Assembly (NCBI RefSeq): GCF_030505615.1
Contig: NZ_CP129992.1
Span: forward strand, 1,302,001-1,366,000
Length of the DNA: 64,000 nt
Direction of reading: 5' to 3'
From: Salinibaculum rarum
Lineage (GTDB): Archaea > Halobacteriota > Halobacteria > Halobacteriales > Haloarculaceae
In this document: in pieces, positions 1 to 64,000 of the stretch
Layout of the letters: each line of letters starts with the position of its first letter
Position numbering within the stretch: position 1 is the stretch's first letter
Notes under the pieces: model-generated
The model's database searches: none
The model's input: the letters and a program-made list of their open reading frames with translations, nothing else
Told to the model about the DNA's origin: nothing
Program-made: the position numbers and the translations under genes

Positions 1-268
1 CTTTGCCGACGGGCGAGCGCTCGCTCTGACTGGCCATCTCGACCAGTCCCTCGTCTTCGAGACGGTTCAGGGCACGACTGACTTCGGCTTCCGATACTTT
101 GCCGAGGGTGTCTGCCTCGACGGCATCGAGGTGGTCGGCGTTCGCTCGGATGACCTGTCCGGTGTGGGCGGGCGTCTCGTCAGCCTGCGAGAGATGGGTA
201 ACGGTGAGAAGGACGACCCGACCGGTGAGTGACAGTGACGTAATGTCGGCTGACATATCCAGAGACAT
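1..268 (-). CDS. Winged-helix regulator, C-terminus outside window
   Basis: The reading frame opens at the ATG at 268 and is still open at base 1, so 89 codons are visible. The visible part looks like a winged-helix DNA-binding domain: a leading hydrophobic helix (SLTGRVVLLTV), a helical linker, then SEAEVSRALNRLEDEGLVEM, which has the recognition-helix-plus-wing pattern of archaeal helix-turn-helix regulators. A second ATG at 256 is possible but gives a shorter first helix. It is divergent from the cold-shock gene at 471. I recognise only the fold and cannot name targets or effectors. Confidence 0.6.
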   Translation of the reverse strand, partial: MSLDMSADITSLSLTGRVVLLTVTHLSQADETPAHTGQVIRANADHLDAVEADTLGKVSEAEVSRALNRLEDEGLVEMASQSERSPVGK

Positions 269-470
269 GATTTCCTTGGATAAAAGCCCCGCTATTTGTT
301 GTCTTACATCCGTCCGTGAGTCCCACTGGACTGGATAATCCGGCACTGTGGGCGTGATGTACCCGGTGACAACCGTCGTTCATTCTCACTTCGAGCGGGC
401 GTGACCCCCGTTTCGCGGGAGGGTTCTTTTCGCAAGGATTATTACGGCCCACCGCGTTGGACGAAAGGAA

Positions 471-665
471 ATGGCGAAAGGTAAGGTTGATTTCTTCAAC
501 GACACTGGCGGTTACGGTTTCATCGAGACTGAGGATGCGGACGAAGACGTGTTCTTCCACATGGAAGACGTCGGCGGGCCGGACCTCGAAGAGGGACAGG
601 AAGTCGAATTCGACATCGAACAGGCAGACAAGGGCCCGCGGGCGACGAACGTCACCCGCCTGTAA
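471..665 (+). CDS. cspA: Cold-shock domain protein CspA
   Basis: This 64-residue protein is a single cold-shock (OB-fold) domain. It carries the RNP1-like GGYGFI motif near residues 13-18 and the RNP2-like DVFFH motif near residues 26-30, the aromatic surface that binds single-stranded RNA or DNA. Family members act as nucleic-acid chaperones in the cytoplasm. The length is normal for a one-domain haloarchaeal Csp. An AT-rich element near 436-445 lies at promoter distance. A close paralog is encoded at 15329 with an almost identical N-terminal half. Confidence 0.95.
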
Positions 666-738
666 GCGACGGCACTGTCGTCGCAGACAGCCCCATTTTC
701 ATTCTTCTTGACTCCACAGTGACGACACCGTCGACTGG

Positions 739-3237
739 TCACGACGAGGCTTTGGGCAGTTCGACGTGGAACACCGCACCGCGGGGGTCGTTGTCCGTCA
801 CCCAGACGTCACCGCCGAACTGGTCGACGAACGTGTAGACGAGATACAGTCCGAGGCCGGTGCCGGGGCTGTCCATGCCCTGTTCTCCCTTCCCGAAGAT
901 GGTGTCTTTCTGGGCGTCCGGGATACCGGGGCCGTTGTCAGCGATGCTGACGACGACGGTCTCTGCGGTCTCTTCGGCCGAAACTGTCACTTTCGTGTCC
1001 TTGACGTCGCTGTGCTGGACGGCATTGTTGAGGAGGTTCCTGAACACGGACGAGAGCATCTCGTTGCCGGTCACGGGAACGTCGGGGAGCGTTCCGTCGA
1101 CGGTGAATTCGGCGTCCTCGTAGCCCGCGTCGACGTCCTCGATTTCGGTGACGAGGACGTCCGGAAGGGTCATCGCCCGTGACTCGACCGGCCCGTCGTC
1201 GAGCATCGTCTCCATCAACTCTCTGACCGTCTTGGTCAGTTCGACGGCGTGCTCGCCGTGTTCGGTGATGCTGTCGAGATACCCCGCCCCGTCTTCGTCG
1301 ACGTAGTCTGCGAGCAACTCTGCGTGGCTGAGGACGACGGTCATGTCGTTGCGGATGTCGTGGCGGACGACGCGGTTGAGCACTTCCAGCTGTTCGTTCT
1401 GGCGTTCGAGCCGCGCCCGCGTCCGCTCCCGCTCGGTGACGTCGTGGATAATCGAGAACAGCACGCGCTTTTCGCCGGTGTGGATGGGCGAGGAGTCGAC
1501 TTCGACCTGGCGGACCTCGCCGTTGGCGAGTTCGTGGGGGAAGACAAACCGGTTTTGCTCTTCCTCGTCGGCGGTTTCACGGCGGTGGGCGACGACTTCG
1601 TCGTCGAGTTGGTTTATCTCCTGAATCTGCATCCCGGTCAACGTCTCGCGGTCGTAGCCGTAGAACTCCGCTGCGGCGTCGTTGGCGCGTTCGATGGCAC
1701 CGGTCTCCGGGTCGACGAGCAGCATCGCCGCGTTGTGTCCCTCGAACAGCCGCCGGAACCGCTGTTCGCGAAGCCGGAGCTTGTGGGCCTGCTCGCGCCG
1801 TTCTGTGATGTCCTGGACGATACCGTCGTAGTACACTTCCCCGTCGATTTCGTGGCGGAGCGCGGTCACGGCCGCCCAGAAGGGCTCGCCGTCCATCGTC
1901 TCCATTCGAATCTTCTCCTCGACGATACGACCCTCCTGCTCGAGTTTCCGGGTGAGCAGTTCACGCTGGCTCGGCGTCCGGTAGAGCTTTGCGACGTAGG
2001 TGCCGAGCAACGCTTCCCTGGAGTCGGCGTCGAACATCTCGACCATGGCCGGATTGACCGCCTCGAACTCGCCTGCCAGCCCCGGCGTGTTCCGGTAGAC
2101 GCCGACGGGGACGTTCTCGATGAGTTGTTCGTACCGCTTGAGTTCCTGTGTGTGCCGTTTGCGCTCGGTGATGTCCTGCTGAATCGCGACGAACTTGTAG
2201 ACGTCCCCGTCTTCGACGATTGGGGCGATGGTCTGCTCGGCGTAGTAGCGCTCGCCGTCGGCCCGCTCGTTTTCTATCTGTTCGTCCCACACGTCTCCGT
2301 CCAGAACCGTCTCCCACAACGCCTCGTAGTAGCTGTCGTCGCGGGTGCCGGTGCTGAGAAGTTCCGGCGTTTTTCCGAGTATCTCCTCGGGCTCGTAGCC
2401 GGTCACGCGCTCGAAGGCGGGGTTGACGTACTCGATGGTTCCGTCGGTGTCGGTGATGTAGACGGCGTGTCCGGCCTGCTCGACAGCCCCTTTGAAGGTC
2501 CGTAACTGTCGGATTCGTTCCTTCTGCCGGCTGATGTCGCGGGCGACGCTGAGGACTGCCGGCTGGTCACCGCAGGTGATACGTCGGGCGTTGATTTCGA
2601 CTGGAATCTCGTCGCCGTCGGCGGTTACGTGAACACTCTCGAAGACGAGTGTCTCGTTTGCCTCGATTGTCTGGATGCGCTCGTCGACCAGTCTGGCCTG
2701 GTCTGGTGGGGTGATGTCGGCCGGTCCCATCGAGAGCAGTTCGGCGCGCGTATAGCCCAGTCGCTCCGCGGCCGCGCGGTTGACATCGAGGAAGTTGCCG
2801 TCGGTATCGACGAGCATGACCGCGTCGTTGACGCCGTCGATGATGGCCCGGGTCTCGTCTTCGCTGGCCGTCCACGCTCCGGGTTGCTCTTGGGGCGTCT
2901 GCTCGCGGGCAGTGACGAACACTCGTTCGTTCGTGTCGGTCACAGCCTGCATCGAACAGCGGAGAGTCACGGCTGGCCGGTCTGGACGCTCGACGCGCCA
3001 GTCGAAGGTCACTCGTTTCTCGCGTGCGCGCTCGAGGAGCGTCTCGGCGGGTACCGCCGGCGTCCAGTCCGACGGCGACAGCGAGTGCGGGTCTCTCCCC
3101 TCGAGAGTCTCCCGTGACCGGCCACAGAGGCTCGCACACCGGTCGTTTGCGGCCACTATGGTCCCCTCGGCGTCGAGCAGGACCGCCGCATCAGGGCACG
3201 CCTCGAACATCCCCTCAGTATCGAGGCTCGTGTTCAT
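739..3237 (-). CDS. Multi-PAS sensor histidine kinase
   Basis: The 832-residue product has about five successive PAS domains (roughly residues 5-120, 125-245, 245-370, 370-495 and 500-615). A dimerisation/phosphoacceptor helix follows with the motif VVRHDIRNDM, whose His is the predicted phosphorylation site. The ATPase domain shows an N-box (FRNLLNNAVQHS), a G1 box (DNGPGIP) and a G2 box (GTGLGLYLV). There is no membrane segment and no receiver domain, so it is probably a cytoplasmic redox or ligand sensor passing phosphate to a separate regulator. A TTG start 24 bases upstream is possible, but the TATA element at 3261-3270 fits a leaderless ATG at 3237. It converges with cspA. Confidence 0.9.
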   Translation of the reverse strand: MNTSLDTEGMFEACPDAAVLLDAEGTIVAANDRCASLCGRSRETLEGRDPHSLSPSDWTPAVPAETLLERAREKRVTFDWRVERPDRPAVTLRCSMQAVTDTNERVFVTAREQTPQEQPGAWTASEDETRAIIDGVNDAVMLVDTDGNFLDVNRAAAERLGYTRAELLSMGPADITPPDQARLVDERIQTIEANETLVFESVHVTADGDEIPVEINARRITCGDQPAVLSVARDISRQKERIRQLRTFKGAVEQAGHAVYITDTDGTIEYVNPAFERVTGYEPEEILGKTPELLSTGTRDDSYYEALWETVLDGDVWDEQIENERADGERYYAEQTIAPIVEDGDVYKFVAIQQDITERKRHTQELKRYEQLIENVPVGVYRNTPGLAGEFEAVNPAMVEMFDADSREALLGTYVAKLYRTPSQRELLTRKLEQEGRIVEEKIRMETMDGEPFWAAVTALRHEIDGEVYYDGIVQDITERREQAHKLRLREQRFRRLFEGHNAAMLLVDPETGAIERANDAAAEFYGYDRETLTGMQIQEINQLDDEVVAHRRETADEEEQNRFVFPHELANGEVRQVEVDSSPIHTGEKRVLFSIIHDVTERERTRARLERQNEQLEVLNRVVRHDIRNDMTVVLSHAELLADYVDEDGAGYLDSITEHGEHAVELTKTVRELMETMLDDGPVESRAMTLPDVLVTEIEDVDAGYEDAEFTVDGTLPDVPVTGNEMLSSVFRNLLNNAVQHSDVKDTKVTVSAEETAETVVVSIADNGPGIPDAQKDTIFGKGEQGMDSPGTGLGLYLVYTFVDQFGGDVWVTDNDPRGAVFHVELPKASS

Positions 3238-3260
3238 ATTTCGCCCTGACGTGTTCGTCA

Positions 3261-3270
3261 ATATATTAAT
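3261..3270 (-). promoter_or_regulatory. TATA box of the histidine kinase
   Basis: On the minus strand this reads ATTAATATAT. It lies 24 bases upstream of the ATG at 3237, the usual spacing for leaderless haloarchaeal transcripts, and supports that start over the upstream TTG. Confidence 0.55.
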
Positions 3271-3321
3271 CCGAATTGCATTCTCTTTTCCCGGGAAAAC
3301 CCCTGTCCTGTCGGTCTCCGG

Positions 3322-4062
3322 TCACTCGACGAGCGGGCTACTGGCCCGGTAGGCAATCTGCATCGGGAGCCCCTTCGCGTCGGTCGGGGGGTCCGGTGGA
3401 AGGGTGTACCGTTCCTCGGGACTGGCGCGGGCCGCGTAGGCGAGTACCGTCGCGTCGAGGACGTCGTCGATTGCGACCTCGGCGTCGCCGGCGGCCTCGG
3501 CGGCAGACTGGACCACAGCGGGGGCGTCGGCGTCGAACGTCGCCAGCGTTCGCATCCGCTCGGCGTAGCCGCCGGCCTTGCGTTTGGAGTGTTGAAGCGG
3601 TTCCCCGGCGAGTGCGCGAAAGCAGACCTCGGGGTGAGATTCGACGAACGCCTCGCGCGCTTCCGGGACGTTCCTGAGCAGGTCGTCGACCTCGGCGATG
3701 CTCTCGCTGATGTTGAACGTCTGCTTCGAGAGACTGCGCCCGGACTTTCGCTCGTTGACGCGCTTTGCGGCTTTGTAACTGTGCCGGCGGGTCGCCTCTC
3801 TGACCGGCGGCGTAAAGACTGAACGACTGCGCGGGCCCAGGACACGCCGGGCGAGCGTGTCACACTCGCGTCCCTCCTCGCCTTCCTCGATGAGTCCGAT
3901 GGGAATATCGACAAACACGCTGTCGGCGACCTCCTCGTAGCGGTGCCAGAGTTCGCCGATTTCGTCGTAGACGCCAGCGTGGGCAAAGCCCGTCCGCTCG
4001 AAGGCGACTGCGAACCACGACCCGGAACTCCAGTCGACGCCCAACGACAGCGACTCGGCCAT
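3322..4062 (-). CDS. DUF429 family protein (RNase H-like fold)
   Basis: This 246-residue protein begins with SLGVDWSSGSWFAVAF, the acidic first beta-hairpin typical of DUF429 proteins, which are predicted to adopt an RNase H-like nuclease fold. Later landmarks are VDIPIGL near residue 55, the RRVLGPRSRSVFTPPVR block near 75-90, ESHPEVCFRAL, and the C-terminal DDVLDATVLAYAA helix with paired acidic residues. These match the family order and length. The biochemical role of the family is not established; nuclease activity is inferred from the fold. It is a single gene with no clear operon partner. Confidence 0.85.
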   Translation of the reverse strand: MAESLSLGVDWSSGSWFAVAFERTGFAHAGVYDEIGELWHRYEEVADSVFVDIPIGLIEEGEEGRECDTLARRVLGPRSRSVFTPPVREATRRHSYKAAKRVNERKSGRSLSKQTFNISESIAEVDDLLRNVPEAREAFVESHPEVCFRALAGEPLQHSKRKAGGYAERMRTLATFDADAPAVVQSAAEAAGDAEVAIDDVLDATVLAYAARASPEERYTLPPDPPTDAKGLPMQIAYRASSPLVE

Positions 4063-4165
4063 ACCTATCGCTGTGGCCCTGCCGACAAAAACCTCGCGCC
4101 GGTGACGGACGCCACTGCTCTCGAACTGGCGGCGAGACCCGGGCTATCGGCGGTGACAGCCCCGC

Positions 4166-4327
4166 TCATTCGTCGCCGACGAAGACCGTCTTGAGCCGCG
4201 AGCCACACGTCGGACAACACAGCGTCTGCCAGCTATCGCTGTCGAGGTCGCCGTAGGTCTCGGTCCGCGTCGCTGCTGCCCGCGAAACGTCTTCCCTGCA
4301 GGTCTCACAGTGTAAGTCGTCGCTCAT
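4166..4327 (-). CDS. Small zinc-ribbon protein, 53 residues
   Basis: This short frame runs from the ATG at 4327 to the TGA at 4166. It encodes a CETC motif at residues 7-10 and a CCPTCG motif near residues 40-45, giving two CxxC-type knuckles that would bind one zinc ion. The rest is acidic and polar, as usual for haloarchaeal microproteins. It lies back to back with the nucleotidyltransferase at 4399, 71 bases away. No specific function can be assigned; nucleic-acid or protein contacts are the usual guess for such ribbons. Confidence 0.75.
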   Translation of the reverse strand: MSDDLHCETCREDVSRAAATRTETYGDLDSDSWQTLCCPTCGSRLKTVFVGDE

Positions 4328-4398
4328 CAGCGGGCGTACGGGGTCAAGCAGCTAAAACCCACCCCGCGCTTTTCCCGGCTGGATTCGTACGGTCGGTC

Positions 4399-5109
4399 AT
4401 GCAGGGTGTCGTTCCGGCCGCCGGCGAGGGCACCAGACTCCGCCCGCTCACCGACGACCGACCGAAGGGACTGGTCGAGGTTGCTGGGAAGCCACTGCTG
4501 ACCCACGTCTTCGAGACGCTCGCGGACCTCGGCGTCGAGTCCATCGTGGTCGTCGTCGGCTATCGCGGCGACGCAATCCGTGAGTACTATGATAGTTCCT
4601 TCGAAGGCATTCCGCTTAACTACGCGACACAGGACGAACGGCTCGGCCTCGCACACGCGGTGTTGCAGGCAGAACCGCACGTCGAAGGTGAGTTTCTGTT
4701 GCTGAACGGCGACAACGTCTTCGATGCAGACCTCTCGCCGGTCGTCGAGCGCCACCGGGCGACCGACGCCGACGCGACGACGCTCGTCGAGCGCGTGCCC
4801 CGGGAGCGGGCACGAGCGGGTGGCGTCTTCGACGTCGCTGACGGTGAAGTCGTCGGGCTGGTCGAGAAACCCGACGAGCCACCGTCGCGGCTGATTCCAC
4901 GCGGCGTCTACGCGTTCTCCCCGGCGATTCTTCCGGCCTGTCGGCTCGTGACGCCCGGGCACACCGGCGAGTACGAACTCAGCGACGCTGTCGACCTCCT
5001 GATTCAGGCTGGCAGACGCGTCGAAACAGTCGAGTTCGACGGGTGGTGCCGGAACGTCAACACGCCGGCCGACCGCGAACAGGTCGCGGCTCACTTCGAG
5101 TCGTCGTAG
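4399..5109 (+). CDS. Sugar-1-phosphate nucleotidyltransferase
   Basis: The 236-residue product is a single-domain nucleotidyltransferase. It has the N-terminal GVVPAAGEGTRLRPLT signature that binds the NTP phosphates, PKGLVEVAGKPLLTH with the conserved Lys, the metal-site motif LLNGDNVF near residues 103-110, and VEKPDEPPS near 160. Enzymes of this type (RmlA/AglF group) make UDP- or dTDP-glucose from glucose-1-phosphate for glycan synthesis. There is no C-terminal hexapeptide acyltransferase domain, unlike GlmU. Its sugar and nucleotide specificity cannot be read from the sequence. It may serve protein N-glycosylation, as AglF does in Haloferax, but no agl neighbours are seen. Confidence 0.88.
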   Translation: MQGVVPAAGEGTRLRPLTDDRPKGLVEVAGKPLLTHVFETLADLGVESIVVVVGYRGDAIREYYDSSFEGIPLNYATQDERLGLAHAVLQAEPHVEGEFLLLNGDNVFDADLSPVVERHRATDADATTLVERVPRERARAGGVFDVADGEVVGLVEKPDEPPSRLIPRGVYAFSPAILPACRLVTPGHTGEYELSDAVDLLIQAGRRVETVEFDGWCRNVNTPADREQVAAHFESS

Positions 5110-5115
5110 CTCCGC

Positions 5116-6114
5116 TCAGGCCGTCGGAAGCAGTGCTTCTGGTGGCCCGCCGGGCAGTTCGTCGCGGCCGTGGTCGGCCTCGAAATCGAGGTCCGGGCCG
5201 GCCGCGATGATGCGCGATGGGGTCACGTCGGGGTGGGTCGTGTAGTAGTGTTCCTTGATGTGGTCCATCTCGACCGTCTCGGCGACCCCTGGTGTCTGAT
5301 AGAGGTCCTGCAGGTACGGCCAGAGGTTGTCGTACTCGTGGATGTGCCGTTTGTTGCACATGAAGTGTGTGTGGTACACCTGGTCGAAGCGGACCAGCGT
5401 CGTGAACATGCAGATGTCTGCCTCCGTCAGGCGGTCACCGGCCAGGTACCGCTGGTCGCTTAGCACCTCGTCCCAGTGGTCCAGCGCGTCGAACAGGTCG
5501 TCGACGGCGCTGTCGTAGGCCGCCTGGCTCTTGGCGAAGCCGGCCCGGTAGACGCCGTTGTTGATTGGGTCGTAGATTTCTTCGATGATGCGGTCGACCT
5601 CGTCCTGGTAGCCCTCCGGGTAGAGGTCGACGTCGTGGTCTGCGACCCGGTCGAACTCGGTGTCGAGCATCCGCAGAATTTCTTTGGACTCGTTGTTGAC
5701 GATGGTCTCCTCCTGTTTGTCCCAGAGGACGGGCACGGTCACGCGCCCGGTCATCTCCGGGTCGGCTTCGGTGTAGACTTCACGGAGGTAGTCGCTGCCG
5801 TTGACCGTGTCGGGGGTACAGCCCTCCTTGTCGGGGGTGAACTGCCAGCCGTCGTCGCCGCGGAACGGGTCGACGACGTCGATGGAGATGGCGTCTTCGA
5901 GTCCTTTCAGTGCCCGAACCAGCAGCGTCCGGTGGGCCCACGGACAGGCGTAGGAGACGTAGAGGTGATAGCGGCCGGCTTCTGGCTGGAACCGGGCGTC
6001 GGGGTCGTCTTCGACGGCGTCGCGAAACGAGGTTTCCTGGCGGTCGAACTCGCCGTCCTCGTTTGTGGATTCGTACGCGTCTGTTCGCCACTCGCCGTCG
6101 ACGAGCATATTCAT
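5116..6114 (-). CDS. Glutathionyl-hydroquinone reductase-like GST
   Basis: This 332-residue protein matches the YqjG/ECM4-type glutathione S-transferase family in length and motifs. The active-site CPWAHR lies at residues 57-62 with Cys57 nucleophilic, followed by the VVDPFRGDDGWQF block, the CTPDTVNGSDYLREVY region and the C-terminal helical domain beginning near residue 165. Family enzymes remove a thiol adduct from quinols. Haloarchaea generally make gamma-glutamylcysteine rather than glutathione, so the natural thiol is probably different. It is convergent with the nucleotidyltransferase, with only 6 bases between them. A TATA-like element at 6138-6145 fits a leaderless start. Confidence 0.9.
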   Translation of the reverse strand: MNMLVDGEWRTDAYESTNEDGEFDRQETSFRDAVEDDPDARFQPEAGRYHLYVSYACPWAHRTLLVRALKGLEDAISIDVVDPFRGDDGWQFTPDKEGCTPDTVNGSDYLREVYTEADPEMTGRVTVPVLWDKQEETIVNNESKEILRMLDTEFDRVADHDVDLYPEGYQDEVDRIIEEIYDPINNGVYRAGFAKSQAAYDSAVDDLFDALDHWDEVLSDQRYLAGDRLTEADICMFTTLVRFDQVYHTHFMCNKRHIHEYDNLWPYLQDLYQTPGVAETVEMDHIKEHYYTTHPDVTPSRIIAAGPDLDFEADHGRDELPGGPPEALLPTA

Positions 6115-6137
6115 ACCAATGACTAGGGCTGCGAGCC

Positions 6138-6145
6138 GAATAAAG
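6138..6145 (-). promoter_or_regulatory. TATA box of the GST-like gene
   Basis: Minus-strand CTTTATTC lies 24 bases upstream of the ATG at 6114, consistent with a leaderless transcript. Confidence 0.45.
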
Positions 6146-6215
6146 ACAGCGTGTGATTACACGAGTGTTACCGCCCGACGCGAGTACGACGGCGTTGGGT
6201 CGTCGCCCACCTCGA

Positions 6216-6225
6216 CACTTATCAG
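6216..6225 (+). promoter_or_regulatory. TATA box of the pilin-like gene
   Basis: The CACTTATCAG element lies 25 bases before the ATG at 6250. Confidence 0.45.
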
Positions 6226-6249
6226 TGAAGGCGCGACCACCTCCGTCCG

Positions 6250-6810
6250 ATGACGCCCCAATCGGACCGTGGCCTCTCCTCGGTCGTCGGAACGGTCACG
6301 CTCGTCGCGCTCGTCGTCGTACTGGCGACGGGCGTCCTCGCGGGTGGGATGGCGATGGCGTCGCTCGACGACCCGCCGCCTGTTGCGACCATCGAGGCCG
6401 AGGCAACGACAGCAGCGTGTGCTGGCTGCGGGCCCGACGACCAGGTCCTTCGGTTGCGCCATCGGAACGGCGACTCACTGTCGATGGCCGAGGTAGCACT
6501 CGTTGTCTCCGCGCCGGGCCACGACGTAACTCGGCTGGTCGACCTGCCGCTGTCGACGAACTGCCTCCGGGACGGCCACGTCGAGGGACCGGACCTCTTC
6601 GACGGCCGGTGTGGCCGCGTCGGTGGCCCCCTGACGTCGGTCGGCTCGGACGCTGATGGCGTCTGGCGGGCCGGTGAGACCGTCCACTTTCGGCTCCAGA
6701 AGCGCGCAGTCCACCTTACGCCCGGCGACGAGGTGACCGTCAGCGTCGTCCACACGCCCTCGGACAGCGTCGTCGAGGAGCGTGCCGTGGCGGTTCAGTC
6801 TCGCGGCTGA
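6250..6810 (+). CDS. Type IV pilin-like protein
   Basis: The 186-residue product starts with a short charged leader ending in DRGLSSVVG, followed directly by about 22 hydrophobic residues (TVTLVALVVVLATGVLAGGMAMA). This is the archaeal class III signal peptide pattern, processed by PibD-type prepilin peptidase so that the hydrophobic helix drives assembly or anchoring. The exported part contains CAGCG near residue 57 and two further Cys (NCLRDG, DGRCG), which could form disulfides. It may be a minor pilin or a surface protein with a pilin-type anchor. No pilus assembly genes (pilB/pilC) adjoin it. Confidence 0.75.
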   Translation: MTPQSDRGLSSVVGTVTLVALVVVLATGVLAGGMAMASLDDPPPVATIEAEATTAACAGCGPDDQVLRLRHRNGDSLSMAEVALVVSAPGHDVTRLVDLPLSTNCLRDGHVEGPDLFDGRCGRVGGPLTSVGSDADGVWRAGETVHFRLQKRAVHLTPGDEVTVSVVHTPSDSVVEERAVAVQSRG

Positions 6811-6858
6811 AGAACCGACTGGACGGCCATCGGACGCAAATTCCGCCGTCCGACAGCA

Positions 6859-7674
6859 TCAGGACTCTGCGGACTGGAGCCGAACATCGCCGTTCGTCGT
6901 CGCTGCGGTCAGCGTCGGGTCTGTGCCGTCACGTATCCGTCCCTCCATGCGGCCGCGTCGAGAGACGGACGCAGTGTGTGGCACGTCTTCGACGCTGACC
7001 CGTCCGTTCGACGTCGAGAGTTCGAACGCACACGAGATGTCCGGCCCGATTCGGATGGTGACGCCGCCGTTCGAGGACTCGCAGGTCACGTCGCCGTCCA
7101 TCGCCAGCAGTTCGACGTCGACGGTCCCGTTGGAGGTGCGCGCACTGGCTACCCCGGTGGCGCCGCGAATCCGAACGTTCCCGTTCGAGCTGTCACAGTC
7201 GACGGAGCCGTCCACGTCAGTCGCCCAGACGTTGCCGTTGCTCGTCGACGCGCTCACGTCTCCGGTCACTCCGGTGACGGTGACGTTGCCGTTCGACGTT
7301 TCAACGCGGTCGACGGTGACGCCCGTCGGCACGTCGATGGATACGTCGACGCTCCGCTGGTCGAAGTTCGACCCGGGGCCAAAGGAGACGTCGACGACGA
7401 CCCGCTCTCCCGTCGTCACGTCGACGCTGAGTTCCTCCAGCGCAGACTCGGAGCTGGCCCGTTTTTCGCCGGCGACGGTGAGCTGGTCGTCGTCGGTGTT
7501 TCGAACGCTCACGTTCCCGTTACGGTTACTGACGGTCAGCGTCGTCTCGGCGCGTACGTCGTAGGTGTTCTCGAACGATTCGGAGGCTGTCGTCTCGAAG
7601 ACGGCACCGAAACAGCCGGCCAGCCCGGCGGTTGTGACTGTTCCGACGCCAGCGAGGAGGGTTCGGCGGCGCAT
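6859..7674 (-). CDS. DUF4097-type beta-repeat lipoprotein
   Basis: The 271-residue product starts [21 protein letters not shown], a twin-arginine-like signal with a lipobox ending at Cys21, so it is probably exported and lipid-anchored. The body consists of short repeats with the core SNGNV, SNGTV or SNGGV (at least seven occurrences), each expected to form one turn of a right-handed beta-solenoid, as in DUF4097/DUF2807 proteins. The ATG at 7674 is chosen because the longer frame upstream has neither a signal nor a plausible start. It converges with the pilin-like gene. The function of the family is unknown; an envelope role is likely. Confidence 0.85.
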
Positions 7675-7782
7675 AGTGACGTCTGCTCGCGCTCGTGTCA
7701 AATTTGTATCGACATCGTGGGCGAGCAGTCGCCGTGGTTCAAAGGCTTTATCTACGCTGTCGGCTTCGTCTCCTCCAAGACC

Positions 7783-8313
7783 ATGTCCGATAAGCCGGCC
7801 TCTATGTACCGGGACATCGACAAACCCCCGTACACGCGACGCGAGTACATCACGGGTATTCCCGGTTCGAAGATTGCACAGCACAAGATGGGCGACAGGC
7901 ACAAAGAGCCCGAGGAGTACGACGTCCAGATTTCGCTGGTCGTCGAGGAGACGGTCCAGCTCCGCCACGGCTCGCTGGAAGCCTCCCGCCTCTCGGCGAA
8001 CCGCTATCTCATCCAGGAACTGGGCGAGAACAACTACTCGATGATTCTCCGGAAGTTCCCCCACCAGGTCCTCCGTGAGAACAAGCAGGCGACGGGTGCC
8101 GGGGCAGACCGTGTTTCCGACGGGATGCGTGCGGCGTTCGGGAAAATCGTCGGGACGGCCGCCCGCATCAACGCCGGTGAGCGGCTCTTTACCGCCTACT
8201 GTGACGTCGACCAGGCCGACGTCGTCAAGGAAGCCTACCGCCGCGCGTACAACAAGATTACGCCGCCGTGCCGTATCGTCGTCGAACGCGGCGAAGAGCA
8301 GCTCATCGCCTGA
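7783..8313 (+). CDS. rpl10e: Ribosomal protein L10e (uL16)
   Basis: The 176-residue protein is the archaeal uL16/L10e subunit of the large ribosome, which contacts the A- and P-site tRNA region. It begins with [16 protein letters not shown], a family signature, and contains [20 protein letters not shown] and [18 protein letters not shown]. The length fits the archaeal family. A CTTTATC element at about 7746-7752 supports a promoter just upstream of the ATG at 7783. It is a stand-alone gene here, not part of a ribosomal operon, as is usual for L10e in haloarchaea. Confidence 0.96.
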
Positions 8314-8345
8314 GACGGCCGATTCGACGCTGCCGACCCCATCCT

Positions 8346-8362
8346 GGCACCCTCGCGGTGCC
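8346..8362 (+). terminator. Stem-loop after rpl10e
   Basis: GGCACC and GGTGCC form a perfect six-pair stem around a five-base loop, 33 bases after the rpl10e stop. There is no T-run, so its role as a terminator is uncertain. Confidence 0.3.
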
Positions 8363-8509
8363 ACACAACTTCGAACGCGACGAGCCGCTGGGCTGTCACT
8401 GACTGTCCCGTCGACCCCGAGGGCCGAGTTCCCGGCGCGACGAGCACCAGCGCGATCGCGCTTCTGAGTGGGCATACACTCAAGTAATTCCCCCTCGTTG
8501 GTTGTCTAC

Positions 8510-9157
8510 ATGTCAGAGAAGACCACCCACGAATCCGGAGAACCTCGCACACGGCGAGGCATCGCATCGTACTTGCGTCGGGTCGCCAGCCGACTCGGCC
8601 GTGGCGACCCCGTGCCGGTTGACGAGGAACAGACGGTGACGGTTACCCCACCTGCCGAATCCGACTTCGAGGCCAACCTCCAGCAGGAGGGCGACCAGGT
8701 CACGCTCGAACTCGAAATGTCGTGGGAAGCGGACGACGAATCCATCGAGACTGACGTGATTGCGAGCAAGGCCACCTTCGAGCTCTACGCGGACAAGGCC
8801 GACCAGTGGCGGTGGCGACTCGTCCACGACAACGGGAACATCATCGCCGACAGCAGCGAGGGCTACGCCTCCAAACAGAAGGCCCAGCAGGGCCTCGACA
8901 GTGTCAAGGCCAACGCACCCGGCGCCTACGTCGTCGATACGTCCAAAGACGACGGCGTTATCGACGAAGGTGGGAGCAAGGCAACGTTCGAACTCTTTGC
9001 CGACAACGCCGCGAAGTGGCGATGGCGACTCGTCCACGACAACAGCGAGATAATCGCAGACAGCGGCCAGGGATACGCCTCGAAACAGAAGGCAAAACAG
9101 GGGCTTCGGAGCGTCCAGAAGAACGCCCGCGGCGCGCCCGTCGAAGCACAGTCCTGA
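8510..9157 (+). CDS. YegP/DUF1508 tandem-repeat protein
   Basis: The 215-residue product has an N-terminal basic segment (residues 10-35), an acidic middle and two DUF1508 (YegP-like) repeats at about residues 85-140 and 157-212. Both repeats share SKATFEL, WRWRLVHDN, IIADS and GYASKQKA, and the two copies are about 70 percent identical by eye. The DUF1508 fold is known from structure, but its function is not. The ATG at 8510 is preferred over an upstream GTG because the extension adds only a non-conserved tail. It lies downstream of rpl10e with nearly 200 bases between, so it is probably transcribed separately. Confidence 0.8.
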   Translation: MSEKTTHESGEPRTRRGIASYLRRVASRLGRGDPVPVDEEQTVTVTPPAESDFEANLQQEGDQVTLELEMSWEADDESIETDVIASKATFELYADKADQWRWRLVHDNGNIIADSSEGYASKQKAQQGLDSVKANAPGAYVVDTSKDDGVIDEGGSKATFELFADNAAKWRWRLVHDNSEIIADSGQGYASKQKAKQGLRSVQKNARGAPVEAQS

Positions 9158-9230
9158 GAGTCTCCGGTCGAGAGTGTCGTTCTGGAGAAGAACCGACCAG
9201 ATTTATTCCGCTCGTCCCCCTGTGGTCTGT

Positions 9231-10094
9231 ATGCTCCGGCTGGCGGTTGCGACGAACAAGCAAACCTACGAGCGGATGCAGGACCCACTCGCCGAGCGTG
9301 GCATCGCCGCCGAGTACGTCCAGACGGCAGAGCGGACGATACCGCTCGATGCGGATTTCGGCGCGTTCGACGCTGGCTTCGTATTCCCGCCGCGACTCGC
9401 CGAGGGCGGCGTCGTCTCAGAACTGCTCGGCGTCCCCTGGGTCAACGGCCGCGAGGCAATCCTGCGCTCCCGGCACAAAGGCGAGGCCCTGGCGCGTCTC
9501 TCGCGGGCGGGACTGCCCACACCGGAGACAGTCGTGGTCTCTGACCCCGTCGACGAGTCGGACCTCGCCGAGGCCTTCGAGCGGTTCGACCCACCGGTCG
9601 TCGTCAAGCCAAACGCCGTCACGCGCGGGGTCGGCGTGGCGAAGGCGGCGGACCTCGATTCCTTCCTGGGCATCTGTGATTATCTCGACTTGGTCCACGA
9701 CTACAAGGCGACCGGCGACAACTCCTTTCTCGTCCAGGAGTACCTCCCCGACGCGCGGGATTTCCGGGCGATGTGTCTCGACGGCGAGTACGTCGGTGCC
9801 GTCGAGCGTCGCCTGCCCGAGGACGCGCTCGATGCCGGGCAGTGGAAGCACAACGTCCACCGTGGGGCCGAGGCAACCGGTATCGAACTGTCCGCGGACC
9901 ACCGGGCCCTCGTCGAACGGGCGGCCGCGGCGATGGACATCTCATTTCTGGGCATCGACTTGCTCGTGACCGACGACCGGGTGGTGGTCAACGAGACGAA
10001 CGCGCGGCCGACAATCGACACGGCGACAAAATACGAAGACGGCTTTTATGACGACCTCGCGGGGTTGATTCGGCAGACCGTGGCCGACGGATAG
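9231..10094 (+). CDS. RimK-like ATP-grasp ligase
   Basis: The 287-residue product is an ATP-grasp enzyme. ATP contacts include VVVKPNAVTRGVGVAKA with its Lys near residue 128, the VQEYLPDARDFRAMCLDGEYVGAVER block that fits the central domain, and the C-terminal metal site LLVTDDRVVVNETNARPTID. RimK-type ligases add glutamate or other amino acids to a carboxylate of a protein or small molecule. Several family members make lysine, arginine, F420 or mystery peptides, so the substrate here is unknown. A start at the ATG at 9231 leaves MLRLAVATNK as the first strand of the pre-ATP-grasp domain. Confidence 0.82.
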   Translation: MLRLAVATNKQTYERMQDPLAERGIAAEYVQTAERTIPLDADFGAFDAGFVFPPRLAEGGVVSELLGVPWVNGREAILRSRHKGEALARLSRAGLPTPETVVVSDPVDESDLAEAFERFDPPVVVKPNAVTRGVGVAKAADLDSFLGICDYLDLVHDYKATGDNSFLVQEYLPDARDFRAMCLDGEYVGAVERRLPEDALDAGQWKHNVHRGAEATGIELSADHRALVERAAAAMDISFLGIDLLVTDDRVVVNETNARPTIDTATKYEDGFYDDLAGLIRQTVADG

Positions 10095-10127
10095 TCCGAC
10101 GTTCCGTGTGCCAATCGATGCCGGCGC

Positions 10128-10529
10128 TCAGAGGTCGATGCTGGTCGAGTCGTCGACCCGGTCGAAGGTCACTTCCAGGATGCCGTTGTTGTAGGTGGCA
10201 CTGGCAGAGCGTTCGTCGACGCGACTGGGGAGGTCGATACGCTCCTGGTAGGTACGTTCTGGCCCTTCGGCGTCGACGTGGAGCGTGGTCCCGTCGCACT
10301 TGAGATTGATGTCGTCTTTGGTGACCCCAGGGAGGTCCGCGACGACCCGAATGCTGTCCTCGGTCTCGTGGCAGTCGAAGTGGACATCGCCGGTCTGGTG
10401 GCCGACGTCCCCACCGCCACTGTTGTGTTCGAGGTGGAACTCCGCGTTCGTGCCCATCATCTCGTTCATCATCCGCTCTATCTCCTCGAAGAACTCGTCG
10501 AAGGGGTCGTCGCGGTCGTCGCGTCTCAT
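10128..10529 (-). CDS. Hsp20 family small heat-shock protein
   Basis: The 133-residue protein has a charged N-terminal arm (MRRDDRDDPFDEFFEEIERMMNEMM), an alpha-crystallin domain from about residue 48 (DVHFDCHETEDSIRVVADLPGVTKDDINLKCDGTTLHVDAE) and the family-typical ATYNNGILEVTFDR near the C-terminus. It is expected to act as an ATP-independent holdase in the cytoplasm. The C-terminal IXI motif is weak (SIDL). The ATG at 10529 was chosen because a TATA-like GCTTTTGAG sits about 25 bases upstream; the frame continues further but without family similarity. It is convergent with the ATP-grasp gene. Confidence 0.92.
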   Translation of the reverse strand: MRRDDRDDPFDEFFEEIERMMNEMMGTNAEFHLEHNSGGGDVGHQTGDVHFDCHETEDSIRVVADLPGVTKDDINLKCDGTTLHVDAEGPERTYQERIDLPSRVDERSASATYNNGILEVTFDRVDDSTSIDL

Positions 10530-10552
10530 AAGGCCAGGTAAGGCAATCACAC

Positions 10553-10562
10553 TCAAAAGCTT
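10553..10562 (-). promoter_or_regulatory. TATA-like box of the Hsp20 gene
   Basis: The minus-strand GCTTTTGAGT region lies about 25 bases before the ATG at 10529 and supports that start. Confidence 0.4.
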
Positions 10563-10643
10563 TCGGCTCGGGCCACCGGCCGAGCTGGCGCTGTCCGGCC
10601 GGGCTCGTCTGGGGCCAGTGGGTTCCCGCGACAACATCGCGGA

Positions 10644-10653
10644 CTACTAATAG
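10644..10653 (+). promoter_or_regulatory. TATA-like box of pgk
   Basis: CTACTAATAG lies 23-32 bases before the ATG at 10676, typical leaderless spacing. Confidence 0.4.
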
Positions 10654-10675
10654 CTGGTCACCACACTCCTACGCA

Positions 10676-11905
10676 ATGAGTTACAAGACCCTCGACGACC
10701 TCGCAGACGGTCAGCGAGTCCTGATGCGAGTGGACTTGAACTCCCCAGTCGAGGAGGGGCGCGTTCAGGACAACCGCCGCTTTACGCGCCACGCCAGGAC
10801 CGTCCGTGACCTCGTTGCGTCCGGCCACAGCGTGGCGCTGCTCGCCCATCAGGGTCGCCCGGGTCGAGACACCTTCGTCCCGCTCGAACAACACGCCGAA
10901 ATCCTCGCCGAATACGTCGACCAGCACATCGAGTACGTCCCCGACACCTACGGCGAGGACGCGCTCGACGCCATCGCGGACCTCGAGGCAGGCGACGTGC
11001 TCATGCTCGAGAACGTCCGGATGACCGACGACGAACTCCCCGAGAAAGACCCCGAGGTGCACGCCGAGAGCGACCTCGTCCAGACGCTCGCTCCCGAGTT
11101 CGACGCCTACATCGGCGACGGCTACTCCGTCTCTCACCGAAGTCACGCCTCTATCGTCGGCTTCCCGCTCGTGATGGACGCCTACGCCGGCCGTGTGATG
11201 GTCTCGGAATACGAGGCCAACTCCTCGATTGCCAACCGGGACTTCGACGGCGAGGTGACGATGGTCGCCGGCGGGAAGAAAGCGACCGACGTCATCGAGG
11301 TGATGACCGCACTGGAGGACAAGGTCGACAACTTCCTTCTGGGCGGTATCGCGGGGGAACTGTTCTTGCGTGCGGTGGGCTACGACGTGGGCCGTGACAT
11401 CGGCGATATGGACCTCTACGACGAGCAGTTCGAGCAGAACTTAGAGAAAATCCAGCACATGATAGAGGCCCACCCGAGCGAACTCGTCTACCCGACCGAC
11501 CTGGCCTACGAGAACGACGATGGCGAGCGTGTCGAGGTCACCGTCTCCGACGTCAAGAACAAGGATCACGACTATCTGGACGTCGGCGCGGACACCACCT
11601 CCCGCTATGCCGATATCGCCGCCAACTCCGCGGCCGTCTTCGTCAAGGGCGCACTCGGCGTCTTCGAGGACGACCGCTTTTCGCACGGCACGACGAACAT
11701 CCTCGAAGCGATTGCTGCCGGCGACTGCTTCTCGGTGGTCGGGGGCGGTGACACCTCCCGCGCCATCGAGATGTACGGGATGCGCGAGGAGGACTTCTCG
11801 CACGTCTCTATCGCCGGCGGGGCGTACATCCGCGCGCTGACGGGGAAACCGCTCCCCGGCGTCGAGGTACTGAAACGCGCGAACGAAGTCGAACTCACCC
11901 GGTGA
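10676..11905 (+). CDS. pgk: Phosphoglycerate kinase
   Basis: The 409-residue enzyme transfers phosphate between 1,3-bisphosphoglycerate and ADP in the lower glycolytic/gluconeogenic trunk. It shows the N-terminal substrate-binding RVDLNSPVEEGRVQDNRR block, HQGRPGRD near residue 60, LENVRM near 112, the hinge region VAGGKKATDVIEVM, and the C-terminal nucleotide-binding VVGGGDTSRAIEMYG. Its length is normal for the archaeal form. The type II GAPDH, which makes or uses its substrate, is encoded on the opposite strand 570 bases further on. A stem-loop follows its stop codon. Confidence 0.97.
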   Translation: MSYKTLDDLADGQRVLMRVDLNSPVEEGRVQDNRRFTRHARTVRDLVASGHSVALLAHQGRPGRDTFVPLEQHAEILAEYVDQHIEYVPDTYGEDALDAIADLEAGDVLMLENVRMTDDELPEKDPEVHAESDLVQTLAPEFDAYIGDGYSVSHRSHASIVGFPLVMDAYAGRVMVSEYEANSSIANRDFDGEVTMVAGGKKATDVIEVMTALEDKVDNFLLGGIAGELFLRAVGYDVGRDIGDMDLYDEQFEQNLEKIQHMIEAHPSELVYPTDLAYENDDGERVEVTVSDVKNKDHDYLDVGADTTSRYADIAANSAAVFVKGALGVFEDDRFSHGTTNILEAIAAGDCFSVVGGGDTSRAIEMYGMREEDFSHVSIAGGAYIRALTGKPLPGVEVLKRANEVELTR

Positions 11906-11908
11906 CCT

Positions 11909-11941
11909 GCTGGGTTGGCCCCACGTTGTGGGCACCCCAGC
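11909..11941 (+). terminator. Stem-loop after pgk
   Basis: An imperfect inverted repeat begins 4 bases after the pgk stop, with GCTGGG at one end and CCCAGC at the other and inner GTGGG/CCCAC pairing. There is no T-tract, so termination or mRNA stabilisation is inferred from position only. Confidence 0.4.
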
Positions 11942-12024
11942 GCGGCCGGCCCGAAACCGCTCGCTCTCTCGGCGCACTCTCGGCGATTGATACGTTCAAG
12001 AGCGTGTAGCTCGTTTTGGCCCAC

Positions 12025-12444
12025 ATGAACGAAGAGACCGTGCGGACGGTGTTGGCCGAGCACGTCGACTCGCCGATCGAGGTCGGGAGCTACCGTGGCA
12101 TCGACGGCCTCTGGGTGAAGATACGGCTCGACCCGCGCATCGAGAACACGATGCGTCCGACCTCGCTGTCGATTTCGGGGCCGATGGTCGACGAGATGAA
12201 AGTCCGCTTCGTCGCGACGACTGCCGACAACGACGCCGTCATGGATGCACTCACCGGCATCGAGGTGCTGACGCCGGCCGACGGGGAAGTCTCGGCAGAA
12301 AACCACGAACTCTCCGAAGCCGACGAACTGTGGCCTCACATCTACTACGAGAACCTCCCACTCTCGGAAGCTGCCAACTGCCTCGGGATTATCGAGGACG
12401 AATCGTTACCGACGTACGAAAAACGCGAGGGGTTCGACCTGTGA
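12025..12444 (+). CDS. Haloarchaeal conserved protein beside pgk/gap
   Basis: This 139-residue acidic protein is not one I can name. It has no membrane segment and no metal motif. It begins MNEETVRTVLAEHVDSPIEVGSYRGIDGLWVKIRL and looks like a small alpha/beta domain. A TTG three codons upstream could also serve as start, but the ATG at 12025 is more likely. It sits between pgk and gap on the pgk strand, 119 bases after pgk, and converges with gap. Codon use and composition match its neighbours, so it looks like a genuine conserved gene. Confidence 0.75.
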   Translation: MNEETVRTVLAEHVDSPIEVGSYRGIDGLWVKIRLDPRIENTMRPTSLSISGPMVDEMKVRFVATTADNDAVMDALTGIEVLTPADGEVSAENHELSEADELWPHIYYENLPLSEAANCLGIIEDESLPTYEKREGFDL

Positions 12445-12471
12445 CACCCAGCGGGCTGTTCTGACGCGCGC

Positions 12472-13530
12472 TCAGTCGTCGGCCGTCGCTTCGGGTGCGA
12501 CGCGACTCGGCGCCAGCCCTTCCTCGAGGCCCATCGCCTCGTTCGTCCTCTCGATACTCGCTTGCTGGTCGGCCTCGCCCAGCACGGCGCGGATGGCGTC
12601 GACGTTTTCGGGCACCACGTCCGATTCCTGGTGAATCGCCTGGAACAGGTAGAGGTCCGAGCCTTCCATCGAGACGGATTCGCCCCAGATGCAGTTCTCC
12701 CAGATGTCCGCCCGCGGGCGGCCGGCGTCCTGTGCGAGTTCCTTGATAGCGCCGGCCCCGTCGAGACCGAGCCATTCGGGGATGACGAAGGTTCGCGACT
12801 GGGATTCGAGCAGGTCCCGAACGTCGGCTGCGTCGGGCTCGGATTCGAGCGTGATGTTGATGCTGTGCATGTGCATCAGCGTCGCGGGCACCTTCAGCCC
12901 GAGCGTGTCGATGTCGAGGTCCGGGAAGATGGTGTTGACGTCCGGGCCGTGGTGGGAGGGCAGCGAGACGGGGTTTGGCAGGATGTCGTTGATGGGGCCG
13001 CGGCCGGACTGGGCGGGGTCGCCGCCACGGCGGACCAGCGTCGCGCGGACCTTCTCGATGCCGTACTCCTCTTCGAGGGGTGCGACGAGTCGCGAGAGGC
13101 CGGTCGTGTTACAGGAGACGACGCGGACGAGGTCCTCGCCCTCCACGGTGTCGAAGTTCGAGCGGGCGTTGAAACTCGCGTCGACGATGTCGCCGTCTTC
13201 TCCACCCTGGAGCAGCGCCGGGGTGTCGTACTCGGCGTACATCTCGGCGTTGTCGGCGCCGATGCCGGACGGACAGGCGTCGACGACAATGTCGCTCTGT
13301 TCGACGAGTTCCTCGACGTCGCCGGCGACGTCGATGCCAGCCTCGGCAAAGCGGGGCTTGCGCTCCGGGATTGCTGCATAGAGGTCGAATCCTTTGTCGA
13401 CGGCGCCCTGTGCCTCGAAGTTCGGTCGGGTCTTGGCGACGCCGACGACGTCCATGTCCGGTTGCTCGCGGACAGCGTCGGCCACGCGCTTTCCGATGGT
13501 ACCGTACCCGTTGATACCTACCTGAATCAT
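12472..13530 (-). CDS. gap: Type II glyceraldehyde-3-phosphate dehydrogenase
   Basis: The 352-residue enzyme is the archaeal type II GAPDH, which interconverts glyceraldehyde-3-phosphate and 1,3-bisphosphoglycerate with NAD(P). The Rossmann motif [16 protein letters not shown] occupies residues 5-20. The catalytic Cys is at position 140 in [11 protein letters not shown], and [32 protein letters not shown] is the phosphate-binding and family-specific region. Haloarchaea often carry both a bacterial-type catabolic GAPDH and this archaeal one, which is usually gluconeogenic. Only this one is in the window. A TATA-like element near 13549-13560 supports the ATG at 13530. Confidence 0.97.
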
Positions 13531-13548
13531 TGGCCGGAGGTTCGCCGC

Positions 13549-13560
13549 TTTTCTGTATAG
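13549..13560 (-). promoter_or_regulatory. TATA-like box of gap
   Basis: Minus-strand CTATACAGAAAA lies 19-30 bases before the ATG at 13530. Confidence 0.4.
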
Positions 13561-13633
13561 GCGTTGTGATTGTCGCCATTGGCATTGCGAGCGCGTTCCA
13601 AACGGTCAAACCGCGCCCGGTCGAAGGGGGCCC

Positions 13634-14128
13634 ATGAAAGTCGGCATCGTCTCCGATACGCACGACAATCTCGACATCGTACAGCAAGCCGTCGACCACT
13701 TCGAAGAGACCGTAGACGTGGTCGTCCACTGTGGCGACATCGTCGCGCCCTTCGCGGCCCGTCCCTTCGACACCGACGAGTTCGACTTCTACGCGGTGCG
13801 CGGGAACAACGACGGCGAGTGGGGGCTCAAAGACCTCATCGACGACTTCGGGATGTACCTCGGCGAGATGGGCGAACTCGTCCTCGACGAGACCCGTATC
13901 GCCGTCTACCACGGCACCAGCGAGGGCATCGTCGGCGCGCTCCTGGAGTCGGGCAGCTACGACTACGTCCTCCGGGGCCACACCCACGAGCAGGTCGAGG
14001 AGGACTACGACGGAACAATACACATCAACCCCGGCGGTATCCCGACCGAACCCAGCGGCGGTGAGCCGCCGGCCGCGGTCGTGCTGGACACCGAAACCGG
14101 CGATGTGACCTTTACACCGCTGGAGTGA
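13634..14128 (+). CDS. YfcE/MJ0936-type metallophosphodiesterase
   Basis: The 164-residue protein is a calcineurin-like phosphoesterase of the YfcE/MJ0936 family. The two-metal site is visible as SDTHDN (residues 7-12), CGDIV (35-39), GNND near 58 and GHTHEQ near 118. These proteins hydrolyse phosphodiester model substrates, and the physiological substrate is mostly unknown. The length is normal. It is divergent from gap, with about 100 bases between them. The ATG at 13634 follows a GGGGG-rich leader that could act as a weak ribosome-binding site. Confidence 0.92.
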   Translation: MKVGIVSDTHDNLDIVQQAVDHFEETVDVVVHCGDIVAPFAARPFDTDEFDFYAVRGNNDGEWGLKDLIDDFGMYLGEMGELVLDETRIAVYHGTSEGIVGALLESGSYDYVLRGHTHEQVEEDYDGTIHINPGGIPTEPSGGEPPAAVVLDTETGDVTFTPLE

Positions 14129-14301
14129 ACCAGGTAAACTCGACGTAGCCGGCGGATACCAAAGTCTGTTGGCACCGAGGGGGATTCGTTTGAGTACTCT
14201 CGCCGTCCTCCGGTGAGTTTCTCGTGCAGTCGTCCTCGCAAGTGCGTCGCTGTGGCGTGAGGGCAGAAACTCCTATACCCTTACCGCCCAACCTCGCGGA
14301 C

Positions 14302-15252
14302 ATGAACAACTCCCTTCGCAAGCCCGCCGAAACCGCAGTCGAGCAGTGCATGGGACTGCGCGCCAACGAGTCCTGCTGTATCGTCACCGACGACAAGCGG
14401 AAGGCAATCGCCGAGGCGCTGTACGCGGTCGCCCGCGAGACGACCGACGACGTCGCGATGATTCGGTATCCGCCGGGCGACCAGCACGGCGAGGAGCCGC
14501 CCGCGCCCGTCGCCGCCGCGATGGCCGGCGCCGATGTCGTCCTCGCGCCGACGACGAAGAGTCTGAGTCACACCCAGGCGCGCACGGACGCGAACGAAGC
14601 GGGTGCGCGCGTGGCGACGCTCCCCGGCATCACCGACGGCGTCTTCTTGATGGGGATGGACGCCGACTACGAGCGCATCCGCGAGGAGTGTGGCAACGTC
14701 TTGGCGCAAGTCCAGGATGCCGACGAGATTCGGGTCACCTCCCCGCAGGGGACCGATATCACCTTCGCTCCCGGCGACCGCGAGTGGAAGGAAGACACCG
14801 GTATCGTCCACGAATCCGGGTTGATGACCAACCTCCCTGCCGGCGAGGTCTTTGTCAGCCCCGAAACCGCCGACGGCACCGTCGTCGTCGACGGGACGAT
14901 GATGCCCCACGGCCAGCTCGAAGACGGCCACGTCGTCGAGTTCACCGTCGAGGACGGCCAGGTCGTCGACATCGCCGACGAGGGGCTCCGGGGGGAGGTC
15001 GAAGCCGCCGCCGAGGAGGTCGGCGACGACGCGTACAACCTCGCGGAACTGGGTATTGGGACCAACGTCGCCGTCTCGGACCTCGTTGGGTCGGTTCTGC
15101 TCGACGAGAAAGCGGGTGGCACGGTCCACATCGCTATCGGCGACGACCACGGCATCGGCGGGGACGTCCACGCACCGATTCACTCGGACGGAATTCTGAC
15201 GGAACCGACCGTGTATGCTGACGGTGAGGAAGTGGAACTTCCTCAGGAGTAA
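14302..15252 (+). CDS. M29-like aminopeptidase
   Basis: The 316-residue protein resembles the thermophilic M29 (AmpS/PepS) aminopeptidases but is shorter than the usual 370-410 residues. The C-terminal half carries family-like elements: NLPAGEVFVSPETADGTVVVDG near residue 175, the glutamate-rich AELGIGTNVAVSDLVGSVLLDEKAGGTVHIAIGDDHGIGG near 245-285, and HAPIHSDGILTEPTVYADG. These hold the Glu and His ligands of the co-catalytic metal pair in M29 enzymes. The N-terminal domain is reduced. I am fairly sure of the superfamily and less sure of peptidase activity. Start ATG 14302 follows an AT-rich CTATACCCTTA element. Confidence 0.8.
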   Translation: MNNSLRKPAETAVEQCMGLRANESCCIVTDDKRKAIAEALYAVARETTDDVAMIRYPPGDQHGEEPPAPVAAAMAGADVVLAPTTKSLSHTQARTDANEAGARVATLPGITDGVFLMGMDADYERIREECGNVLAQVQDADEIRVTSPQGTDITFAPGDREWKEDTGIVHESGLMTNLPAGEVFVSPETADGTVVVDGTMMPHGQLEDGHVVEFTVEDGQVVDIADEGLRGEVEAAAEEVGDDAYNLAELGIGTNVAVSDLVGSVLLDEKAGGTVHIAIGDDHGIGGDVHAPIHSDGILTEPTVYADGEEVELPQE

Positions 15253-15272
15253 TCGAACAGTACAGTTGTGTG

Positions 15273-15282
15273 GTGGTACCAC
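15273..15282. promoter_or_regulatory. Perfect palindrome upstream of second cspA
   Basis: GTGGTACCAC is a perfect ten-base palindrome placed just upstream of the likely promoter element (GGGTTAT, about 15294-15300) of the cspA paralog. It could be an operator; no regulator is known. Confidence 0.3.
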
Positions 15283-15328
15283 GACCCTCGGAAGGGTTAT
15301 CCGTGCACCGGCTGTACACTTGTTTGTA

Positions 15329-15523
15329 ATGGCGAAAGGTAACGTTGATTTCTTCAACGACACAGGCGGTTACGGTTTCATTTCGACGGACGATGCTGAC
15401 GACGACGTGTTCTTCCACATGGAAGATGTCGGCGGCCCGGACCTCGAAGAGGGAACAGACATCGAATTCGACATCGAACAGGCCCCCAAGGGTCCCCGCG
15501 CGACGAACGTCGTCCGCAACTAA
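15329..15523 (+). CDS. cspA: Cold-shock domain protein CspA, second copy
   Basis: The 64-residue protein is a second single-domain cold-shock protein with GGYGFIS and DVFFH nucleic-acid-binding motifs. It differs from the copy at 471 mainly in a few acidic or hydrophobic replacements (for example FISTDDADDD against [10 protein letters not shown]) and a different C-terminal residue. Even at DNA level the first 60 bases of the two genes are nearly the same, which points to a fairly recent duplication or to gene conversion. The upstream region differs completely, so the two are probably regulated separately. The palindrome at 15273 may contribute. Confidence 0.94.
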   Translation: MAKGNVDFFNDTGGYGFISTDDADDDVFFHMEDVGGPDLEEGTDIEFDIEQAPKGPRATNVVRN

Positions 15524-15675
15524 TCTCGCATTGGCCGTCGCTTCGGCGACACTGACTGCGATTTCGGTTTTCTTTATTTCGACTGGCCAGTCACTTCTCG
15601 GTCGCGTGAGGCGCCAGCAACCCCGTGCGGCCCGGAGCCCACGCCTTTTATAGCAGACTGGCGTAGAGACTGGAT

Positions 15676-16323
15676 ATGAACGATACCGTCGAGCAGGTCC
15701 CGCTGGAGTGTCCGGCCTGCTCACCGGACCTCGAAACGGTCCACGAAGTACTGAGCCCTGGCGGGCAGGCGACCGTCCGCTGTACCGAGTGCAGTCACGT
15801 CCACAAGACGACACTGCCCGAAGAACAGACCCGGCAGATAGACGTCGTCGTCTCCCAGGACGACGAGTCATTCTCGGCGACAGCCGACGTGCCGACCGAC
15901 GAGACGCTCGCGACCGGCGAGGAGTTCCTGCTGGAGACCGACGAGGCGATTATGACCGTTCGAATCACGAGCCTCGAAGTCGGGGACGGCCGTACCGACG
16001 AGGCCGCTGCCGAGGACGTCGACACCATCTGGACGCGCGCGGTGGGCAACGTCAGCGTCAGCGTGACCGCCCACCCGAAGGGTGGCGAACACGACGAGAC
16101 ACACAGTTTCGATCTGCAGGTCCCCGGCGACTACGAATTCGTCGTCGGAGAGACCGAGGAACTGGCCGACGAGGAGTTCACCATCGAGGGAATCCTCGTG
16201 CGCGACGACGCGGTGGGCTACGACCACGAGAAACTCGACTTCGACGGTGACACTGTCGTCGCCAAGGACATCAAACGACTGTACGCGCGCGATGAGTCGA
16301 CCAGCGCGTGGTCGGCCTGGTAG
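15676..16323 (+). CDS. HVO_0476-family zinc-finger protein
   Basis: The 215-residue protein starts with a zinc finger, CPACSPDLETVHEVL followed by VRCTEC (Cys near residues 12, 15, 36 and 39), then an acidic beta-rich region of about 150 residues that ends in IKRLYARDES. The pattern matches the haloarchaeal family known as HVO_0476. No biochemical role has been assigned to it. It lies immediately upstream of the isoaspartyl methyltransferase gene, with 19 bases between, so the two are probably cotranscribed. This hints at a link with protein repair or ribosome-associated quality control, but that is inference. Confidence 0.82.
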   Translation: MNDTVEQVPLECPACSPDLETVHEVLSPGGQATVRCTECSHVHKTTLPEEQTRQIDVVVSQDDESFSATADVPTDETLATGEEFLLETDEAIMTVRITSLEVGDGRTDEAAAEDVDTIWTRAVGNVSVSVTAHPKGGEHDETHSFDLQVPGDYEFVVGETEELADEEFTIEGILVRDDAVGYDHEKLDFDGDTVVAKDIKRLYARDESTSAWSAW

Positions 16324-16342
16324 CGACGGGACCCGACACATC

Positions 16343-16969
16343 ATGACCGACTGGACCGACCGACGGGCCGCGATGGTCGATGCGCTCGCGACGCGAGACG
16401 ACCTGCGCGAGCGGACACTCGACGCGATGCGTGCAGTGCCGCGCCACGAGTTCGTTCCCGAGGGCAAGCGACAGGCGGCCTACGAGGACACGCCGCTCCC
16501 GATTGGCGAGGGCCAGACCATCAGCGCACCCCACATGGTCGCTATCATGGCCGACCTGCTGGAACTGGAGCCCGGCGATACGGTTCTGGAAATCGGCACC
16601 GGCTGTGGGTATCATGCCGCCGTGACGGCCGAAATCGTCGGTGCCGAGAACGTCTACAGCGTGGAGTATCACGACCGACTGGCTACCAAGGCCCGAGCGA
16701 CACTCGAGAGCGTCGGCTACGGCGCCGTCTCCGTGCGTGCGGGCGACGGGAAAGAGGGATGGCCGGACAACGCGCCGTACGACCGCGCGTATCTGACCTG
16801 TGCGGCGTCGACGTTCCCGCAGGCACTCGTCGACCAGGTTCGCCCCGATGGCATCCTTCTCGGGCCGATCGGCGACCAGCGCCAGGTTCTCGTCCGGGCG
16901 TGGCGGCGTGCCGACGGGTCGCTCGACCGGGCGGAACATGGCCGCGTGCGCTTCGTTCCCCTGCAGTAG
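16343..16969 (+). CDS. pcm: Protein-L-isoaspartate O-methyltransferase
   Basis: The 208-residue enzyme methylates isoaspartyl residues in damaged proteins with S-adenosylmethionine, starting their repair. It has the PRHEFVPEG segment, the substrate motif GQTISAPHMVA with the conserved Ser61, SAM motif I VLEIGTGCGYHAAV (residues 81-92), an acidic post-I loop (VEYHDRLA), and DNAPYDRAYLTCAA as motif II. Length and motif order are those of a complete PCMT. It sits between the zinc-finger gene and a divergent paralog in one directional cluster. Confidence 0.95.
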   Translation: MTDWTDRRAAMVDALATRDDLRERTLDAMRAVPRHEFVPEGKRQAAYEDTPLPIGEGQTISAPHMVAIMADLLELEPGDTVLEIGTGCGYHAAVTAEIVGAENVYSVEYHDRLATKARATLESVGYGAVSVRAGDGKEGWPDNAPYDRAYLTCAASTFPQALVDQVRPDGILLGPIGDQRQVLVRAWRRADGSLDRAEHGRVRFVPLQ

Positions 16970-17043
16970 GTGACCGACACGTTGTCCTGTAGTGGGGCGG
17001 TTTCGGGCGGACAATTCATTACCGTCCGCGCCAACACTGGACC

Positions 17044-17793
17044 ATGGACGCCGCGGTGCTGCGTGACGATATGGTCGACAGCCTCACCCACGAGAGCAAG
17101 GGCTGTCTGCACAGCGACACCCTCTCGGTGGCAATGCGGACAGTGCCGCGCCACGAGTTTGTCGACGACGACCGCAACGCGTACGCGGACCGCGCATTCG
17201 AACACATGGGCACGCGCGTGCTGGCCCCCAGCACCGTCGCCCGACTGCTTGAGGCACTCGATACCGACGAGGACCACTCCGTGCTCGTCGTCGGGGCGGG
17301 CATCGGCTACACCGCGGCCGTGCTCGCGGAAATCGCCGGCCAGCGTGACGTGCAGGCCATCGACATCACGCGTCGGCTCGTCTACGAGGCTCGAGAGAAC
17401 CTCGCACAGGCCGGCTACGATGGCGTGCTTGTCGACTGTCGGGACGGTGCGGACGGTCTTCCCGAGTACGCCCCCTACGACCGGATTCTGGTCGAGGCAG
17501 CGGCTGTCCGTCCCCCGCGGGCGCTGCTCGACCAGTTGTCACCGGACGGGCGACTGGTGATGCCGCTGGGTGCCCACCAGCAGGCCATCGCCGTGGTCGA
17601 CCGCGACGGGGCCGCCGAGCGTCTGGGGTCGTGTGCCTTCGACCCGATGTTAGTCGAGGGCGAGCAGGCAGACACTATCGAGCGAAATCGGACCCGGCGC
17701 GAGGACCGCGAGTTCGCCGAGCGCGACGCGCGACGCCGGAAGGGGTGGGAACTCGACTGGATAGACTGGGACAGCGAACCGCGGATGCGATAG
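17044..17793 (+). CDS. Divergent PCMT-like methyltransferase paralog
   Basis: The 249-residue protein aligns with its upstream neighbour over the PRHEFV segment, a SAM motif (VLVVGAGIGYTAAVLAEIAG, residues 80-99) and an APYDRILVEAA motif II. The substrate loop has changed: where the true PCMT has ISAPHM, this protein has VLAPST, so the catalytic Ser is replaced by Leu60. It also has a C-terminal extension of about 40 charged residues ending in WELDWIDWDSEPRMR. It probably still binds SAM but may have another substrate or a partner role. The paired arrangement with a normal pcm suggests an ancient duplication. Confidence 0.85.
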   Translation: MDAAVLRDDMVDSLTHESKGCLHSDTLSVAMRTVPRHEFVDDDRNAYADRAFEHMGTRVLAPSTVARLLEALDTDEDHSVLVVGAGIGYTAAVLAEIAGQRDVQAIDITRRLVYEARENLAQAGYDGVLVDCRDGADGLPEYAPYDRILVEAAAVRPPRALLDQLSPDGRLVMPLGAHQQAIAVVDRDGAAERLGSCAFDPMLVEGEQADTIERNRTRREDREFAERDARRRKGWELDWIDWDSEPRMR

Positions 17794-17813
17794 TCGCCGC
17801 CGACTGCCGCCTG

Positions 17814-18257
17814 TCACTCTTTGAGCACCAGCAGTTCCGTATTCTCGCGGCGGTCGGCGTAGTCGCCACTCGGCGGTTTCACGTCGAAGGTGACCGTTCC
17901 CTCGACCTGATTCGGGCCGAGCCGTGGGTCGAGTGACACTGTCGCGGTGCCGTCGGCCCGCGTTTTGGCAGTCTCGACGTCGGCGAGGTCGGCCGAGTCG
18001 CCCTTTGCGATGACTGTCGCGTTCGAGACGGGGTCGCCGTTGGCGTCGACGACGGTGACGGTGACGTTGTCAACGTCCGGGGAGACGACTTCCGGCTCCG
18101 GCCGGACATCGAGTTCGCTGACGCCGAGGCTTCCGAGCCCGGAAATCATGGTCATCATCACGCTGAGGCTGGCCACGCCGACGACCAGCGCGATGACGAG
18201 TCGAATCGGCAATCCTTCGATGGCACGGGTGTCGTGCCGGAGGCTTCTGTCGGACAC
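17814..18257 (-). CDS. Membrane-anchored Ig-like domain protein
   Basis: The 147-residue protein starts at the GTG at 18257 with a short charged leader, then a hydrophobic helix (LPIRLVIALVVGVASLSVMMTMISGLG, about residues 15-41). The rest, from about residue 55, is a beta-sandwich with VTVTVVDANGDPVSNATVIAKG and ADGTATVSL, as in carboxypeptidase-regulatory or Ig-like domains of surface proteins. A GTGTTTATC TATA element 24 bases upstream fixes the GTG start; the longer frame lacks a signal. It is probably exported and anchored by its N-terminus, pilin-like in form. Function unknown. It converges with the PCMT-like gene. Confidence 0.72.
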   Translation of the reverse strand: MSDRSLRHDTRAIEGLPIRLVIALVVGVASLSVMMTMISGLGSLGVSELDVRPEPEVVSPDVDNVTVTVVDANGDPVSNATVIAKGDSADLADVETAKTRADGTATVSLDPRLGPNQVEGTVTFDVKPPSGDYADRRENTELLVLKE

Positions 18258-18280
18258 GCGCGAGGGTGGCCCCGCCTTCG

Positions 18281-18289
18281 GTGATAAAC
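18281..18289 (-). promoter_or_regulatory. TATA box deciding the GTG start at 18257
   Basis: Minus-strand GTGTTTATC lies 24 bases before the GTG, typical for a leaderless gene. Confidence 0.5.
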
Positions 18290-18378
18290 ACTCGGACGAG
18301 CGTTTTTCAGGGCGGACGGAGCCACCTCTATGGCTGAGACCGAAAGCGACGAATAGCGGCGCTGAATTCCCACGGACA

Positions 18379-18750
18379 ATGCAACTGCGCGAGCGAGCCA
18401 GACCGCTCGCACTCATCGCGACCGGTGGCTTTCTCGGGGCTGTGCTCCGCTATGCCGTCGCCGTAGCGTTCCCGACGGCGTTCCCGTGGGGGACGCTGCT
18501 CGCGAACGTCGCTGGCACCTTCCTCCTGGGCGTTCTCCTCTACGAGGCGCACATCGCAGACCGGCTCAGTGTCGAGACGCGTCTCGTCGCGGGCACCGGC
18601 TTCTGTTCGTCGTTTACAACCTACAGCACGTTCGCGCTCGAGACGACGCAACTGTCGCCACCGATGGCCGCGCTCAACGTGGGTGCAAACTACGCGCTCG
18701 GATTCCTCGCCGTGATACTTGGACAACTTGTCGCGAGGTGGCTGTCGTGA
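18379..18750 (+). CDS. crcB: CrcB/Fluc fluoride channel subunit 1
   Basis: The 123-residue protein is a four-helix membrane subunit of the Fluc fluoride exporter. Family motifs are GGFLGAVLRYAV in helix 1, GTLLANVAGTFLLG in helix 2 (with the conserved Asn) and GTGFCSSFTTYSTFALET in the broken helix 3, which holds the phenylalanine and Na-binding region. Fluc channels work as dual-topology dimers that let fluoride out of the cytoplasm. The gene overlaps the next crcB by one base (TGATG), so the two are made together and probably form a heterodimer. I see no fluoride-riboswitch-like structure upstream. Confidence 0.94.
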   Translation: MQLRERARPLALIATGGFLGAVLRYAVAVAFPTAFPWGTLLANVAGTFLLGVLLYEAHIADRLSVETRLVAGTGFCSSFTTYSTFALETTQLSPPMAALNVGANYALGFLAVILGQLVARWLS

Positions 18751-19094
18751 TGGAGTTTGTTCTCGTCGGCACCGGTGGCGTTCTGGGTGCCGTCGCGCGG
18801 CACCTCGTCGGCGAGCGCGTCGACGCCAACACGAGAGATACGCTCACGGTCAACGTCCTCGGGAGCGTATTGCTCGGCGCGCTCGTCGCCGCACCGGTCG
18901 CGGAGTCGCTCCTGTTGCTGGCCGGCGTTGGATTCTGCGGAGCCTTCACGACCTTCTCGTCGTTTGCTTTCGAGACGGTTCGACTGGCCGAGACCGGCGA
19001 GCCAAAGCGCGCACTGGCAAACGCTGTCGTCAATCTGGTCGGGACAATCCTTGCAGTTTTTGCAGGTTTCGCGGCCGCCGGTCTGGTGCTGTGA
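18750..19094 (+). CDS. crcB: CrcB/Fluc fluoride channel subunit 2
   Basis: The 114-residue protein has the same four-helix plan as its upstream partner: GGVLGAVARHLV, LTVNVLGSVLLGALV and GVGFCGAFTTFSSFAFETVRL. It is slightly shorter at the N-terminus. The pair probably splits the two opposite membrane orientations that a single dual-topology protein covers elsewhere; this is known for paired fluc genes in several species and is inferred here from the tandem, overlapping arrangement. Nothing downstream extends the operon with certainty, though the aminotransferase follows on the same strand 47 bases on. Confidence 0.94.
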   Translation: MEFVLVGTGGVLGAVARHLVGERVDANTRDTLTVNVLGSVLLGALVAAPVAESLLLLAGVGFCGAFTTFSSFAFETVRLAETGEPKRALANAVVNLVGTILAVFAGFAAAGLVL

Positions 19095-19141
19095 CCTCAC
19101 TCGGGCGCGGGATTGTAGTGTGTCCGTCTCGACGCTCCGGT

Positions 19142-20251
19142 ATGGACCCGGAGACGCTCCGTGCTGACATTCCTGCACTCGACGACTGTACGTACCTCAA
19201 CACCGGCGCGAGCGGCCCGAGCCCGACCCGCGTCGTCGATGCTATCACCGACTTCCAGCACCGCCACAAGTTCGACGCACCCTGTGGCGACGACGGGATG
19301 TACGACGTGGCAGCAGCGGAACGCCAGCGCGCCCGCGAGGCCGTCGCCGGCTTCGTCGGTGCACGCCCCGAAGAAATCGCGCTCACCCGAAATACTGTCG
19401 AGGGAATTAACCACGTCGCGACCAGCATCGAGTGGGAGCCGGGCGACGTGGTCGTCCGGACCGACCTCGAACATCCGGCCGGCGAACTCCCGTGGGAGCG
19501 GATGGCCGACCGCCACGGCATCGAGGTGCGCGAACTCGAGACCGAGCAGGGTCGCCTCTCGCTCGAATCGCTGAAGACGGCAGTCGCGGACGCGCGTCTG
19601 CTCTGTCTGAGTTCGCTGTCGTGGAACTACGGGACGCGTCTGCCAATCGGCGAGGTGGTCGACATCGCACACGACGCGAACACGCTCGTGCTCGTCGACG
19701 CCGTGCAGTCACCGGGCCAGGTCCCGATGGACGTTCACGAGTGGGGCGCGGATTTCGTGGCCGCCTCGGGCCACAAGTGGCTCCTCGGCGCGTGGGGTGC
19801 AGGCTTTCTGTACATCGACAGCGCCGTCCTCGAGGACCTCGAACCGCAGCGGATCGGGTACTTCTCCATCGACCGCCACGCCGACGGCGAGGGGTACACG
19901 TACGCGCCGGACGCCAGCCGGTTCGAACTCGGGACGACGGCGATTGGCCCGTACGTCGGGCTGGCGGAAAGTGTCGCGCTGTTCGAGGAACTCGGTCTCG
20001 ATGCCGTTCAGTCGCGTATTGAACGGTTGACCGACCGGCTGAAAGACGGACTCGGTGACCAGCTCTTGAGTCCGCGTGACTACGAGTCGGGGCTGGTCTC
20101 CTTTTCGGTCGACGAGCCCGATGAAACGGCCGCGCGGCTGGTAACCGAGGGGATTCAGATTCGCTCGATTCCCGAGCCACACGCCTGTCGGGCGTCGGTT
20201 CACGCGTTCAACACCGCCGAGGATATTGACCAACTGCTCGACGCGCTCTGA
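19142..20251 (+). CDS. Class V aminotransferase / cysteine desulfurase-like
   Basis: The 369-residue PLP enzyme belongs to the class V aminotransferase fold. It starts with IPALDDCTYLNTGASGPSP, has RNTVEGINHVATSIEW, the PLP-contact LVDAVQSPGQVPMDVHEWGADF and the Schiff-base Lys in ASGHKWLLGAWGAGFLYI, then an Arg-rich carboxylate site near the C-terminus. Relatives include cysteine desulfurases and isopenicillin N epimerase-like enzymes. It lacks an obvious SufS/NifS active-site Cys loop, and no scaffold gene adjoins it, so the reaction is uncertain. Confidence 0.88.
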   Translation: MDPETLRADIPALDDCTYLNTGASGPSPTRVVDAITDFQHRHKFDAPCGDDGMYDVAAAERQRAREAVAGFVGARPEEIALTRNTVEGINHVATSIEWEPGDVVVRTDLEHPAGELPWERMADRHGIEVRELETEQGRLSLESLKTAVADARLLCLSSLSWNYGTRLPIGEVVDIAHDANTLVLVDAVQSPGQVPMDVHEWGADFVAASGHKWLLGAWGAGFLYIDSAVLEDLEPQRIGYFSIDRHADGEGYTYAPDASRFELGTTAIGPYVGLAESVALFEELGLDAVQSRIERLTDRLKDGLGDQLLSPRDYESGLVSFSVDEPDETAARLVTEGIQIRSIPEPHACRASVHAFNTAEDIDQLLDAL

Positions 20252-20268
20252 ACGGCCCCGTTCGCTTC

Positions 20269-20922
20269 CTATTCGTCGCCGACGGGTTTGCGCCGGAGCT
20301 CGTCGATGCGGTCCCGCAACTGGCCCAGTTCAGACTCTAGCTGTTCCCGGCGGTCGATGAGTTCGCTGAGTTCGTCGGTGTTGACCGAGTGGTCCTGGTT
20401 GAGTGCGGCCTCCAGTGCGTCGTTTGTCGCCTGGACGAGGTAGCTGGCCGACTGGAGGACTTCCTGTGGGGAGCCCCGCGATTCGTGGAGGGCCATCTTG
20501 CCGGAGTGGGCGGTGTAAGCGATGAGTGGCGTCTCCTCTTCGGCGTGGTAGCTGGTGGTCACGTCCATGCCCGTCATCGGATTCTTTCGGTCGTTTGCGA
20601 CCTCCATGCGCACGATTCCGAACGGCTCTGCGAGCGTCGGATAGGTGTCTGCGAGGTCTCGGAGCCGGTCGGCAGCACCGACGCCCAGTTGTGATTCCAC
20701 GTCGCCAAAGAAGTGCTTCGAGTTCGTCAGCGCGAGCGCGACGGCGAAAAAGACGTTGCGGCTGTTGTCGGCAAACTCCCGAATGCGCGTCCGGACTGCC
20801 TCGTGGTCGCCTTCGAGGGACAACCGCTCCAGTTCGTCGAGGAGCGCCCGCGTCCCCTGTTCGCGCTGCAGGAACTCCTCGACGATAGCCCCCGGCATCT
20901 CCTGACCGTCCACGTCGTCCAT
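20269..20922 (-). CDS. Haloarchaeal conserved protein with C-terminal coiled coil
   Basis: I do not recognise this 217-residue protein. It is acidic, without membrane segments or Cys motifs. The N-terminal two thirds look mainly helical (EEFLQREQGTRALLDELERLS, VFFAVALALTNSKHFF), with a beta-rich insert near residues 100-145. The last 35 residues (DELSELIDRREQLESELGQLRDRIDELRRK) have heptad spacing and should form a coiled coil, suggesting self-association. It converges with the aminotransferase, 17 bases apart, and its start is about 240 bases from tRNA-Asp. Confidence 0.75.
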   Translation of the reverse strand: MDDVDGQEMPGAIVEEFLQREQGTRALLDELERLSLEGDHEAVRTRIREFADNSRNVFFAVALALTNSKHFFGDVESQLGVGAADRLRDLADTYPTLAEPFGIVRMEVANDRKNPMTGMDVTTSYHAEEETPLIAYTAHSGKMALHESRGSPQEVLQSASYLVQATNDALEAALNQDHSVNTDELSELIDRREQLESELGQLRDRIDELRRKPVGDE

Positions 20923-21040
20923 ACGGTCTGTTCTCGTTCGGGGACTAAACCGTTTACCGGTCGTGGCTGTTGCGGTTCTGTGTTACACGCCTGAGAGCAG
21001 ACGCTCTGCGTTTGCGAAAGTTGGAGGGGGAACGTCGCTC

Positions 21041-21102
21041 CGGGATTTGAACGACGCCGGCTTCACTCGCTGGCGCTCGCTCGTCGTCTCGTTCAAATCC
21101 CG
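21041..21102. repeat. Palindrome made of tRNA-Asp T-arm copies
   Basis: CGGGATTTGAAC at 21041-21052 and its exact reverse complement at 21091-21102 are 12-base copies of the T-arm of the adjacent tRNA-Asp (21173-21184). Next inside, ACGACG/CGTCGT also pair with a small bulge. The palindrome lies 61 bases from the 3' end of the tRNA gene. Between the arms lies a GC-rich stretch with CGCTGGCGCTCGCTCG-like short repeats. Confidence 0.85.
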
Positions 21103-21163
21103 CATCTGGTCGTCACAATAGAGCAATCGCTCGGCGATGAAACACCTCGCGGAAAGTTAGAGA

Positions 21164-21236
21164 CGCCCGAGGCGGGATTTGAACCCGCGTCACAACCGTG
21201 ACAGGGTTGTATGATGGGCCACTACACCACCCGGGC
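21164..21236 (-). tRNA. tRNA-Asp (GUC)
   Basis: The minus strand folds as a complete 73-base tRNA. The acceptor GCCCGGG pairs with CTCGGGC (one G-T), the anticodon stem is ACAACC-type with loop CTGTCAC giving anticodon GTC, and the T-arm is GCGGGTTCAAATCCCGC. The discriminator base is G, as expected for Asp. CCA is not encoded. A TATA-like box at 21264-21272 lies at the usual distance upstream. Confidence 0.96.
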
Positions 21237-21263
21237 CTTCGCATTACACCGTATCGCGCTTCT

Positions 21264-21272
21264 GGTATTAAG
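21264..21272 (-). promoter_or_regulatory. TATA box of tRNA-Asp
   Basis: Minus-strand CTTAATACC lies 28 bases upstream of the tRNA 5' end. Confidence 0.5.
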
Positions 21273-21310
21273 ACTTTCCAAAGCAAGGCGCCGTGGGAGT
21301 GCGACCCAAG

Positions 21311-21320
21311 TTATATATTC
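21311..21320 (+). promoter_or_regulatory. Distal TATA box of the RNA polymerase operon
   Basis: TTATATATTC is the strongest TATA-like element in this gap. It would start a transcript with a leader of about 165 bases before rpoH. Confidence 0.4.
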
Positions 21321-21440
21321 CCGCTACGACAACGGCGTGGTACGAACACATAGATACCCTCGCGTCGGGCCCGTACCTGCGGTCAAACGGCGTCGCCCGG
21401 GCGGGGGTTCGATAGCCTTGCTCGTCTGCGTTTGATAAGT

Positions 21441-21449
21441 GTTATATGG
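21441..21449 (+). promoter_or_regulatory. Proximal TATA box of the RNA polymerase operon
   Basis: GTTATATGG lies about 65 bases before the rpoH ATG and would give a short leader of roughly 40 bases. Confidence 0.4.
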
Positions 21450-21511
21450 CTTCCGGATATAGGGCGCTGTAGTATCTTCGAACAGCCTTCTCTGCCGGCC
21501 AAGCCACACCC

Positions 21512-21739
21512 ATGGTAGATGTAAGCCAACACGAACTCGTGCCCGACCATACGGTCCTTGAGGACGACGCACTCGAGGACGTACTCGAGGAGTATAACAT
21601 CAGAAAAACAGACCTGCCGAAAATCAAACGCGCAGACCCTGCGTTGCCCGACGATGCATCGATCGGCGACGTGGTGAAAATCGAACGCGACTCACGCACT
21701 ACAGACGTCGCAAGAGTGTACCGACTGGTGGTGGAATAA
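21512..21739 (+). CDS. rpoH: RNA polymerase subunit H (Rpb5 C-domain)
   Basis: The 75-residue protein is the archaeal RNA polymerase subunit H, equal to the C-terminal assembly domain of eukaryotic Rpb5. The family core is visible as [27 protein letters not shown] and [12 protein letters not shown]. It sits in the jaw of the enzyme. It opens the conserved archaeal order rpoH-B''-B'-A'-A''-nusA-rps12-rps7. Its TAA overlaps the ATG of rpoB'' by one base, which suggests translational coupling. Confidence 0.97.
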
Positions 21740-23301
21740 TGGATATCGACGACAAACGAGACATCTCACGGGAATACTTTTCGCGCGAACGGCTCGCTGA
21801 ACATCACTTCCGGTCGTTCAACTCCTTCCTCGGCCGAGGAATGCAACGAGTGGTCGACGAGAAAGAGACCATCGAGACGGACATCGGCGACAAGGAAGGC
21901 GAGGAACCGGTCTTCGTCGAACTTGGCGACGTACGCGTCGTCACGCCCCGCGTCCGCGAGGCCGACGGGAGCGAGGAACTCCTCTATCCGCAGGAGGCGC
22001 GCCTGCGCAACATCACTTACTCCGCGCCAGTCTTCATGGAGATGGCCATCGTCAAAGGTGGCCACGACGAGGAAGAGCGCGTCGTCGACCAGACCGAGAC
22101 CAAAATCGGCCGGATGCCGATTATGGTCGGCTCCGAGAAGTGTAACATTGCGGGCTTTTCCGACGAGGAACTCATCGACATCGGCGAGGACCCTGCCGAC
22201 CCCGGCGGATACTTCATCGTCAACGGCTCTGAGCGGGTCCTGATGACCAGCGAGGACCTCGCACCGAACAAGATTCTCGCCGAGACCGACACGAAGTACG
22301 GCGACACCATTGAAGTCGCCAAGACCTTCTCCCAGCGCCGTGGCTACCGGGCCCTGGTGCTCGTCGAGCGGACCCGCGACGGGCTGCTCGAAGTCTCCTT
22401 CCCGTCTGTCTCGGGCAGCGTGAACTTCGTCACGCTCGTCCGCGCGCTCGGACTGGAGTCCGACGAGGAGATCGTCCACCGCGTGAGCGACGACCCGGAG
22501 ATTGTCAAGTTCATGCTGGAGAATCTGGAGGCCGCAGACGTCCAGACTACCGAGGGCGCAATCGAGACCCTGGGCGAACGCGTCGCCAGCGGACAGGGCA
22601 AAAACTACCAGCTCAAACGCGCAAACTACGTCATCGACCGGTACCTGCTGCCACACCTCCACGAGGAGGGTGTCGAAGACGAGGACGTGCGCATCAACAA
22701 GGCCTACTACCTCTGCCGGATGGCCGAGGCCTGCTTCGAACTGGCCCTCGACCGGCGTGAGGCAGACGACAAGGACCACTACGCCAACAAGCGCCTGAAA
22801 GTCTCCGGCGACCTGATGAAGGACCTGTTCCGGACGGCGCTGAACAAGCTGGCACGCGACGTGAAATACCAGCTCGAACGCGCCAACATGCGGAATCGGC
22901 AACTGTCGGTGTCGACTGTCGTCCGGTCGGACGTGCTGACCGAGCGACTCGAACACCCGATTGCGACGGGCAACTGGGTCGGTGGCCGCTCTGGCGTCAG
23001 CCAGCTCGTCGACCGGACCGACTACATGGGCGTTCTCTCTCACCTCCGCCGTCTCCGCTCGCCGCTTTCCCGCTCGCAGCCACACTTCGAAGCGCGTGAC
23101 CTGCACGCGACCCAGTGGGGTCGTATCTGTCCCTCCGAGACGCCCGAGGGGCCGAACTGTGGTCTGGTGAAGAACTTCGCACAGGCGATGGAGCTCTCCC
23201 AGAACATCGAGGACGAACAGGGACTCAAACAGGAACTCGCACAGATGGGGGTCGAGGGCATCCCCGGCATCGAGAGTGTCGAACAGCCCGCAGACGATTA
23301 A
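21739..23301 (+). CDS. rpoB2: RNA polymerase subunit B''
   Basis: The 520-residue subunit is the N-terminal half of the split beta/Rpb2 subunit, a division shared by haloarchaea and methanogens. Visible landmarks are [16 protein letters not shown] at the start, [22 protein letters not shown], the [18 protein letters not shown] lobe region, the [20 protein letters not shown] block and the fork region [22 protein letters not shown] ending with [14 protein letters not shown]. The split point falls just after the TPEG motif, as in relatives. The gene begins within the TAATG overlap with rpoH, and rpoB' follows one base after its stop. Confidence 0.98.
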
Positions 23302-23302
23302 T

Positions 23303-25135
23303 ATGAGCAAACAACAGGGACGAGAAGCCAAAGTCTACGTCAACGGCAGTCTGGTTGGAACACACCCCAACCCGGAAAAGCTCGCACACCAGATTCGACA
23401 GGCCCGCCGCCGGGGCGACGTTTCGGAGATGGTCAACGTCTCCGTCGACGAGCGGACCCAGGAAGTCATCGTCAACGCCGACGCCGGACGGGCACGCCGC
23501 CCACTGCTGGTCGTCGAGGACGGCGAACCGCTCATCTCCGACGAGGAGGTCGAAGCGCTCCAGAACGGCGACATCGAATTCGAAGACCTCGTCGACCGCG
23601 GCTTCGTCGAGTTCATCGACGCTGAAGAGGAGGGTGACATCTTCGTGGCCGTCGACGAGGAGGAGCTGACCGACAACCACACACACCTCGAAATCGACCC
23701 GCAGCTGATGTTCGGTATCGGTGCGGGGATGATTCCGTACCCCGAACACAACGCCAGCCCGCGGATTACGATGGGCTCGGGGATGATAAAGCAGTCACTC
23801 GGACTGCCATCGGCGAACTACCGGATTCGACCGGACACCCGCCAGCACCTGCTGCACTACCCGCAACTGTCGATGGTCAAGACCCAGACCACCGAACAGA
23901 TCGGCTACGACGACCGCCCGGCGGCACAGAACTTCGTCGTCGCGGTCATGTCCTACGAGGGATTCAACATCGAGGACGCACTCGTGATGAACAAAGGGTC
24001 CGTCGAGCGTGCACTCGCTCGCTCCCATTTCTTCCGGACCTACGAGGGTGAGGAACGACGCTACCCCGGCGGTCAGGAGGACCGCTTCGAGATTCCCGAC
24101 GAGGAAGTCCGGGGCGCACGCGGTGAGGACGCCTACACCCACCTCGACGAGGACGGACTGGTCAACCCCGAGACGCAGGTCGACGAGAACGCCGTCCTGC
24201 TCGGGAAGACGAGCCCGCCCCGATTTTTGGAAGAACCGGACGACATGGGCGGGCTCTCCCCCCAGAAACGCCGTGAGACGAGCGTCACGATGCGCTCGGG
24301 CGAATCCGGCGTCGTCGACACGGTGACGCTGATGGAGGGCGAGGACGGCTCGAAACTCTCCAAAGTGTCTGTGCGTGACGAACGGATTCCGGAACTCGGC
24401 GACAAGTTCGCATCGCGGCACGGCCAGAAGGGTGTCGTCGGCCACATCGCACCCCAGCAGGACATGCCCTTCACCGAGGACGGCGTCGTGCCGGACCTCA
24501 TCCTGAATCCTCACGCTCTGCCATCCCGGATGACGGTCGGACACATTCTGGAGATGATCGGCGGGAAAGTCGGGTCGCTGGAAGGCCGGCGTGTCGACGG
24601 GACGCCCTTCACCGGTGAGGACGAGGAGGAACTCCGTGGCTCCCTGGAGGACCACGGCTTCATGTCCAGCGGGAAGGAGGTCATGTACTCGGGCATCACT
24701 GGTGAGAAAATCGAGGCCGAAATCTTCGTCGGCACGATTTTCTACCAGAAGCTCTACCACATGGTCTCGAACAAGATTCACGCTCGCTCGCGTGGCCCCG
24801 TGCAGGTGCTGACACGCCAGCCCACGGAGGGGCGCGCCCGCGAGGGTGGGCTCCGTATCGGGGAGATGGAACGGGACGTGTTCATCGGACACGGCGCGGC
24901 CATGACCCTGAAGGAGCGACTCCTCGACGAGTCGGACCGCGAGTGGATTTACGTCTGTGCCAACTGTGGCATGGCGGCCGTCGAGAACGTCGACCAACGG
25001 CGCGTGTACTGTCCGAACTGTGACGAGGAGACTGACGTCCACGAAATCGAGATGTCCTACGCGTTCAAGCTCCTGCTCGACGAGATGAAAGCCCTCGGAA
25101 TCGCTCCGCGCATCGAACTGGAGGACGCAGTATAA
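23303..25135 (+). CDS. rpoB1: RNA polymerase subunit B'
   Basis: The 610-residue subunit is the C-terminal half of the beta/Rpb2 subunit. It carries the nucleotide-binding hybrid region ([22 protein letters not shown]), the [23 protein letters not shown] block with the Lys and Arg that face the active site, the [17 protein letters not shown] motif and a zinc-binding clamp with CANCG and CPNC near residues 553-578. The ATG at 23303 is used because the longer frame overlaps rpoB'' and lacks family similarity. The stop abuts the ATG of rpoA'. Confidence 0.98.
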
Positions 25136-28114
25136 ATGAGCCAACACGCACCAAAAGAAATCCAGAGCCTGAGTTTCGGGCTGATGGACCCCGAGGAGTA
25201 CCGCAACATGAGCGCCACGAAGGTCATCACAGCCGACACCTACGACGACGACGGCTTCCCCATCGACATGGGGCTGATGGACCCGCGCCTGGGCGTCATC
25301 GACCCCGGGCTGGAGTGCAAAACGTGTGGCAAACACTCCGGGTCGTGTAACGGCCACTTCGGACACATCGAACTGGCCGCGCCGGTCATCCACGTCGGCT
25401 TCAACAAGCTCATTCGCCGCCTCTTGCGCGGGACCTGCCGGGAGTGTTCGCGACTGACACCCGTCGACGGCAGCAAGTACGCCGACCTCGAAGAGTCGAG
25501 TGCCGCCGCCGACGACCAACTTGATGAGTTCCGCCGGAACCTCCGCGAGGCACGCGACCTCAGCAACGACCTCAGCGACGAACTCAAATCCGCGATGCGG
25601 ACCTGTCGGCGCTCCTCGACGGACACGAACGAGGACCTCTGTCCGTACTGTGGCGCGGTCCAGTACGACGTCAAACACGAGAAACCGACGACCTACTACG
25701 AGGTCCAGCAGGTCCTCTCCTCGGATTACCCGGAGCGCATCGCCAGCGCCATGGAACCCGACGACGAGGACGACGAGCGCATCACGCCCCAGGACCTCGC
25801 TGACGAGACGGGTATCGACCCCGGCCGCGTGCAGGAAATCCTCTCCGGGTCGTTCCGTCCGCGCGAGGACGACCGGAAGGCAATCGAGGACGCACTCGAT
25901 GCAGACCTCACCGAAGAGGACATGAACAAGCTGATGCCCTCGGACATCCGCGACTGGTTCGAGGACATCCCGGACGAGGACCTCGAAGCCATCGGCGTCA
26001 GCCCCGAGAAGTCCCGTCCCGAGTGGATGATTCTGACCGTGCTCCCGGTGCCGCCGGTGACCGCACGGCCCTCGATTACGCTGGACAACGGCCAGCGCAG
26101 CGAGGACGACCTGACTCACAAACTGGTCGACATCATCCGCATCAACCAGCGCTTCATGGAGAACCGGGAGGCGGGTGCCCCACAGCTGATTATCGAGGAC
26201 CTCTGGGAACTGCTCCAGTACCACGTCACCACGTTCATGGACAACGAGATTTCGGGGACACCACCGGCCCGACACCGCTCGGGTCGCCCACTGAAGACCC
26301 TCTCCCAGCGCCTGAAAGGCAAGGAGGGGCGCTTCCGTGGTTCCCTGTCCGGCAAGCGTGTGAACTTCTCGGCTCGGACAGTCATCAGTCCGGACCCGAC
26401 ACTCTCGCTAAACGAGGTCGGTGTCCCCGACCGGGTCGCAAAGGAGATGACCCAGACGATGAACGTCAACGAGATGAATCTGGACGAAGCGCGCCGTTAC
26501 GTCCAGAACGGGCCGGAAGGCCATCCGGGCGCAAACTACGTCCGCCGACCGGACGGCCGCCGACTGAAGGTCACCGAGAAAAACTGCGAGGAACTCTCGG
26601 AGAAGGTCGAACCGGGCTGGGAAGTCTCCCGGCACCTCATCGACGGCGACATCATCATCTTCAACCGGCAGCCATCGCTGCACCGGATGTCGATTATGGC
26701 TCACGAAGTAGTCGTGATGCCGTACAAGACGTTCCGTCTGAACACCGTCGTCTGCCCGCCCTATAACGCAGACTTCGACGGTGACGAGATGAACATGCAC
26801 GCCCTCCAGAACGAGGAGGCCCGTGCGGAGGCCCGCGTCCTCATGCGCGTGCAAGAACAGATGCTCTCGCCGCGCTTCGGTGAGAACATCATCGGCGCGA
26901 TTCAGGACCACATCACCGCGACGTATCTCCTGACAAACCAGAATCCGGAGTTCAACGAGACACAGGCACTCGACCTGCTGCGGACGACCCGCATCGACGA
27001 ACTGCCGGAACCGGACCGGACCGACGACAGCGGCACCGAGTACTGGACCGGCCGGACTATCTTCTCGGAGCTGCTCCCCGACGGGCTGGACCTCGAGTTT
27101 ACCTCCTCGGCGGGCGACACCGTCGTCATCGAGGACGGCCAGCACACGGCCGGGACCATCGACGAGGACGGGGTCGGCGCCTTCGGTGGCGAAGTCGTCG
27201 ACACCATCACGAAAGAGTACTCACGGACCCGGGCGCGTATCTTCATCAACGAGGTGTCCAGCCTCGCCATCCGGACCATCATGCACTTTGGGTTCTCCAT
27301 CAGTATCGACGACGAGTCGATTCCGCCGGAGGCCCAACAACAGGTCGACGAGGCCATCGACAGCGCCTACGACCGTGTCCAGGAACTCATCGAGACCTAC
27401 GACCGTGGCGAACTCGAATCGCTGCCGGGTCGGACCGTCGACGAGACCCTGGAGATGAAGATTATGCAGGCACTCGGCAAGGCCCGTGACAGCGCGGGTG
27501 ACATCGCCGAGGACCACTTCGCCGACGACAACCCGGCCGTCGTGATGGCCGAGTCCGGCGCGCGTGGGTCGATGCTGAACCTCACGCAGATGGCCGGCTG
27601 TGTCGGTCAGCAGGCAGTCCGTGGCGAGCGAATCAACCGCGGCTACGAGGACCGCACACTCAGCCACTTCGCGCCAAACGACCTCTCTGCGGAGGCCCAC
27701 GGCTTCGTGGAACACTCCTACCGTGAGGGGCTGGACCCCAAGGAGTTCTTCTTCCACGCGATGGGTGGCCGCGAGGGGCTGGTGGACACGGCAGTCCGGA
27801 CCTCCAAGTCCGGCTACCTCCAGCGCCGGCTCATCAACGCACTCTCCGAACTGGAAACGCAGTACGACGGCACCGTCCGGGACACCTCGGACACCGTCGT
27901 CCAGTTCGAGTTCGGCGAGGACGGCACCTCTCCGGTGGAGGTGTCCAGTTCGGTGGACGAACCGGCTGTCGACGTCGATGGTATCGCAGACCGAGTCCTC
28001 GACGAGGAGTTCGACAGCGACCAGGCGAAAGAACAGTTCCTCGGCGACAAGGCCACGCCGACCAACCTGTCGGAGCACGCCGACGACTGGTGGATGGCCC
28101 AGAGTGACGACTAA
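25136..28114 (+). CDS. rpoA1: RNA polymerase subunit A'
   Basis: The 992-residue subunit is the large N-terminal part of the beta'/Rpb1 subunit. It has the clamp zinc motifs CKTCG...CNGHFGH and CRECS...CPYCG. The catalytic magnesium loop YNADFDGDEMNMH near residues 541-553 has its three Asp intact. It also shows RFRGSLSGKRVNFSARTVISPDP and the bridge-helix region EGLDPKEFFFHAMGGREGLVDTAVRTSKSGYLQRRL. A linker-rich acidic tail ends the subunit. It is larger than in many archaea because of acidic inserts near residues 200-270, a haloarchaeal trait. It starts directly at the rpoB' stop. Confidence 0.98.
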   Translation: MSQHAPKEIQSLSFGLMDPEEYRNMSATKVITADTYDDDGFPIDMGLMDPRLGVIDPGLECKTCGKHSGSCNGHFGHIELAAPVIHVGFNKLIRRLLRGTCRECSRLTPVDGSKYADLEESSAAADDQLDEFRRNLREARDLSNDLSDELKSAMRTCRRSSTDTNEDLCPYCGAVQYDVKHEKPTTYYEVQQVLSSDYPERIASAMEPDDEDDERITPQDLADETGIDPGRVQEILSGSFRPREDDRKAIEDALDADLTEEDMNKLMPSDIRDWFEDIPDEDLEAIGVSPEKSRPEWMILTVLPVPPVTARPSITLDNGQRSEDDLTHKLVDIIRINQRFMENREAGAPQLIIEDLWELLQYHVTTFMDNEISGTPPARHRSGRPLKTLSQRLKGKEGRFRGSLSGKRVNFSARTVISPDPTLSLNEVGVPDRVAKEMTQTMNVNEMNLDEARRYVQNGPEGHPGANYVRRPDGRRLKVTEKNCEELSEKVEPGWEVSRHLIDGDIIIFNRQPSLHRMSIMAHEVVVMPYKTFRLNTVVCPPYNADFDGDEMNMHALQNEEARAEARVLMRVQEQMLSPRFGENIIGAIQDHITATYLLTNQNPEFNETQALDLLRTTRIDELPEPDRTDDSGTEYWTGRTIFSELLPDGLDLEFTSSAGDTVVIEDGQHTAGTIDEDGVGAFGGEVVDTITKEYSRTRARIFINEVSSLAIRTIMHFGFSISIDDESIPPEAQQQVDEAIDSAYDRVQELIETYDRGELESLPGRTVDETLEMKIMQALGKARDSAGDIAEDHFADDNPAVVMAESGARGSMLNLTQMAGCVGQQAVRGERINRGYEDRTLSHFAPNDLSAEAHGFVEHSYREGLDPKEFFFHAMGGREGLVDTAVRTSKSGYLQRRLINALSELETQYDGTVRDTSDTVVQFEFGEDGTSPVEVSSSVDEPAVDVDGIADRVLDEEFDSDQAKEQFLGDKATPTNLSEHADDWWMAQSDD

Positions 28115-28117
28115 ACC

Positions 28118-29317
28118 ATGACAGACTACGACGTATCCACCGACATCGAAGTCCTCGTGGAAGATACGGACCTTCCGCGACGACTCAAAGACGAGGTGTA
28201 CAGCACACTCGAAGACCGCGACGCGACCCTCGAAGAGGTCGAGGACATCGTCCAGGGCGTCGAGGCCGAGTATCTCGACACCCGTGTCGACCCGCTGGAC
28301 CCGGTCGGGACCGTCTCGGCTCAGTCTATCGGCGAACCCGGAACGCAGATGACGATGAACACGTTCCACTACGCCGGTGTCGCAGAAATCGACGTGACAC
28401 AGGGGCTGCCCCGACTCATCGAACTCGTCGACGCCCGGAAGGAACCGGACACGCCGATGATGACGGTACATCTCGAAGACGAGTTCGCCGAGAACCGCGA
28501 GCGCGCACACGAAGTCGTCTGGAACATCGAGGCGACGAAGATTCTCCAGCTCGGTGACGTCTCGACGAACGTCGCGGACATGCAGGTCCGTGTCTCGCTC
28601 AACGAGGACACCCTCCTGGAGCGGTGGCCGACCGTCGACGACCCCATCGAAATCGCCGAGGAGATCGCCGATACCATCGAGTCGAAACTCGGCGTCGAGA
28701 CCCGACGGCAGGAACTGATTATCGCGTTCGGCCCCGAGGAGCCGTCCTACCGTGACCTCCTTCAACTGGTCGAGGACCTCTCGGACATCGTCTTCAAAGG
28801 TATCGAAGACATCTCCCGTGTCGTCATCCGGAAAGAGGAGACCGACGAGGGCGAGGAGTTCGTCCTCTACACGGAGGGCTCTGACTTCGGGACCGTGCTG
28901 GGCATCGAAGGCGTCGACGCCTCACGGACTAGCTGTAACAACATCCACGAGATTTACCGAAACCTCGGCGTCGAGGCGGCCCGCGAGGCCATCATCGAGG
29001 AGACGATGAATACGCTCGAAGAGCAGGGGCTCGACGACGTGAACATCCGTCACCTGATGCTGGTCGCGGACATCATGACCAACGAGGGGACAATCGAGTC
29101 CATCGGCCGCCACGGCATCTCGGGGTCGAAAGACTCCGTGCTCGCACGGGCAGCCTTCGAAGTGACGGTCAACCACCTCCTCGATGCGGCCATCCACGGC
29201 GAAGTCGACGCACTCGACGGCGTCACGGAGAACGTCATCGTCGGCAAGCCGATCAAACTCGGCACCGGTGACGTGAACCTCCGGATGAGTGCTCGCAGCT
29301 CCGAAAGCGCCGACTGA
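28118..29317 (+). CDS. rpoA2: RNA polymerase subunit A''
   Basis: The 399-residue subunit is the C-terminal portion of beta'/Rpb1, containing the trigger loop and jaw. Landmarks are [45 protein letters not shown] (the trigger helices), [21 protein letters not shown] and the C-terminal [32 protein letters not shown]. The A'/A'' split is universal in archaea. The gene starts 3 bases after rpoA', and NusA follows one base after its stop. Confidence 0.98.
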
Positions 29318-29318
29318 G

Positions 29319-29744
29319 ATGACGGTTCGGCTCTCGGACGAGGCGTTGCAGTTGGTCTCTCTGTTCGAGGAGACGACCGACGCGACTGTCCGGGACTGTG
29401 TCATCGACGAGGAGTTCGACCGCATCATCTTCCTCGTCAAGCCCGGCGAGATGGGCCAGGCAATCGGGTCCGGCGGCGAGTACGTCGCTGCCGTCGAAGC
29501 GGAAATCGGCAAGCCAATCAAACTCGTCGAGGACGCAGACACTGCCGCGGATTTCGTCGCCAACGCCCTGGCGCCGGCGGCCGTCTACAACGTCACCATC
29601 AGCGAGAACGACGACCGTATGGCCTACGTCGAGGTGGCACAGGAGGACCGCGGCGTCGCAATCGGCGCCGACGGCCGGAACATCGAGGCCGCACGGACTC
29701 TCGCACAGCGCCACTACGACATCGACGGTATCGAGTTGACCTGA
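29319..29744 (+). CDS. nusA: Archaeal NusA-like KH protein
   Basis: The 141-residue protein is the short archaeal NusA, made only of two KH RNA-binding domains. The GxxG-type loops are [14 protein letters not shown] and [22 protein letters not shown]. It lacks the N-terminal polymerase-binding and S1 domains of bacterial NusA. It is thought to join transcription and RNA binding, though its role in archaea is not fully shown. The ATG at 29319 is preferred to an upstream start because it follows the rpoA'' stop by one base. Confidence 0.95.
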
Positions 29745-29862
29745 TAGAGCCCCGAGTGGCGCCGCCCGACGACGGCATCGTTTTCGGTCGATTCTCCGAG
29801 AGGGCGGTTCGTGTGTCTGTGGGTGTGTCACCCGTTCCCTCCTGGGATTACAAAAGAGGAGT

Positions 29863-29870
29863 CTTAAGTA
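29863..29870 (+). promoter_or_regulatory. TATA box of rps12
   Basis: CTTAAGTA lies 26-33 bases before the rps12 ATG, suggesting that S12 and S7 also have their own leaderless promoter within the cluster. Confidence 0.5.
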
Positions 29871-29895
29871 CCTTCGTCGGGTATCCGCGTGTACT

Positions 29896-30324
29896 ATGGC
29901 GAACGGCAAATACGCCGCGCGGAAGCTCAAGAAGGACCGCCAGTCTCACCGGTGGTCCGACTCCCAGTACGCGCGCCGCGAGCGGGGGCTTCGCGAGAAG
30001 TCGGACCCACTCGAGGGCGCGCCCCAGGGGCGTGGCATCGTTCTGGAGAAGGTCGGTATCGAAGCGAAACAGCCCAACTCGGCGATTCGGAAATGCGTCC
30101 GGGTCCAGCTCATCAAGAACGGCAAACAGGTGACCGCGTTCTGTCCCGGTGACGGCGCTATCTCCTTTATCGACGAACACGACGAAGTCACTATCGCCGG
30201 TATCGGTGGGGCGAAGGGTCGTGCGATGGGTGACCTTTCGGGTGTCAACTACAAGGTCGAGAAGGTCAACGGTGTCTCGATGATCGAACTCGTTCGAGGC
30301 AACGCGGAGAAACCGGTTCGATAA
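29896..30324 (+). CDS. rps12: Ribosomal protein S12 (uS12)
   Basis: The 142-residue protein is the archaeal form of uS12, which lies at the decoding centre. The conserved loop is [31 protein letters not shown], followed by [36 protein letters not shown]. Length and composition are as expected, with a basic N-terminal tail. The gap to NusA is about 150 bases and holds a promoter-like element, so S12-S7 may be a separate transcription unit. Confidence 0.98.
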
Positions 30325-30326
30325 TC

Positions 30327-30935
30327 ATGAGTGCAGACCAACCAGAGCCGGACGCACCCGGCAACGAGGGCGAGGACGCCAACGCACAGCTTTTCGGTAC
30401 GTGGTCGGTCGACGACATCGAGTTTCGCGACCCCTCCACGGAGCGGTACATCACTGTCACGCCCATCGCACACACGATGGGACGCCACGCCGACAAGCAG
30501 TTCAAGAAGTCGGAAATCAGCATCGTCGAGCGGCTCATCAACCGACTGATGCAGACCGACGAGAACACTGGTAAAAAGCAGATGGCGACCCAGATTACCC
30601 GGGACGCCTTCGAGCAGATTCACAACCAGACCGACGAGAACCCGATTCAGATTCTCGTCCGCGCTGTCGAGAACAGCGCACCGCGTGAGGAGACCGTCCG
30701 CCTGAAGTACGGTGGTATCTCCGTCCCGAAGGCAGTCGACGTCTCCCCGCAGCGCCGTGTCGACCAGGCGCTGAAGTTCCTCGGTGAGGGTGTCCTGAAC
30801 GACTCGTTCAAGACCGAAGCCGACGCCTCCGAGGCGCTCGCCCGCCAGCTCATCGGCGCAGCCAACAACGACGTTGGTGCCTACGCCGTCAACCAGAAAG
30901 AGGAGAAAGAGCGCGTCGCGGCCGCCGCGCGGTAA
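30327..30935 (+). CDS. rps7: Ribosomal protein S7 (uS7)
   Basis: The 202-residue protein is uS7, which organises the small-subunit head and contacts E-site tRNA. It has an acidic N-terminal tail of about 25 residues, then the core with YITVTPIAHTMGRHADKQFKKSEISIVERLINRLM, NPIQILVRAVENSAPREE, RLKYGGISVPKAVDVSPQRRVDQALKFL and the terminal AYAVNQKEEKERVAAAAR. It starts two bases after the S12 stop. In other archaea EF-2 follows S7 directly; here EF-2 is 3.3 kb away, separated by the biotin operon and two minus-strand genes. Confidence 0.98.
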   Translation: MSADQPEPDAPGNEGEDANAQLFGTWSVDDIEFRDPSTERYITVTPIAHTMGRHADKQFKKSEISIVERLINRLMQTDENTGKKQMATQITRDAFEQIHNQTDENPIQILVRAVENSAPREETVRLKYGGISVPKAVDVSPQRRVDQALKFLGEGVLNDSFKTEADASEALARQLIGAANNDVGAYAVNQKEEKERVAAAAR

Positions 30936-31063
30936 CGTCTCTGTTCGGTTTTCGCTGCTTTTCTCGCCGACGACTGGAGAGCACCTGCTCTAACGACGCT
31001 ATTTCGACAGCTGTCGGTCCGTAAACCAACACAGTCTTTGCGGTTGACGAGACAGCCACTGGT

Positions 31064-31645
31064 ATGTCACAGGAGCATGAATCAGTCGAACTCGTTCCGG
31101 ACGCGACGGTCTCACACGTCGCACTTGCGGTGTTGCTGGCCGCGCTGACGGCCGTACTGGCACAGGTTTCTATCCCGCTGGGAAGTGTTCCCTTCTCCTT
31201 CCAGCCGTTCCCGGTCTTTTTCGCTGGGCTCTTGCTGGGGCCGCTCTGGGGTGGCTTTGCGGTCCTGCTGTACATCGTCGTCGGCCTCGCCGGCGCGCCG
31301 GTGTTCTCGTCGGGCGGTGCGGGCGTGGGATACTTCCTCGGCCCGACTGGCGGATTCCTCGTGGGATTTCTGCTGGCGGCGGTGCTCATCGGCGCGCTGG
31401 TCCACCGCTCGGTCGACCCCAAATCGTTCTCCGAGATATCGTCCGTCATCGCAGGCGCGGCGCTGGTGCTCTCGCTGGTTCCCATCTACGGCGTCGGCGT
31501 GCCGTGGTTGGCGGACGTAAACGGTATCTCGGTGATGGCCGCAGCCAGCGCGATGTCACTGTTTGCGGTCGGTGACGTGCTGAAGGTCCTGTTGACCGTC
31601 GGCATCGTCGCCGGCGGCAACGAGACGCTGGCCCAACTGCAGTGA
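31064..31645 (+). CDS. bioY: Biotin transporter substrate-binding subunit BioY
   Basis: The 193-residue protein is an integral membrane S-component of about six helices that binds biotin. Family motifs are VSIPLGSVPFSFQPFPVFFAGLLLGPLWGGFAVLLYIVVGLAGAPVFSSGGAG and YFLGPTGGFLVGF. It is the first gene of a bioY-bioM-bioN set, the energy-coupling-factor biotin importer. A TATA-like element near 31032 gives leaderless spacing. Haloarchaea that cannot make biotin rely on such uptake. Confidence 0.96.
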   Translation: MSQEHESVELVPDATVSHVALAVLLAALTAVLAQVSIPLGSVPFSFQPFPVFFAGLLLGPLWGGFAVLLYIVVGLAGAPVFSSGGAGVGYFLGPTGGFLVGFLLAAVLIGALVHRSVDPKSFSEISSVIAGAALVLSLVPIYGVGVPWLADVNGISVMAAASAMSLFAVGDVLKVLLTVGIVAGGNETLAQLQ

Positions 31646-31667
31646 GTCGACTGCGAACCCGGCATCG

Positions 31668-32372
31668 ATGATAGAGACGCGGAATCTGGTCCACCGATAC
31701 GATGGCGAGGCGGCCGTCGACGGCATCTCGCTGACGATAGCCGACGGCGAGTGGGTCGTCCTCTCGGGCGCAAACGGCAGCGGGAAGACGACGCTGGGGC
31801 GTCACTTCAACGCCTTGCTCGAACCCGACGAGGGGGAGGTGCTGGTCGACGGCGAGCCCGCGGCGGCGAATCCGGTCGCCACGCGGACGGCCGTCGGGAT
31901 GGTGTTCCAGACGCCACGCGACCAGTTTGTCGCCGCGACCGTCGGCGCCGACGTGGCCTTTGGCCCCGAGAATCTCGGGCTGGACCGGGACGAAATCGAC
32001 CGCCGAGTCACCGAGTCCCTTGCGGCGGTCAACATGGCTGGTCGGGAAGACGACCGACTGGATTCGCTGTCGGGCGGCGAGCAGGCACGCGTCGCCATCG
32101 CTGGCGCACTGGCGATGGAACCGACACATCTCGTCCTCGATGAACCCTTCGCTGGGCTCGACTGGCCGGCGCGGCAGTCGGTCCTCGACCATCTCGCGGA
32201 CCTTCACGCCGACGGGACCGGAATCGTCCTCGTCACACACGACGTTCGGGACGTCCTCTCCCGGGCGGACCGCGTCGTCGGGCTCCGTGACGGGTCCGTT
32301 GTCGTCGACGCCGACCCCGAATCGGCCCGCGAACGGCTCGCAGACATCGACGTTCGCGTCCCGGAATGTTGA
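31668..32372 (+). CDS. bioM: ECF transporter ATPase BioM
   Basis: The 234-residue protein is the ATPase of the biotin ECF transporter. It shows Walker A GANGSGKTTLGRH at residues 33-45, the Q-loop region VGMVFQTPRDQFV, the signature LSGGEQARVAIAGALAME, Walker B HLVLDEPFAGLD and the switch His in VLVTHDVRDV. It powers biotin uptake with BioN and BioY. The gene begins 22 bases after bioY, and its stop overlaps the bioN start by seven bases. Confidence 0.96.
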   Translation: MIETRNLVHRYDGEAAVDGISLTIADGEWVVLSGANGSGKTTLGRHFNALLEPDEGEVLVDGEPAAANPVATRTAVGMVFQTPRDQFVAATVGADVAFGPENLGLDRDEIDRRVTESLAAVNMAGREDDRLDSLSGGEQARVAIAGALAMEPTHLVLDEPFAGLDWPARQSVLDHLADLHADGTGIVLVTHDVRDVLSRADRVVGLRDGSVVVDADPESARERLADIDVRVPEC

Positions 32373-33070
32373 CCTACACGCCGGGCGAGACGCTCGTCCA
32401 TCGGCTCGACCCGCGGGCGAAGATTGCCTTCCAGATTGGCTTTGCAATCGCTGCTCTCGCCGCGTCGTCGGCCCTGCAACTGCTGGCAGTGTTTGCGGTT
32501 GCTGTGGGGTGTCTGTCTGCCGCGCGACTCTCCCCGGTGCGAGCGCTGCGTGCCTACCGACTCGTGGTGGTGTTTCTGGCACTGGGGCCGATACTCGGCG
32601 GTCTCACGGTCGGCGCGCCCTGGTTTCGTGTCGACGGCGCGGTCACCGCACTCTGGAGTGTCGCTCGTATCGTGCCGGTGTTGCTGGTCAGTGCGGCGTT
32701 CGTTCACGCGACGCCGGTCAGGGACACGCGAGCGGCCATCCAGCACACCGTTCCGGGGCGGTTCGGCCAGTTGCTCGGCGTCGGCGTTGCCCTGACCTTT
32801 CGGTTCGTTCCGGTGGTCCGCGCAGACGTGGGCCACATCCGGGAGGCGATTGCCGCCCGCGGTGGACAGCGGCGGTCGTGGCGCGACCGGGCGACGCGTC
32901 TCGCGACGCTGTCGCTGGTTCGAGCCGTCGGACGGGCAGACAGTCTCTCCGTCGCGCTCCGTGCACGGTGTTTCGCGTACAATCCGACGCTTCCGGCACT
33001 GCAGTTTTCGCGGGCCGACGCTCTCGTGGTCGGGGCGGCACTCGCGCTTGCCGCGTCGGCGCTGCTCTAG
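32366..33070 (+). CDS. bioN: ECF transporter transmembrane subunit BioN
   Basis: The 234-residue membrane protein is the T-component that couples BioM to BioY. The N-terminal YTPGETLVHRLDPRAKIAFQ motif, several hydrophobic helices and a cytoplasmic coupling segment with an ARG-type box (IREAIAARGGQ) and a second one (SLSVALRARCF) are visible; these Ala-Arg-Gly boxes contact the ATPases. The start overlaps the bioM stop, supporting translational coupling. It converges with the gene at 33067, overlapping it by four bases. Confidence 0.95.
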   Translation: MLTYTPGETLVHRLDPRAKIAFQIGFAIAALAASSALQLLAVFAVAVGCLSAARLSPVRALRAYRLVVVFLALGPILGGLTVGAPWFRVDGAVTALWSVARIVPVLLVSAAFVHATPVRDTRAAIQHTVPGRFGQLLGVGVALTFRFVPVVRADVGHIREAIAARGGQRRSWRDRATRLATLSLVRAVGRADSLSVALRARCFAYNPTLPALQFSRADALVVGAALALAASALL

Positions 33071-33816
33071 TCGGCCGCCGGCCCTTCGCCGCCCGCGTAG
33101 GCGCGCGTGACATCAACGAGGGCTTTCCGATACTCGCTCTCGTCGGGGTCGGCCGCGAGCGTTCGGAACTGATGTTTGAACTGTGAGAGGCGAACCTCGG
33201 GGGCGTCGACGGCGGCCGCGTGCGCGAGGTCGTAGAGCCGGTGGTCGTCGCCGACGAGGTTGTGGCGCTCGACGAGTGCGAGCGCGAACGCGGCGTTGAC
33301 TGCGGTTATCTCGGGGTCTGCAGCGGGTGTCATGCGCTGCCACGTTCCCGGGTCCACTGGTCGGTCGGCGACAGCAGCGGCGAGACTCGCCTCCAGAAAG
33401 TCGACCAGTTTGTCCGCCGGAGCCAACTCGAGCCACACGTCGTCGGCGTAGATGTCCTTCATGTGATTTGCAATCTGATAGCAGTGGGAGAGCTTCCGCT
33501 GTTCGACGCTGCGGCCAGCGAGCGCGAGGTAGATTGCCTCCTTTGTCGACTGGGTGTGTGAGGGGTGGCTCCGCTCGTGGTGGTGCATGTGAGCGAACTC
33601 GTGGAGCGCGAGTTCGCGGGCCATCGCGGACGTCGCTGCCTGCTGGGAAATCGTCAGGCGATGGCCGTCGTCGGTGTGACTGACACGTGTCCGTTCGTCG
33701 GGGTCCGTACGGATTTCGACTTCGACGGGACGGTTCAGGTCGTACTCGGTTGCAAAGATGTCGCGGGCGCTGAGAAACGGGGCTGCTGGCCCGCCGGTCT
33801 GTACGCGCACATCCAT
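33067..33816 (-). CDS. HExxH-containing protein, possible zincin
   Basis: The 249-residue protein contains ELALHEFAHMHHHE near residue 70, an HExxH sequence within a helix as in zinc metallopeptidases, followed by further His. The N-terminal part is beta-rich (RPVEVEIRTDPDERTRVSHTDDGHRLTIS), a layout seen in minigluzincin-like folds. The remaining 150 residues look helical with no membrane segment. It may be a metallopeptidase or a non-catalytic relative; I do not know its substrate. It is haloarchaeal in composition and ends inside bioN's last codons. An inverted repeat covers its start codon. Confidence 0.7.
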   Translation of the reverse strand: MDVRVQTGGPAAPFLSARDIFATEYDLNRPVEVEIRTDPDERTRVSHTDDGHRLTISQQAATSAMARELALHEFAHMHHHERSHPSHTQSTKEAIYLALAGRSVEQRKLSHCYQIANHMKDIYADDVWLELAPADKLVDFLEASLAAAVADRPVDPGTWQRMTPAADPEITAVNAAFALALVERHNLVGDDHRLYDLAHAAAVDAPEVRLSQFKHQFRTLAADPDESEYRKALVDVTRAYAGGEGPAAD

Positions 33817-33833
33817 GTGTGTAGTTCACATGG
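33813..33833. repeat. Inverted repeat over the start of the HExxH gene
   Basis: CCATGTG and CACATGG form a perfect seven-base inverted repeat with a seven-base centre. The first arm includes the start codon at 33816. It may be an operator for a dimeric regulator or an mRNA hairpin. Confidence 0.4.
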
Positions 33834-33883
33834 GCTGCAGCGCAATTACTCTGACGCCGATTTACAGCGAGGTCGCCCGCTCT

Positions 33884-34060
33884 TTACCGGGGTTCGAAGC
33901 CGATGACCAGGCCACAGCCGCGACACTGGTGGACGTCGACGGTCTCCGCGCTCATCTCGAAACTCTCGATGTTGACCTGTGGAACCTCCGTGACGGTCTG
34001 AATCTCGTCGTGGCTGAGCTGCTCGTCACAGTCCTCACAGAAAAACGGGTCTTCGTCCAT
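33884..34060 (-). CDS. Two-knuckle zinc microprotein, 58 residues
   Basis: The frame from ATG 34060 encodes FFCEDCDEQLS at residues 6-16 and QCRGCGLVIGF near residues 45-55, two CxxC knuckles separated by about 35 residues, with an acidic linker. This is the layout of haloarchaeal zinc-ribbon microproteins. It is divergent from EF-2 and lies 67 bases upstream of the HExxH gene on the same strand, so the two might be cotranscribed. No function is recognised. Confidence 0.72.
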   Translation of the reverse strand: MDEDPFFCEDCDEQLSHDEIQTVTEVPQVNIESFEMSAETVDVHQCRGCGLVIGFEPR

Positions 34061-34231
34061 ACTGGTCCTTCGCAAACGGCGAGTAAAACGGTGTCGCCGT
34101 CACGGCAGCATCACGCTGTTCTGGACCGTGTACGGTCCGGTCGCTTCTTTACTGGGTGCGGTATCTGAGCTCGTCTGGGTGTACAGACGGGAAGTATGGG
34201 CCGGCGACACAGTCCGGTCGGGAAACAGCAT

Positions 34232-34259
34232 GCTTTTGACCCTCCTGCCGGTAGGCAGG
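34232..34259 (+). promoter_or_regulatory. EF-2 promoter with inverted repeat
   Basis: A GCTTTTGAC TATA-like element at 34232 is followed by CCTGCC and GGCAGG (34244-34249 and 34254-34259), a perfect six-base inverted repeat that ends seven bases before the ATG. The repeat spans the expected transcription start, so it could be an operator. Confidence 0.45.
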
Positions 34260-34266
34260 TGTAATA

Positions 34267-36456
34267 ATGGGCCGACGAAAGAAAATCGTAGAGGAATGTG
34301 AGACACTGATGGACAACCCGGAGCACATCCGGAACATTGCCATCGCTGCTCACGTCGACCACGGGAAGACGACACTGACAGACAACCTGCTCGCTGGGGC
34401 AGGGATGATTTCGGACGACACCGCCGGCGAACAGCTGGCGATGGACACCGAAGAAGACGAGCAAGAGCGTGGGATTACCATCGACGCGGCAAACGTCTCG
34501 ATGACCCACGAGTACGAGGACACGAACCACCTCATCAACCTCATCGACACGCCGGGCCACGTCGACTTCGGTGGCGACGTGACCCGTGCGATGCGTGCCG
34601 TCGACGGTGCGCTCGTGGTTGTCGACGCCGTCGAGGGCGCGATGCCACAGACCGAAACCGTCCTCCGGCAGGCACTCCGCGAGGGTGTCAAGCCGACCCT
34701 CTTTATCAACAAGGTCGACCGCCTTATCTCCGAACTGCAGGAAGGTCCCGAGGAGATGCAGGAGCGTCTCGTCTCCGTCATCCGCGACGTCAACGACCTC
34801 ATCCGCGGGATGACCGAGGAGATGGACGACATCAACGAAGACTGGACGGTCTCCGTCGAGGACGGCACCGTCGGCTTTGGCTCTGCTCTCTACAAGTGGG
34901 GTGTCTCCATGCCGTCGATGCAGCGCACCGGGATGGACTTTGCAGATATCATGGAACTCGAGCGCAACGACAACCGCCAGGAGCTCCACGAGCGCACGCC
35001 CCTGTCGAACGTCGTGCTCGACATGGTCTGTGAGCACTTCCCGAACCCCATCGACGCCCAGCCCCGTCGTATCCCGCGCATCTGGCGTGGTGACTCCGAA
35101 TCCGAGATTGCCGACACGATGCGGATGGTCAACGAGGACGGCGAAGTCGTCCTGATGGTCACCGACATCGGTATCGACCCCCACGCCGGCGAGATTGCTG
35201 CCGGTCGTGTCTTCTCCGGAACCCTCGAGAAGGGCCAGGAACTGTACGTCTCCGGGACTGCGGGCAAGAACCGCATCCAGAGCGTCGGTATCTACATGGG
35301 TGGCGAGCGCGAGGAAGTCGACCGCGTTCCCGCCGGGAACATCGCTGCAGTCACCGGCCTCAACGACGCCATCGCCGGTTCGACGGTCTCCAGCGTCGAG
35401 ATGACGCCCTTCGAGTCCATCGAGCACATCTCGGAGCCGGTCATCACGAAATCCGTCGAGGCAAAGAACATGGACGACCTGCCAAAGCTCATCGAGACGC
35501 TCCAGCAGGTCGCCAAGGAAGACCCGACCATCCAGATCGAGATCAACGAGGACACCGGCGAGCACCTCATCTCCGGGCAGGGTGAGCTTCACCTCGAAGT
35601 CATCACCCAGCGTATCGAGCGCAACCAGGGCATCCCGGTGACGACCGGTGAGCCGATCGTCGTCTTCCGCGAGGCCCCACAGGAGTCCAGCCGCGAAGTC
35701 GAGGGTATCTCGCCGAACCGTCACAACCGCTTCTACATCACCGTCGAGCCCCTCGACGAGGAGCTCATCGACACGCTGAAGAAAGGCGAGGCGACGATGG
35801 ACATGCCGGAGCTCGAACGCCGTGAGGCCCTGCAAGATGCCGGCCTCGACAAGGACACCTCCCAGGAAGTCGAGCACATCTTCGGCTCGAACATCATCGT
35901 CGACGACACGAAGGGTATCCAGCACCTCAACGAGACGATGGAACTGGTCCTCGAAGGGTTCGAGGAAGCGCTCTCGGACGGCCCGCTCGCCGCAGAGCCG
36001 GTCACCGGGTCGCTCATCCGCCTGCACGACGCCCGGCTCCACGAGGACGCCATCCACCGCGGTCCGGCACAGGTCATCCCCGCAGTCCGTGAGTCGCTGC
36101 ACAACGCGCTCATCGACGCGGAGATTCGCCTGCTCGAACCGATTCAGGAAGTCCGCATCGACGTGCCCAACGAGCACATGGGCGCCGCATCCGGCGAAAT
36201 CCAGGGCCGTCGTGGCCGCGTCGACGACATGTACCAGGAAGGCGACCTGATGGTCGTCGAGGGCGTCGCGCCCGTCGACGAGATGATTGGCTTCTCCAGT
36301 GACATCCGCTCGGCCACCGAGGGTCGTGCCTCCTGGAACACCGAAAACTCCGGCTTCCAGGTCATGGCCGACAACCTCCAGCGCGAGACCATCATGGACA
36401 TTCGCGAGCGGAAGGGCATGAAGCTCGAACTGCCGGAAGTCATCGACTACATCTGA
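34267..36456 (+). CDS. fusA: Elongation factor 2
   Basis: The 729-residue GTPase drives ribosome translocation. Switch and G motifs are [16 protein letters not shown] (residues 22-37), [18 protein letters not shown] and NKVDRL. The domain IV tip [11 protein letters not shown] near residue 597 holds the His that is converted to diphthamide. Length is normal for archaeal EF-2. Unlike many archaea, it is not next to rps7 but follows on the same strand after the biotin operon. It has its own promoter, and a strong hairpin follows its stop. Confidence 0.98.
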
Positions 36457-36778
36457 AGACTACTTTTTTCGGCAGCGGGTGTCGCACCGCGCCTTCGGCG
36501 CGGGCGCACCGCTTGCCGAAAAAAACATAGTGAAAAAAGGCTGCTCGCGCTCGGTCGAGCGCTCACGGGCGCTCCACGCCCGTTCGCATTTCCGAGGCGC
36601 TCACGTTGTTCGCGCCTCGCACCGCTCGCAGGTGCTATCGTAGTCATCTACCGCACCGCAACCGCACAGCAACGGCAGCCCTGCCCTTCCCCGAGTCGGC
36701 CGATTAAACGGCCTCTCGGCCCAACTGCACACACTCCCCGACCGAAACGTACAGAACCATCCCACCAGATGCCCGAGT
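36457..36778. other. Intergenic region without a supported gene
   Basis: Apart from the hairpin at 36464-36525, this 322-base gap holds GC-rich short palindromes (for example CGCTCGGTCGAGCG) and a minus-strand run with CGCG and CERC cysteine pairs. No convincing start codon was found for the latter. I see no gene here. Confidence 0.5.
36464..36525. terminator. Large A/T-flanked hairpin after EF-2
   Basis: Six T residues begin eight bases after the EF-2 stop. They are followed by CGGCAGCGGG, an inner perfect hairpin (CCGCGCC, loop TTC, GGCGCGG), the matching distal arm CCGCTTGCCG and a run of seven A. The outer arms pair imperfectly over about 18 bases. The T-run and A-run on either side could end transcription from both directions. 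Confidence 0.6.
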
Positions 36779-37054
36779 ATGCCGACTGTCGACGAACTCC
36801 GCAACGAGATTCGCGAGGCTGTGGACCGCCACGAGCGCATCGAGTCGACGGCCTTTACCAAGGAAGCACTCGCCGCCATCTGTGCGGCAGTCGAGTACGA
36901 CATCGACACGAACCGCCTCCCCTCGAAATCCCAGATGCGGGCCGGCATCCTCTGGAAGCTCGGCGAGATAGGCGCAGACGACGCCGAACTGGCCGACACT
37001 CCCTTCCGGAAAGCCCAGTTGCAGACTATCGTCGCGGAACTCCGCGACGAGTAA
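36779..37054 (+). CDS. Haloarchaeal conserved small protein, 91 residues
   Basis: The 91-residue protein (MPTVDELRNEIREAVDRHERIESTAFTKEALAAICAAVEY...) is helical and acidic, with no Cys, His cluster or membrane segment. The region KEALAAICAAVEYDIDTNRLPSKSQMRAGILWKLG could be a helix-turn-helix-like bundle, but the pattern is not strong enough to claim DNA binding. It sits between EF-2 and the ACT/hom pair on the same strand. I do not recognise a family with a known role. Confidence 0.7.
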   Translation: MPTVDELRNEIREAVDRHERIESTAFTKEALAAICAAVEYDIDTNRLPSKSQMRAGILWKLGEIGADDAELADTPFRKAQLQTIVAELRDE

Positions 37055-37111
37055 CCGGGCCCAGTCCGCAAGAATCCGTTCGCTTACCTGCCGCCGCGTC
37101 CAACCACCGGC

Positions 37112-37330
37112 ATGTCCCTCAAATTCCAGATTGCCGACATCCTCGTCGGGGGTCTGCTGGCCGGCATCGGCACGTTCGTCCTCGGTGAGGTGGTCGCACC
37201 GTATCTTGCGATTGCGCTTGGGACGTTCTTCGCGGCGATGTTCTACTTTTCGCGCAACCCCTGGGGAAGCCCGAACGGCGACGAGTACAACGACGCGATC
37301 GACGATTTTTACGACCGGTATCTCCCGTAG
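37112..37330 (+). CDS. Small membrane protein, 72 residues
   Basis: The 72-residue protein has a short polar start, then a continuous hydrophobic region of about 40 residues (ADILVGGLLAGIGTFVLGEVVAPYLAIALGTFFAAMFYF) that could form two membrane helices, and a polar, acidic C-terminus with DEYNDAIDDFYDRYLP. Glycine spacing in the first helix suggests helix packing. It is 57 bases downstream of the 91-residue gene. Function unknown. Confidence 0.7.
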   Translation: MSLKFQIADILVGGLLAGIGTFVLGEVVAPYLAIALGTFFAAMFYFSRNPWGSPNGDEYNDAIDDFYDRYLP

Positions 37331-37431
37331 TTGCTCGTCACTTCGCATCGCAAACGGCGGGATTCTTATAGCCGGCCCCCCGAGAGGCTGGCAATGAGCC
37401 TCCGTACTCGATTCGGCAGAGGTGGTAGCCG

Positions 37432-37965
37432 ATGAGCGACTCGACGGGGGAGGTCCGGGCGTACACCGTCCGGCTAGAGCTGGTCGACCGCCCCGGGGAA
37501 CTGCTCCGGGCGCTCGACCCCATCGCCAGCAACGGCGGGAACCTCCTCTCGATTTTCCACGAACGGGGGAACGTCACACCGCGTGGCCACATCCCCGTCG
37601 AAGTCGACCTGGAGGCGACACCGGAGCGGTTCGACGACATCGTCGACGCGCTCCGTGACGAGGGCATGAACGTCATCCAGGCCGGTGCCGAGCGCTACGG
37701 GGCGGAACTGACAATCGTCCTCATCGGCCATCTCGTCGATACGGACCTGTCGGACACTCTGGACCGCGTCGAAGAGTCCTCGGGTGCATCCGTCCGGGAC
37801 CTCTCGCTGTCGGCTCCCGAAAGCAGCGAGGGCGAGTCGAGCGCCCGCGTCCGACTGGCCGCCCAGCGTGGCGAGACCGACGCCGCACTCGACATCGTCC
37901 GCGAGGTCGCCGAGGAGAAGGGACTGCAGGTTATCGAGCCGCTGACGGCGGGTGATGCGCCGTGA
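37432..37965 (+). CDS. ACT-domain amino-acid-binding protein
   Basis: The 177-residue protein begins with an ACT domain (VRLELVDRPGELLRALDPIASNGGNLLSIFHERG, about residues 11-85), the fold that binds amino acids to regulate enzymes. A second domain of about 80 residues follows (ELTIVLIGHLVDTDLSDTLDRVEE) and looks ACT-like as well. It overlaps homoserine dehydrogenase by four bases, so the two are probably coupled. It most likely senses threonine or another aspartate-family amino acid to control that enzyme, since the dehydrogenase here has no ACT domain of its own. This role is inferred. Confidence 0.85.
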   Translation: MSDSTGEVRAYTVRLELVDRPGELLRALDPIASNGGNLLSIFHERGNVTPRGHIPVEVDLEATPERFDDIVDALRDEGMNVIQAGAERYGAELTIVLIGHLVDTDLSDTLDRVEESSGASVRDLSLSAPESSEGESSARVRLAAQRGETDAALDIVREVAEEKGLQVIEPLTAGDAP

Positions 37966-38912
37966 GACTCGCCGTGATGGGTGCCGGCGCAGTCGGCACC
38001 TCGGTCGTCGAGCTTACAGGCGAGTATGGTCACACGGTCACCGCATTCGCAGATTCCAGCAGCGCCGTCGTCGATGCAGAGGGCATCGACGCGGCGGCGG
38101 CCGTCGAACGCAAAGAGAACGAGGGCATCGTCGGCGATGCAGACCCGGAGGATGCACTTGCGGCGGAGTACGACGTGCTCGTCGAGGCGACGCCGACGAC
38201 GCTCGGTGACGCTCAACCGGGCTTTGGCCACGTCGAACGCGCTCTCGAACGGGACCGTCACGTCGTGCTGGCGAACAAGGGACCGGTCGCGGAACGGTAC
38301 GGCGACGTGCGCGCGCTCGAACGCGAGAGCGAGGGCACGGTCCTGTTCGAAGCGACGGTCGGTGGCGCGATGCCGGTCTGTTCGACTATCGACGACTTCG
38401 GGCCGGACCACATCACGGCCGCACGCGGCGTCCTCAACGGGACGGCGAATTTCATCCTCTCGCGGATGGCCGCGGAGGGACTCGGCTACGAACACGTCCT
38501 CGCGGAAGCCCAGGACCTCGGCGTCGCCGAGGCCGACCCCACCTTCGACGTGGAGGGGACCGACGCGGCACTGAAGTTCGTCATCATCGCGAACGTCCTC
38601 GCGGGCGACGAGCGGGAGTACACACTCGAGGATGCCACCGTCGAGGGAATCAAGGACGTGCCCGCGAGCGCGCTGGACCTTGCCCACGAAGACGGCCGCA
38701 CCATCCGACTCATCGGCGAGGTCAGCGACGGTGAGGTCCGCGTCGGACCGCGTCTCGTGCCAGAGCACGGCGCGCTCGCGGTGACGGGGACCCGGAACAT
38801 CGTCCAGATAGAGACGACCCACGCCGGCCGACTGAACGTCTCCGGACGCGGCGCGGGCGGGCCCGAAACCGCGACGGCGATACTGGCCGACGTCGACCGC
38901 CTCGCGGACTGA
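37962..38912 (+). CDS. hom: Homoserine dehydrogenase
   Basis: The 316-residue enzyme reduces aspartate semialdehyde to homoserine on the route to threonine and methionine. It has the nucleotide-binding start MRLAVMGAGAVGTSVVEL, HVVLANKGPVA, EATVGGAMPV, RGVLNGTANFILSRM and QDLGVAEADPTFDVEGTDAALKFVIIANVL, which contain the substrate-binding Glu, Asp and Lys of the family. It starts at the GTG inside the stop of the ACT gene (GTGA). It lacks the C-terminal ACT domain of longer homoserine dehydrogenases, consistent with a separate regulatory subunit. Confidence 0.96.
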   Translation: MRLAVMGAGAVGTSVVELTGEYGHTVTAFADSSSAVVDAEGIDAAAAVERKENEGIVGDADPEDALAAEYDVLVEATPTTLGDAQPGFGHVERALERDRHVVLANKGPVAERYGDVRALERESEGTVLFEATVGGAMPVCSTIDDFGPDHITAARGVLNGTANFILSRMAAEGLGYEHVLAEAQDLGVAEADPTFDVEGTDAALKFVIIANVLAGDEREYTLEDATVEGIKDVPASALDLAHEDGRTIRLIGEVSDGEVRVGPRLVPEHGALAVTGTRNIVQIETTHAGRLNVSGRGAGGPETATAILADVDRLAD

Positions 38913-38986
38913 CCGACAGCACTGTCGTGTGACGCAGTAGCAAATCACGGGACAGCGGCCGCCTCGCGGGCGCGGACTTTCGAAAT

Positions 38987-38999
38987 GGTTTTATGAACC
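38987..38999 (+). promoter_or_regulatory. Promoter element of EF-1alpha
   Basis: GGTTTTATGAACC holds a TATA box inside a short inverted repeat (GGTT/AACC). It would start a transcript with a leader of about 20 bases before the ATG at 39044. Confidence 0.45.
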
Positions 39000-39043
39000 A
39001 CCGCGTAAAGACTGCCACATAGCGCCTCTGCGCGTGAGATAAC

Positions 39044-40312
39044 ATGAGTGAGGACAAACCGCACCAGAACTTGGCCGTCATCGGCCACGTCGACCACGGG
39101 AAGAGTACGCTCGTCGGACGACTTCTGTACGAGACAGGTAACGTACCGGAGCACGTCATCGAGCAGCACAAAGAAGAAGCAGAAGAGAAGGGCAAGGGCG
39201 GCTTCGAGTTCGCCTACGTGATGGACAACCTCGCCGAAGAGCGAGAGCGTGGTGTCACCATCGACATCGCCCACCAGGAGTTCGACACCGACGAGTACTA
39301 CTTCACTATCGTCGACTGTCCGGGCCACCGCGACTTCGTCAAGAACATGATTACCGGCGCGAGCCAGGCCGACAACGCCGTGCTCGTCGTCGCAGCTGAC
39401 GACGGTGTCCAGCCACAGACCCAGGAACACGTCTTCCTGGCCCGTACGCTGGGCATCGACGAGATGATCATCGCGGTCAACAAGATGGACCTCGTCGACT
39501 ACGAGGAAGGTCGCTACGAGGAGACCAAAAACGAAGTCGGCGACCTGCTCAACCAGGTCCGCTTCGACACCGACTCCGTCAAGTACATCCCGGTTTCCGC
39601 GTTCGAAGGCGACAACGTCGCCGAAGAGAGCGAGAACACCGGCTGGTACGACGGCGAAATCCTGCTCGAGGCACTCAACAACCTGCCCGAGGCAGAGCCG
39701 CCGACGGACGCACCGCTGCGCCTCCCGATTCAGGACGTCTACACGATTTCGGGTATCGGGACCGTCCCGGTCGGACGTGTCGAGACGGGTATCCTGAACA
39801 CCGGCGACAACGTCAGCTTCCAGCCGTCGGACGTCGGTGGCGAGGTCAAGACCATCGAGATGCACCACGAAGAGGTGCCCGAGGCCCAGCCCGGTGACAA
39901 CGTCGGATTCAACGTCCGTGGCATCGGCAAGGACGACATCCGCCGCGGTGACGTCTGTGGCCCGGCCGACGACCCGCCGAGCGTCGCCGAGACGTTCCAG
40001 GCACAGGTCGTCGTCATGCAGCACCCGAGTGTCATCACGGCTGGCTACACGCCGGTCTTCCACGCACACACCGCACAGGTTGCGTGTACCGTCGAGTCCA
40101 TCGACAAGAAGATCGACCCGTCCTCGGGCGAGGTCGCCGAGGAGAACCCGGACTTCATCCAGTCCGGCGACGCTGCGGTCGTCACCGTGCGCCCGCAGAA
40201 ACCGCTCAGCCTCGAGCCGTCCAGTGAGATTCCAGAACTGGGCTCCTTCGCCATCCGCGACATGGGTCAGACCATCGCAGCTGGCAAGGTGCTCTCGGTC
40301 AACGAGCGATAA
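39044..40312 (+). CDS. tuf: Elongation factor 1-alpha
   Basis: The 422-residue GTPase brings aminoacyl-tRNA to the ribosome. Visible motifs are [19 protein letters not shown] (P-loop), [16 protein letters not shown] (switch I), [26 protein letters not shown] and NKMDLVDY, then beta-barrel domains 2 and 3 with [12 protein letters not shown] and [17 protein letters not shown]. Length is normal. It is four bases upstream of rps10, the usual archaeal pairing, so they share a transcript. Confidence 0.98.
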
Positions 40313-40315
40313 CCG

Positions 40316-40624
40316 ATGCAACAGGCACGCGTCCGGCTGGCAGGTACCAGCCCCGACGACCTGGACAACATCTGCGACGACGTGCGTGACATCGCGGACA
40401 AGACCGGTGTCAAGCTGTCGGGGCCGGTCATGCTGCCGACCAAAACGCTCGAAGTCCCAACCCGCAAGTCCCCCGACGGTGAGGGGACTGCGACGTGGGA
40501 GCACTGGGAGATGCGCGTCCACAAGCGCCTCATCGACATCGACGCCGACGAACGGGCGCTGCGCCAGCTGATGCGCATTCAGGTGCCCAACGACGTCAGC
40601 ATCGAAATCGTCCTCGAAGATTAG
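40316..40624 (+). CDS. rps10: Ribosomal protein S10 (uS10)
   Basis: The 102-residue protein is uS10 of the small-subunit head. Family landmarks are [92 protein letters not shown]. It follows EF-1alpha after three bases and is the last protein gene before tRNA-Ala, 60 bases downstream. The transcript may continue into the tRNA, which also has no clear promoter of its own. Confidence 0.98.
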
Positions 40625-40684
40625 GGCGACTCGCGTTCACGCTCGGTCATCGTACCGCGCGCAGGGGCACTCGCCCCACTTTGC

Positions 40685-40756
40685 GGGCTCGTAGATCAGT
40701 GGCAGATCGCTTCCTTCGCAAGGAAGAGGCCCCGGGTTCAAATCCCGGCGAGTCCA
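40685..40756 (+). tRNA. tRNA-Ala (CGC)
   Basis: The 72-base gene folds with acceptor GGGCTCG paired to CGAGTCC (one G-T), D-arm GATCAGTGGCAGATC, anticodon stem CTTCC/GGAAG with loop TTCGCAA (anticodon CGC) and T-arm CCGGGTTCAAATCCCGG. Discriminator A. The G3-T70 wobble pair, the identity mark of alanine tRNAs, is present. CCA is not encoded. Confidence 0.96.
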
Positions 40757-40905
40757 CTCCTTCACTTCGTTCAGTCGTTCCCTCACCGACCTTCGCAAAC
40801 CCTTCGGGTTTGCTCAGTCCCGGCGAGTCCACTCCTTCACTTCGTTCAGTCGTTCCCTCACCGACCTTCGCAAACCCTTCGGGTTTGCTCAGTCCCGGCG
40901 AGTCC
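40756..40905 (+). repeat. Two perfect 75-bp repeats ending in the tRNA-Ala 3' end
   Basis: Bases 40756-40830 and 40831-40905 are identical. Each copy ends in TCCCGGCGAGTCC, the last 13 paired bases of tRNA-Ala, and contains a perfect eight-base-pair hairpin (GCAAACCC, loop TTC, GGGTTTGC). The tRNA end itself therefore stands three times in a row at 75-base spacing. Confidence 0.92.
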
Positions 40906-40941
40906 GTTTTGAACCGATTGTTTCATCGAGCGTGACGAAAC

Positions 40942-40952
40942 CCCGGCGAGTC
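40942..40952 (+). repeat. Fourth copy of the tRNA-Ala 3' end
   Basis: CCCGGCGAGTC recurs 37 bases after the tandem repeats, in the same orientation, without the rest of the 75-base unit. Confidence 0.6.
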
Positions 40953-41024
40953 AACCGCTAACGACTCTCGTTGTCTGCCGACCATCATCCTGCCAGCAAA
41001 GGGGTGTTCAGGATGGCGTCAGCC

Positions 41025-41180
41025 CTATTTTCGATCGCGCGTATCACGCCGGGCGGCCTGTTCGGCGGTGTCTCTATCCATCCGCTCGCGCTTGTCGTGT
41101 TCACCTCGAACGAGCATATACAGCACGAGTGGGCTTGCAAGGCCGACGACCAGGACGAACACGAGGACGAACGATTCCAT
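41025..41180 (-). CDS. Membrane microprotein, 51 residues
   Basis: The frame starts at ATG 41180, inside the TAATG overlap with the zinc-ribbon gene upstream, and ends at a TAG at 41025. It encodes one hydrophobic helix (residues 2-24, SFVLVFVLVVGLASPLVLYMLV) and a highly charged tail (RGEHDKRERMDRDTAEQAARRDTRDRK), a one-pass membrane peptide with a cytoplasmic basic/acidic tail. The overlap suggests translational coupling with the zinc-ribbon protein. Function unknown. Confidence 0.65.
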   Translation of the reverse strand: MESFVLVFVLVVGLASPLVLYMLVRGEHDKRERMDRDTAEQAARRDTRDRK

Positions 41181-41392
41181 TACCCGAGGAAGATATCCAC
41201 AATATCGCTTGTCCCACTCGTCGTGTCCCGGTACAGTTCAGAGTAGCCACAGTTCAGGCATGAGACGACTTTGAACGAGTTGGTCTGGATATCGAACATT
41301 TTCGACAGGCCACCGCCGGTCGTCGAGATCTCGCCAACATCCGTCTCCGTGTGACCGCACTTCGGACAGCCGCTGTCAGTGTCGGGAACCAT
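41180..41392 (-). CDS. Zinc-ribbon nucleic-acid-binding-like protein, 70 residues
   Basis: The 70-residue protein has GCPKCGHTETDVGEISTTGGGLSKMFDIQTNSFKVVSCLNCGYSELY, a CxxC pair at residues 9-12 and a second at about 45-48, a treble-clef or zinc-ribbon spacing. The family has relatives across archaea and bacteria annotated as nucleic-acid-binding zinc ribbons, without a proven role. A TATTTAATAG element 22 bases before the ATG supports a leaderless start. It overlaps the membrane microprotein gene by one base. Confidence 0.82.
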   Translation of the reverse strand: MVPDTDSGCPKCGHTETDVGEISTTGGGLSKMFDIQTNSFKVVSCLNCGYSELYRDTTSGTSDIVDIFLG

Positions 41393-41413
41393 AGGATTGC
41401 TTGCGGTGATATC

Positions 41414-41423
41414 CTATTAAATA
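41414..41423 (-). promoter_or_regulatory. TATA box of the zinc-ribbon/membrane pair
   Basis: Minus-strand TATTTAATAG lies 22 bases before the ATG at 41392. It sits in the AT-rich near-palindrome from 41408 to 41425. Confidence 0.55.
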
Positions 41424-41634
41424 TCAGGGTAGGTACAGTATGCGCTTAAGTCTGCCAGTTGAACAGACTTACTGAACGGTCGATACAATCCGCACGGAGG
41501 CGTAAATCCTGGATACACGCACTGTATCGAGCAGTTGCTCGAAGGGGGATGGGCCACCGCCCACTAGGCGTGCCAATCGCACATCCAGCAAACTCCACAC
41601 AAGGCACTTTCCGGTGGGCGGGGGAGGGACAACC

Positions 41635-42702
41635 ATGGTCCAGCGATGGCAGTCTGTTGTCCTCCTCGCAGTCGGCTTGGTGCTTCTCGGGACCGGGATT
41701 GGTGCCACACTCGTTGACCCAGCCAGTGACGATTATCAGGTCGCCATCGAGGAAGAGCGCTCTGTCTACGAGTTCGGATCTTTTTCACCCACCGAACAGG
41801 AGACGCTACTGACAGTTTTCAATCGAACACAGTGCAATGGCACGACGACAGTTCCACGGGCGCAACTCCCGCCAGCGTTCAGGAGCGTCCAGCAGGTAGT
41901 AGGTGACAAACCGGGGACTCCGAAACCGGTCACAGCAACGACGACTGGGTATGGGCTGTTGGAACAGGCTGAGTTTGTTCTCAACTACGACGGTACACTA
42001 CAGAGTATCACAACGACACCACAGCCTGACACACGCAACGAGACGGTGACCATCAGGAATATATCGACGACCGTCTCTCCAGGGGTGCAATATCTGCTCG
42101 CCTCTGAAGAGCTCTCAGACAGCGCCAGAGAGGTCGTCACGACCGCACTCGCCTCTCACCAACAAGAGGTAACCGTCTCTGGGGAGGCCCCGGCCGAATT
42201 CCAACCTCCAGGGGACACCCCGGCGAGACTCGGCCACGGAGAGTATCTGGTTGTTCGCAACGAGACACTCTATCGACTGACAATTTCGGGAGGTGGTAGC
42301 TTCGGGGCAGCGTTGGCCGCGGTGTACCTCCGCGTCCTGTCGTTTGCACTCTGGTCGTTTGGCTTCGTGTTGACAGCTGTTGGAATTACTGGGCTTGCTC
42401 GCTCCGACCGCCAGCAGGCAGTCGCGCTGACCGGGCTGACTGGCCTCGCTGGCCCATACCTTGTTGGACTCTATTACGACGCGTTCTGGTTGCCGCTGGG
42501 ATTTGCACTGCTCGCTGGACTGGCTGTCTATGCAGGCGCTCACGCTGGCCGAGACTGGGTCGTCGCGCTTGCTGCGGTGATTGTCTTTGTCGTCGCAGCC
42601 TTCGGGACGTTCTCTCCCAATGCAGCGTTGCTCCGGATGGGGGCGGTCCCACTCGTTGCGCTCGTCGTCTATGCAGGCGTGAGTCGACTGGGACTGGGCT
42701 GA
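41635..42702 (+). CDS. Multi-pass membrane protein with large exported domain
   Basis: The 355-residue product has an N-terminal hydrophobic helix (residues 7-27), an exported domain of about 190 residues with several NxT/NxS sites (NRT, NGT, NET, NIS), and a C-terminal membrane domain of about five helices from residue 228 onward. No catalytic motif is seen. Codon use is less GC-biased than in neighbouring genes, which may signal transfer. The ATG at 41635 is preferred over an upstream GTG. It sits alone between the zinc-ribbon pair and the sensor kinase. Not recognised. Confidence 0.65.
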   Translation: MVQRWQSVVLLAVGLVLLGTGIGATLVDPASDDYQVAIEEERSVYEFGSFSPTEQETLLTVFNRTQCNGTTTVPRAQLPPAFRSVQQVVGDKPGTPKPVTATTTGYGLLEQAEFVLNYDGTLQSITTTPQPDTRNETVTIRNISTTVSPGVQYLLASEELSDSAREVVTTALASHQQEVTVSGEAPAEFQPPGDTPARLGHGEYLVVRNETLYRLTISGGGSFGAALAAVYLRVLSFALWSFGFVLTAVGITGLARSDRQQAVALTGLTGLAGPYLVGLYYDAFWLPLGFALLAGLAVYAGAHAGRDWVVALAAVIVFVVAAFGTFSPNAALLRMGAVPLVALVVYAGVSRLGLG

Positions 42703-42868
42703 CGGTCAAGTCCAGACTTGGACCGCTCTCTCCCGGGACCGACTCCTGCAAACTGAGATTCAGTACGACTGGCACTCACCACGGCATGTAGGCTCGACGC
42801 AGCGGCTCTGGATGCGGGACATGTCTTATGTACTTGCACTGTAACGTTCACGTAACGAGTATGCAGCC

Positions 42869-45508
42869 ATGAGTACTATCGAGGATACGATACGGGTGCT
42901 CCACGTCGACGACGACTCGGCTATTACCGACGTAGCCGCGACGTTTCTCGAACGCGAGGACGACCGAATCTCGGTCCGGACTGCGACCAGTGCAGACGGC
43001 GGCCACGAAGTCCTGTCAGATTGTCACATCGACTGTATCGTCTCCGACTACGACATGCCGGGCGAGAACGGCATCGAGTTTCTCGAAGCCGTCCGCGAGG
43101 AGTACCCTGACCTCCCGTTTATCCTCTACACTGGCAAGGGGTCAGAAGAGGTCGCCAGCGACGCCATCTCGTCGGGCGTCACCGACTATCTGCAGAAAGG
43201 GTCCGGGACCGACCAGTACACGGTGCTGGCAAATCGCATCACCAACGCCGTCGAGGCGTACCGCACGCAGCGCGAACGCCGCCGGCAGCTCAACGCCATC
43301 GAAAGCGCCCAGGAGGGAATCAGTATCCTCGATGACGACGGCGAGTTCGTCTTCGTCAACGAGGCGTACGCGACACTCTATGGCTACGACCCCGAGGAGA
43401 TGGTCGGCACCCACTGGGAGACACTCTACCGGGAGGAGGACATCCCGCGCATCTACGACGACATCCTGCCGACCGTCGAGGAATCGGGGTACTGGCACGG
43501 GACGACGACCGGCCTCCGTGCTGACGGGAGCACGTTCGTCGAAGACCACGTGCTCACCCAGACCGACCACGGTGAACTGGTCTGTACCGTCAGAGACGTC
43601 TCCGAGCAAAAAGCCCTCGAACGGGAGCACAGGCAGACCAGAACACTGCTTTCGACGCTGTTCGAGACGCTCCCCGTCGGCGTGCTCGCAGAGGATAGTT
43701 CGCGCAACGTCCTGTCAGTAAACGAGCGGCTGTTCGACCTCTTCGAGTTCTCGGGGACGCCCGAGGACCTCGTCGGGACGGACTGTGAGCGTCTGGCCGC
43801 GGAGGCCAGCGAACTGTTTGCCGACTCGGACGACTTTGTCGCGCGTATCAACGACATCGTGGCGAGTCGCTCCCGTGTCCACGACGAAGAGCTGGTCCTC
43901 CAGGATGGCCGAACGTTCATCCGGAGTTACGAACCGATCGAACTCCCCGGCGGGAAGGGACACCTGTGGGTCTATCAGGACGTCACGAACCGAACGGACC
44001 GGGAACGGAGACTCCAGCAGACCACGTCCCGGCTGGAGGCGCTCTTCGAACAGTCGCCGGACATGATAAACGTCCACGATATGGACGGCAACATCATCGA
44101 CCCGAACCCCGAGTTCGTCGACAAGACCGGCTACGACGAGGCTGAGTTGACCGAGATGAAAGTCTGGGACATCGACCAGTCGCTCGACCCCGAGACGGCA
44201 CGCACCTACTGGGCGGAGATGGACCAGGGGGACCGCGAGCGCCTGGAGGGCGTCTATCAGCGCCGCGACGGAACGACGTTCCCCGCTGAGGTCCACATTC
44301 GTCGGCTGGCCCTCGATGGCGAAGACCGATTTATCGTCATCAGCAGAGACGTGACCGAGCGAACGGAGCGAGAACAGAAACTCCGGGCAATCCAGCGCCG
44401 GACACAGCAGTTGATGGAGACGAAAACGGCCACCGAGACGGCCGAAATCGGTGTCGAAACCGCACACGACGTACTCGGCGCACAGTTGAGCGGCGTGCAT
44501 CTGCTCGACGGGGACGACAGCGTTCTCGAACCCGCCGCCTTTGTCGATACGGTCCGTGACTCTCTCGAGAGTGCCCCGGCGTACGACCGCGACGCGACCG
44601 ACGACCCACCGTCGGTGGTCGTCTGGGAGACCTTCGAGTCGGGGGAGGTCCAGTATCTCGACGACATCGGGACCACACAGCAACTGGCGACGGCCACGCC
44701 CGCCAGGTGTGCTATCGTCCACCCGCTGGACGACCACGGTGTCTTCATCGTCTCGGCCACAGAGCCAGAGGCCTTCGACAGCACCGACAAGGCGCTGGTC
44801 GAAATTCTCGCGTCGTCGCTGACCGTCTCACTCGACCGAGTCGAACGCGAGAAACTCCTGCGCCAGCGCGAGCAACGCCTCGAGGCGAAAAACGAGCGAC
44901 TCGAGGAGTTTGCCACTATCGTCTCCCACGACCTGCGAAATCCCTTGAACGTCGCCGAAGGGCATCTGGAACTGGCCAGCGAGGAGTGTACCAGCGACCA
45001 CCTCGACGCGATAGAGCGGGCCCACGAGCGGATGAACGAGCTGATTGTCGACCTCCTCGCGCTCGCCCAGGAGGGTGAGTCTGCGACTGAGGTGACGACT
45101 CTCGCTCTCACGGAGTTTGTCGAGCAGTGCTGGCAGACTATCGACACGAGAAATGCGACGCTCGTCGCCGACGGTGAGTGTCAGATTCGGGCAGACGAGA
45201 GTCAGCTCTCCCAGCTGGTCGAGAACCTGGTTCGCAACGCCGTCGAACACGGCGGGGAGGACGTAACAATCACCGTCGGCGACCTGCCCGACGGCTTCTA
45301 CATCGAGGACGACGGCGTCGGCATCCCGGCAGACGACCGCGGGGACGTCTTCGACACCAGATACTCCACCTCGGACGAGGGGACCGGACTCGGGTTGAAC
45401 ATCGTCAGACAGGTCGCCGAGACACACGACTGGGAGATTCGAGTCACCGAAAGTGCGGACGGAGGCGCACGGTTCGAGATTACTGGCGTCGAGTTCGCTG
45501 ATACGTGA
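42869..45508 (+). CDS. Receiver-PAS-GAF hybrid histidine kinase
   Basis: The 879-residue cytoplasmic protein begins with a receiver domain (residues 8-122): acidic D14-D16, phospho-acceptor Asp60 in SDYDMPG, Thr88 and Lys110. Three PAS domains follow (about 135-255, 260-385 and 390-510), then a GAF-like domain (about 515-670). The kinase core has SHDLRNPLNV with His near 687, the N-box NLVRNAVEHGG, DDGVGIP and GTGLGLNIV. The N-terminal receiver suggests that another kinase controls it. There are no membrane segments. Haloarchaea have many proteins of this type; its signal is unknown. Confidence 0.93.
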   Translation: MSTIEDTIRVLHVDDDSAITDVAATFLEREDDRISVRTATSADGGHEVLSDCHIDCIVSDYDMPGENGIEFLEAVREEYPDLPFILYTGKGSEEVASDAISSGVTDYLQKGSGTDQYTVLANRITNAVEAYRTQRERRRQLNAIESAQEGISILDDDGEFVFVNEAYATLYGYDPEEMVGTHWETLYREEDIPRIYDDILPTVEESGYWHGTTTGLRADGSTFVEDHVLTQTDHGELVCTVRDVSEQKALEREHRQTRTLLSTLFETLPVGVLAEDSSRNVLSVNERLFDLFEFSGTPEDLVGTDCERLAAEASELFADSDDFVARINDIVASRSRVHDEELVLQDGRTFIRSYEPIELPGGKGHLWVYQDVTNRTDRERRLQQTTSRLEALFEQSPDMINVHDMDGNIIDPNPEFVDKTGYDEAELTEMKVWDIDQSLDPETARTYWAEMDQGDRERLEGVYQRRDGTTFPAEVHIRRLALDGEDRFIVISRDVTERTEREQKLRAIQRRTQQLMETKTATETAEIGVETAHDVLGAQLSGVHLLDGDDSVLEPAAFVDTVRDSLESAPAYDRDATDDPPSVVVWETFESGEVQYLDDIGTTQQLATATPARCAIVHPLDDHGVFIVSATEPEAFDSTDKALVEILASSLTVSLDRVEREKLLRQREQRLEAKNERLEEFATIVSHDLRNPLNVAEGHLELASEECTSDHLDAIERAHERMNELIVDLLALAQEGESATEVTTLALTEFVEQCWQTIDTRNATLVADGECQIRADESQLSQLVENLVRNAVEHGGEDVTITVGDLPDGFYIEDDGVGIPADDRGDVFDTRYSTSDEGTGLGLNIVRQVAETHDWEIRVTESADGGARFEITGVEFADT

Positions 45509-45549
45509 CCCCGTTTTCGCGAAAGCTTGCCTTCGAGGGCGACGAGTCT

Positions 45550-45587
45550 GGTGGAATCGGTTGCCACCGGCTCTTGGTAATTCCACC
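45550..45587. repeat. Inverted repeat upstream of the 45623 gene
   Basis: GGTGGAAT and ATTCCACC are perfect eight-base arms 22 bases apart, placed between the kinase stop and the next start codon. They could form a hairpin after the kinase gene or a regulator site. Confidence 0.4.
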
Positions 45588-45622
45588 CACACTTACAATA
45601 CTGGCCAGCCTAACACACGGCT

Positions 45623-46321
45623 GTGACACGCGAGGCCGCACGCACGGGATTCGAGCAGTTCGTCGAGGACGCCATCGAGGTGACCGCCCAGCAGTTCAGC
45701 GTCCCGCGGGCGCTCCGCCAGGGTGTCCGTGGGCCTGGAGGGAAAGTCGTCGACCAGTTGTTACAGGACTCGGAGACGCTGTGGCGACGGGTCGTCCAGC
45801 CGGAACTGGACGATTACCGCGACCAGATTCTCACGCAGTTCGACATCGTGTTGGACTACGCCGAGAGCGACGCTGAAATCGAGGCCTACCGTGATGACCT
45901 GCTGGCGGTCGATTCCTACGCGACGGCGTTGCGCGAGGACATTGGGGCCGAGCAACGGGCAACGATGCACGACAGACTCCTCGCCCGACAGCAGGGGCTC
46001 GGAGACGCCGTGACACCGGTCGTCGACGCGGAGGAAACGGACTTCTGGGACGCGGCAGCGACGGTGTTCGACCGCGAGCAGGCGACGGCCCTCGTCGAAG
46101 ACCACTTTGCGTTCACGACGCCGCTTCGCGACCACCGAGACGCCTTTCGGATGCAGACGCAGTTCGACCCGGGCGACATCCTCGGTGGACTCGGTTCCCT
46201 GCTCGGCGGTGGATTGCCGACGGTCGAAGTGGAGTACACCGACGAGGCTCTGCGGTCGATGCGCCGGGCCGAAAAGACGGTCATCGCGGAGACAAAGCGG
46301 GAACTCGACAGGCGATTCTAG
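45623..46321 (+). CDS. Haloarchaeal conserved helical protein
   Basis: The 232-residue product starts at a GTG. It is acidic and mainly helical (TREAARTGFEQFVEDAIEVTAQQFSVPRALRQGV, DRLLARQQGLGDAVTPVV), with a glycine-rich short stretch (GDILGGLGSLLGGGLP) near residue 190 and a helical C-terminus (ALRSMRRAEKTVIAETKRELDRRF). No membrane helix, metal site or catalytic motif is visible. It may be an assembly or membrane-proximal factor. It lies between the sensor kinase and a permease that faces the other way. Not recognised. Confidence 0.65.
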   Translation: MTREAARTGFEQFVEDAIEVTAQQFSVPRALRQGVRGPGGKVVDQLLQDSETLWRRVVQPELDDYRDQILTQFDIVLDYAESDAEIEAYRDDLLAVDSYATALREDIGAEQRATMHDRLLARQQGLGDAVTPVVDAEETDFWDAAATVFDREQATALVEDHFAFTTPLRDHRDAFRMQTQFDPGDILGGLGSLLGGGLPTVEVEYTDEALRSMRRAEKTVIAETKRELDRRF

Positions 46322-46351
46322 CGACTACCCACCATCAGGTGGAAAATTGGT

Positions 46352-48247
46352 TTAGACGCCCCAGATGACGGCGATGCCCAGCGTCGTGACGACGGCAAAC
46401 ACCAACTGGAGTGGTCCACCGACACGGAGGTAGTCGGTAAAGCGGTAGCCGCCGGGCCCGTAGACGAAGAGATTGGTCTGGTACCCGACCGGCGTCATAA
46501 AGGCAGTCGAGGCGGCGAAGGTGACCGCGAGGACGAAGGAAATCCGGGGTGCCGAAAGCTGGACGGCGGTCTCGTAGGCGACCGGAATCATCAAGACGAC
46601 ACTGGCGTTGTTGCTGATGACGTTCGTCAGGAGCGCGGTGACGACGTAGACGAGCGCGAGGACGCCCAGCGGGGGCAACAGGGTGGCCGACCCGACGACG
46701 AGGTCGGCAAGCAACGTCGCACCGCCGGTCTCTTCGAGTGCGATACCGAGCGGGATGACGCCCGCGAGGAGGAAGATAACGTCCCACTGGACGGCGTTGT
46801 AGATTTCGGTGGGCTTGAGACAGCCCGTGACGACCATCCCGAGCGCGCCCGCGAGGGCGGCGGCGGCGATGTGAATCGGGGTCGCCGCTGCCGCGAGGAC
46901 GACAGCCGCGACGATACCGATGGCGACGGCGGTCTTCGACTCCCGGAAATCGGGCCGTTCGACCTCCTGTGCGACGATGAAATCCGGGCTCGCGTTGAGT
47001 CGGTCGATGCTGTCGGCTGGGCCCTGGACGAGCAGTGTGTCCCCGACGCGGAGTCTGACGGCCTCCATCCGACGGTGAATGACCTCGTCACCCCGCCGGA
47101 TTGCGAGTACCGCCGCGTCGTAGCGTTGCCGGAAGTTCGTGCTCGCGAGCGATTCGCGCACGAGCGCCGACCCGGGGGCGACGATGACCTCGACGAGGTT
47201 GCTGGACTCCTGGGGTGCCTCAAGTTCCTCGTCGGTAATCTCGGCTCCGGGAACGGGGTCCAGTCCGTCCACGTCGAGTAACTCGACCAGCGTGTCCCGG
47301 TCCGTTCGAAGCGAGAACACGTCGCCTGCCTGGACCGTCTTCGAGCCAAAGGGTTCCATGAACGTCTGGTCACCGCGAATCAACTGCAACAGGTCGACAT
47401 CGAAATCGGACTCTTCCAGTGCCGAAGCGACGGTCTGGCCGACCAGCGGAGAGTCTTCCCGGACGACCACCTCGGTGAGATACTCGCTCATGTCGAACTC
47501 GTCGGTGAGGTCTGCTCTGGGCTTGATTCGGGCCGGCGTGAGCCAGCGGCCGACTGTCAGCAGATACGCCGCGCCGACGACAGTGAGAGCGACGCCGAGT
47601 TGCGTGAACTCGAACATCGAAAATCCCTGCCCGGTGCCTTCGAGGGTCGCAAAGAGGTCGCTGGCGAGGATATTCGTCGAGGTGCCGATGAGCGTCAGCG
47701 TGCCGCCGAACATCGAGGCATAGGAGAGTGCGAGCAGGAGTTTCGACGGGGAGTTTCTCGCCCGATGGGCGAGGTCCGTGACCATCGGGAGGAGGATAGC
47801 GACGGCGGCGGTGTTGTTGATGAACCCGGACAGCGGGCTGACGATGCCGATGGTCGCGCCCAGTTGCCGGAGTTCGCTATCACCTGTCAGTCGAGAAACC
47901 AGATGGCCGAGCCGCTGGATGATGCCAGTTCGCTGGACGCCCGCCGAGAGGATGAACATCGCCAGGACGGTGATGGTCGCGGTGCTGGCAAAGCCCGAGA
48001 GGCCGCTATCGAGTGCGACCGAGAGGTCGGCCCCGGCCGGGCGGAGCACGTACAGCGGCTCGGCCAGCACGCCCCCGTCGGCGAGCGCTTCCGTGACCGG
48101 ATCGGCGAGCAACAGGACGACGAGAATCCCGATTGCAGTCACGTCGACCGGGACCGGCTCGGTGGCGAAAAAGACCAGCGCCGCGAGGATGAGCACGAAG
48201 ACGAAGGCCATCGCCGGCGTGACTGCGGGTGACACGTCTCGACGCAC
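46352..48247 (-). CDS. SLC13/DASS permease with TrkA-C domains
   Basis: The 631-residue membrane protein has two hydrophobic halves of about six helices each. The first holds the sodium/substrate motif SGFINNTAAVAILLPMV (SNT-like) and the second TNVISNNASVVLMIPVA, the paired motif of the divalent anion/sodium symporter family. Between them, at about residues 240-420, lie two TrkA-C (RCK_C) domains with DSPLVGQTVASALEE and GSALVRESLASTNFRQRY. Members move sulfate, dicarboxylates or similar anions. The start may be the GTG at 48247, the GTG at 48235 or the ATG at 48211. Confidence 0.9.
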   Translation of the reverse strand: MRRDVSPAVTPAMAFVFVLILAALVFFATEPVPVDVTAIGILVVLLLADPVTEALADGGVLAEPLYVLRPAGADLSVALDSGLSGFASTATITVLAMFILSAGVQRTGIIQRLGHLVSRLTGDSELRQLGATIGIVSPLSGFINNTAAVAILLPMVTDLAHRARNSPSKLLLALSYASMFGGTLTLIGTSTNILASDLFATLEGTGQGFSMFEFTQLGVALTVVGAAYLLTVGRWLTPARIKPRADLTDEFDMSEYLTEVVVREDSPLVGQTVASALEESDFDVDLLQLIRGDQTFMEPFGSKTVQAGDVFSLRTDRDTLVELLDVDGLDPVPGAEITDEELEAPQESSNLVEVIVAPGSALVRESLASTNFRQRYDAAVLAIRRGDEVIHRRMEAVRLRVGDTLLVQGPADSIDRLNASPDFIVAQEVERPDFRESKTAVAIGIVAAVVLAAAATPIHIAAAALAGALGMVVTGCLKPTEIYNAVQWDVIFLLAGVIPLGIALEETGGATLLADLVVGSATLLPPLGVLALVYVVTALLTNVISNNASVVLMIPVAYETAVQLSAPRISFVLAVTFAASTAFMTPVGYQTNLFVYGPGGYRFTDYLRVGGPLQLVFAVVTTLGIAVIWGV

Positions 48248-48292
48248 TCGGGGGTGGACAAAAAGGTCGGCGATGACGACGCTCCGCCCGGT

Positions 48293-50332
48293 TTAGCGCT
48301 CGTCGTCGCGCAACTCCATTCGGCCGACGATGTCGTAGGCGTCCTGTCCCTTGCGGATGCCATCCAGGATGGCGAAGGCGTCGGACGGTGAGAGGAAGTG
48401 CCGTGTCACCGCGCGGCCGAGCGGCGTCGGCTCCAGTCCGTCGATGAACTCGTACTCGAGCAGTTTGCCCAGGGCGTGTTTCGTGGGGACGTCGCCGACC
48501 ATCGACTCGTTGAGCCGCTTCGCACCGGAACGGGCGACGGTGATATTCGCCAGCGTCTCCGCGACGGCGCTTTCCTCGTCGTAGCGGGTCGTCACCGACT
48601 CCATCTCCCCTTTCAGGAGTTTGAACGCGACTTCGTCCTCGGTCATCTCCTGGGAGTTGTGGTAGACGCCGTCCGGTTCGACCAGCACGTAGACGGTCCC
48701 CTTGTCGTGGTAGTCGGGGCGACCCGCACGCCCGAGCATCTGGTGGAACTCCTGGACGCTGAGCCACTCGATACCCATCGCCAGCGAGTCGAAGACGACT
48801 TGCGAGGCGGGGAAGTCGACACCGGCGGCGAGTGCGGCTGTCGTCACCACGGCGGCCAGTTCCTGGTCTGCGAACTGCCCCTCGACGCGCTTGCGCCGCT
48901 TGTGGTCTAAGCCGGCGTGGTACGGTGCCGAGGAGTACTCCAGTTTGCGCGAAATCTCGTGACAGCGCCGCCGTGAGTTGGTGAAGATGATGGTCTGGCC
49001 GCGATACCCCTTGCTCGATTTCGTGTCGAACGCGCGCCTGACGAGTTTATTCTCGATTTGTAGCTTCTCGCGACTTTCCGCGAAGGTGACGTGGCGTTCG
49101 ATGGGGACCGGCCGCTCCTCGAACTCGATGAGCGTCGCCTCGAGTGCGGCGGCGAGTCGCTCGGGATTGCCGACCGTCGCCGAGAGGTAAATCCACTGCG
49201 TGTCGCCCGTGCTCAACTGCCGGCAGTAGTATTTCAGCCGGGTAATCAACCCGTCTAGGCGGTGACCGCGTTCGTCTTCGCCGAGGGTGTGGACCTCGTC
49301 GATGACGACCGTCCCGATGTCGCCGAGGTCGCGGCCGACCCGGAGCGCGTGGTCGATACCTTCGTAGGTACCAACAATGATGTCGGCACCGGGGTCGAAG
49401 CGGTTGCCGTCGTCGTTGATGCGACTCGCTCCGACGCGAAGCGTTACGTCGGCGATGTCGCCGTAGCGTTCCTCGAACTCCTCGTATTTCTGGTTTGCCA
49501 GCGCGACGAGCGGGACCAGAAAGAGGAGCTTCCCCTTGCCGTTGAGCGCCCGGTCGAGACCGGCCATCTCGCCGACGAGGGTCTTTCCCGTCGCTGTTGC
49601 GCTCACGACGAGCTGGTCCTGGCCGTCGGTCGCGCCGTTGGCGACGGCGAGACTCTGGACCGGGAGGAGCGTCTCGAACCGCGACTCCAGTTTCGACTGG
49701 ATGCCGGGGTGGAGACTGAGGTCGCTCGTCGGCACGGGGTCGACGTCCTCGACGGTCGCACTTATCTCGTCGAATTTCGTCAGGTCGGGGTCCAGTTCCC
49801 CTTTCAGGAGGTTTTCGATGCGGTCTAGGTCCTGTACTTCGAGGAGCAACTCTTCGAGGCGAGCGCGGGCGTCGCCGGTAATCGAGCCGTGGTAGGCGAG
49901 TTCCTTGTCGAGTCGCTCGCGAGCGCAGTCCGGACAGATTTCCTCCTGGTCTGCGCTGATTGCCGTCTCGGCGGTGATTGGCGAGTAGCGCCCGTCTCTG
50001 GCGCAGAACCGGCAGGTGCGGACGACTTTCGCATCGAGTTGGTAGGCGTCGAGCATCGCGCGCAGTCGGTTCCGGCCGTGGACGGAGGTCTGCTCGGAGA
50101 TGCGGATACGCCCGGCACGGCGGGCGAGTTCGACGAACTCGTCGGGGCTGCGCAGTTCCTCGCTGGTGCCGTCGATGACCCGGAGTCGGGCCGGTCGGGG
50201 ACCGGCGTCTATCTGCTTGAGTTCGAGGCGGCCGTGGAACATCCGCTCTCCGTCGCGCTGGACGACCACGCGGTAGTCCTCGCCGTCTTCGTGGAGAAAG
50301 AGCGTGTCCACGCGAGCGACCTGCTGTGACAC
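48293..50332 (-). CDS. Ski2-like DEAD/DEAH-box helicase with zinc insert
   Basis: The 679-residue superfamily 2 helicase has motif I SATATGKTLVGEMAG near residue 245, motif II VVIDEVHTLG, motif III YLSATVGNP, motif V TAALAAGVDFPASQVV and motif VI EFHQMLGRAGRPDYHDKG, in the order of Ski2/Hel308-type enzymes. A special N-terminal domain of about 210 residues holds a zinc knuckle (CRFC near 108 and CPDC near 135). Its C-terminal region resembles a winged helix and ratchet. It probably remodels RNA or DNA; the substrate is not known. Start is a GTG at 50332. Confidence 0.9.
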   Translation of the reverse strand: MSQQVARVDTLFLHEDGEDYRVVVQRDGERMFHGRLELKQIDAGPRPARLRVIDGTSEELRSPDEFVELARRAGRIRISEQTSVHGRNRLRAMLDAYQLDAKVVRTCRFCARDGRYSPITAETAISADQEEICPDCARERLDKELAYHGSITGDARARLEELLLEVQDLDRIENLLKGELDPDLTKFDEISATVEDVDPVPTSDLSLHPGIQSKLESRFETLLPVQSLAVANGATDGQDQLVVSATATGKTLVGEMAGLDRALNGKGKLLFLVPLVALANQKYEEFEERYGDIADVTLRVGASRINDDGNRFDPGADIIVGTYEGIDHALRVGRDLGDIGTVVIDEVHTLGEDERGHRLDGLITRLKYYCRQLSTGDTQWIYLSATVGNPERLAAALEATLIEFEERPVPIERHVTFAESREKLQIENKLVRRAFDTKSSKGYRGQTIIFTNSRRRCHEISRKLEYSSAPYHAGLDHKRRKRVEGQFADQELAAVVTTAALAAGVDFPASQVVFDSLAMGIEWLSVQEFHQMLGRAGRPDYHDKGTVYVLVEPDGVYHNSQEMTEDEVAFKLLKGEMESVTTRYDEESAVAETLANITVARSGAKRLNESMVGDVPTKHALGKLLEYEFIDGLEPTPLGRAVTRHFLSPSDAFAILDGIRKGQDAYDIVGRMELRDDER

Positions 50333-50381
50333 AGTCAGTGATACGCGGTGGGCGGTACTTCAGTTGCTCGGAGCGGCCTCG

Positions 50382-50774
50382 TCAGTCCTCGACCAGTTGG
50401 ATTTCGTCCTCACCAGTGGGGACGGCACAGATGAACGCCCCCTCTTCGTCGCCTTCGTTGCGGTACCAGTGGACGACACCGGCGGGGATGTGGATGGCGT
50501 CGCCGGCGCTGACGGTGTATTCCTCGTCGTCGACACCAACGACGTACTCCCCACTGAGGACGTACTGTTCGTGTTCGATGTCGTTCGTGTGTCTGGGCAC
50601 GTCGCCGCCGGCAGCCAGCGAAAAGCGCCGGAGTGCGACGTTCGGTGCGCCGTGGCTCTCGTTGACGAGGATACCCTTCGCGAGACCATCGGCGGCACTG
50701 ACGGGTTTGTACTCGATGTCGTCGTGGCGGCGAACGAGTCCTGTTTCGGACTGGTCGGAGTCGGAGTCAGCCAT
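50382..50774 (-). CDS. Cupin-domain protein
   Basis: The 130-residue protein is a single cupin beta-barrel. The conserved motif with metal-binding His/Glu is visible around DVPRHTNDIEHEQYVLSGEYVVGVDDEEYTVSAGDAIHIPAGVVHWYRNEGDEEGAFICAVP, that is, H..H.E plus G and the second His in HWYRN. Small cupins include isomerases, dioxygenases and ligand-binding regulators, so the reaction is open. It lies directly upstream of the helicase on the same strand, 49 bases from it, and is divergent from the protease. Confidence 0.88.
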   Translation of the reverse strand: MADSDSDQSETGLVRRHDDIEYKPVSAADGLAKGILVNESHGAPNVALRRFSLAAGGDVPRHTNDIEHEQYVLSGEYVVGVDDEEYTVSAGDAIHIPAGVVHWYRNEGDEEGAFICAVPTGEDEIQLVED

Positions 50775-50875
50775 CGCTTGTCGTTGCGTGGCAAGCGAGT
50801 AAGAACTGTCGGCGAAACTCGGGGCTCATCTCCGGCGAACCACGCTTTAAGAGTCCGCCAGCCGTAGTCTCGGGT

Positions 50876-52072
50876 ATGCGACGATTCCGTATCGGTTCGG
50901 CGTTCGGAATCCCAATCAAACTGGACCTGACCTTTCTCCTCGTCTTGCCACTGTTTGCCGTCGTCATCGCGATACAGGTCGAAACCTGGACGGACATGCT
51001 CAACCAGTTCTGGGCGGCCGACATCGACCCCCAACCGCTCGTGGCGTCGCCGGTCTCGTGGGCTCTCGGACTGACCGCCGCGCTCGGCCTCTTTGCGGGT
51101 ATCGTCCTCCACGAACTGGGCCACTCGCTGGTGGCGATGCGCTACGGCGTCGCTATCGACTCGATTACGCTCTGGCTCTTTGGCGGTATCGCGCAACTCG
51201 AAGAGTTTCCCGAGGAGTGGCAACAGGAACTGTACGTCGCCATCGCCGGCCCCGTCGTCAGCGTCGCGCTGGGCGGCATCTCGTATGGCACCTTTCTTCT
51301 CGTCCCGCCATCCGAGACGCTGGCTCTGGAGGCGACGCGATTCCTCCTCGGCTACCTGGCCGTGATGAACGTCGCGCTGGCGGTGTTCAACATGCTCCCC
51401 GGATTCCCGATGGACGGTGGACGCGTCCTGCGGGCCCTTCTCGTCCGCACTCGCCCGTACGCACAGGCGACGAAAATCGCCGCAGAGGTCGGGAAGGGAT
51501 TCGCTATCCTCCTCGGACTCGCTGGCGTCTTCGTCGTGTTCAACCCCTTCCTGATTGCGCTTGCCTTCTTTATCTACATCGGTGCCTCTACCGAGGCCCA
51601 GCAGACCATCGTGCGTGCGGCTTTCGAGGGTGTTGTCGTCGCCGACATCATGACGCCGGCCGACCGCGTCCAGACAGTCGAAGAGGAGACGTCCGTCGCC
51701 GCGCTCACCGAGCGAATGCTCGCGGACCGCCACACCGGCTACCCGGTCGAACGAGACGGTGAGATTGTCGGTATCGTCACGCTGGAGGACGCGCGTGCGG
51801 TCCGGGAGGTCGAACAGGACGCCTACACCGTCGGTGACGTGATGTCGACCGAGATTCACACGACCGCTCCGAACGCGGACGTCATGGAAGCGCTCACCGA
51901 GATGCAGGAAAACAGCATCGGCCGACTCGTCGTCGCTGACGAGGAGTTTGCGGGGCTGTTGACCCGCTCTGACGTCATGACGGCCCTCTCGATTATCAAA
52001 ACGAGCGGCCGGTTCGACAGTCCCGCCTCCGAGTCGGGCGAGACCGGCGACTGGCAGTCCCGGCCTGAGTGA
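50876..52072 (+). CDS. Site-2 protease (M50) with CBS pair
   Basis: The 398-residue membrane metalloprotease has HELGHSL at residues 79-85 (zinc ligands His79 and His83, catalytic Glu80) in one hydrophobic segment, and the third ligand in NMLPGFPMDGGRVLR with Asp180. About five membrane helices are visible. Two CBS domains follow (about 253-310 and 320-375), likely sensing a nucleotide. M50 enzymes cut transmembrane regulators in regulated intramembrane proteolysis. The target is unknown. ATG 50876 begins just before a membrane-entry segment. Confidence 0.94.
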   Translation: MRRFRIGSAFGIPIKLDLTFLLVLPLFAVVIAIQVETWTDMLNQFWAADIDPQPLVASPVSWALGLTAALGLFAGIVLHELGHSLVAMRYGVAIDSITLWLFGGIAQLEEFPEEWQQELYVAIAGPVVSVALGGISYGTFLLVPPSETLALEATRFLLGYLAVMNVALAVFNMLPGFPMDGGRVLRALLVRTRPYAQATKIAAEVGKGFAILLGLAGVFVVFNPFLIALAFFIYIGASTEAQQTIVRAAFEGVVVADIMTPADRVQTVEEETSVAALTERMLADRHTGYPVERDGEIVGIVTLEDARAVREVEQDAYTVGDVMSTEIHTTAPNADVMEALTEMQENSIGRLVVADEEFAGLLTRSDVMTALSIIKTSGRFDSPASESGETGDWQSRPE

Positions 52073-52079
52073 ACCTGTC

Positions 52080-52943
52080 TCAGCGACCGTCTGCCGGGGC
52101 CACTGGCGCGGGCGGTTCTGGACGGTTGTCGGATTCGACGCCGAGTTCACGCCACAGTCGCTCTTTCGACAGCCGGCCGAAATCGGCCTTCCGATGGCAG
52201 GACAGACACAGCGAGACGACGTTGTCCAGGCGGTGCGCGTCGGTCTTCTCACACCCCTCGCTCTCGGCGAACACCCGCACCGGCACGATGTGGTGGACGT
52301 CAGGATTCCGACCGATGTCGACTTTCGTCGCCCCACAGATTACGCATTCGTGGCCGTCTCGTTCGAGCGCCTCCCGACGGACACGATTCCAACCTGGGCC
52401 GTAGTTGCCCGTGTCGCCGCCCTTCCAGTTGGGGTGGCCGTCGCCGGTGAACGCTTTGGAGAGCCAGTCGCTGAGACACTCTCGGTCGCAGACAGTCACT
52501 TCGCCGGTCACGTCACTTGGATACCGACGCACTATCTCGTTACAGGCTGCACATTCGAGTTTCAGTTTCCCTCCTTTCCACTGTGGATTATTGTTCCCTT
52601 CTAGAGGCGGTCGTTCACGCCACTGTTTTGACTCAACGCAGTCTGAACAGTACAGTCCTTCTTTTTCTGATGGATAATACTCGAACGAGGCGCCACACAA
52701 CTCACAATCTGTCTTCTCTTTTCCACCACGGTAGTTTGGATTGTTTGATCCTTCGTATGTCACAGCGGCGTCTCGACACTCGTCTGAACAGTACTTCTGC
52801 TCGTACTCACTGTGAAATTGTTCTCCGCAGTTTGTACACTCGCGGTTTGGCAATCGTTCACCGTGGATAGAACTGTGATGTACTCCCAATCCTCGTCTGC
52901 TATCGAACTGTGACCCACACGTTGGACATCGATAGTCTGTCAT
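52080..52943 (-). CDS. HNH endonuclease with repeated zinc fingers
   Basis: The 287-residue protein has an N-terminal C2H2 finger (YRCPTCGSQFDSRRGLGVHHSSIH), then three Cys-rich fingers (CTNCGEQF...CSDEC, CELCGASF...CSDC, CAACNEIV...CDREC), each linked by a repeat of the form NPxxxGG(K/D) such as NNPNYRGGK, NNPQWKGGK and HPNWKGGD. The C-terminal 90 residues are an HNH nuclease (CVICG, DVHHIVPV, NVVSLCLSCHRK). This build is typical of homing-type or mobile nucleases that read DNA with multiple fingers. The N-terminal half is clearly less GC-rich than the C-terminal half, and tRNA-His lies 105 bases upstream. Confidence 0.88.
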   Translation of the reverse strand: MTDYRCPTCGSQFDSRRGLGVHHSSIHGERLPNRECTNCGEQFHSEYEQKYCSDECRDAAVTYEGSNNPNYRGGKEKTDCELCGASFEYYPSEKEGLYCSDCVESKQWRERPPLEGNNNPQWKGGKLKLECAACNEIVRRYPSDVTGEVTVCDRECLSDWLSKAFTGDGHPNWKGGDTGNYGPGWNRVRREALERDGHECVICGATKVDIGRNPDVHHIVPVRVFAESEGCEKTDAHRLDNVVSLCLSCHRKADFGRLSKERLWRELGVESDNRPEPPAPVAPADGR

Positions 52944-53047
52944 TGTTCCCAACTCTCTCTGACTGATACTAGAATGTCGGCCTGCCGGGGTGAAAGTAAA
53001 ACTGTGGAGATTCGTCTCTCGTCTCGAATTATGTTAGGAATATAATA

Positions 53048-53120
53048 GGTCCAGGCGCGGGAATTGAACCCGCCTCTTGGGCGCCACAGGCCCAAAGGAT
53101 ACCACTACCCCAGCCCGGAC
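53048..53120 (-). tRNA. tRNA-His (GUG)
   Basis: The minus-strand gene folds with acceptor GTCCGGG paired to CCTGGAC, anticodon loop CTGTGGC (anticodon GTG) closed by TTGGGC/GCCCAA-like pairs, and T-arm GCGGGTTCAATTCCCGC. Discriminator is C. The base before position 1 is T rather than G, so the G(-1) that marks His tRNAs is not encoded and would have to be added after transcription. CCA is not encoded. Confidence 0.95.
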
Positions 53121-53248
53121 ACGCTGAGACGCACCTGAATGTAGGACTGTGGCACCTGAAATACGTTACGACTCTTATGGGCGCCGTCACAGTCTCACAC
53201 ACCCTTTCGAGGGGCTTTTGCCGTTGAACGTCCTACGACTGTGTACGC

Positions 53249-53704
53249 GTGGCCATCACGGACAAAATCTACATCAAGAACCACCAGCAACTCGTCTCCC
53301 AGATCGAGACCTCGTTCCCGAAGAGTGCCTTCTCCGGGGCGACGCTGGACATCCTCTTTCAGGGTGAGGGGCTGGCCAAACTCGACGACGCCACACAGGA
53401 CCGCGTCCTCGACTTCGCAGAGGACTTTCTGGACTGTGACTGCCAGGCCAACCCTCACTGTGGCTGTGCCGAGGAGAAGTTCGTCCGCTACCTGCTGGAA
53501 CTGCGCGAGCAGGGACTCGGCCCCGATGCTATCGTCGACGTGATGGGCGACGATTACATGCTCTATGCGTATCCGGGCGACGTACTCTCCTTTCTCGACA
53601 ACAGCGTCCGGACGCTCGAAGCAGTCGAGACGCTCGCGGACGTTGAGGGTCACCACGACGCGGCAAAACAGGCCCAGCGGCTCCGCGGGAATCTGGTCCG
53701 ATAA
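53249..53704 (+). CDS. Haloarchaeal conserved protein with Cys cluster
   Basis: The 151-residue product starts at GTG 53249; a stop lies just upstream in frame. It contains a distinctive FLDCDCQANPHCGCAEEKFVRYLLELREQGLGP segment (four Cys and a His within 14 residues) in a mostly helical protein, probably a metal or zinc site. The terminal part looks helical too. I do not recognise the family. A GACTCTTATGGGC promoter-like element at about 53169 would leave a leader of 45-50 bases. It converges with the ribbon-helix-helix gene. Confidence 0.75.
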   Translation: MAITDKIYIKNHQQLVSQIETSFPKSAFSGATLDILFQGEGLAKLDDATQDRVLDFAEDFLDCDCQANPHCGCAEEKFVRYLLELREQGLGPDAIVDVMGDDYMLYAYPGDVLSFLDNSVRTLEAVETLADVEGHHDAAKQAQRLRGNLVR

Positions 53705-53731
53705 AACGGCTGGACCCCGGAACAGCCGCGG

Positions 53732-54181
53732 TCAGAAGTTCGATTCGTCGAAGCTACTGCCGATACGGTAGGACGGTTCGCCCTCCTCTTCTTCGCCGTC
53801 AAGGTCCTCGAGCTGGACGACATCCTCTTGGTCGGCCTCGTCGAGTTCCTGCCGGAGCTTCGTCACGTAGCGTTTGTGCTCTTCGAGTTGCTCACGGAGG
53901 TGCTCGGCTTCCAGTTCCAGCCGCTCGTGTTCGCGGACGAAACTCTTTGGCACCTCGACTTTCGGTGGGAAAGTTTCGGCGGTGCCGCTGGCGGAGCCGC
54001 TGGATTCGCTGACCTCGTGTTCTGGGACGACTTCGACCTGGCCGTCGTGGGCAACGAGCATGTCCACGTAGTCCCGGAAGACGGCAGACAGCGAGATGTC
54101 ACGCTCCTCCGCGATGTCCCGGAGTGTCTCGAATTTCTCCTGGCTGACCCGGAAGGAGATTGTTTTATTTTTGTTGCCCAT
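53732..54181 (-). CDS. Ribbon-helix-helix protein with coiled coil
   Basis: The 149-residue protein starts with NKTISFRVSQEKFETLRDIAEERDISLSAVFRDYVDMLVAH, a ribbon-helix-helix DNA-binding unit (MetJ/Arc-type) with an N-terminal strand rich in Lys/Arg and two helices. A Ser-rich linker follows (residues 58-72), then a coiled coil (SFVREHERLELEAEHLREQLEEHKRYVTKLRQELDEAD) and a very acidic tail (EDLDGEEEEGEP). The coiled coil should support dimers or higher states. It is probably a transcriptional regulator or a nucleoid-type factor. Its targets are unknown; its location near the single-strand-binding operon may be chance. Confidence 0.8.
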   Translation of the reverse strand: MGNKNKTISFRVSQEKFETLRDIAEERDISLSAVFRDYVDMLVAHDGQVEVVPEHEVSESSGSASGTAETFPPKVEVPKSFVREHERLELEAEHLREQLEEHKRYVTKLRQELDEADQEDVVQLEDLDGEEEEGEPSYRIGSSFDESNF

Positions 54182-54300
54182 GCTAGCGTGCAGTCGTCGC
54201 TCCGTCCACTTAACGGTTTGTCAGACGATTACACGAAACGAACAAGCGCGGAAAAAACTGGGCGGCGGCGGGGCTGTCAATTGCGGGGACGGCCCAGCGG

Positions 54301-54900
54301 TCAGTCTGCGCTGGCTTCGGCCTGTTCGCCTTCGAGGCTCTCGAGGGCGTCTTCGACCATCCGCTTGTAGTTCTCGACGGGGAGGTCGTACTGCTCGTGG
54401 GCCATTTCGACGTACTCGTCGGCGGTGTCGTCCCCTTCGAACGCCTGAATCCGCTCGATGGTCCGCTCTGCAGTTTCGACGACCCAGCGGTCGCGCTCGC
54501 TGTCGCCGACTTCATTGATGGATTCGGGACGGACCGAGACGTTCACTTCGCCCTCGTCGGTCTCGTAGGTCCGGGGTTTGCCAACGACGGCGACGTACGC
54601 CGGTGGTTCGAGTTCCCGAAGCATCGAGGCGGCGTCGGGCTGGTACTGGCCGGCGTAGGTGAAGAAGGTGTCACCGTTCGGGTCGACTACTCTTCCCTGC
54701 CAGTACTCCGAATCTTCGCCGACATCCTCGGTCTCGGTGAGGGTGCCGACGACGAAGATGCGGTTGGCCCGCTGTCCGGTCGGCAGGAGGACGTAGACGG
54801 GCGCGCGCTCGTCGTCGCTCTCTTTGAAGGTGTACGTTGCGTCGTTGAACTCGCGTGCGAAGACGCGGCGGGCGACTTCGCGGGTGGGTGTACTCGCCAT
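54301..54900 (-). CDS. rpap3: RPA-associated protein Rpap3
   Basis: The 199-residue protein matches the haloarchaeal family encoded next to rpa genes. It has an OB-type fold start (REVARRVFAREFNDATYTFKESDDERAPVYVLLPTGQRANRIFVVGTL), DPNGDTFFTYAGQYQPDAASMLREL, and a helical, acidic C-terminus (YVEMAHEQYDLPVENYKRMVEDALESLEGEQ). These proteins form a complex with the RPA subunit made by the same operon. It lies directly downstream of the rpa gene with no gap, in the order known from Haloferax rpa3-rpap3. Confidence 0.88.
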   Translation of the reverse strand: MASTPTREVARRVFAREFNDATYTFKESDDERAPVYVLLPTGQRANRIFVVGTLTETEDVGEDSEYWQGRVVDPNGDTFFTYAGQYQPDAASMLRELEPPAYVAVVGKPRTYETDEGEVNVSVRPESINEVGDSERDRWVVETAERTIERIQAFEGDDTADEYVEMAHEQYDLPVENYKRMVEDALESLEGEQAEASAD

Positions 54901-55839
54901 CTAGATCGACCTCGCTTTGATGAGGGCGGCTTCAGGGTCGACTGCGTCGGTCAGCTGTTCGGTCTCGTTCGCGAGGACGTACCGGCCGAGCGTCGGTCCG
55001 GTCACGCGGTAGTATCGGCCGAGCGTCTTCTCGCGCATCTCGTCGGCGACGACGGATGTATCGAGTGCGTCCATCGCCATCTCCTTTGCCTCTTCGAGGG
55101 GGATGCCGGTGAGGTTCTCCGTGGCTTCCTGGTCGAAGATGACCTCGTGGACGCTGTCGCCGTCGTCCAGCACGCCCTTGATGCGGAGGTCGAATTCGCC
55201 TTCGACTTCGCCGTGTTCGCTACAGCGGCCGTTCTGGAGGACGCGCGTACAGTCCTCTTCGGGGCAGCGCTTGATGAGGCCCGAGCCAGACTGGATGTCG
55301 ACGAGTGCGCCTTCGACTTCGACGCTGTCGTCGCCGACTTCGATGTCCTCGTCGAGTGCCTCGATGGTCGTCGTCCGGTTGAGCTTCACCGAGAAGCGCC
55401 CCTCGTACTCGTCGGTGACGACGTTTCGCAGGCTGTAGACTGTCCCTTCTTCGAGTTCTGGGAGGTCGGATTTGGACCACTTGGTGAACTTGACGGTCCC
55501 CGTCTCGTCGCCGAGCAGCCCCACCTGTGCGACGGCGTCGCTGGTGGCGTCCCAGAGTTCGACGACCTTCGCGGTGATGTCTATCCACTCTTCGGCGGTG
55601 TCGATGTCTTGAATCTCCTTTTCGTCGTTGCCCCCGCCACCCATCAGGTCGTCGCGGTCCATGCCCGCGTCGTCGAGGTAGGTGTTGGTGACGCTGCGCC
55701 GGGCCTCGTTGACGGGTACCTGGTACTCGTCGACGAGTGTCCCGAGTCGCTCTTCGACTTCCTCGACGGTGAGGTCGAGCCGGTCTGAAAACTGGTCGTG
55801 TATCTCCTCTGCGTGGGTACGCAAATCTGTCTCAGTCAT
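54901..55839 (-). CDS. rpa3: Replication protein A subunit (Rpa3-like)
   Basis: The 312-residue single-stranded DNA-binding protein has at least one complete OB fold (residues 68-160, ITAKVVELWDATSDAVAQVGLLGDETGTVKFTKWSKSDLPELEEGTVYSLRNVVTDEYEGRFSVKLNRTTTI), a second one carrying a zinc finger (CPEEDCTRVLQNGRCSEH near 187-204), and a short helical N-terminus. Length and zinc site match the Haloferax Rpa3 type rather than the longer Rpa1 or Rpa2. It protects single-stranded DNA in replication and repair. The operon continues into rpap3. Confidence 0.92.
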   Translation of the reverse strand: MTETDLRTHAEEIHDQFSDRLDLTVEEVEERLGTLVDEYQVPVNEARRSVTNTYLDDAGMDRDDLMGGGGNDEKEIQDIDTAEEWIDITAKVVELWDATSDAVAQVGLLGDETGTVKFTKWSKSDLPELEEGTVYSLRNVVTDEYEGRFSVKLNRTTTIEALDEDIEVGDDSVEVEGALVDIQSGSGLIKRCPEEDCTRVLQNGRCSEHGEVEGEFDLRIKGVLDDGDSVHEVIFDQEATENLTGIPLEEAKEMAMDALDTSVVADEMREKTLGRYYRVTGPTLGRYVLANETEQLTDAVDPEAALIKARSI

Positions 55840-55898
55840 TGGTGTTCACTGTCTCCGCGTGGTTTTCGGTGGGAGACATACGCTGTTTGGTTCCCCCC

Positions 55899-55909
55899 GA
55901 TATAAAAAG
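55899..55909 (-). promoter_or_regulatory. TATA box of the rpa3 operon
   Basis: Minus-strand CTTTTTATATC lies about 60 bases before the ATG at 55839, giving a leader of roughly 35 bases. Confidence 0.5.
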
Positions 55910-56028
55910 TTCCGTAGGCGGGGTGAAAGTGGTGCAGTCGGGCGGTGACCGACCGACGTGGACGGGGCCGCTCAGGCCAGAACCCTCCCGCCGACGGGAT
56001 TTTGTGCTCGCCGGCCGAACTGCCCGCA

Positions 56029-56316
56029 ATGACCGACCGGGACCGGCTGACCCGCTTTCTTCAGACGACCCTCCGGAACGCGGGACGACAGTACGAGGAG
56101 GCCCGGCGTACGTTCGACAGCGCACGCGAGAGCGCGCTCGCGGACCTCCCGACCGACGATGCAGGCAGGGCCAAAATCGTCTGTCGTCGCTACGCCGAGC
56201 GCCGGGCGGCCCGACTCGACGCCGACGCTCGACCGGCCTGCTTCGAGAGCGACCACCCCGACTGTCAGGGCTGCGTTGAGGACATTCAGGCTGGCTGTAT
56301 CGAAACCTGGGAGTAG
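56029..56316 (+). CDS. Haloarchaeal conserved protein, 95 residues, Cys-rich C-terminus
   Basis: The 95-residue protein starts at ATG 56029. The N-terminal half is helical and basic (TRFLQTTLRNAGRQYEEARRTFDSARESAL), and the C-terminal half holds KIVCRRYAERRAARLDADARPACFESDHPDCQGCVEDIQAGCIETW, with five Cys and an Asp/His cluster that could bind a metal. It is divergent from the rpa3 operon and lies next to it, a pairing that could link it to DNA handling. I believe it is a haloarchaeal family with no proven function. Confidence 0.75.
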   Translation: MTDRDRLTRFLQTTLRNAGRQYEEARRTFDSARESALADLPTDDAGRAKIVCRRYAERRAARLDADARPACFESDHPDCQGCVEDIQAGCIETWE

Positions 56317-56417
56317 TTCGTTCGTGTCGGTACTGTGCCGGCCGAAAAAGTGCGCTGGCCGGGACTGAGCAAACACGAAGTGTTTGCGAGGGTCGGGCGG
56401 CGGACGACCGAAGGGAG

Positions 56418-56438
56418 TGCGCCGGCCGGGAATTGAAC
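56418..56438. repeat. 21-base direct copy of tRNA-Gly 3' end
   Basis: Bases 56418-56438 are identical to 56548-56568, the discriminator, acceptor and half of the T-arm of tRNA-Gly. The copy lies 110 bases beyond the 3' end of the tRNA gene in the same orientation. Confidence 0.9.
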
Positions 56439-56510
56439 TGGGCGAGACGTTCCGGGCGTGCGGCGCTTCGCGCCGTTCCGGGGCTGCGACTCGCTTGCTC
56501 AATTCCCGGC
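56425..56510. repeat. Palindrome made of tRNA-Gly T-arm copies
   Basis: GCCGGGAATTGA (56425-56436) and its exact reverse complement (56499-56510) form 12-base arms. Inside them GCGAG (56442-56446) pairs with CTCGC (56490-56494). The loop holds a perfect hairpin (CGGCGC, loop TTC, GCGCCG). The order relative to the tRNA is: tRNA, inverted copy, direct copy. Confidence 0.85.
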
Positions 56511-56547
56511 TTGCGGTTTCACTGTTCACAATCGTTCGCAGATAAAA

Positions 56548-56618
56548 TGCGCCGGCCGGGAATTGAACCCGGGCTATGAGCTTGGGAAGCTCATGTCCTA
56601 CCACTAGACCACCGGCGC
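56548..56618 (-). tRNA. tRNA-Gly (CCC)
   Basis: The minus-strand 71-base gene has acceptor GCGCCGG/CCGGCGC, anticodon stem TGAGC/GCTCA with loop TTCCCAA (anticodon CCC) and T-arm CCGGGTTCAATTCCCGG. Discriminator is A. CCA is not encoded. A nine-base copy of its 5' acceptor end (CACCGGCGC on the plus strand) recurs at 56671-56679. Confidence 0.95.
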
Positions 56619-56765
56619 TCGTTCACTGCGTTCACTCGCGCCGAGCCTCACCTCGCTTCGCTCGGTGAGACACCGGCGCCTGTTGTCCATTCTGCCGTGA
56701 GTTCACTTCAACGTAGCGCTTCCACGAATCAAACGCGTGTCCACTCCGCTCTGTGGAACGTACCA

Positions 56766-56775
56766 TCTTTTATTG
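56766..56775 (+). promoter_or_regulatory. TATA-like box of nadE
   Basis: TCTTTTATTG lies about 26 bases before the ATG at 56796. Confidence 0.45.
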
Positions 56776-56795
56776 TGGACTCCTAACCGCTGTCC

Positions 56796-57638
56796 ATGTC
56801 TGGCGTAGCGCAGGCCGAAGACCCGCTTGACCTTTCGCTCTCGCAGGCCGAACTGGAGGCGTATCGCGACCACATCACGGCGTTTATCGAGGAGTCGACA
56901 GACGCCGCTGGCGTCGATGAGGCGATTATCGCGCTCTCCGGTGGCATCGACAGCACACTCACCGCTCACCTGGCTGTCGAGGCACTGGGTGCAGACGCCG
57001 TCTACGGGCTGGTCCTGCCCAGCGAGGTCAACCGCGACCAGAACATGAGCGACGCCGAGCGCGTCGCCAGCGAACTACTGGGCATCGAGTACGATGTCGT
57101 CGAAATCGGTCCGCTGGTCGATACCGTCCTGGAGAGTACGCCCGCGTCGATGCACGCCGACGACGAGACGCGTGCCCGGACTGCCGTGGGAAACCTCCGT
57201 GCGCGCCTTCGAGCGGTCCTCAGCTACTTTGCGGCCAACGGTCGGAACGCGCTCGTACTGGGTACCGGAAATCGGAGCGAGGCGCTCGTGGGCTACTTTA
57301 CGAAGTACGGTGACGGGGCTGTCGACTGTCTGCCGATTGCGCCGCTGTACAAACAGCAGGTCCGTCAGCTGGCTCGCCACATCGGCGTCCCGGAGGATTT
57401 GGCCGAAAAGACCGCGAGCGCGGAGCTGTGGGAAGACCAGACCGACGAACAGGAGATGGGCGTCGACTACGACACGCTCGATTCGATTCTCGCACTCCAC
57501 GTTGACGGGCCCCTCTCCCCGACAGCGACGGCACACCACATCGGCGTCGAGGTCGACCTCGTCGAGCGGGTGGTCGAACTCTCCGAGCGGAGCGCACACA
57601 AACGCGAGTTCCCGCCAGGGCCGGGACCGCTGTACTAG
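56796..57638 (+). CDS. nadE: NAD+ synthase
   Basis: The 280-residue enzyme makes NAD+ from deamido-NAD+ and ammonia with ATP. The PP-loop ALSGGIDSTLTAHLA (SGGIDS at residues 48-53) binds ATP. LGTGNRSEALVGYFTKYGDGAVDCLPIAPLYK and SAELWEDQTDEQEMG are the next conserved blocks. There is no glutaminase domain, so it uses free ammonia. The length fits the ammonia-dependent group. It is a single gene, convergent with the zinc-finger/membrane protein that follows. Confidence 0.97.
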   Translation: MSGVAQAEDPLDLSLSQAELEAYRDHITAFIEESTDAAGVDEAIIALSGGIDSTLTAHLAVEALGADAVYGLVLPSEVNRDQNMSDAERVASELLGIEYDVVEIGPLVDTVLESTPASMHADDETRARTAVGNLRARLRAVLSYFAANGRNALVLGTGNRSEALVGYFTKYGDGAVDCLPIAPLYKQQVRQLARHIGVPEDLAEKTASAELWEDQTDEQEMGVDYDTLDSILALHVDGPLSPTATAHHIGVEVDLVERVVELSERSAHKREFPPGPGPLY

Positions 57639-57642
57639 TTGT

Positions 57643-58302
57643 TCAGCCCTCGGTCGTCACGACGATGCGGACGAAATCACCCTGCTGTGGGGTCTGGTCG
57701 CTCGCCCCCGAGAGTTCGTACCGGTCGGGGTCGACCGACTCGCCGTCGACGGTGACTGTGACGTTCGTGCCGGCGTCGCTGTCACGGTAGGTCGTCCCGT
57801 CGAAGGTGACGCTGTCTTCGCTCACGTCGATGCCCAGCGTCGCCATCGCGTATTCGAGCGTGACACCGGGCGCGTGTTTGTGCCAGACGCGGCCGTCGCC
57901 GCCCTCGAAGTGGAAGGCTGCATACTCCTGGGGACGCTGGAATTGACGCTGGCTGAAGTCCAGTTCCTGCCCGTCGATGGTGACGTTGATGAGTCCGTGG
58001 TCGTGGGCACTCTCGGTTGGCTGGCCGGGCAGCTGTGCCACGCTGATATCGTTGACAGCGCCGCTCCCACCGCTGTCACCGTGAACGAAGATGACGTATC
58101 CGACGATGGCGATGGCGACCGCGAGGACGATTCCGAGGACGACCGGCCCGGTCGGAAAGCCGTCGCTGTCGGTCGTTTCGAGTTCCTCCTCGATACGGCG
58201 TCTGTCTATCGACCCGAGTTCCCCCTCGTGTTCGGCCCGGAGATGTTCGAGATGCGCATGGTCGCCCTCGAACGAGTCCCCACAGTAGTCACACTCCGGC
58301 AT
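57643..58302 (-). CDS. Membrane-anchored protein with C2H2-like finger
   Basis: The 219-residue product begins with a finger (CDYCGDSFEGDHAHLEHLRAEH, Cys 5 and 8, His near 21 and 26), then a polar linker, one membrane helix (PTGPVVLGIVLAVAIAIVGYVIFV, about residues 50-73) and an exported-looking domain of about 145 residues rich in beta strands and His (HDHGLINVTIDGQELDFSQRQFQRPQEYAAFHFEGGDGRVWHKH). A zinc finger inside and a His-rich domain outside the membrane suggest a two-sided sensor or metal-related protein. I do not recognise the family. The ATG at 58302 is chosen; a TTG lies two codons upstream. Confidence 0.75.
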   Translation of the reverse strand: MPECDYCGDSFEGDHAHLEHLRAEHEGELGSIDRRRIEEELETTDSDGFPTGPVVLGIVLAVAIAIVGYVIFVHGDSGGSGAVNDISVAQLPGQPTESAHDHGLINVTIDGQELDFSQRQFQRPQEYAAFHFEGGDGRVWHKHAPGVTLEYAMATLGIDVSEDSVTFDGTTYRDSDAGTNVTVTVDGESVDPDRYELSGASDQTPQQGDFVRIVVTTEG

Positions 58303-58328
58303 CGTCAACCGGGAGGCGCCTGAGACAT

Positions 58329-59021
58329 TCAGCCGTTTCGGTCCGTCGGGTCGAACGACTCGGCGAGGGTTGCGAACGCGTCGGCCTCGCGTCGTTCCTG
58401 TGTGTCGCTGTCTGCTCGGTCGCGGATGCGACTCTTGAGCGTCCGGATGGCCGCCGGGTCGTTGGCGGCAATCTCCGCTGCGACTGTAGTGGGGTCTCCC
58501 ACGATGCGACTGACCAGTCCCATCTCGAGTGCCTCCTCGGCGTCGACGGTCCGGCCGGAAAGCGAGAGATCCAGTGCGTTGCCCTCGCCGACGATTGCGG
58601 GGAGACGGGCCGTTCCGCCCCAGGCACCGAACAGCCCCAGTGCGACGCCGGTTTCCGCGAGCGTCGCGGCGGGCGTGGCCACGCGCACGTCACAGGCGAG
58701 TGCGAGTTCGACCCCGCCGCCGCGTGCTGGGCCGTCGATGCCGGCGACGACCGCGCCGTCGTAGTCCGCAATAGCTGTTGCCACCTTCTGGCCCCGCTCG
58801 GCGAAGGCAGCGGCCTCGTCTCCATCGAGGTCGGACACGACATCGAGGTCGGCACCGGCACAGAACGCGTCGCCGGTCCCGTGGAGGTAGACGACCGGTT
58901 CGGTGGCGGTCTCGAACGCCTCGGCCAGGTCGTCGAGACCGTCACGCGTGAGTGCGTTGCGTCGGTCGGGCCGGTCCAGCGTCACGATGCGGTAGTCGTC
59001 CTCGACTGTACTCCGTATCAT
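58329..59021 (-). CDS. Enoyl-CoA hydratase/isomerase family protein
   Basis: The 230-residue protein is a crotonase-fold enzyme. GTGDAFCAGADLDVVSDL holds the first oxyanion-hole element near residues 50-65, and GIDGPARGGGVELALACDVRVATPAATLAETGVALGLFGAWGGTARLPAIVG carries the second, with the G-rich loop. The usual catalytic Glu of true hydratases, expected in the VALG(I/L) region, is not clear, so it might be an isomerase or a related CoA enzyme. It lies just upstream of the membrane-anchored finger gene on the same strand, 26 bases apart. Confidence 0.88.
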   Translation of the reverse strand: MIRSTVEDDYRIVTLDRPDRRNALTRDGLDDLAEAFETATEPVVYLHGTGDAFCAGADLDVVSDLDGDEAAAFAERGQKVATAIADYDGAVVAGIDGPARGGGVELALACDVRVATPAATLAETGVALGLFGAWGGTARLPAIVGEGNALDLSLSGRTVDAEEALEMGLVSRIVGDPTTVAAEIAANDPAAIRTLKSRIRDRADSDTQERREADAFATLAESFDPTDRNG

Positions 59022-59081
59022 GGGCCGTAGTTCCTCGTCGTTTCCAAAGGTCTTTGCCTTCCCCGCCGCTAGAATAGGCTG

Positions 59082-59753
59082 ATGGAGGAAGCCGCGGCGG
59101 TCCGCCGAGCCGCCCTGGACGCAGTCGGTGATGTCGAACCTGAACCGCTCCGGGAGCGCATCGAGACACAGCTCGGCGAGGGCTCAATGGCGCCTGGTGC
59201 GTTGACGATACTCACGGTTCGTGCACTCGATGCGGCCAGTGCAGACGGACACGATGGGACGTTGCTCGAACCGGTCGCAGAACGTGCAGCAGGTGTCCAG
59301 CTCATCTACGACGGACTGCGACTGACACGACAACTTGCAGACGACGAGCCGTGGCTCTCTGGGAACAAAGACGACGGCGACCTCGCGGTCCTGGCCGCCG
59401 ACGTACTCGTCGCCAGGGGATTTTACCTGCTTGCACGAACGGAGGCGGCCGACGCTGCCGTCAGTACGGTCCGTGCGTTCGGGCGCGACCAGACTGTCAG
59501 CCGGGAGACTGGCGACCCCGCACTCGCGCGAAACCTGGAGGCCAACGTCCTCGAACTGGCGGTCGTCGCCGGTGCGACGCTGGCAGACAGTGGCGTCTCG
59601 CCGCGTCTCCGTGAGTTCGCGTCAGATATGGCAAACGGGAGTCCATTCCCCGATGCCGAGTCGTTTTTTCCCGAGACGGTTACCGACACAATCGGTCGAC
59701 TCGGAACAGATGCGACCGGCGGCGCAGGTGTGACAACCTCCGCCGACCAGTGA
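59082..59753 (+). CDS. Haloarchaeal conserved helical protein
   Basis: The 223-residue protein is mostly helical, with DDGDLAVLAADVLVARGFYLLARTEAADAAVSTVRAFGRDQ and LEANVLELAVVAGATLADSG. The pattern vaguely recalls the helical fold of polyprenyl synthetases (helices of AxxxLxxxA type), but the two DDxxD motifs are missing, so I do not claim that activity. It is divergent from the enoyl-CoA hydratase, 60 bases apart, and ends 48 bases before tRNA-Thr. It is probably a haloarchaeal family of unknown function. Confidence 0.72.
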   Translation: MEEAAAVRRAALDAVGDVEPEPLRERIETQLGEGSMAPGALTILTVRALDAASADGHDGTLLEPVAERAAGVQLIYDGLRLTRQLADDEPWLSGNKDDGDLAVLAADVLVARGFYLLARTEAADAAVSTVRAFGRDQTVSRETGDPALARNLEANVLELAVVAGATLADSGVSPRLREFASDMANGSPFPDAESFFPETVTDTIGRLGTDATGGAGVTTSADQ

Positions 59754-59801
59754 CGTGAATCGAAACGCCTAAAGACAGTACGACGCAACAGACTCATGCG
59801 T

Positions 59802-59873
59802 GCCTGGGTAGCTTAGCGGTAAAGCGCGTCCTTGGTAAGGACGAGACCCCGGATTCAAATTCCGGCCTAGGCT
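59802..59873 (+). tRNA. tRNA-Thr (GGU)
   Basis: The 72-base gene has acceptor GCCTGGG/CCTAGGC (one G-T), D-arm GCTTAGCGGTAAAGC, anticodon stem CGTCC/GGACG with loop TTGGTAA (anticodon GGT) and T-arm CCGGATTCAAATTCCGG. The discriminator is T. CCA is not encoded. Confidence 0.95.
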
Positions 59874-59939
59874 TTTGCCGACGTCACTTCTGCGAAGCGC
59901 TCCGTCGCCGAGCGACTGCCGACGTCGGCAAACCGGTAG

Positions 59940-60013
59940 CGGAATTTGAATCGAGAGAAGACGCAGCGCGAGCGAAGCGAGCGACCGTCTTCGCGTGGTT
60001 CAAATTCCGGCCT
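59940..60013. repeat. Palindrome made of tRNA-Thr T-arm copies
   Basis: CGGAATTTGAATC (59940-59952) is the reverse complement of the tRNA T-arm at 59852-59864. TTCAAATTCCGGCCT (59999-60013) is a 15-base direct copy of 59854-59868. Together they give 11-base perfect outer arms, with AAGACG/CGTCTT pairing inside and a central GC-rich palindrome (CGCGAGCGAAGCGAGCG). The order is tRNA, inverted copy, direct copy. Confidence 0.88.
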
Positions 60014-60085
60014 GGGTTTTCCGGGTGCCTGACCCAGAGCGGCGCTTTCACAACACTTTTCGCGCTGTTCGCGTACTGACAGCGT

Positions 60086-61921
60086 ATGCCACAGTACCTC
60101 TCCGCTGGTTCACACGGACCTCTCCCAGACGTCTCACAGCATCTCGTCGCCGTCGCGCGTGGGGACGCCGACCCGGAGACAATCGTCCGGAACGGCGCGC
60201 TCGTCAACGTCCACACCGGGGAGATTCAGCCCGAGATGGATCTCGTCATCGCCGACGGCCGCATCGCCCGGGTGACCGACACCGGCGTCGTCAGTGGCGG
60301 TGAGGGCACCGAGGAAATCGACGCCGACGGGCAGTTTCTCGCGCCGGGCTTTCTGGACACGCACGTCCACTACGAGTCGAGTATGGTCACCGCCACCGGC
60401 TTTTGCCGCGGCGTCGTCCCCACCGGGACCACCGGGGCGTTCATGGACCCACACGAAATTGGGAACGTCCTCGGTCTGGACGGGATTCGCCTCCTGCTCG
60501 ACGAGGCCGCGGACCTGCCGTTGAAGACGTTCTGTACGATTCCCTCGTGTGTCCCGGCCGCACCGGGCTTCGAGGATGCCGGCGCGGTCATCGACAGCGA
60601 GGACGTCCGTGACGCGCTGGCGTGGGACGACGTCGTCGCGCTCGGGGAGATGATGAACTACCCCGGCGTCGTCGCCGGCGACGAGGAGGTCCACGAGAAA
60701 CTCGCGGCGACCTACGAGGCGGGACTGGAGGCGACGGGCCACTTCGCCAGTCGGGAGACGGGCGCGTCCCTTGATGCGTTCGTCGCCGCGGGTATCACCT
60801 CCTGTCACGAAGCAGTCCGCAAGGAGGAGGCACTCGCCCGCCTCCGGAAGGGGATGTGGACGATGCTCCGGCAGGGCTCGGCCTGGAAGGACGTTCCCGA
60901 GACCATCAGAGCGGTCACGGAGACGAACGTCGACACGCGTCACCTCCTGCTGGTCAGCGACGACACGCACCCGGACACCATCACCGAGAAGGGACACCTC
61001 GACCGGGTGCTCCGGGTCGCCATCGCCAACGGGCTGGACCCGGTGACGGCGATACAGGCGGTGACGCTGAACGCCGCGGAGTACTACGGCGTCGACAACG
61101 ACCTCGGTGCGCTCTCGCCCGGGAAAATCGCCGACGTGGTCTTCCTCGAGGACCTCTCGACGGTCGACGTGGGTCGCGTGATGGTCGACGGCGACCTCGT
61201 CGCCGCGGACGGCGAGTGGCTCGATGCAGACACGCTCCCCGACGAGACGGACCACACCGCCGCCGTCCACGACGCCTATCCGGACTGGGCACGCGAGACC
61301 GTCGCCATCGACCCGCCGACCAGTGAGGACTTCGCGATTCCGGCGCCCGACGACGCGGCGACGGCCGAGGTGACCGTCATCCGCGCCCACGAAAACGAGG
61401 TCGGGACGACCCGCGAGACGGCAACCCTGCCCGTCGAGGACGGTGCCGTCGTGGCCGCTGACGGCATCTCGAAGGCCGCGGTCGTCGAGCGCCACGGCGG
61501 AGACGGCTCTATCGGTCGCGGCTTCGTCACCGGCTTTGGCTTCGAGCGGGGCGCGATTGCCTCGACCGTCGCGCACGACAGTCACAACCTGCTCGTCGTC
61601 GGAACCGACGACGATGCGATGGTCCGGGCTGCCGAGCGCGTCGTCGAACTTGACGGTGGGATGGTCGCCGTCGACGATGACGTCCTCGCGTCGGTGCCAC
61701 TACCAGTCGCGGGACTGATGAGCGACCGGCCGCTCTCGGAGGTCTCCGAGCGGGTCAGCGACCTCGAAGACGCCTGGCGGGCGCTGGGCTGTGACCTCGA
61801 CTCGCCCTTCATGACGATGTCGCTGGTCGCGCTGGCGGTCATCCCCGAACTCCGCCTCACGAACCGTGGCCTGCTCGATACCGTCGATTTCGAGTTCGTC
61901 GACCCGGTGCAATCGGGGTAG
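60086..61921 (+). CDS. ade: Adenine deaminase
   Basis: The 611-residue enzyme belongs to the amidohydrolase superfamily and converts adenine to hypoxanthine. It has the metal-binding LDTHVHYESSM, GTTGAFMDPHEIGNVLG, the EMMNYPGVV block, HFASRETGASLDAFVAAGITSCHEA, and SDDTHPDTITEKGHLDRVLRVAI with the catalytic Asp. The C-terminal domain has GFVTGFGFERGAIASTVAHDSHNLLVVG. Length and motif order fit the AdeC type. It is in the same direction as the rhomboid gene that follows. Confidence 0.96.
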   Translation: MPQYLSAGSHGPLPDVSQHLVAVARGDADPETIVRNGALVNVHTGEIQPEMDLVIADGRIARVTDTGVVSGGEGTEEIDADGQFLAPGFLDTHVHYESSMVTATGFCRGVVPTGTTGAFMDPHEIGNVLGLDGIRLLLDEAADLPLKTFCTIPSCVPAAPGFEDAGAVIDSEDVRDALAWDDVVALGEMMNYPGVVAGDEEVHEKLAATYEAGLEATGHFASRETGASLDAFVAAGITSCHEAVRKEEALARLRKGMWTMLRQGSAWKDVPETIRAVTETNVDTRHLLLVSDDTHPDTITEKGHLDRVLRVAIANGLDPVTAIQAVTLNAAEYYGVDNDLGALSPGKIADVVFLEDLSTVDVGRVMVDGDLVAADGEWLDADTLPDETDHTAAVHDAYPDWARETVAIDPPTSEDFAIPAPDDAATAEVTVIRAHENEVGTTRETATLPVEDGAVVAADGISKAAVVERHGGDGSIGRGFVTGFGFERGAIASTVAHDSHNLLVVGTDDDAMVRAAERVVELDGGMVAVDDDVLASVPLPVAGLMSDRPLSEVSERVSDLEDAWRALGCDLDSPFMTMSLVALAVIPELRLTNRGLLDTVDFEFVDPVQSG

Positions 61922-62002
61922 GGCGACACCGTCTTGGAATGGTGACGCCAGCGCACTCCCCTCGGACCGGGAGGTTTTGCCGCTGGAACTCCGAGAGATG
62001 GT

Positions 62003-62605
62003 ATGCGACTGCGTGGCCGCCCAACCCTCCAGACACTCGCCGTCGTCCTCGTCGTCTTTCTCCTCCAGCACGTCGTCGGCCTGCTCTGGACCGTCGAGTA
62101 CCTCCTCTTTGTCCTCGATGCGACCGTGGCCGCCCGCCCCTGGGCGCTCGTCACGAGTGTGTACGCCCACAGTGGCCTCACGCACCTGGCGGCGAACCTC
62201 GTCGCGCTAGTCATCGTCGGCCCCCTGGTCGCTCGCCGAACGACTGCTCTCCGGTATCACGCGTTTTTCGTCGGGACTGGCGCACTCTCCGGGCTGGCAG
62301 AGGTGTTTCTCGGCGGGCTGGTCGGGCCGTCACACGCCGTCTGGGGGGCAAGCGGTGCGGTCCTTGCGCTGTTGGGCTATCTGCTCGGCGGGAACGTCGT
62401 CTCGACGCGCGTGCTAGACCGCGTCCAGTTGTCGGCCCGTGCCCAGCTCGTCCTGTTCGCTGTCGTCGTGACGACGGTGACTGTCCTCGCAAGTGGCCCG
62501 AACACCGCGGTCATCGGCCACGCGACGGGGCTGGCCTGTGGGCTGGTCGCTGGTCGCCTCGGTGTTCTCGACGTGTCCTCGCCGGACGTGCGCTACCGGC
62601 CCTGA
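62003..62605 (+). CDS. Rhomboid-family intramembrane serine protease
   Basis: The 200-residue protein has about six membrane helices. HSGLTHLAANLVAL holds the His/Asn oxyanion residues of helix 2, VWGASGAVLALLGYLLGG carries the catalytic Ser in the GxSG motif, and VIGHATGLACGLVAG holds the partner His. The protein therefore keeps the full catalytic set and should cut membrane proteins. It is 81 bases after the adenine deaminase. Its end overlaps the convergent PAP2 gene by 13 bases. Confidence 0.93.
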   Translation: MRLRGRPTLQTLAVVLVVFLLQHVVGLLWTVEYLLFVLDATVAARPWALVTSVYAHSGLTHLAANLVALVIVGPLVARRTTALRYHAFFVGTGALSGLAEVFLGGLVGPSHAVWGASGAVLALLGYLLGGNVVSTRVLDRVQLSARAQLVLFAVVVTTVTVLASGPNTAVIGHATGLACGLVAGRLGVLDVSSPDVRYRP

Positions 62606-63591
62606 CTGTCGGCGTTTTCCGACCGGAGCTTCGAGAGCCACTCCCGGCCGAGACGGAGGTAGCGTCCGAGAGACGCTATCACGCGGTCGCTCGTCCGGAG
62701 CAGCCAGGCGTTTTCCCCGTGTTCGTCGGTGACGTGGTCCGCGAGGACGATACTCACTACCGCCAGCCCGATACCGGCGACGACGTCGACGCCCCAGTGG
62801 ATGCCGAGAAACATCGTCGACACCATGACCATGACGGCGAGGGGCGCTGAGACGTACAGCCAGCCGGGGTAGACGTCACGGGTGCGATAGGCAAGCAGTG
62901 CGACCGTCGTCGAGATAGAACTGTGCAGTGAGGGGAAGACGTTCGTGTTGGAGTTGATTTCGCCGGTCACGAACTGCGAGCGGGGCCACCACTCGTACAT
63001 CAGCGACTGGACCTCGGGATACAGCAGGTTCCGGGGGCCATAGGAGATAAACAGGACATAGCAGAGGACGCCGATGGTGTAGTTGAACGCGTAGGCGAGC
63101 ATCAACTTCCGGAACGTGTCCAGCCTGTTGTTCGAGAGGTACGCGAAGAACGGAAACACCATCAGGAACACGTAGCCGTAGACATAGACCATCGAGAAGA
63201 CAGCGGTTACCTGGTCGGCCGGGACTACGCCGGTGTACTCCTGGACACGGGCGGTCAGTTCCGTCAACACCGGCAGTGTCAGAAAGTCTCCGGTCAGATA
63301 CGTCTGGATGTGTGCGACGAGGTCCCCCTCGATTGTGTAGATGTAGCCGGTAACCTGCCAGTCGAGCAGCCAGGAGAGGACCTGGCCGTGGTCTCTCACG
63401 AAGGAATTGACGATGAAGACGATTGCCAGCAACGCCAGGTACGGGGACACCTCCCGGAGTCGACTCACGAGATGGCGACGCAACCGACCGAGACGACTGA
63501 TGCCGATGATGGTCACCGCAGAAATCAGGAGGAGGGCGCCGACGACGAGGACGATTTGCTGGAGTAACGCGGGCGGTATCGATACGATCAT
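62593..63591 (-). CDS. PAP2/AUR1-type membrane phosphatase
   Basis: The 332-residue protein has about seven membrane helices and the three phosphatase motifs of the PAP2 superfamily in its C-terminal half: YGPRNLLYP near residue 175, NVFPSLHSS near 215 (PSLHS) and HWGVDVVAG near 265. A related set is found in phosphatidylinositol/inositolphosphorylceramide synthases (AUR1 type), so it might transfer or remove phosphate from lipid headgroups. Its start overlaps the stop of the substrate-binding-protein gene (ATGA), which suggests they are cotranscribed. Confidence 0.9.
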   Translation of the reverse strand: MIVSIPPALLQQIVLVVGALLLISAVTIIGISRLGRLRRHLVSRLREVSPYLALLAIVFIVNSFVRDHGQVLSWLLDWQVTGYIYTIEGDLVAHIQTYLTGDFLTLPVLTELTARVQEYTGVVPADQVTAVFSMVYVYGYVFLMVFPFFAYLSNNRLDTFRKLMLAYAFNYTIGVLCYVLFISYGPRNLLYPEVQSLMYEWWPRSQFVTGEINSNTNVFPSLHSSISTTVALLAYRTRDVYPGWLYVSAPLAVMVMVSTMFLGIHWGVDVVAGIGLAVVSIVLADHVTDEHGENAWLLRTSDRVIASLGRYLRLGREWLSKLRSENADSQGR

Positions 63592-64000
63592 CTATCTATC
63601 ATTGCACCTGACTCGTCGTATTTGAATCCTGCTCGCTTGAATAGTTCTCGGGCCTGTTCGGTGTTGAGGGAATTCCCCTCGCCGATAAACGGCACCTGTG
63701 GGTCACGGCCCCGCCAGGTGAGGTCTGCGGGGACCCAGTCGGTCCCGGTAAGTGGCGTCACACCGGGGGTCGCGTACCCGTCCATCGTCTCCTCGACGAT
63801 GTGCTCTTTGTCGAGCAGTCGCATCAACAGCCGTCGGAAGTGCCCGTTACCGAGCGGGACCCGCCGGGTATTGAAGCCGACGTGATAGAACGAGCGCGAC
63901 TCTGCCGTGTACAACTCGAGGCTGTCGTGGCCGTTGATGCGGGAGACTTCGTCGGGGGCGACGCTCATCGCCGTCGCGTCTGCCTCGTCGGCGGCGACGA
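63588..64000 (-). CDS. Family 5 ABC substrate-binding protein, N-terminus outside window
   Basis: The open frame runs off the window and shows the last 136 residues. SFYHVGFNTRRVPLGNGHFRRLLMRLLDKEHIVEETMDGYATPGVTPL is the C-terminal signature of peptide/nickel-type (SBP_bac_5) binding proteins, and AREL-FKRAGFKYDESGAM continues that domain. The ligand cannot be told, and the signal peptide is not visible. Its last bases overlap the PAP2 gene by four bases. The pairing of a solute-binding protein with a PAP2 phosphatase is unusual. Confidence 0.85.
   Translation of the reverse strand, partial: VAADEADATAMSVAPDEVSRINGHDSLELYTAESRSFYHVGFNTRRVPLGNGHFRRLLMRLLDKEHIVEETMDGYATPGVTPLTGTDWVPADLTWRGRDPQVPFIGEGNSLNTEQARELFKRAGFKYDESGAMIDR

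Follow-up and report, generated by a model that had tools for sequence, protein, structure and literature searches.

Arrays of small hairpin units behind tRNA genes of Halobacteria: possible non-coding cassettes recombining at the T-loop

In E. coli K-12, the tRNA of the tyrV/tyrT cluster is followed by three 178-bp repeats that are annotated as rttR and also go by the names RtT RNA and tpr. Within each repeat, 10 nt of the tRNA 3' end recur in inverted orientation at +59, and its last 19 nt are copied exactly, in direct orientation, at +159; the units are identical at 169–170 of their 178 positions. Among the matches listed, one to four annotated RtT features were found in 10 of 12 E. coli records and the tRNA alone in the other two. 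The arrays of Halobacteria that we describe here resemble this cluster: in both systems tandem units stand behind a tRNA, each unit closes with a copy of the tRNA 3' end and an inverted 3'-end copy lies within the unit. The haloarchaeal layout is of a known kind, with E. coli tyrT as its nearest parallel, but its group-wide and fast-evolving occurrence at many tRNAs differs. The E. coli system is one cluster of near-identical 178-bp units with an encoded CCA and a small ORF, whereas the haloarchaeal units are diverse, occur behind many tRNAs, carry a repeat that starts from the T-loop and, in a cmscan search of 10 loci, present no match to the RtT RNA family. We found no description of such haloarchaeal arrays in the open-licence literature of PMC.

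Other described systems share parts of this layout. The T stem-loop is a known place of integrase recombination, according to a passage of PMC8371274 that cites Williams 2002. As at integrase att sites in T-loops, the direct repeat of the haloarchaeal arrays covers the tRNA from the T-loop to its 3' end and the tRNA is intact; however, the haloarchaeal units measure only 77–235 nt, form arrays and contain neither gene nor integrase between the repeats. In integrons, attC sites fold into two stems with an unpaired spacer, and the crossover falls after the G of GTT. Integron cassette arrays are likewise composed of serial units, and their folded site may have a counterpart in the haloarchaeal hairpins, but the haloarchaeal units are devoid of genes and their target is a tRNA. 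A term search in the main text of the archaeal integron paper PMC9668308 returned no mention of Halobacteri- or tRNA. In Haloquadratum walsbyi, the SMR-A are non-coding mobile repeats of about 110 bp whose mover is unknown and whose targets are palindromes; the sections of PMC3119063 on these SMRs report terminal inverted repeats, no target duplication and IS605/PATE ends as targets. The haloarchaeal tRNA units are also small, non-coding and possibly mobile repeats, but they show a 21-nt duplication and a tRNA target and do not qualify as SMR-A. Finally, CRISPR arrays also present repeats between units; their spacers are unique, whereas the haloarchaeal units are homologous, structured and share segments.

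The window, that is the whole stretch of 64,000 nt that we analyzed (G000 C1:1302001-1366000), belongs to a haloarchaeal chromosome. Downstream of its tRNA-Gly(CCC), toward falling coordinates, we observed successively a 109-nt segment, an exact 21-nt copy of the tRNA 3' end and a worn 67-nt second unit (Table 1). An earlier note on this DNA had described the 21-nt copy, an inverted T-arm copy and a 9-nt copy of the tRNA 5' end, and we recovered all three at the positions given in Table 1, together with a worn 3'-end copy that was absent from that note. The 21-nt match was attained in none of 200 dinucleotide shuffles of the flank, and the 9-nt match at the 5' end is weak by itself (shuffle fraction 0.025). 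As the note had also proposed, there is no plausible gene between the two 21-nt copies: a mechanical ORF of 210 aa with a GTG start (55972-56604) crosses the body of unit 1 and enters the tRNA-Gly(CCC), and it is taken as a product of chance. Hairpin B of unit 1 has a predicted minimum free energy of −50.8 kcal/mol as RNA (z = −4.5) and of −29.1 as DNA (z = −3.8), relative to 200 simple shuffles. The congener G001 kept this unit with the same core at the same tRNA-Gly(CCC) locus, where an inner segment is missing and the copy matches at 20/21 positions. This copy pair was therefore not seen coming and going.

Table 1. Positions of tRNA-associated units in the window.
Feature	Position in window	Strand	Source
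tRNA-Gly(CCC), anchor of the array	56548..56618	-	ARAGORN; RF00005 70.7 bits
Body of unit 1 (109 nt), with hairpin A, the inverted T-arm copy and the core	56439..56547	-	
Hairpin A of unit 1, CTGCGAACGA..GTGAACAG type; similar hairpins folded elsewhere	56522..56541	-	
Inverted copy of the 3' half of the T-arm, 12 nt; left strand of hairpin B	56499..56510	-	
Hairpin B of unit 1	56418..56510	-	folding
Core of hairpin B, with AGTCGC..CGTCT motif	56441..56491	-	
Exact 21-nt copy of tRNA-Gly(CCC) nt 53-73; closes unit 1; right strand of hairpin B	56418..56438	-	
Unit 2, worn, 67 nt in total: GCAAAC..GTTTGC hairpin (56369-56387) and degenerate 3'-end copy (56351-56367)	56351..56417	-	
Unit on the 5' side, with 9 nt copied from the 5' end of the tRNA (56671-56679), a hairpin (56647-56669) and GGCGC complementary to nt 1-5	56619..56679	-	
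Hairpin B unit behind tRNA-Asp(GTC) (21164-21236)	21041..21103	-	
Array behind tRNA-Ala(CGC) (40685-40756) with three copies of the 3' end; 75 nt separate copies 1 and 2, whose units are near-identical	40757..40952	+	
Hairpin B unit behind tRNA-Thr(GGT) (59802-59873)	59940..60018	+	

Copies were found at the tRNA-Gly, tRNA-Asp, tRNA-Ala and tRNA-Thr of the window, and tRNA-His is its only tRNA without an array. About 96 nt behind this tRNA-His starts an ORF (52080-52952, minus strand) that resembles by eye an HNH nuclease with zinc-finger pairs. On the main contig of the window genome (45 of the 46 RF00005 matches on C1), an exact copy of the tRNA's own 3' end of at least 12 nt lies within 500 bp downstream of 16 of the 45 loci, and 9 of the 45 present a copy of at least 15 nt. 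No upstream flank contains an own-end copy of 12 nt or more (0/45; one reaches 10), and pairing each flank with the ends of other tRNAs (n = 1976) yielded 12 nt in 2.1% and 15 nt in 0.1% of the comparisons. Downstream of 10 of the 45 loci, the T-arm is copied in inverted orientation over 12 nt or more.

The survey was based on 211 tRNAs in the retrieved loci of five genomes from two genera, leaving out weaker tRNA matches and including some uncertain ARAGORN predictions. Copies of nt 53-73 (at least 18/21 identical) were identified 92 times downstream, three times upstream (two of these within a tRNA cluster) and never inverted at full length. At least one such copy lies within 800 nt downstream of 70 tRNAs, and the other 141 are without one. 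Pure chance or low complexity is ruled out as the source of these copies by the shuffles, the cross-pairs and the upstream and inverted controls. The 77 copies with at least 20/21 identity (66 of them perfect) end exactly at nt 73 in 35 cases and within 3 nt of it in 69. At the other side, the repeat begins at nt 50-53 in 73 of the 77 copies (0, 1, 2 and 3 nt beyond nt 53 in 11, 36, 6 and 20 copies, respectively) and further away in four; this left end is unsharp, largely because a G precedes in both copies. Mismatches in copies with at least 16/21 identity are mostly on the side of the copy (158 cases, relative to 10 where the tRNA deviates, 26 where both alleles are known and 12 where neither is), indicating that the copies decay and the tRNA stays.

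The unit, i.e., the segment ahead of the first copy, measures 77–235 nt (n = 58), with 51 of the 58 between 80 and 150 nt. It is composed of two hairpins, A and B; in hairpin B, the copied tRNA end forms the right strand and the inverted T-arm copy the left one. None of the 58 inserts was found to bear a gene, and an integrase would not fit in them. Over the 58 inserts, the inverted 12-mer matches nt 54-65 of its own tRNA at 9.95/12 positions on average, relative to 8.43 for other tRNAs and about 7 for shuffled inserts. The inverted arm is only partly tRNA-specific. By eye, the left arm of hairpin B tracks T-loop variants, such as those of Asn and Leu, and often pairs with nt 70-73 as well, across a bulge. 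In 77 modules, copy 2 matches its own tRNA at 4.86 of the 5 T-stem positions, the first of which was fixed by the search pattern, and at 6.26 of the 7 acceptor positions (shuffled: 2.79 and 3.21). A perfect quasi-palindrome produced by fold-back copying is unlikely, as, by eye, the inverted arm has a break near nt 66-69, and as cores are shared.

We further compared the arrays between related species. The second and third units sit more than 100–250 nt behind the tRNA, and the Met array of G002 consists of three units, each closed by a perfect copy. The first unit has a clean empty site in a congener at 15 of 57 comparable filled loci: the sequence that follows the copy in one species is the sequence that directly follows the tRNA in the other, with an offset of 0 to 3. 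Two congeners are cleanly empty at 4 of these 15 loci; the comparison of Gln-CTG with G002 is ambiguous, the relative being closer to the insert than to the flank. Orthology rests on an 80-nt flank at 4 of the 15 loci (Ala, Gln, Met and Ser-GGA), where upstream similarity is slight. Loss through recombination between the 21-nt repeats leaves the same clean site, so that gain and loss look alike, and the Gly-GCC and Thr units of G002 would be the only parsimonious gains, provided that G002 and G036 are sisters. This comparison covered first units only, which cannot reveal growth next to the tRNA, and distal changes were also seen; we therefore dropped such growth as a claim.

Distal changes and reordering are well illustrated by individual arrays. 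At Gln-TTG and Gly-GCC, G021 and G036 have an identical first unit and different later ones, and the two Val-TAC events involve two identical units in swapped order. The tRNA-Gly(GCC) of seven congeners is followed by seven different arrays (one without recognisable copy and one with a run of N), in which the hairpin A sequences are alike but reordered and the cores are different. At this locus, G002 and G036 are 99% identical upstream and differ by a unit of 151+21 nt, a relative of which occurs in G418. Similar segments are also found at different places of a given tRNA's array when sister species are compared: unit 1 of G036 and unit 3 of G002 share 105 nt at 97% behind Met, and the corresponding segments measure 70 nt at 100% for Lys and 68 nt at 97% for Leu. 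Among the matches listed, none of the 15 newly present units matched a unit of its own array at full length, and 5 presented partial matches of 18–81 nt.

Sequences are shared between different tRNAs as well. The units of Glu(CTC) in G002 and of Arg(CCT) in G000, a member of another genus, have 42 nt in common at 97.6% identity, beginning right after the inverted arm, and their inverted arms differ, each fitting its own tRNA by eye. The Glu(CTC) core of G002 is 90.7–92.3% identical to units in Salinadaptatus, Natribaculum and Halopiger, and the Gly core of the window is also found behind tRNA-Tyr in G021 and G036.

The pairing of the core was analyzed on 36 distinct cores fitting the AGTCGC..CGTCT motif, drawn from 135 rows. 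The two pairs beside the motif are Watson-Crick in 29 of the 36 cores each; 5000 shuffles, in which kinship of the cores was ignored, gave on average 11.3 and 14.8 such cores and at most 22 and 25. In the same 36 cores, pairs 3 and 4 of the helix do not exceed the shuffled values. The case that the folded form of hairpin B is selected is good but not final. G-T pairs are scarce: each variable core pair is of this type in 1/36 cores, and the arm stems counted in 48 inserts comprise 18 G-T, 501 Watson-Crick and 57 other pairs, the arm having been chosen by identity, which favours Watson-Crick pairs. This scarcity gives a weak hint of a DNA rather than an RNA fold. A known RNA family was ruled out by cmscan on the 10 loci (E up to 5): only 10 tRNA matches reached the gathering score, and 10 others were below threshold.

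The distribution of the units was determined with a pattern consisting of an inverted T-loop, 18–48 nt and a T-loop, which is not expected from two real tRNAs. Within the family, the pattern was found in 25 of 37 genomes and its reversed control in none, and 23 of the 25 family loci stand 32–248 nt behind a tRNA (the exceptions are L071 and L084, an orphan). At the level of the phylum, the pattern was detected in at least 53 of 81 genomes of the order against 3 of 311 elsewhere, the latter being sequence-pattern matches alone. The GTTCGAATC form, which represents the other common T-loop spelling, was detected in at least 25 of the 81 genomes and in none of the 311; since the two patterns cover only two T-loop spellings, the counts for the order are lower bounds. 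A scan of named genomes yielded at least 118 stretches, 80 of them with names, which were sorted by record title. Among the matches listed, 36 of the 37 haloarchaeal stretches lie behind a tRNA (22–226 nt; the miss is at a contig end), as do all three from euryarchaeal MAGs of unstated class, none of the 40 from other named taxa and 19 of the 38 without names. In a Micrarchaeota MAG (L158, L166), T-loop hairpins of similar shape, two of them in L158, were also seen on stretches where no tRNA was detected.

These observations bear on the attachment-site pair that the earlier note had proposed for the 21-nt copies. Part of this proposal holds: the pair is not due to chance, it extends from the T-loop to the last base of the tRNA, integrases are known to act at the T stem-loop, and such segments differ between congeners at the 15 of 57 loci mentioned above. 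A single attL/attR pair of one element is, however, ruled out by the recurrence of this architecture at many tRNAs, both in the genome and across the order, each unit carrying its own tRNA's end. Arrays reaching three perfect copies and the retention of the unit with a 20/21 copy in G001 also speak against the pair. Two larger insertions encountered at tRNA-Gly have longer repeats. In the first (L434 2860-5125), tRNA-Gly(TCC) is separated by 2.2 kb from 43 nt that duplicate its 3' part, and this stretch contains a 150-aa ORF that by eye is like the N-terminal part of an integrase. In the second (L071), 1.3 kb bounded by a 45-nt tRNA repeat part the hairpin from tRNA-Gly. Both repeats begin in the anticodon arm, and their length sets these insertions apart from the hairpin units. 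The window region presented no match to phages and three partial matches to plasmids. An origin of the units on viruses or plasmids was rejected, as the pattern occurs at 31 places in viral contigs, none of them behind a tRNA within 450 nt.

The 5' side of tRNAs is affected much more rarely than the 3' side. Copies of the 5' end occur in mirror-image hairpins upstream of the window's tRNA-Gly(CCC) and of the paralogous tRNA-Gly(TCC). Across the survey, copies of at least 11/12 within 300 bp upstream were found for 7 of the 211 tRNAs, which do not include the window tRNA, and for 0/211 with one simple shuffle each. Several unusual loci were also observed. The trailer of the tRNA-Gly(TCC) of G001 (L007/L254) contains an anticodon-arm copy, hairpins and a full T-arm copy, which amounts to a near-complete second tRNA stuffed with hairpins. 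A lone hairpin unit with tRNA-Gly acceptor ends and no tRNA (L008, about 1500-1580; G001 C1:3096613) adjoins an ORF resembling by eye a peptidyl-tRNA hydrolase. By eye, L043 (about 1395-1575; contig C2 of G010) harbors the 3' part of a tRNA-Ala and array units without a complete tRNA. Clusters of RF00005 matches were found on the third contig of G000 (4 at C3:101786-102251 and 9 at C3:133096-138010), and at least five tRNA matches lie at 746-750 kb of C1 in G001. Such tRNA clusters occur on tRNA-rich haloviruses or plasmids.

Our leading reading is that haloarchaeal tRNA genes serve as anchors for arrays of very small non-coding cassettes that may recombine at the T-loop, and from the sequence comparisons we give it a probability of roughly 0.36. 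Site-specific recombination in the T-loop, close to G53/T54, would move units into and out of the array; each unit would bring a replacement tRNA 3' end, leaving the tRNA intact and the old end behind as a copy. The folded hairpin B would serve as the recombination site in the manner of an integron attC, without being a member of attC. A repeat from T-loop to tRNA end, an intact tRNA, presence and absence by whole units and an arm fitting the target are what T-loop recombination with a folded site would give. A bolder version, in which gene-free integron-like hairpin cassettes folding as single-stranded DNA are group-wide and rebuild the tRNA end each time on the T-loop as a platform, is unlikely on present evidence; most haloarchaeal tRNA genes would then be possible platforms, and E. 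coli tyrT a relic or a case of convergence.

Turnover of the arrays with no enzyme devoted to it is almost as probable as these T-loop cassettes. An ancient partial duplication of tRNAs may have produced short direct repeats, on which slippage, unequal exchange and gene conversion would then have added, removed and reordered units, with the hairpins as by-products or with another role in DNA. Direct repeats of 21 nt spaced by about 100 bp are good substrates for deletion, and units, or large parts of them, do recur elsewhere in the same tRNA's array in sister species (Met, Lys, Leu). The swapped Val-TAC units, the seven arrays of seven congeners, the two near-identical Ala units of the window, and the near-identity of tyrT units with RtT numbers that vary between strains are all consistent with such turnover. 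Haloarchaea are polyploid and exchange DNA between species, which perhaps aids it. Moreover, the unsharp left end, the dropped claim of growth and a count of two rather than three likely gains weaken the case for cassettes and strengthen that for turnover. Turnover accounts less readily for the lack of full-length own-array matches among the 15 new units listed, for cores common to different tRNA types and organism families, for compensatory change in two core pairs and for a right repeat end that is nearly always at or near nt 73.

A function as RNA appears doubtful. The array would be co-transcribed with the tRNA, hairpin B would mimic the acceptor/T-arm minihelix, and tRNase Z would cut behind every nt 73 to set small RNAs free. 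In E. coli, RtT RNA is said to arise in this way, and the tyrT/rttR layout there is alike. The end of the repeat is the tRNase Z site, the left strand of hairpin B pairs with nt 54-65 and often, by eye, with nt 70-73, the core pairs are maintained and the fold is stable. On the other hand, G-T pairs are rare where RNA would have G-U, units vary between congeners, later units are far behind the tRNA and most tRNAs are without a unit.

Insertion of the units at the tRNA 3' end by a Cas1- or casposase-like integrase, with the 21 nt as target-site duplication, is very improbable. The repeat ends are fixed relative to the target, and casposases favour tRNA 3' ends, as the relevant part of PMC6977970 reports; yet the duplications given there measure 14–15 bp, and in M. 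mazei they share no more than the final 4 bases with the tRNA. The units resemble casposons in their tRNA 3'-end target and differ in their 21-nt repeat and in sharing no terminal inverted repeats, none of which were seen by eye in the 15 presence/absence units. Ordinary attL/attR scars of lost proviruses or plasmids are less probable still: according to a section of PMC3119063, tRNAs do serve as integration sites of haloarchaeal elements, which leave 3' fragments, but L434 and L071 have 43- and 45-nt repeats, and a common order-wide hairpin with maintained pairing is not expected from scars.

With these arrays, what seemed an oddity of one E. coli tRNA cluster would become a general phenomenon at tRNA genes across an archaeal group. 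The units are young enough to differ between related species, and their mechanism is directly testable. The arrays may account for unstable tRNA flanks and serve as fast strain markers, and their study could bring to light a novel type of recombination or small RNAs from a novel source.
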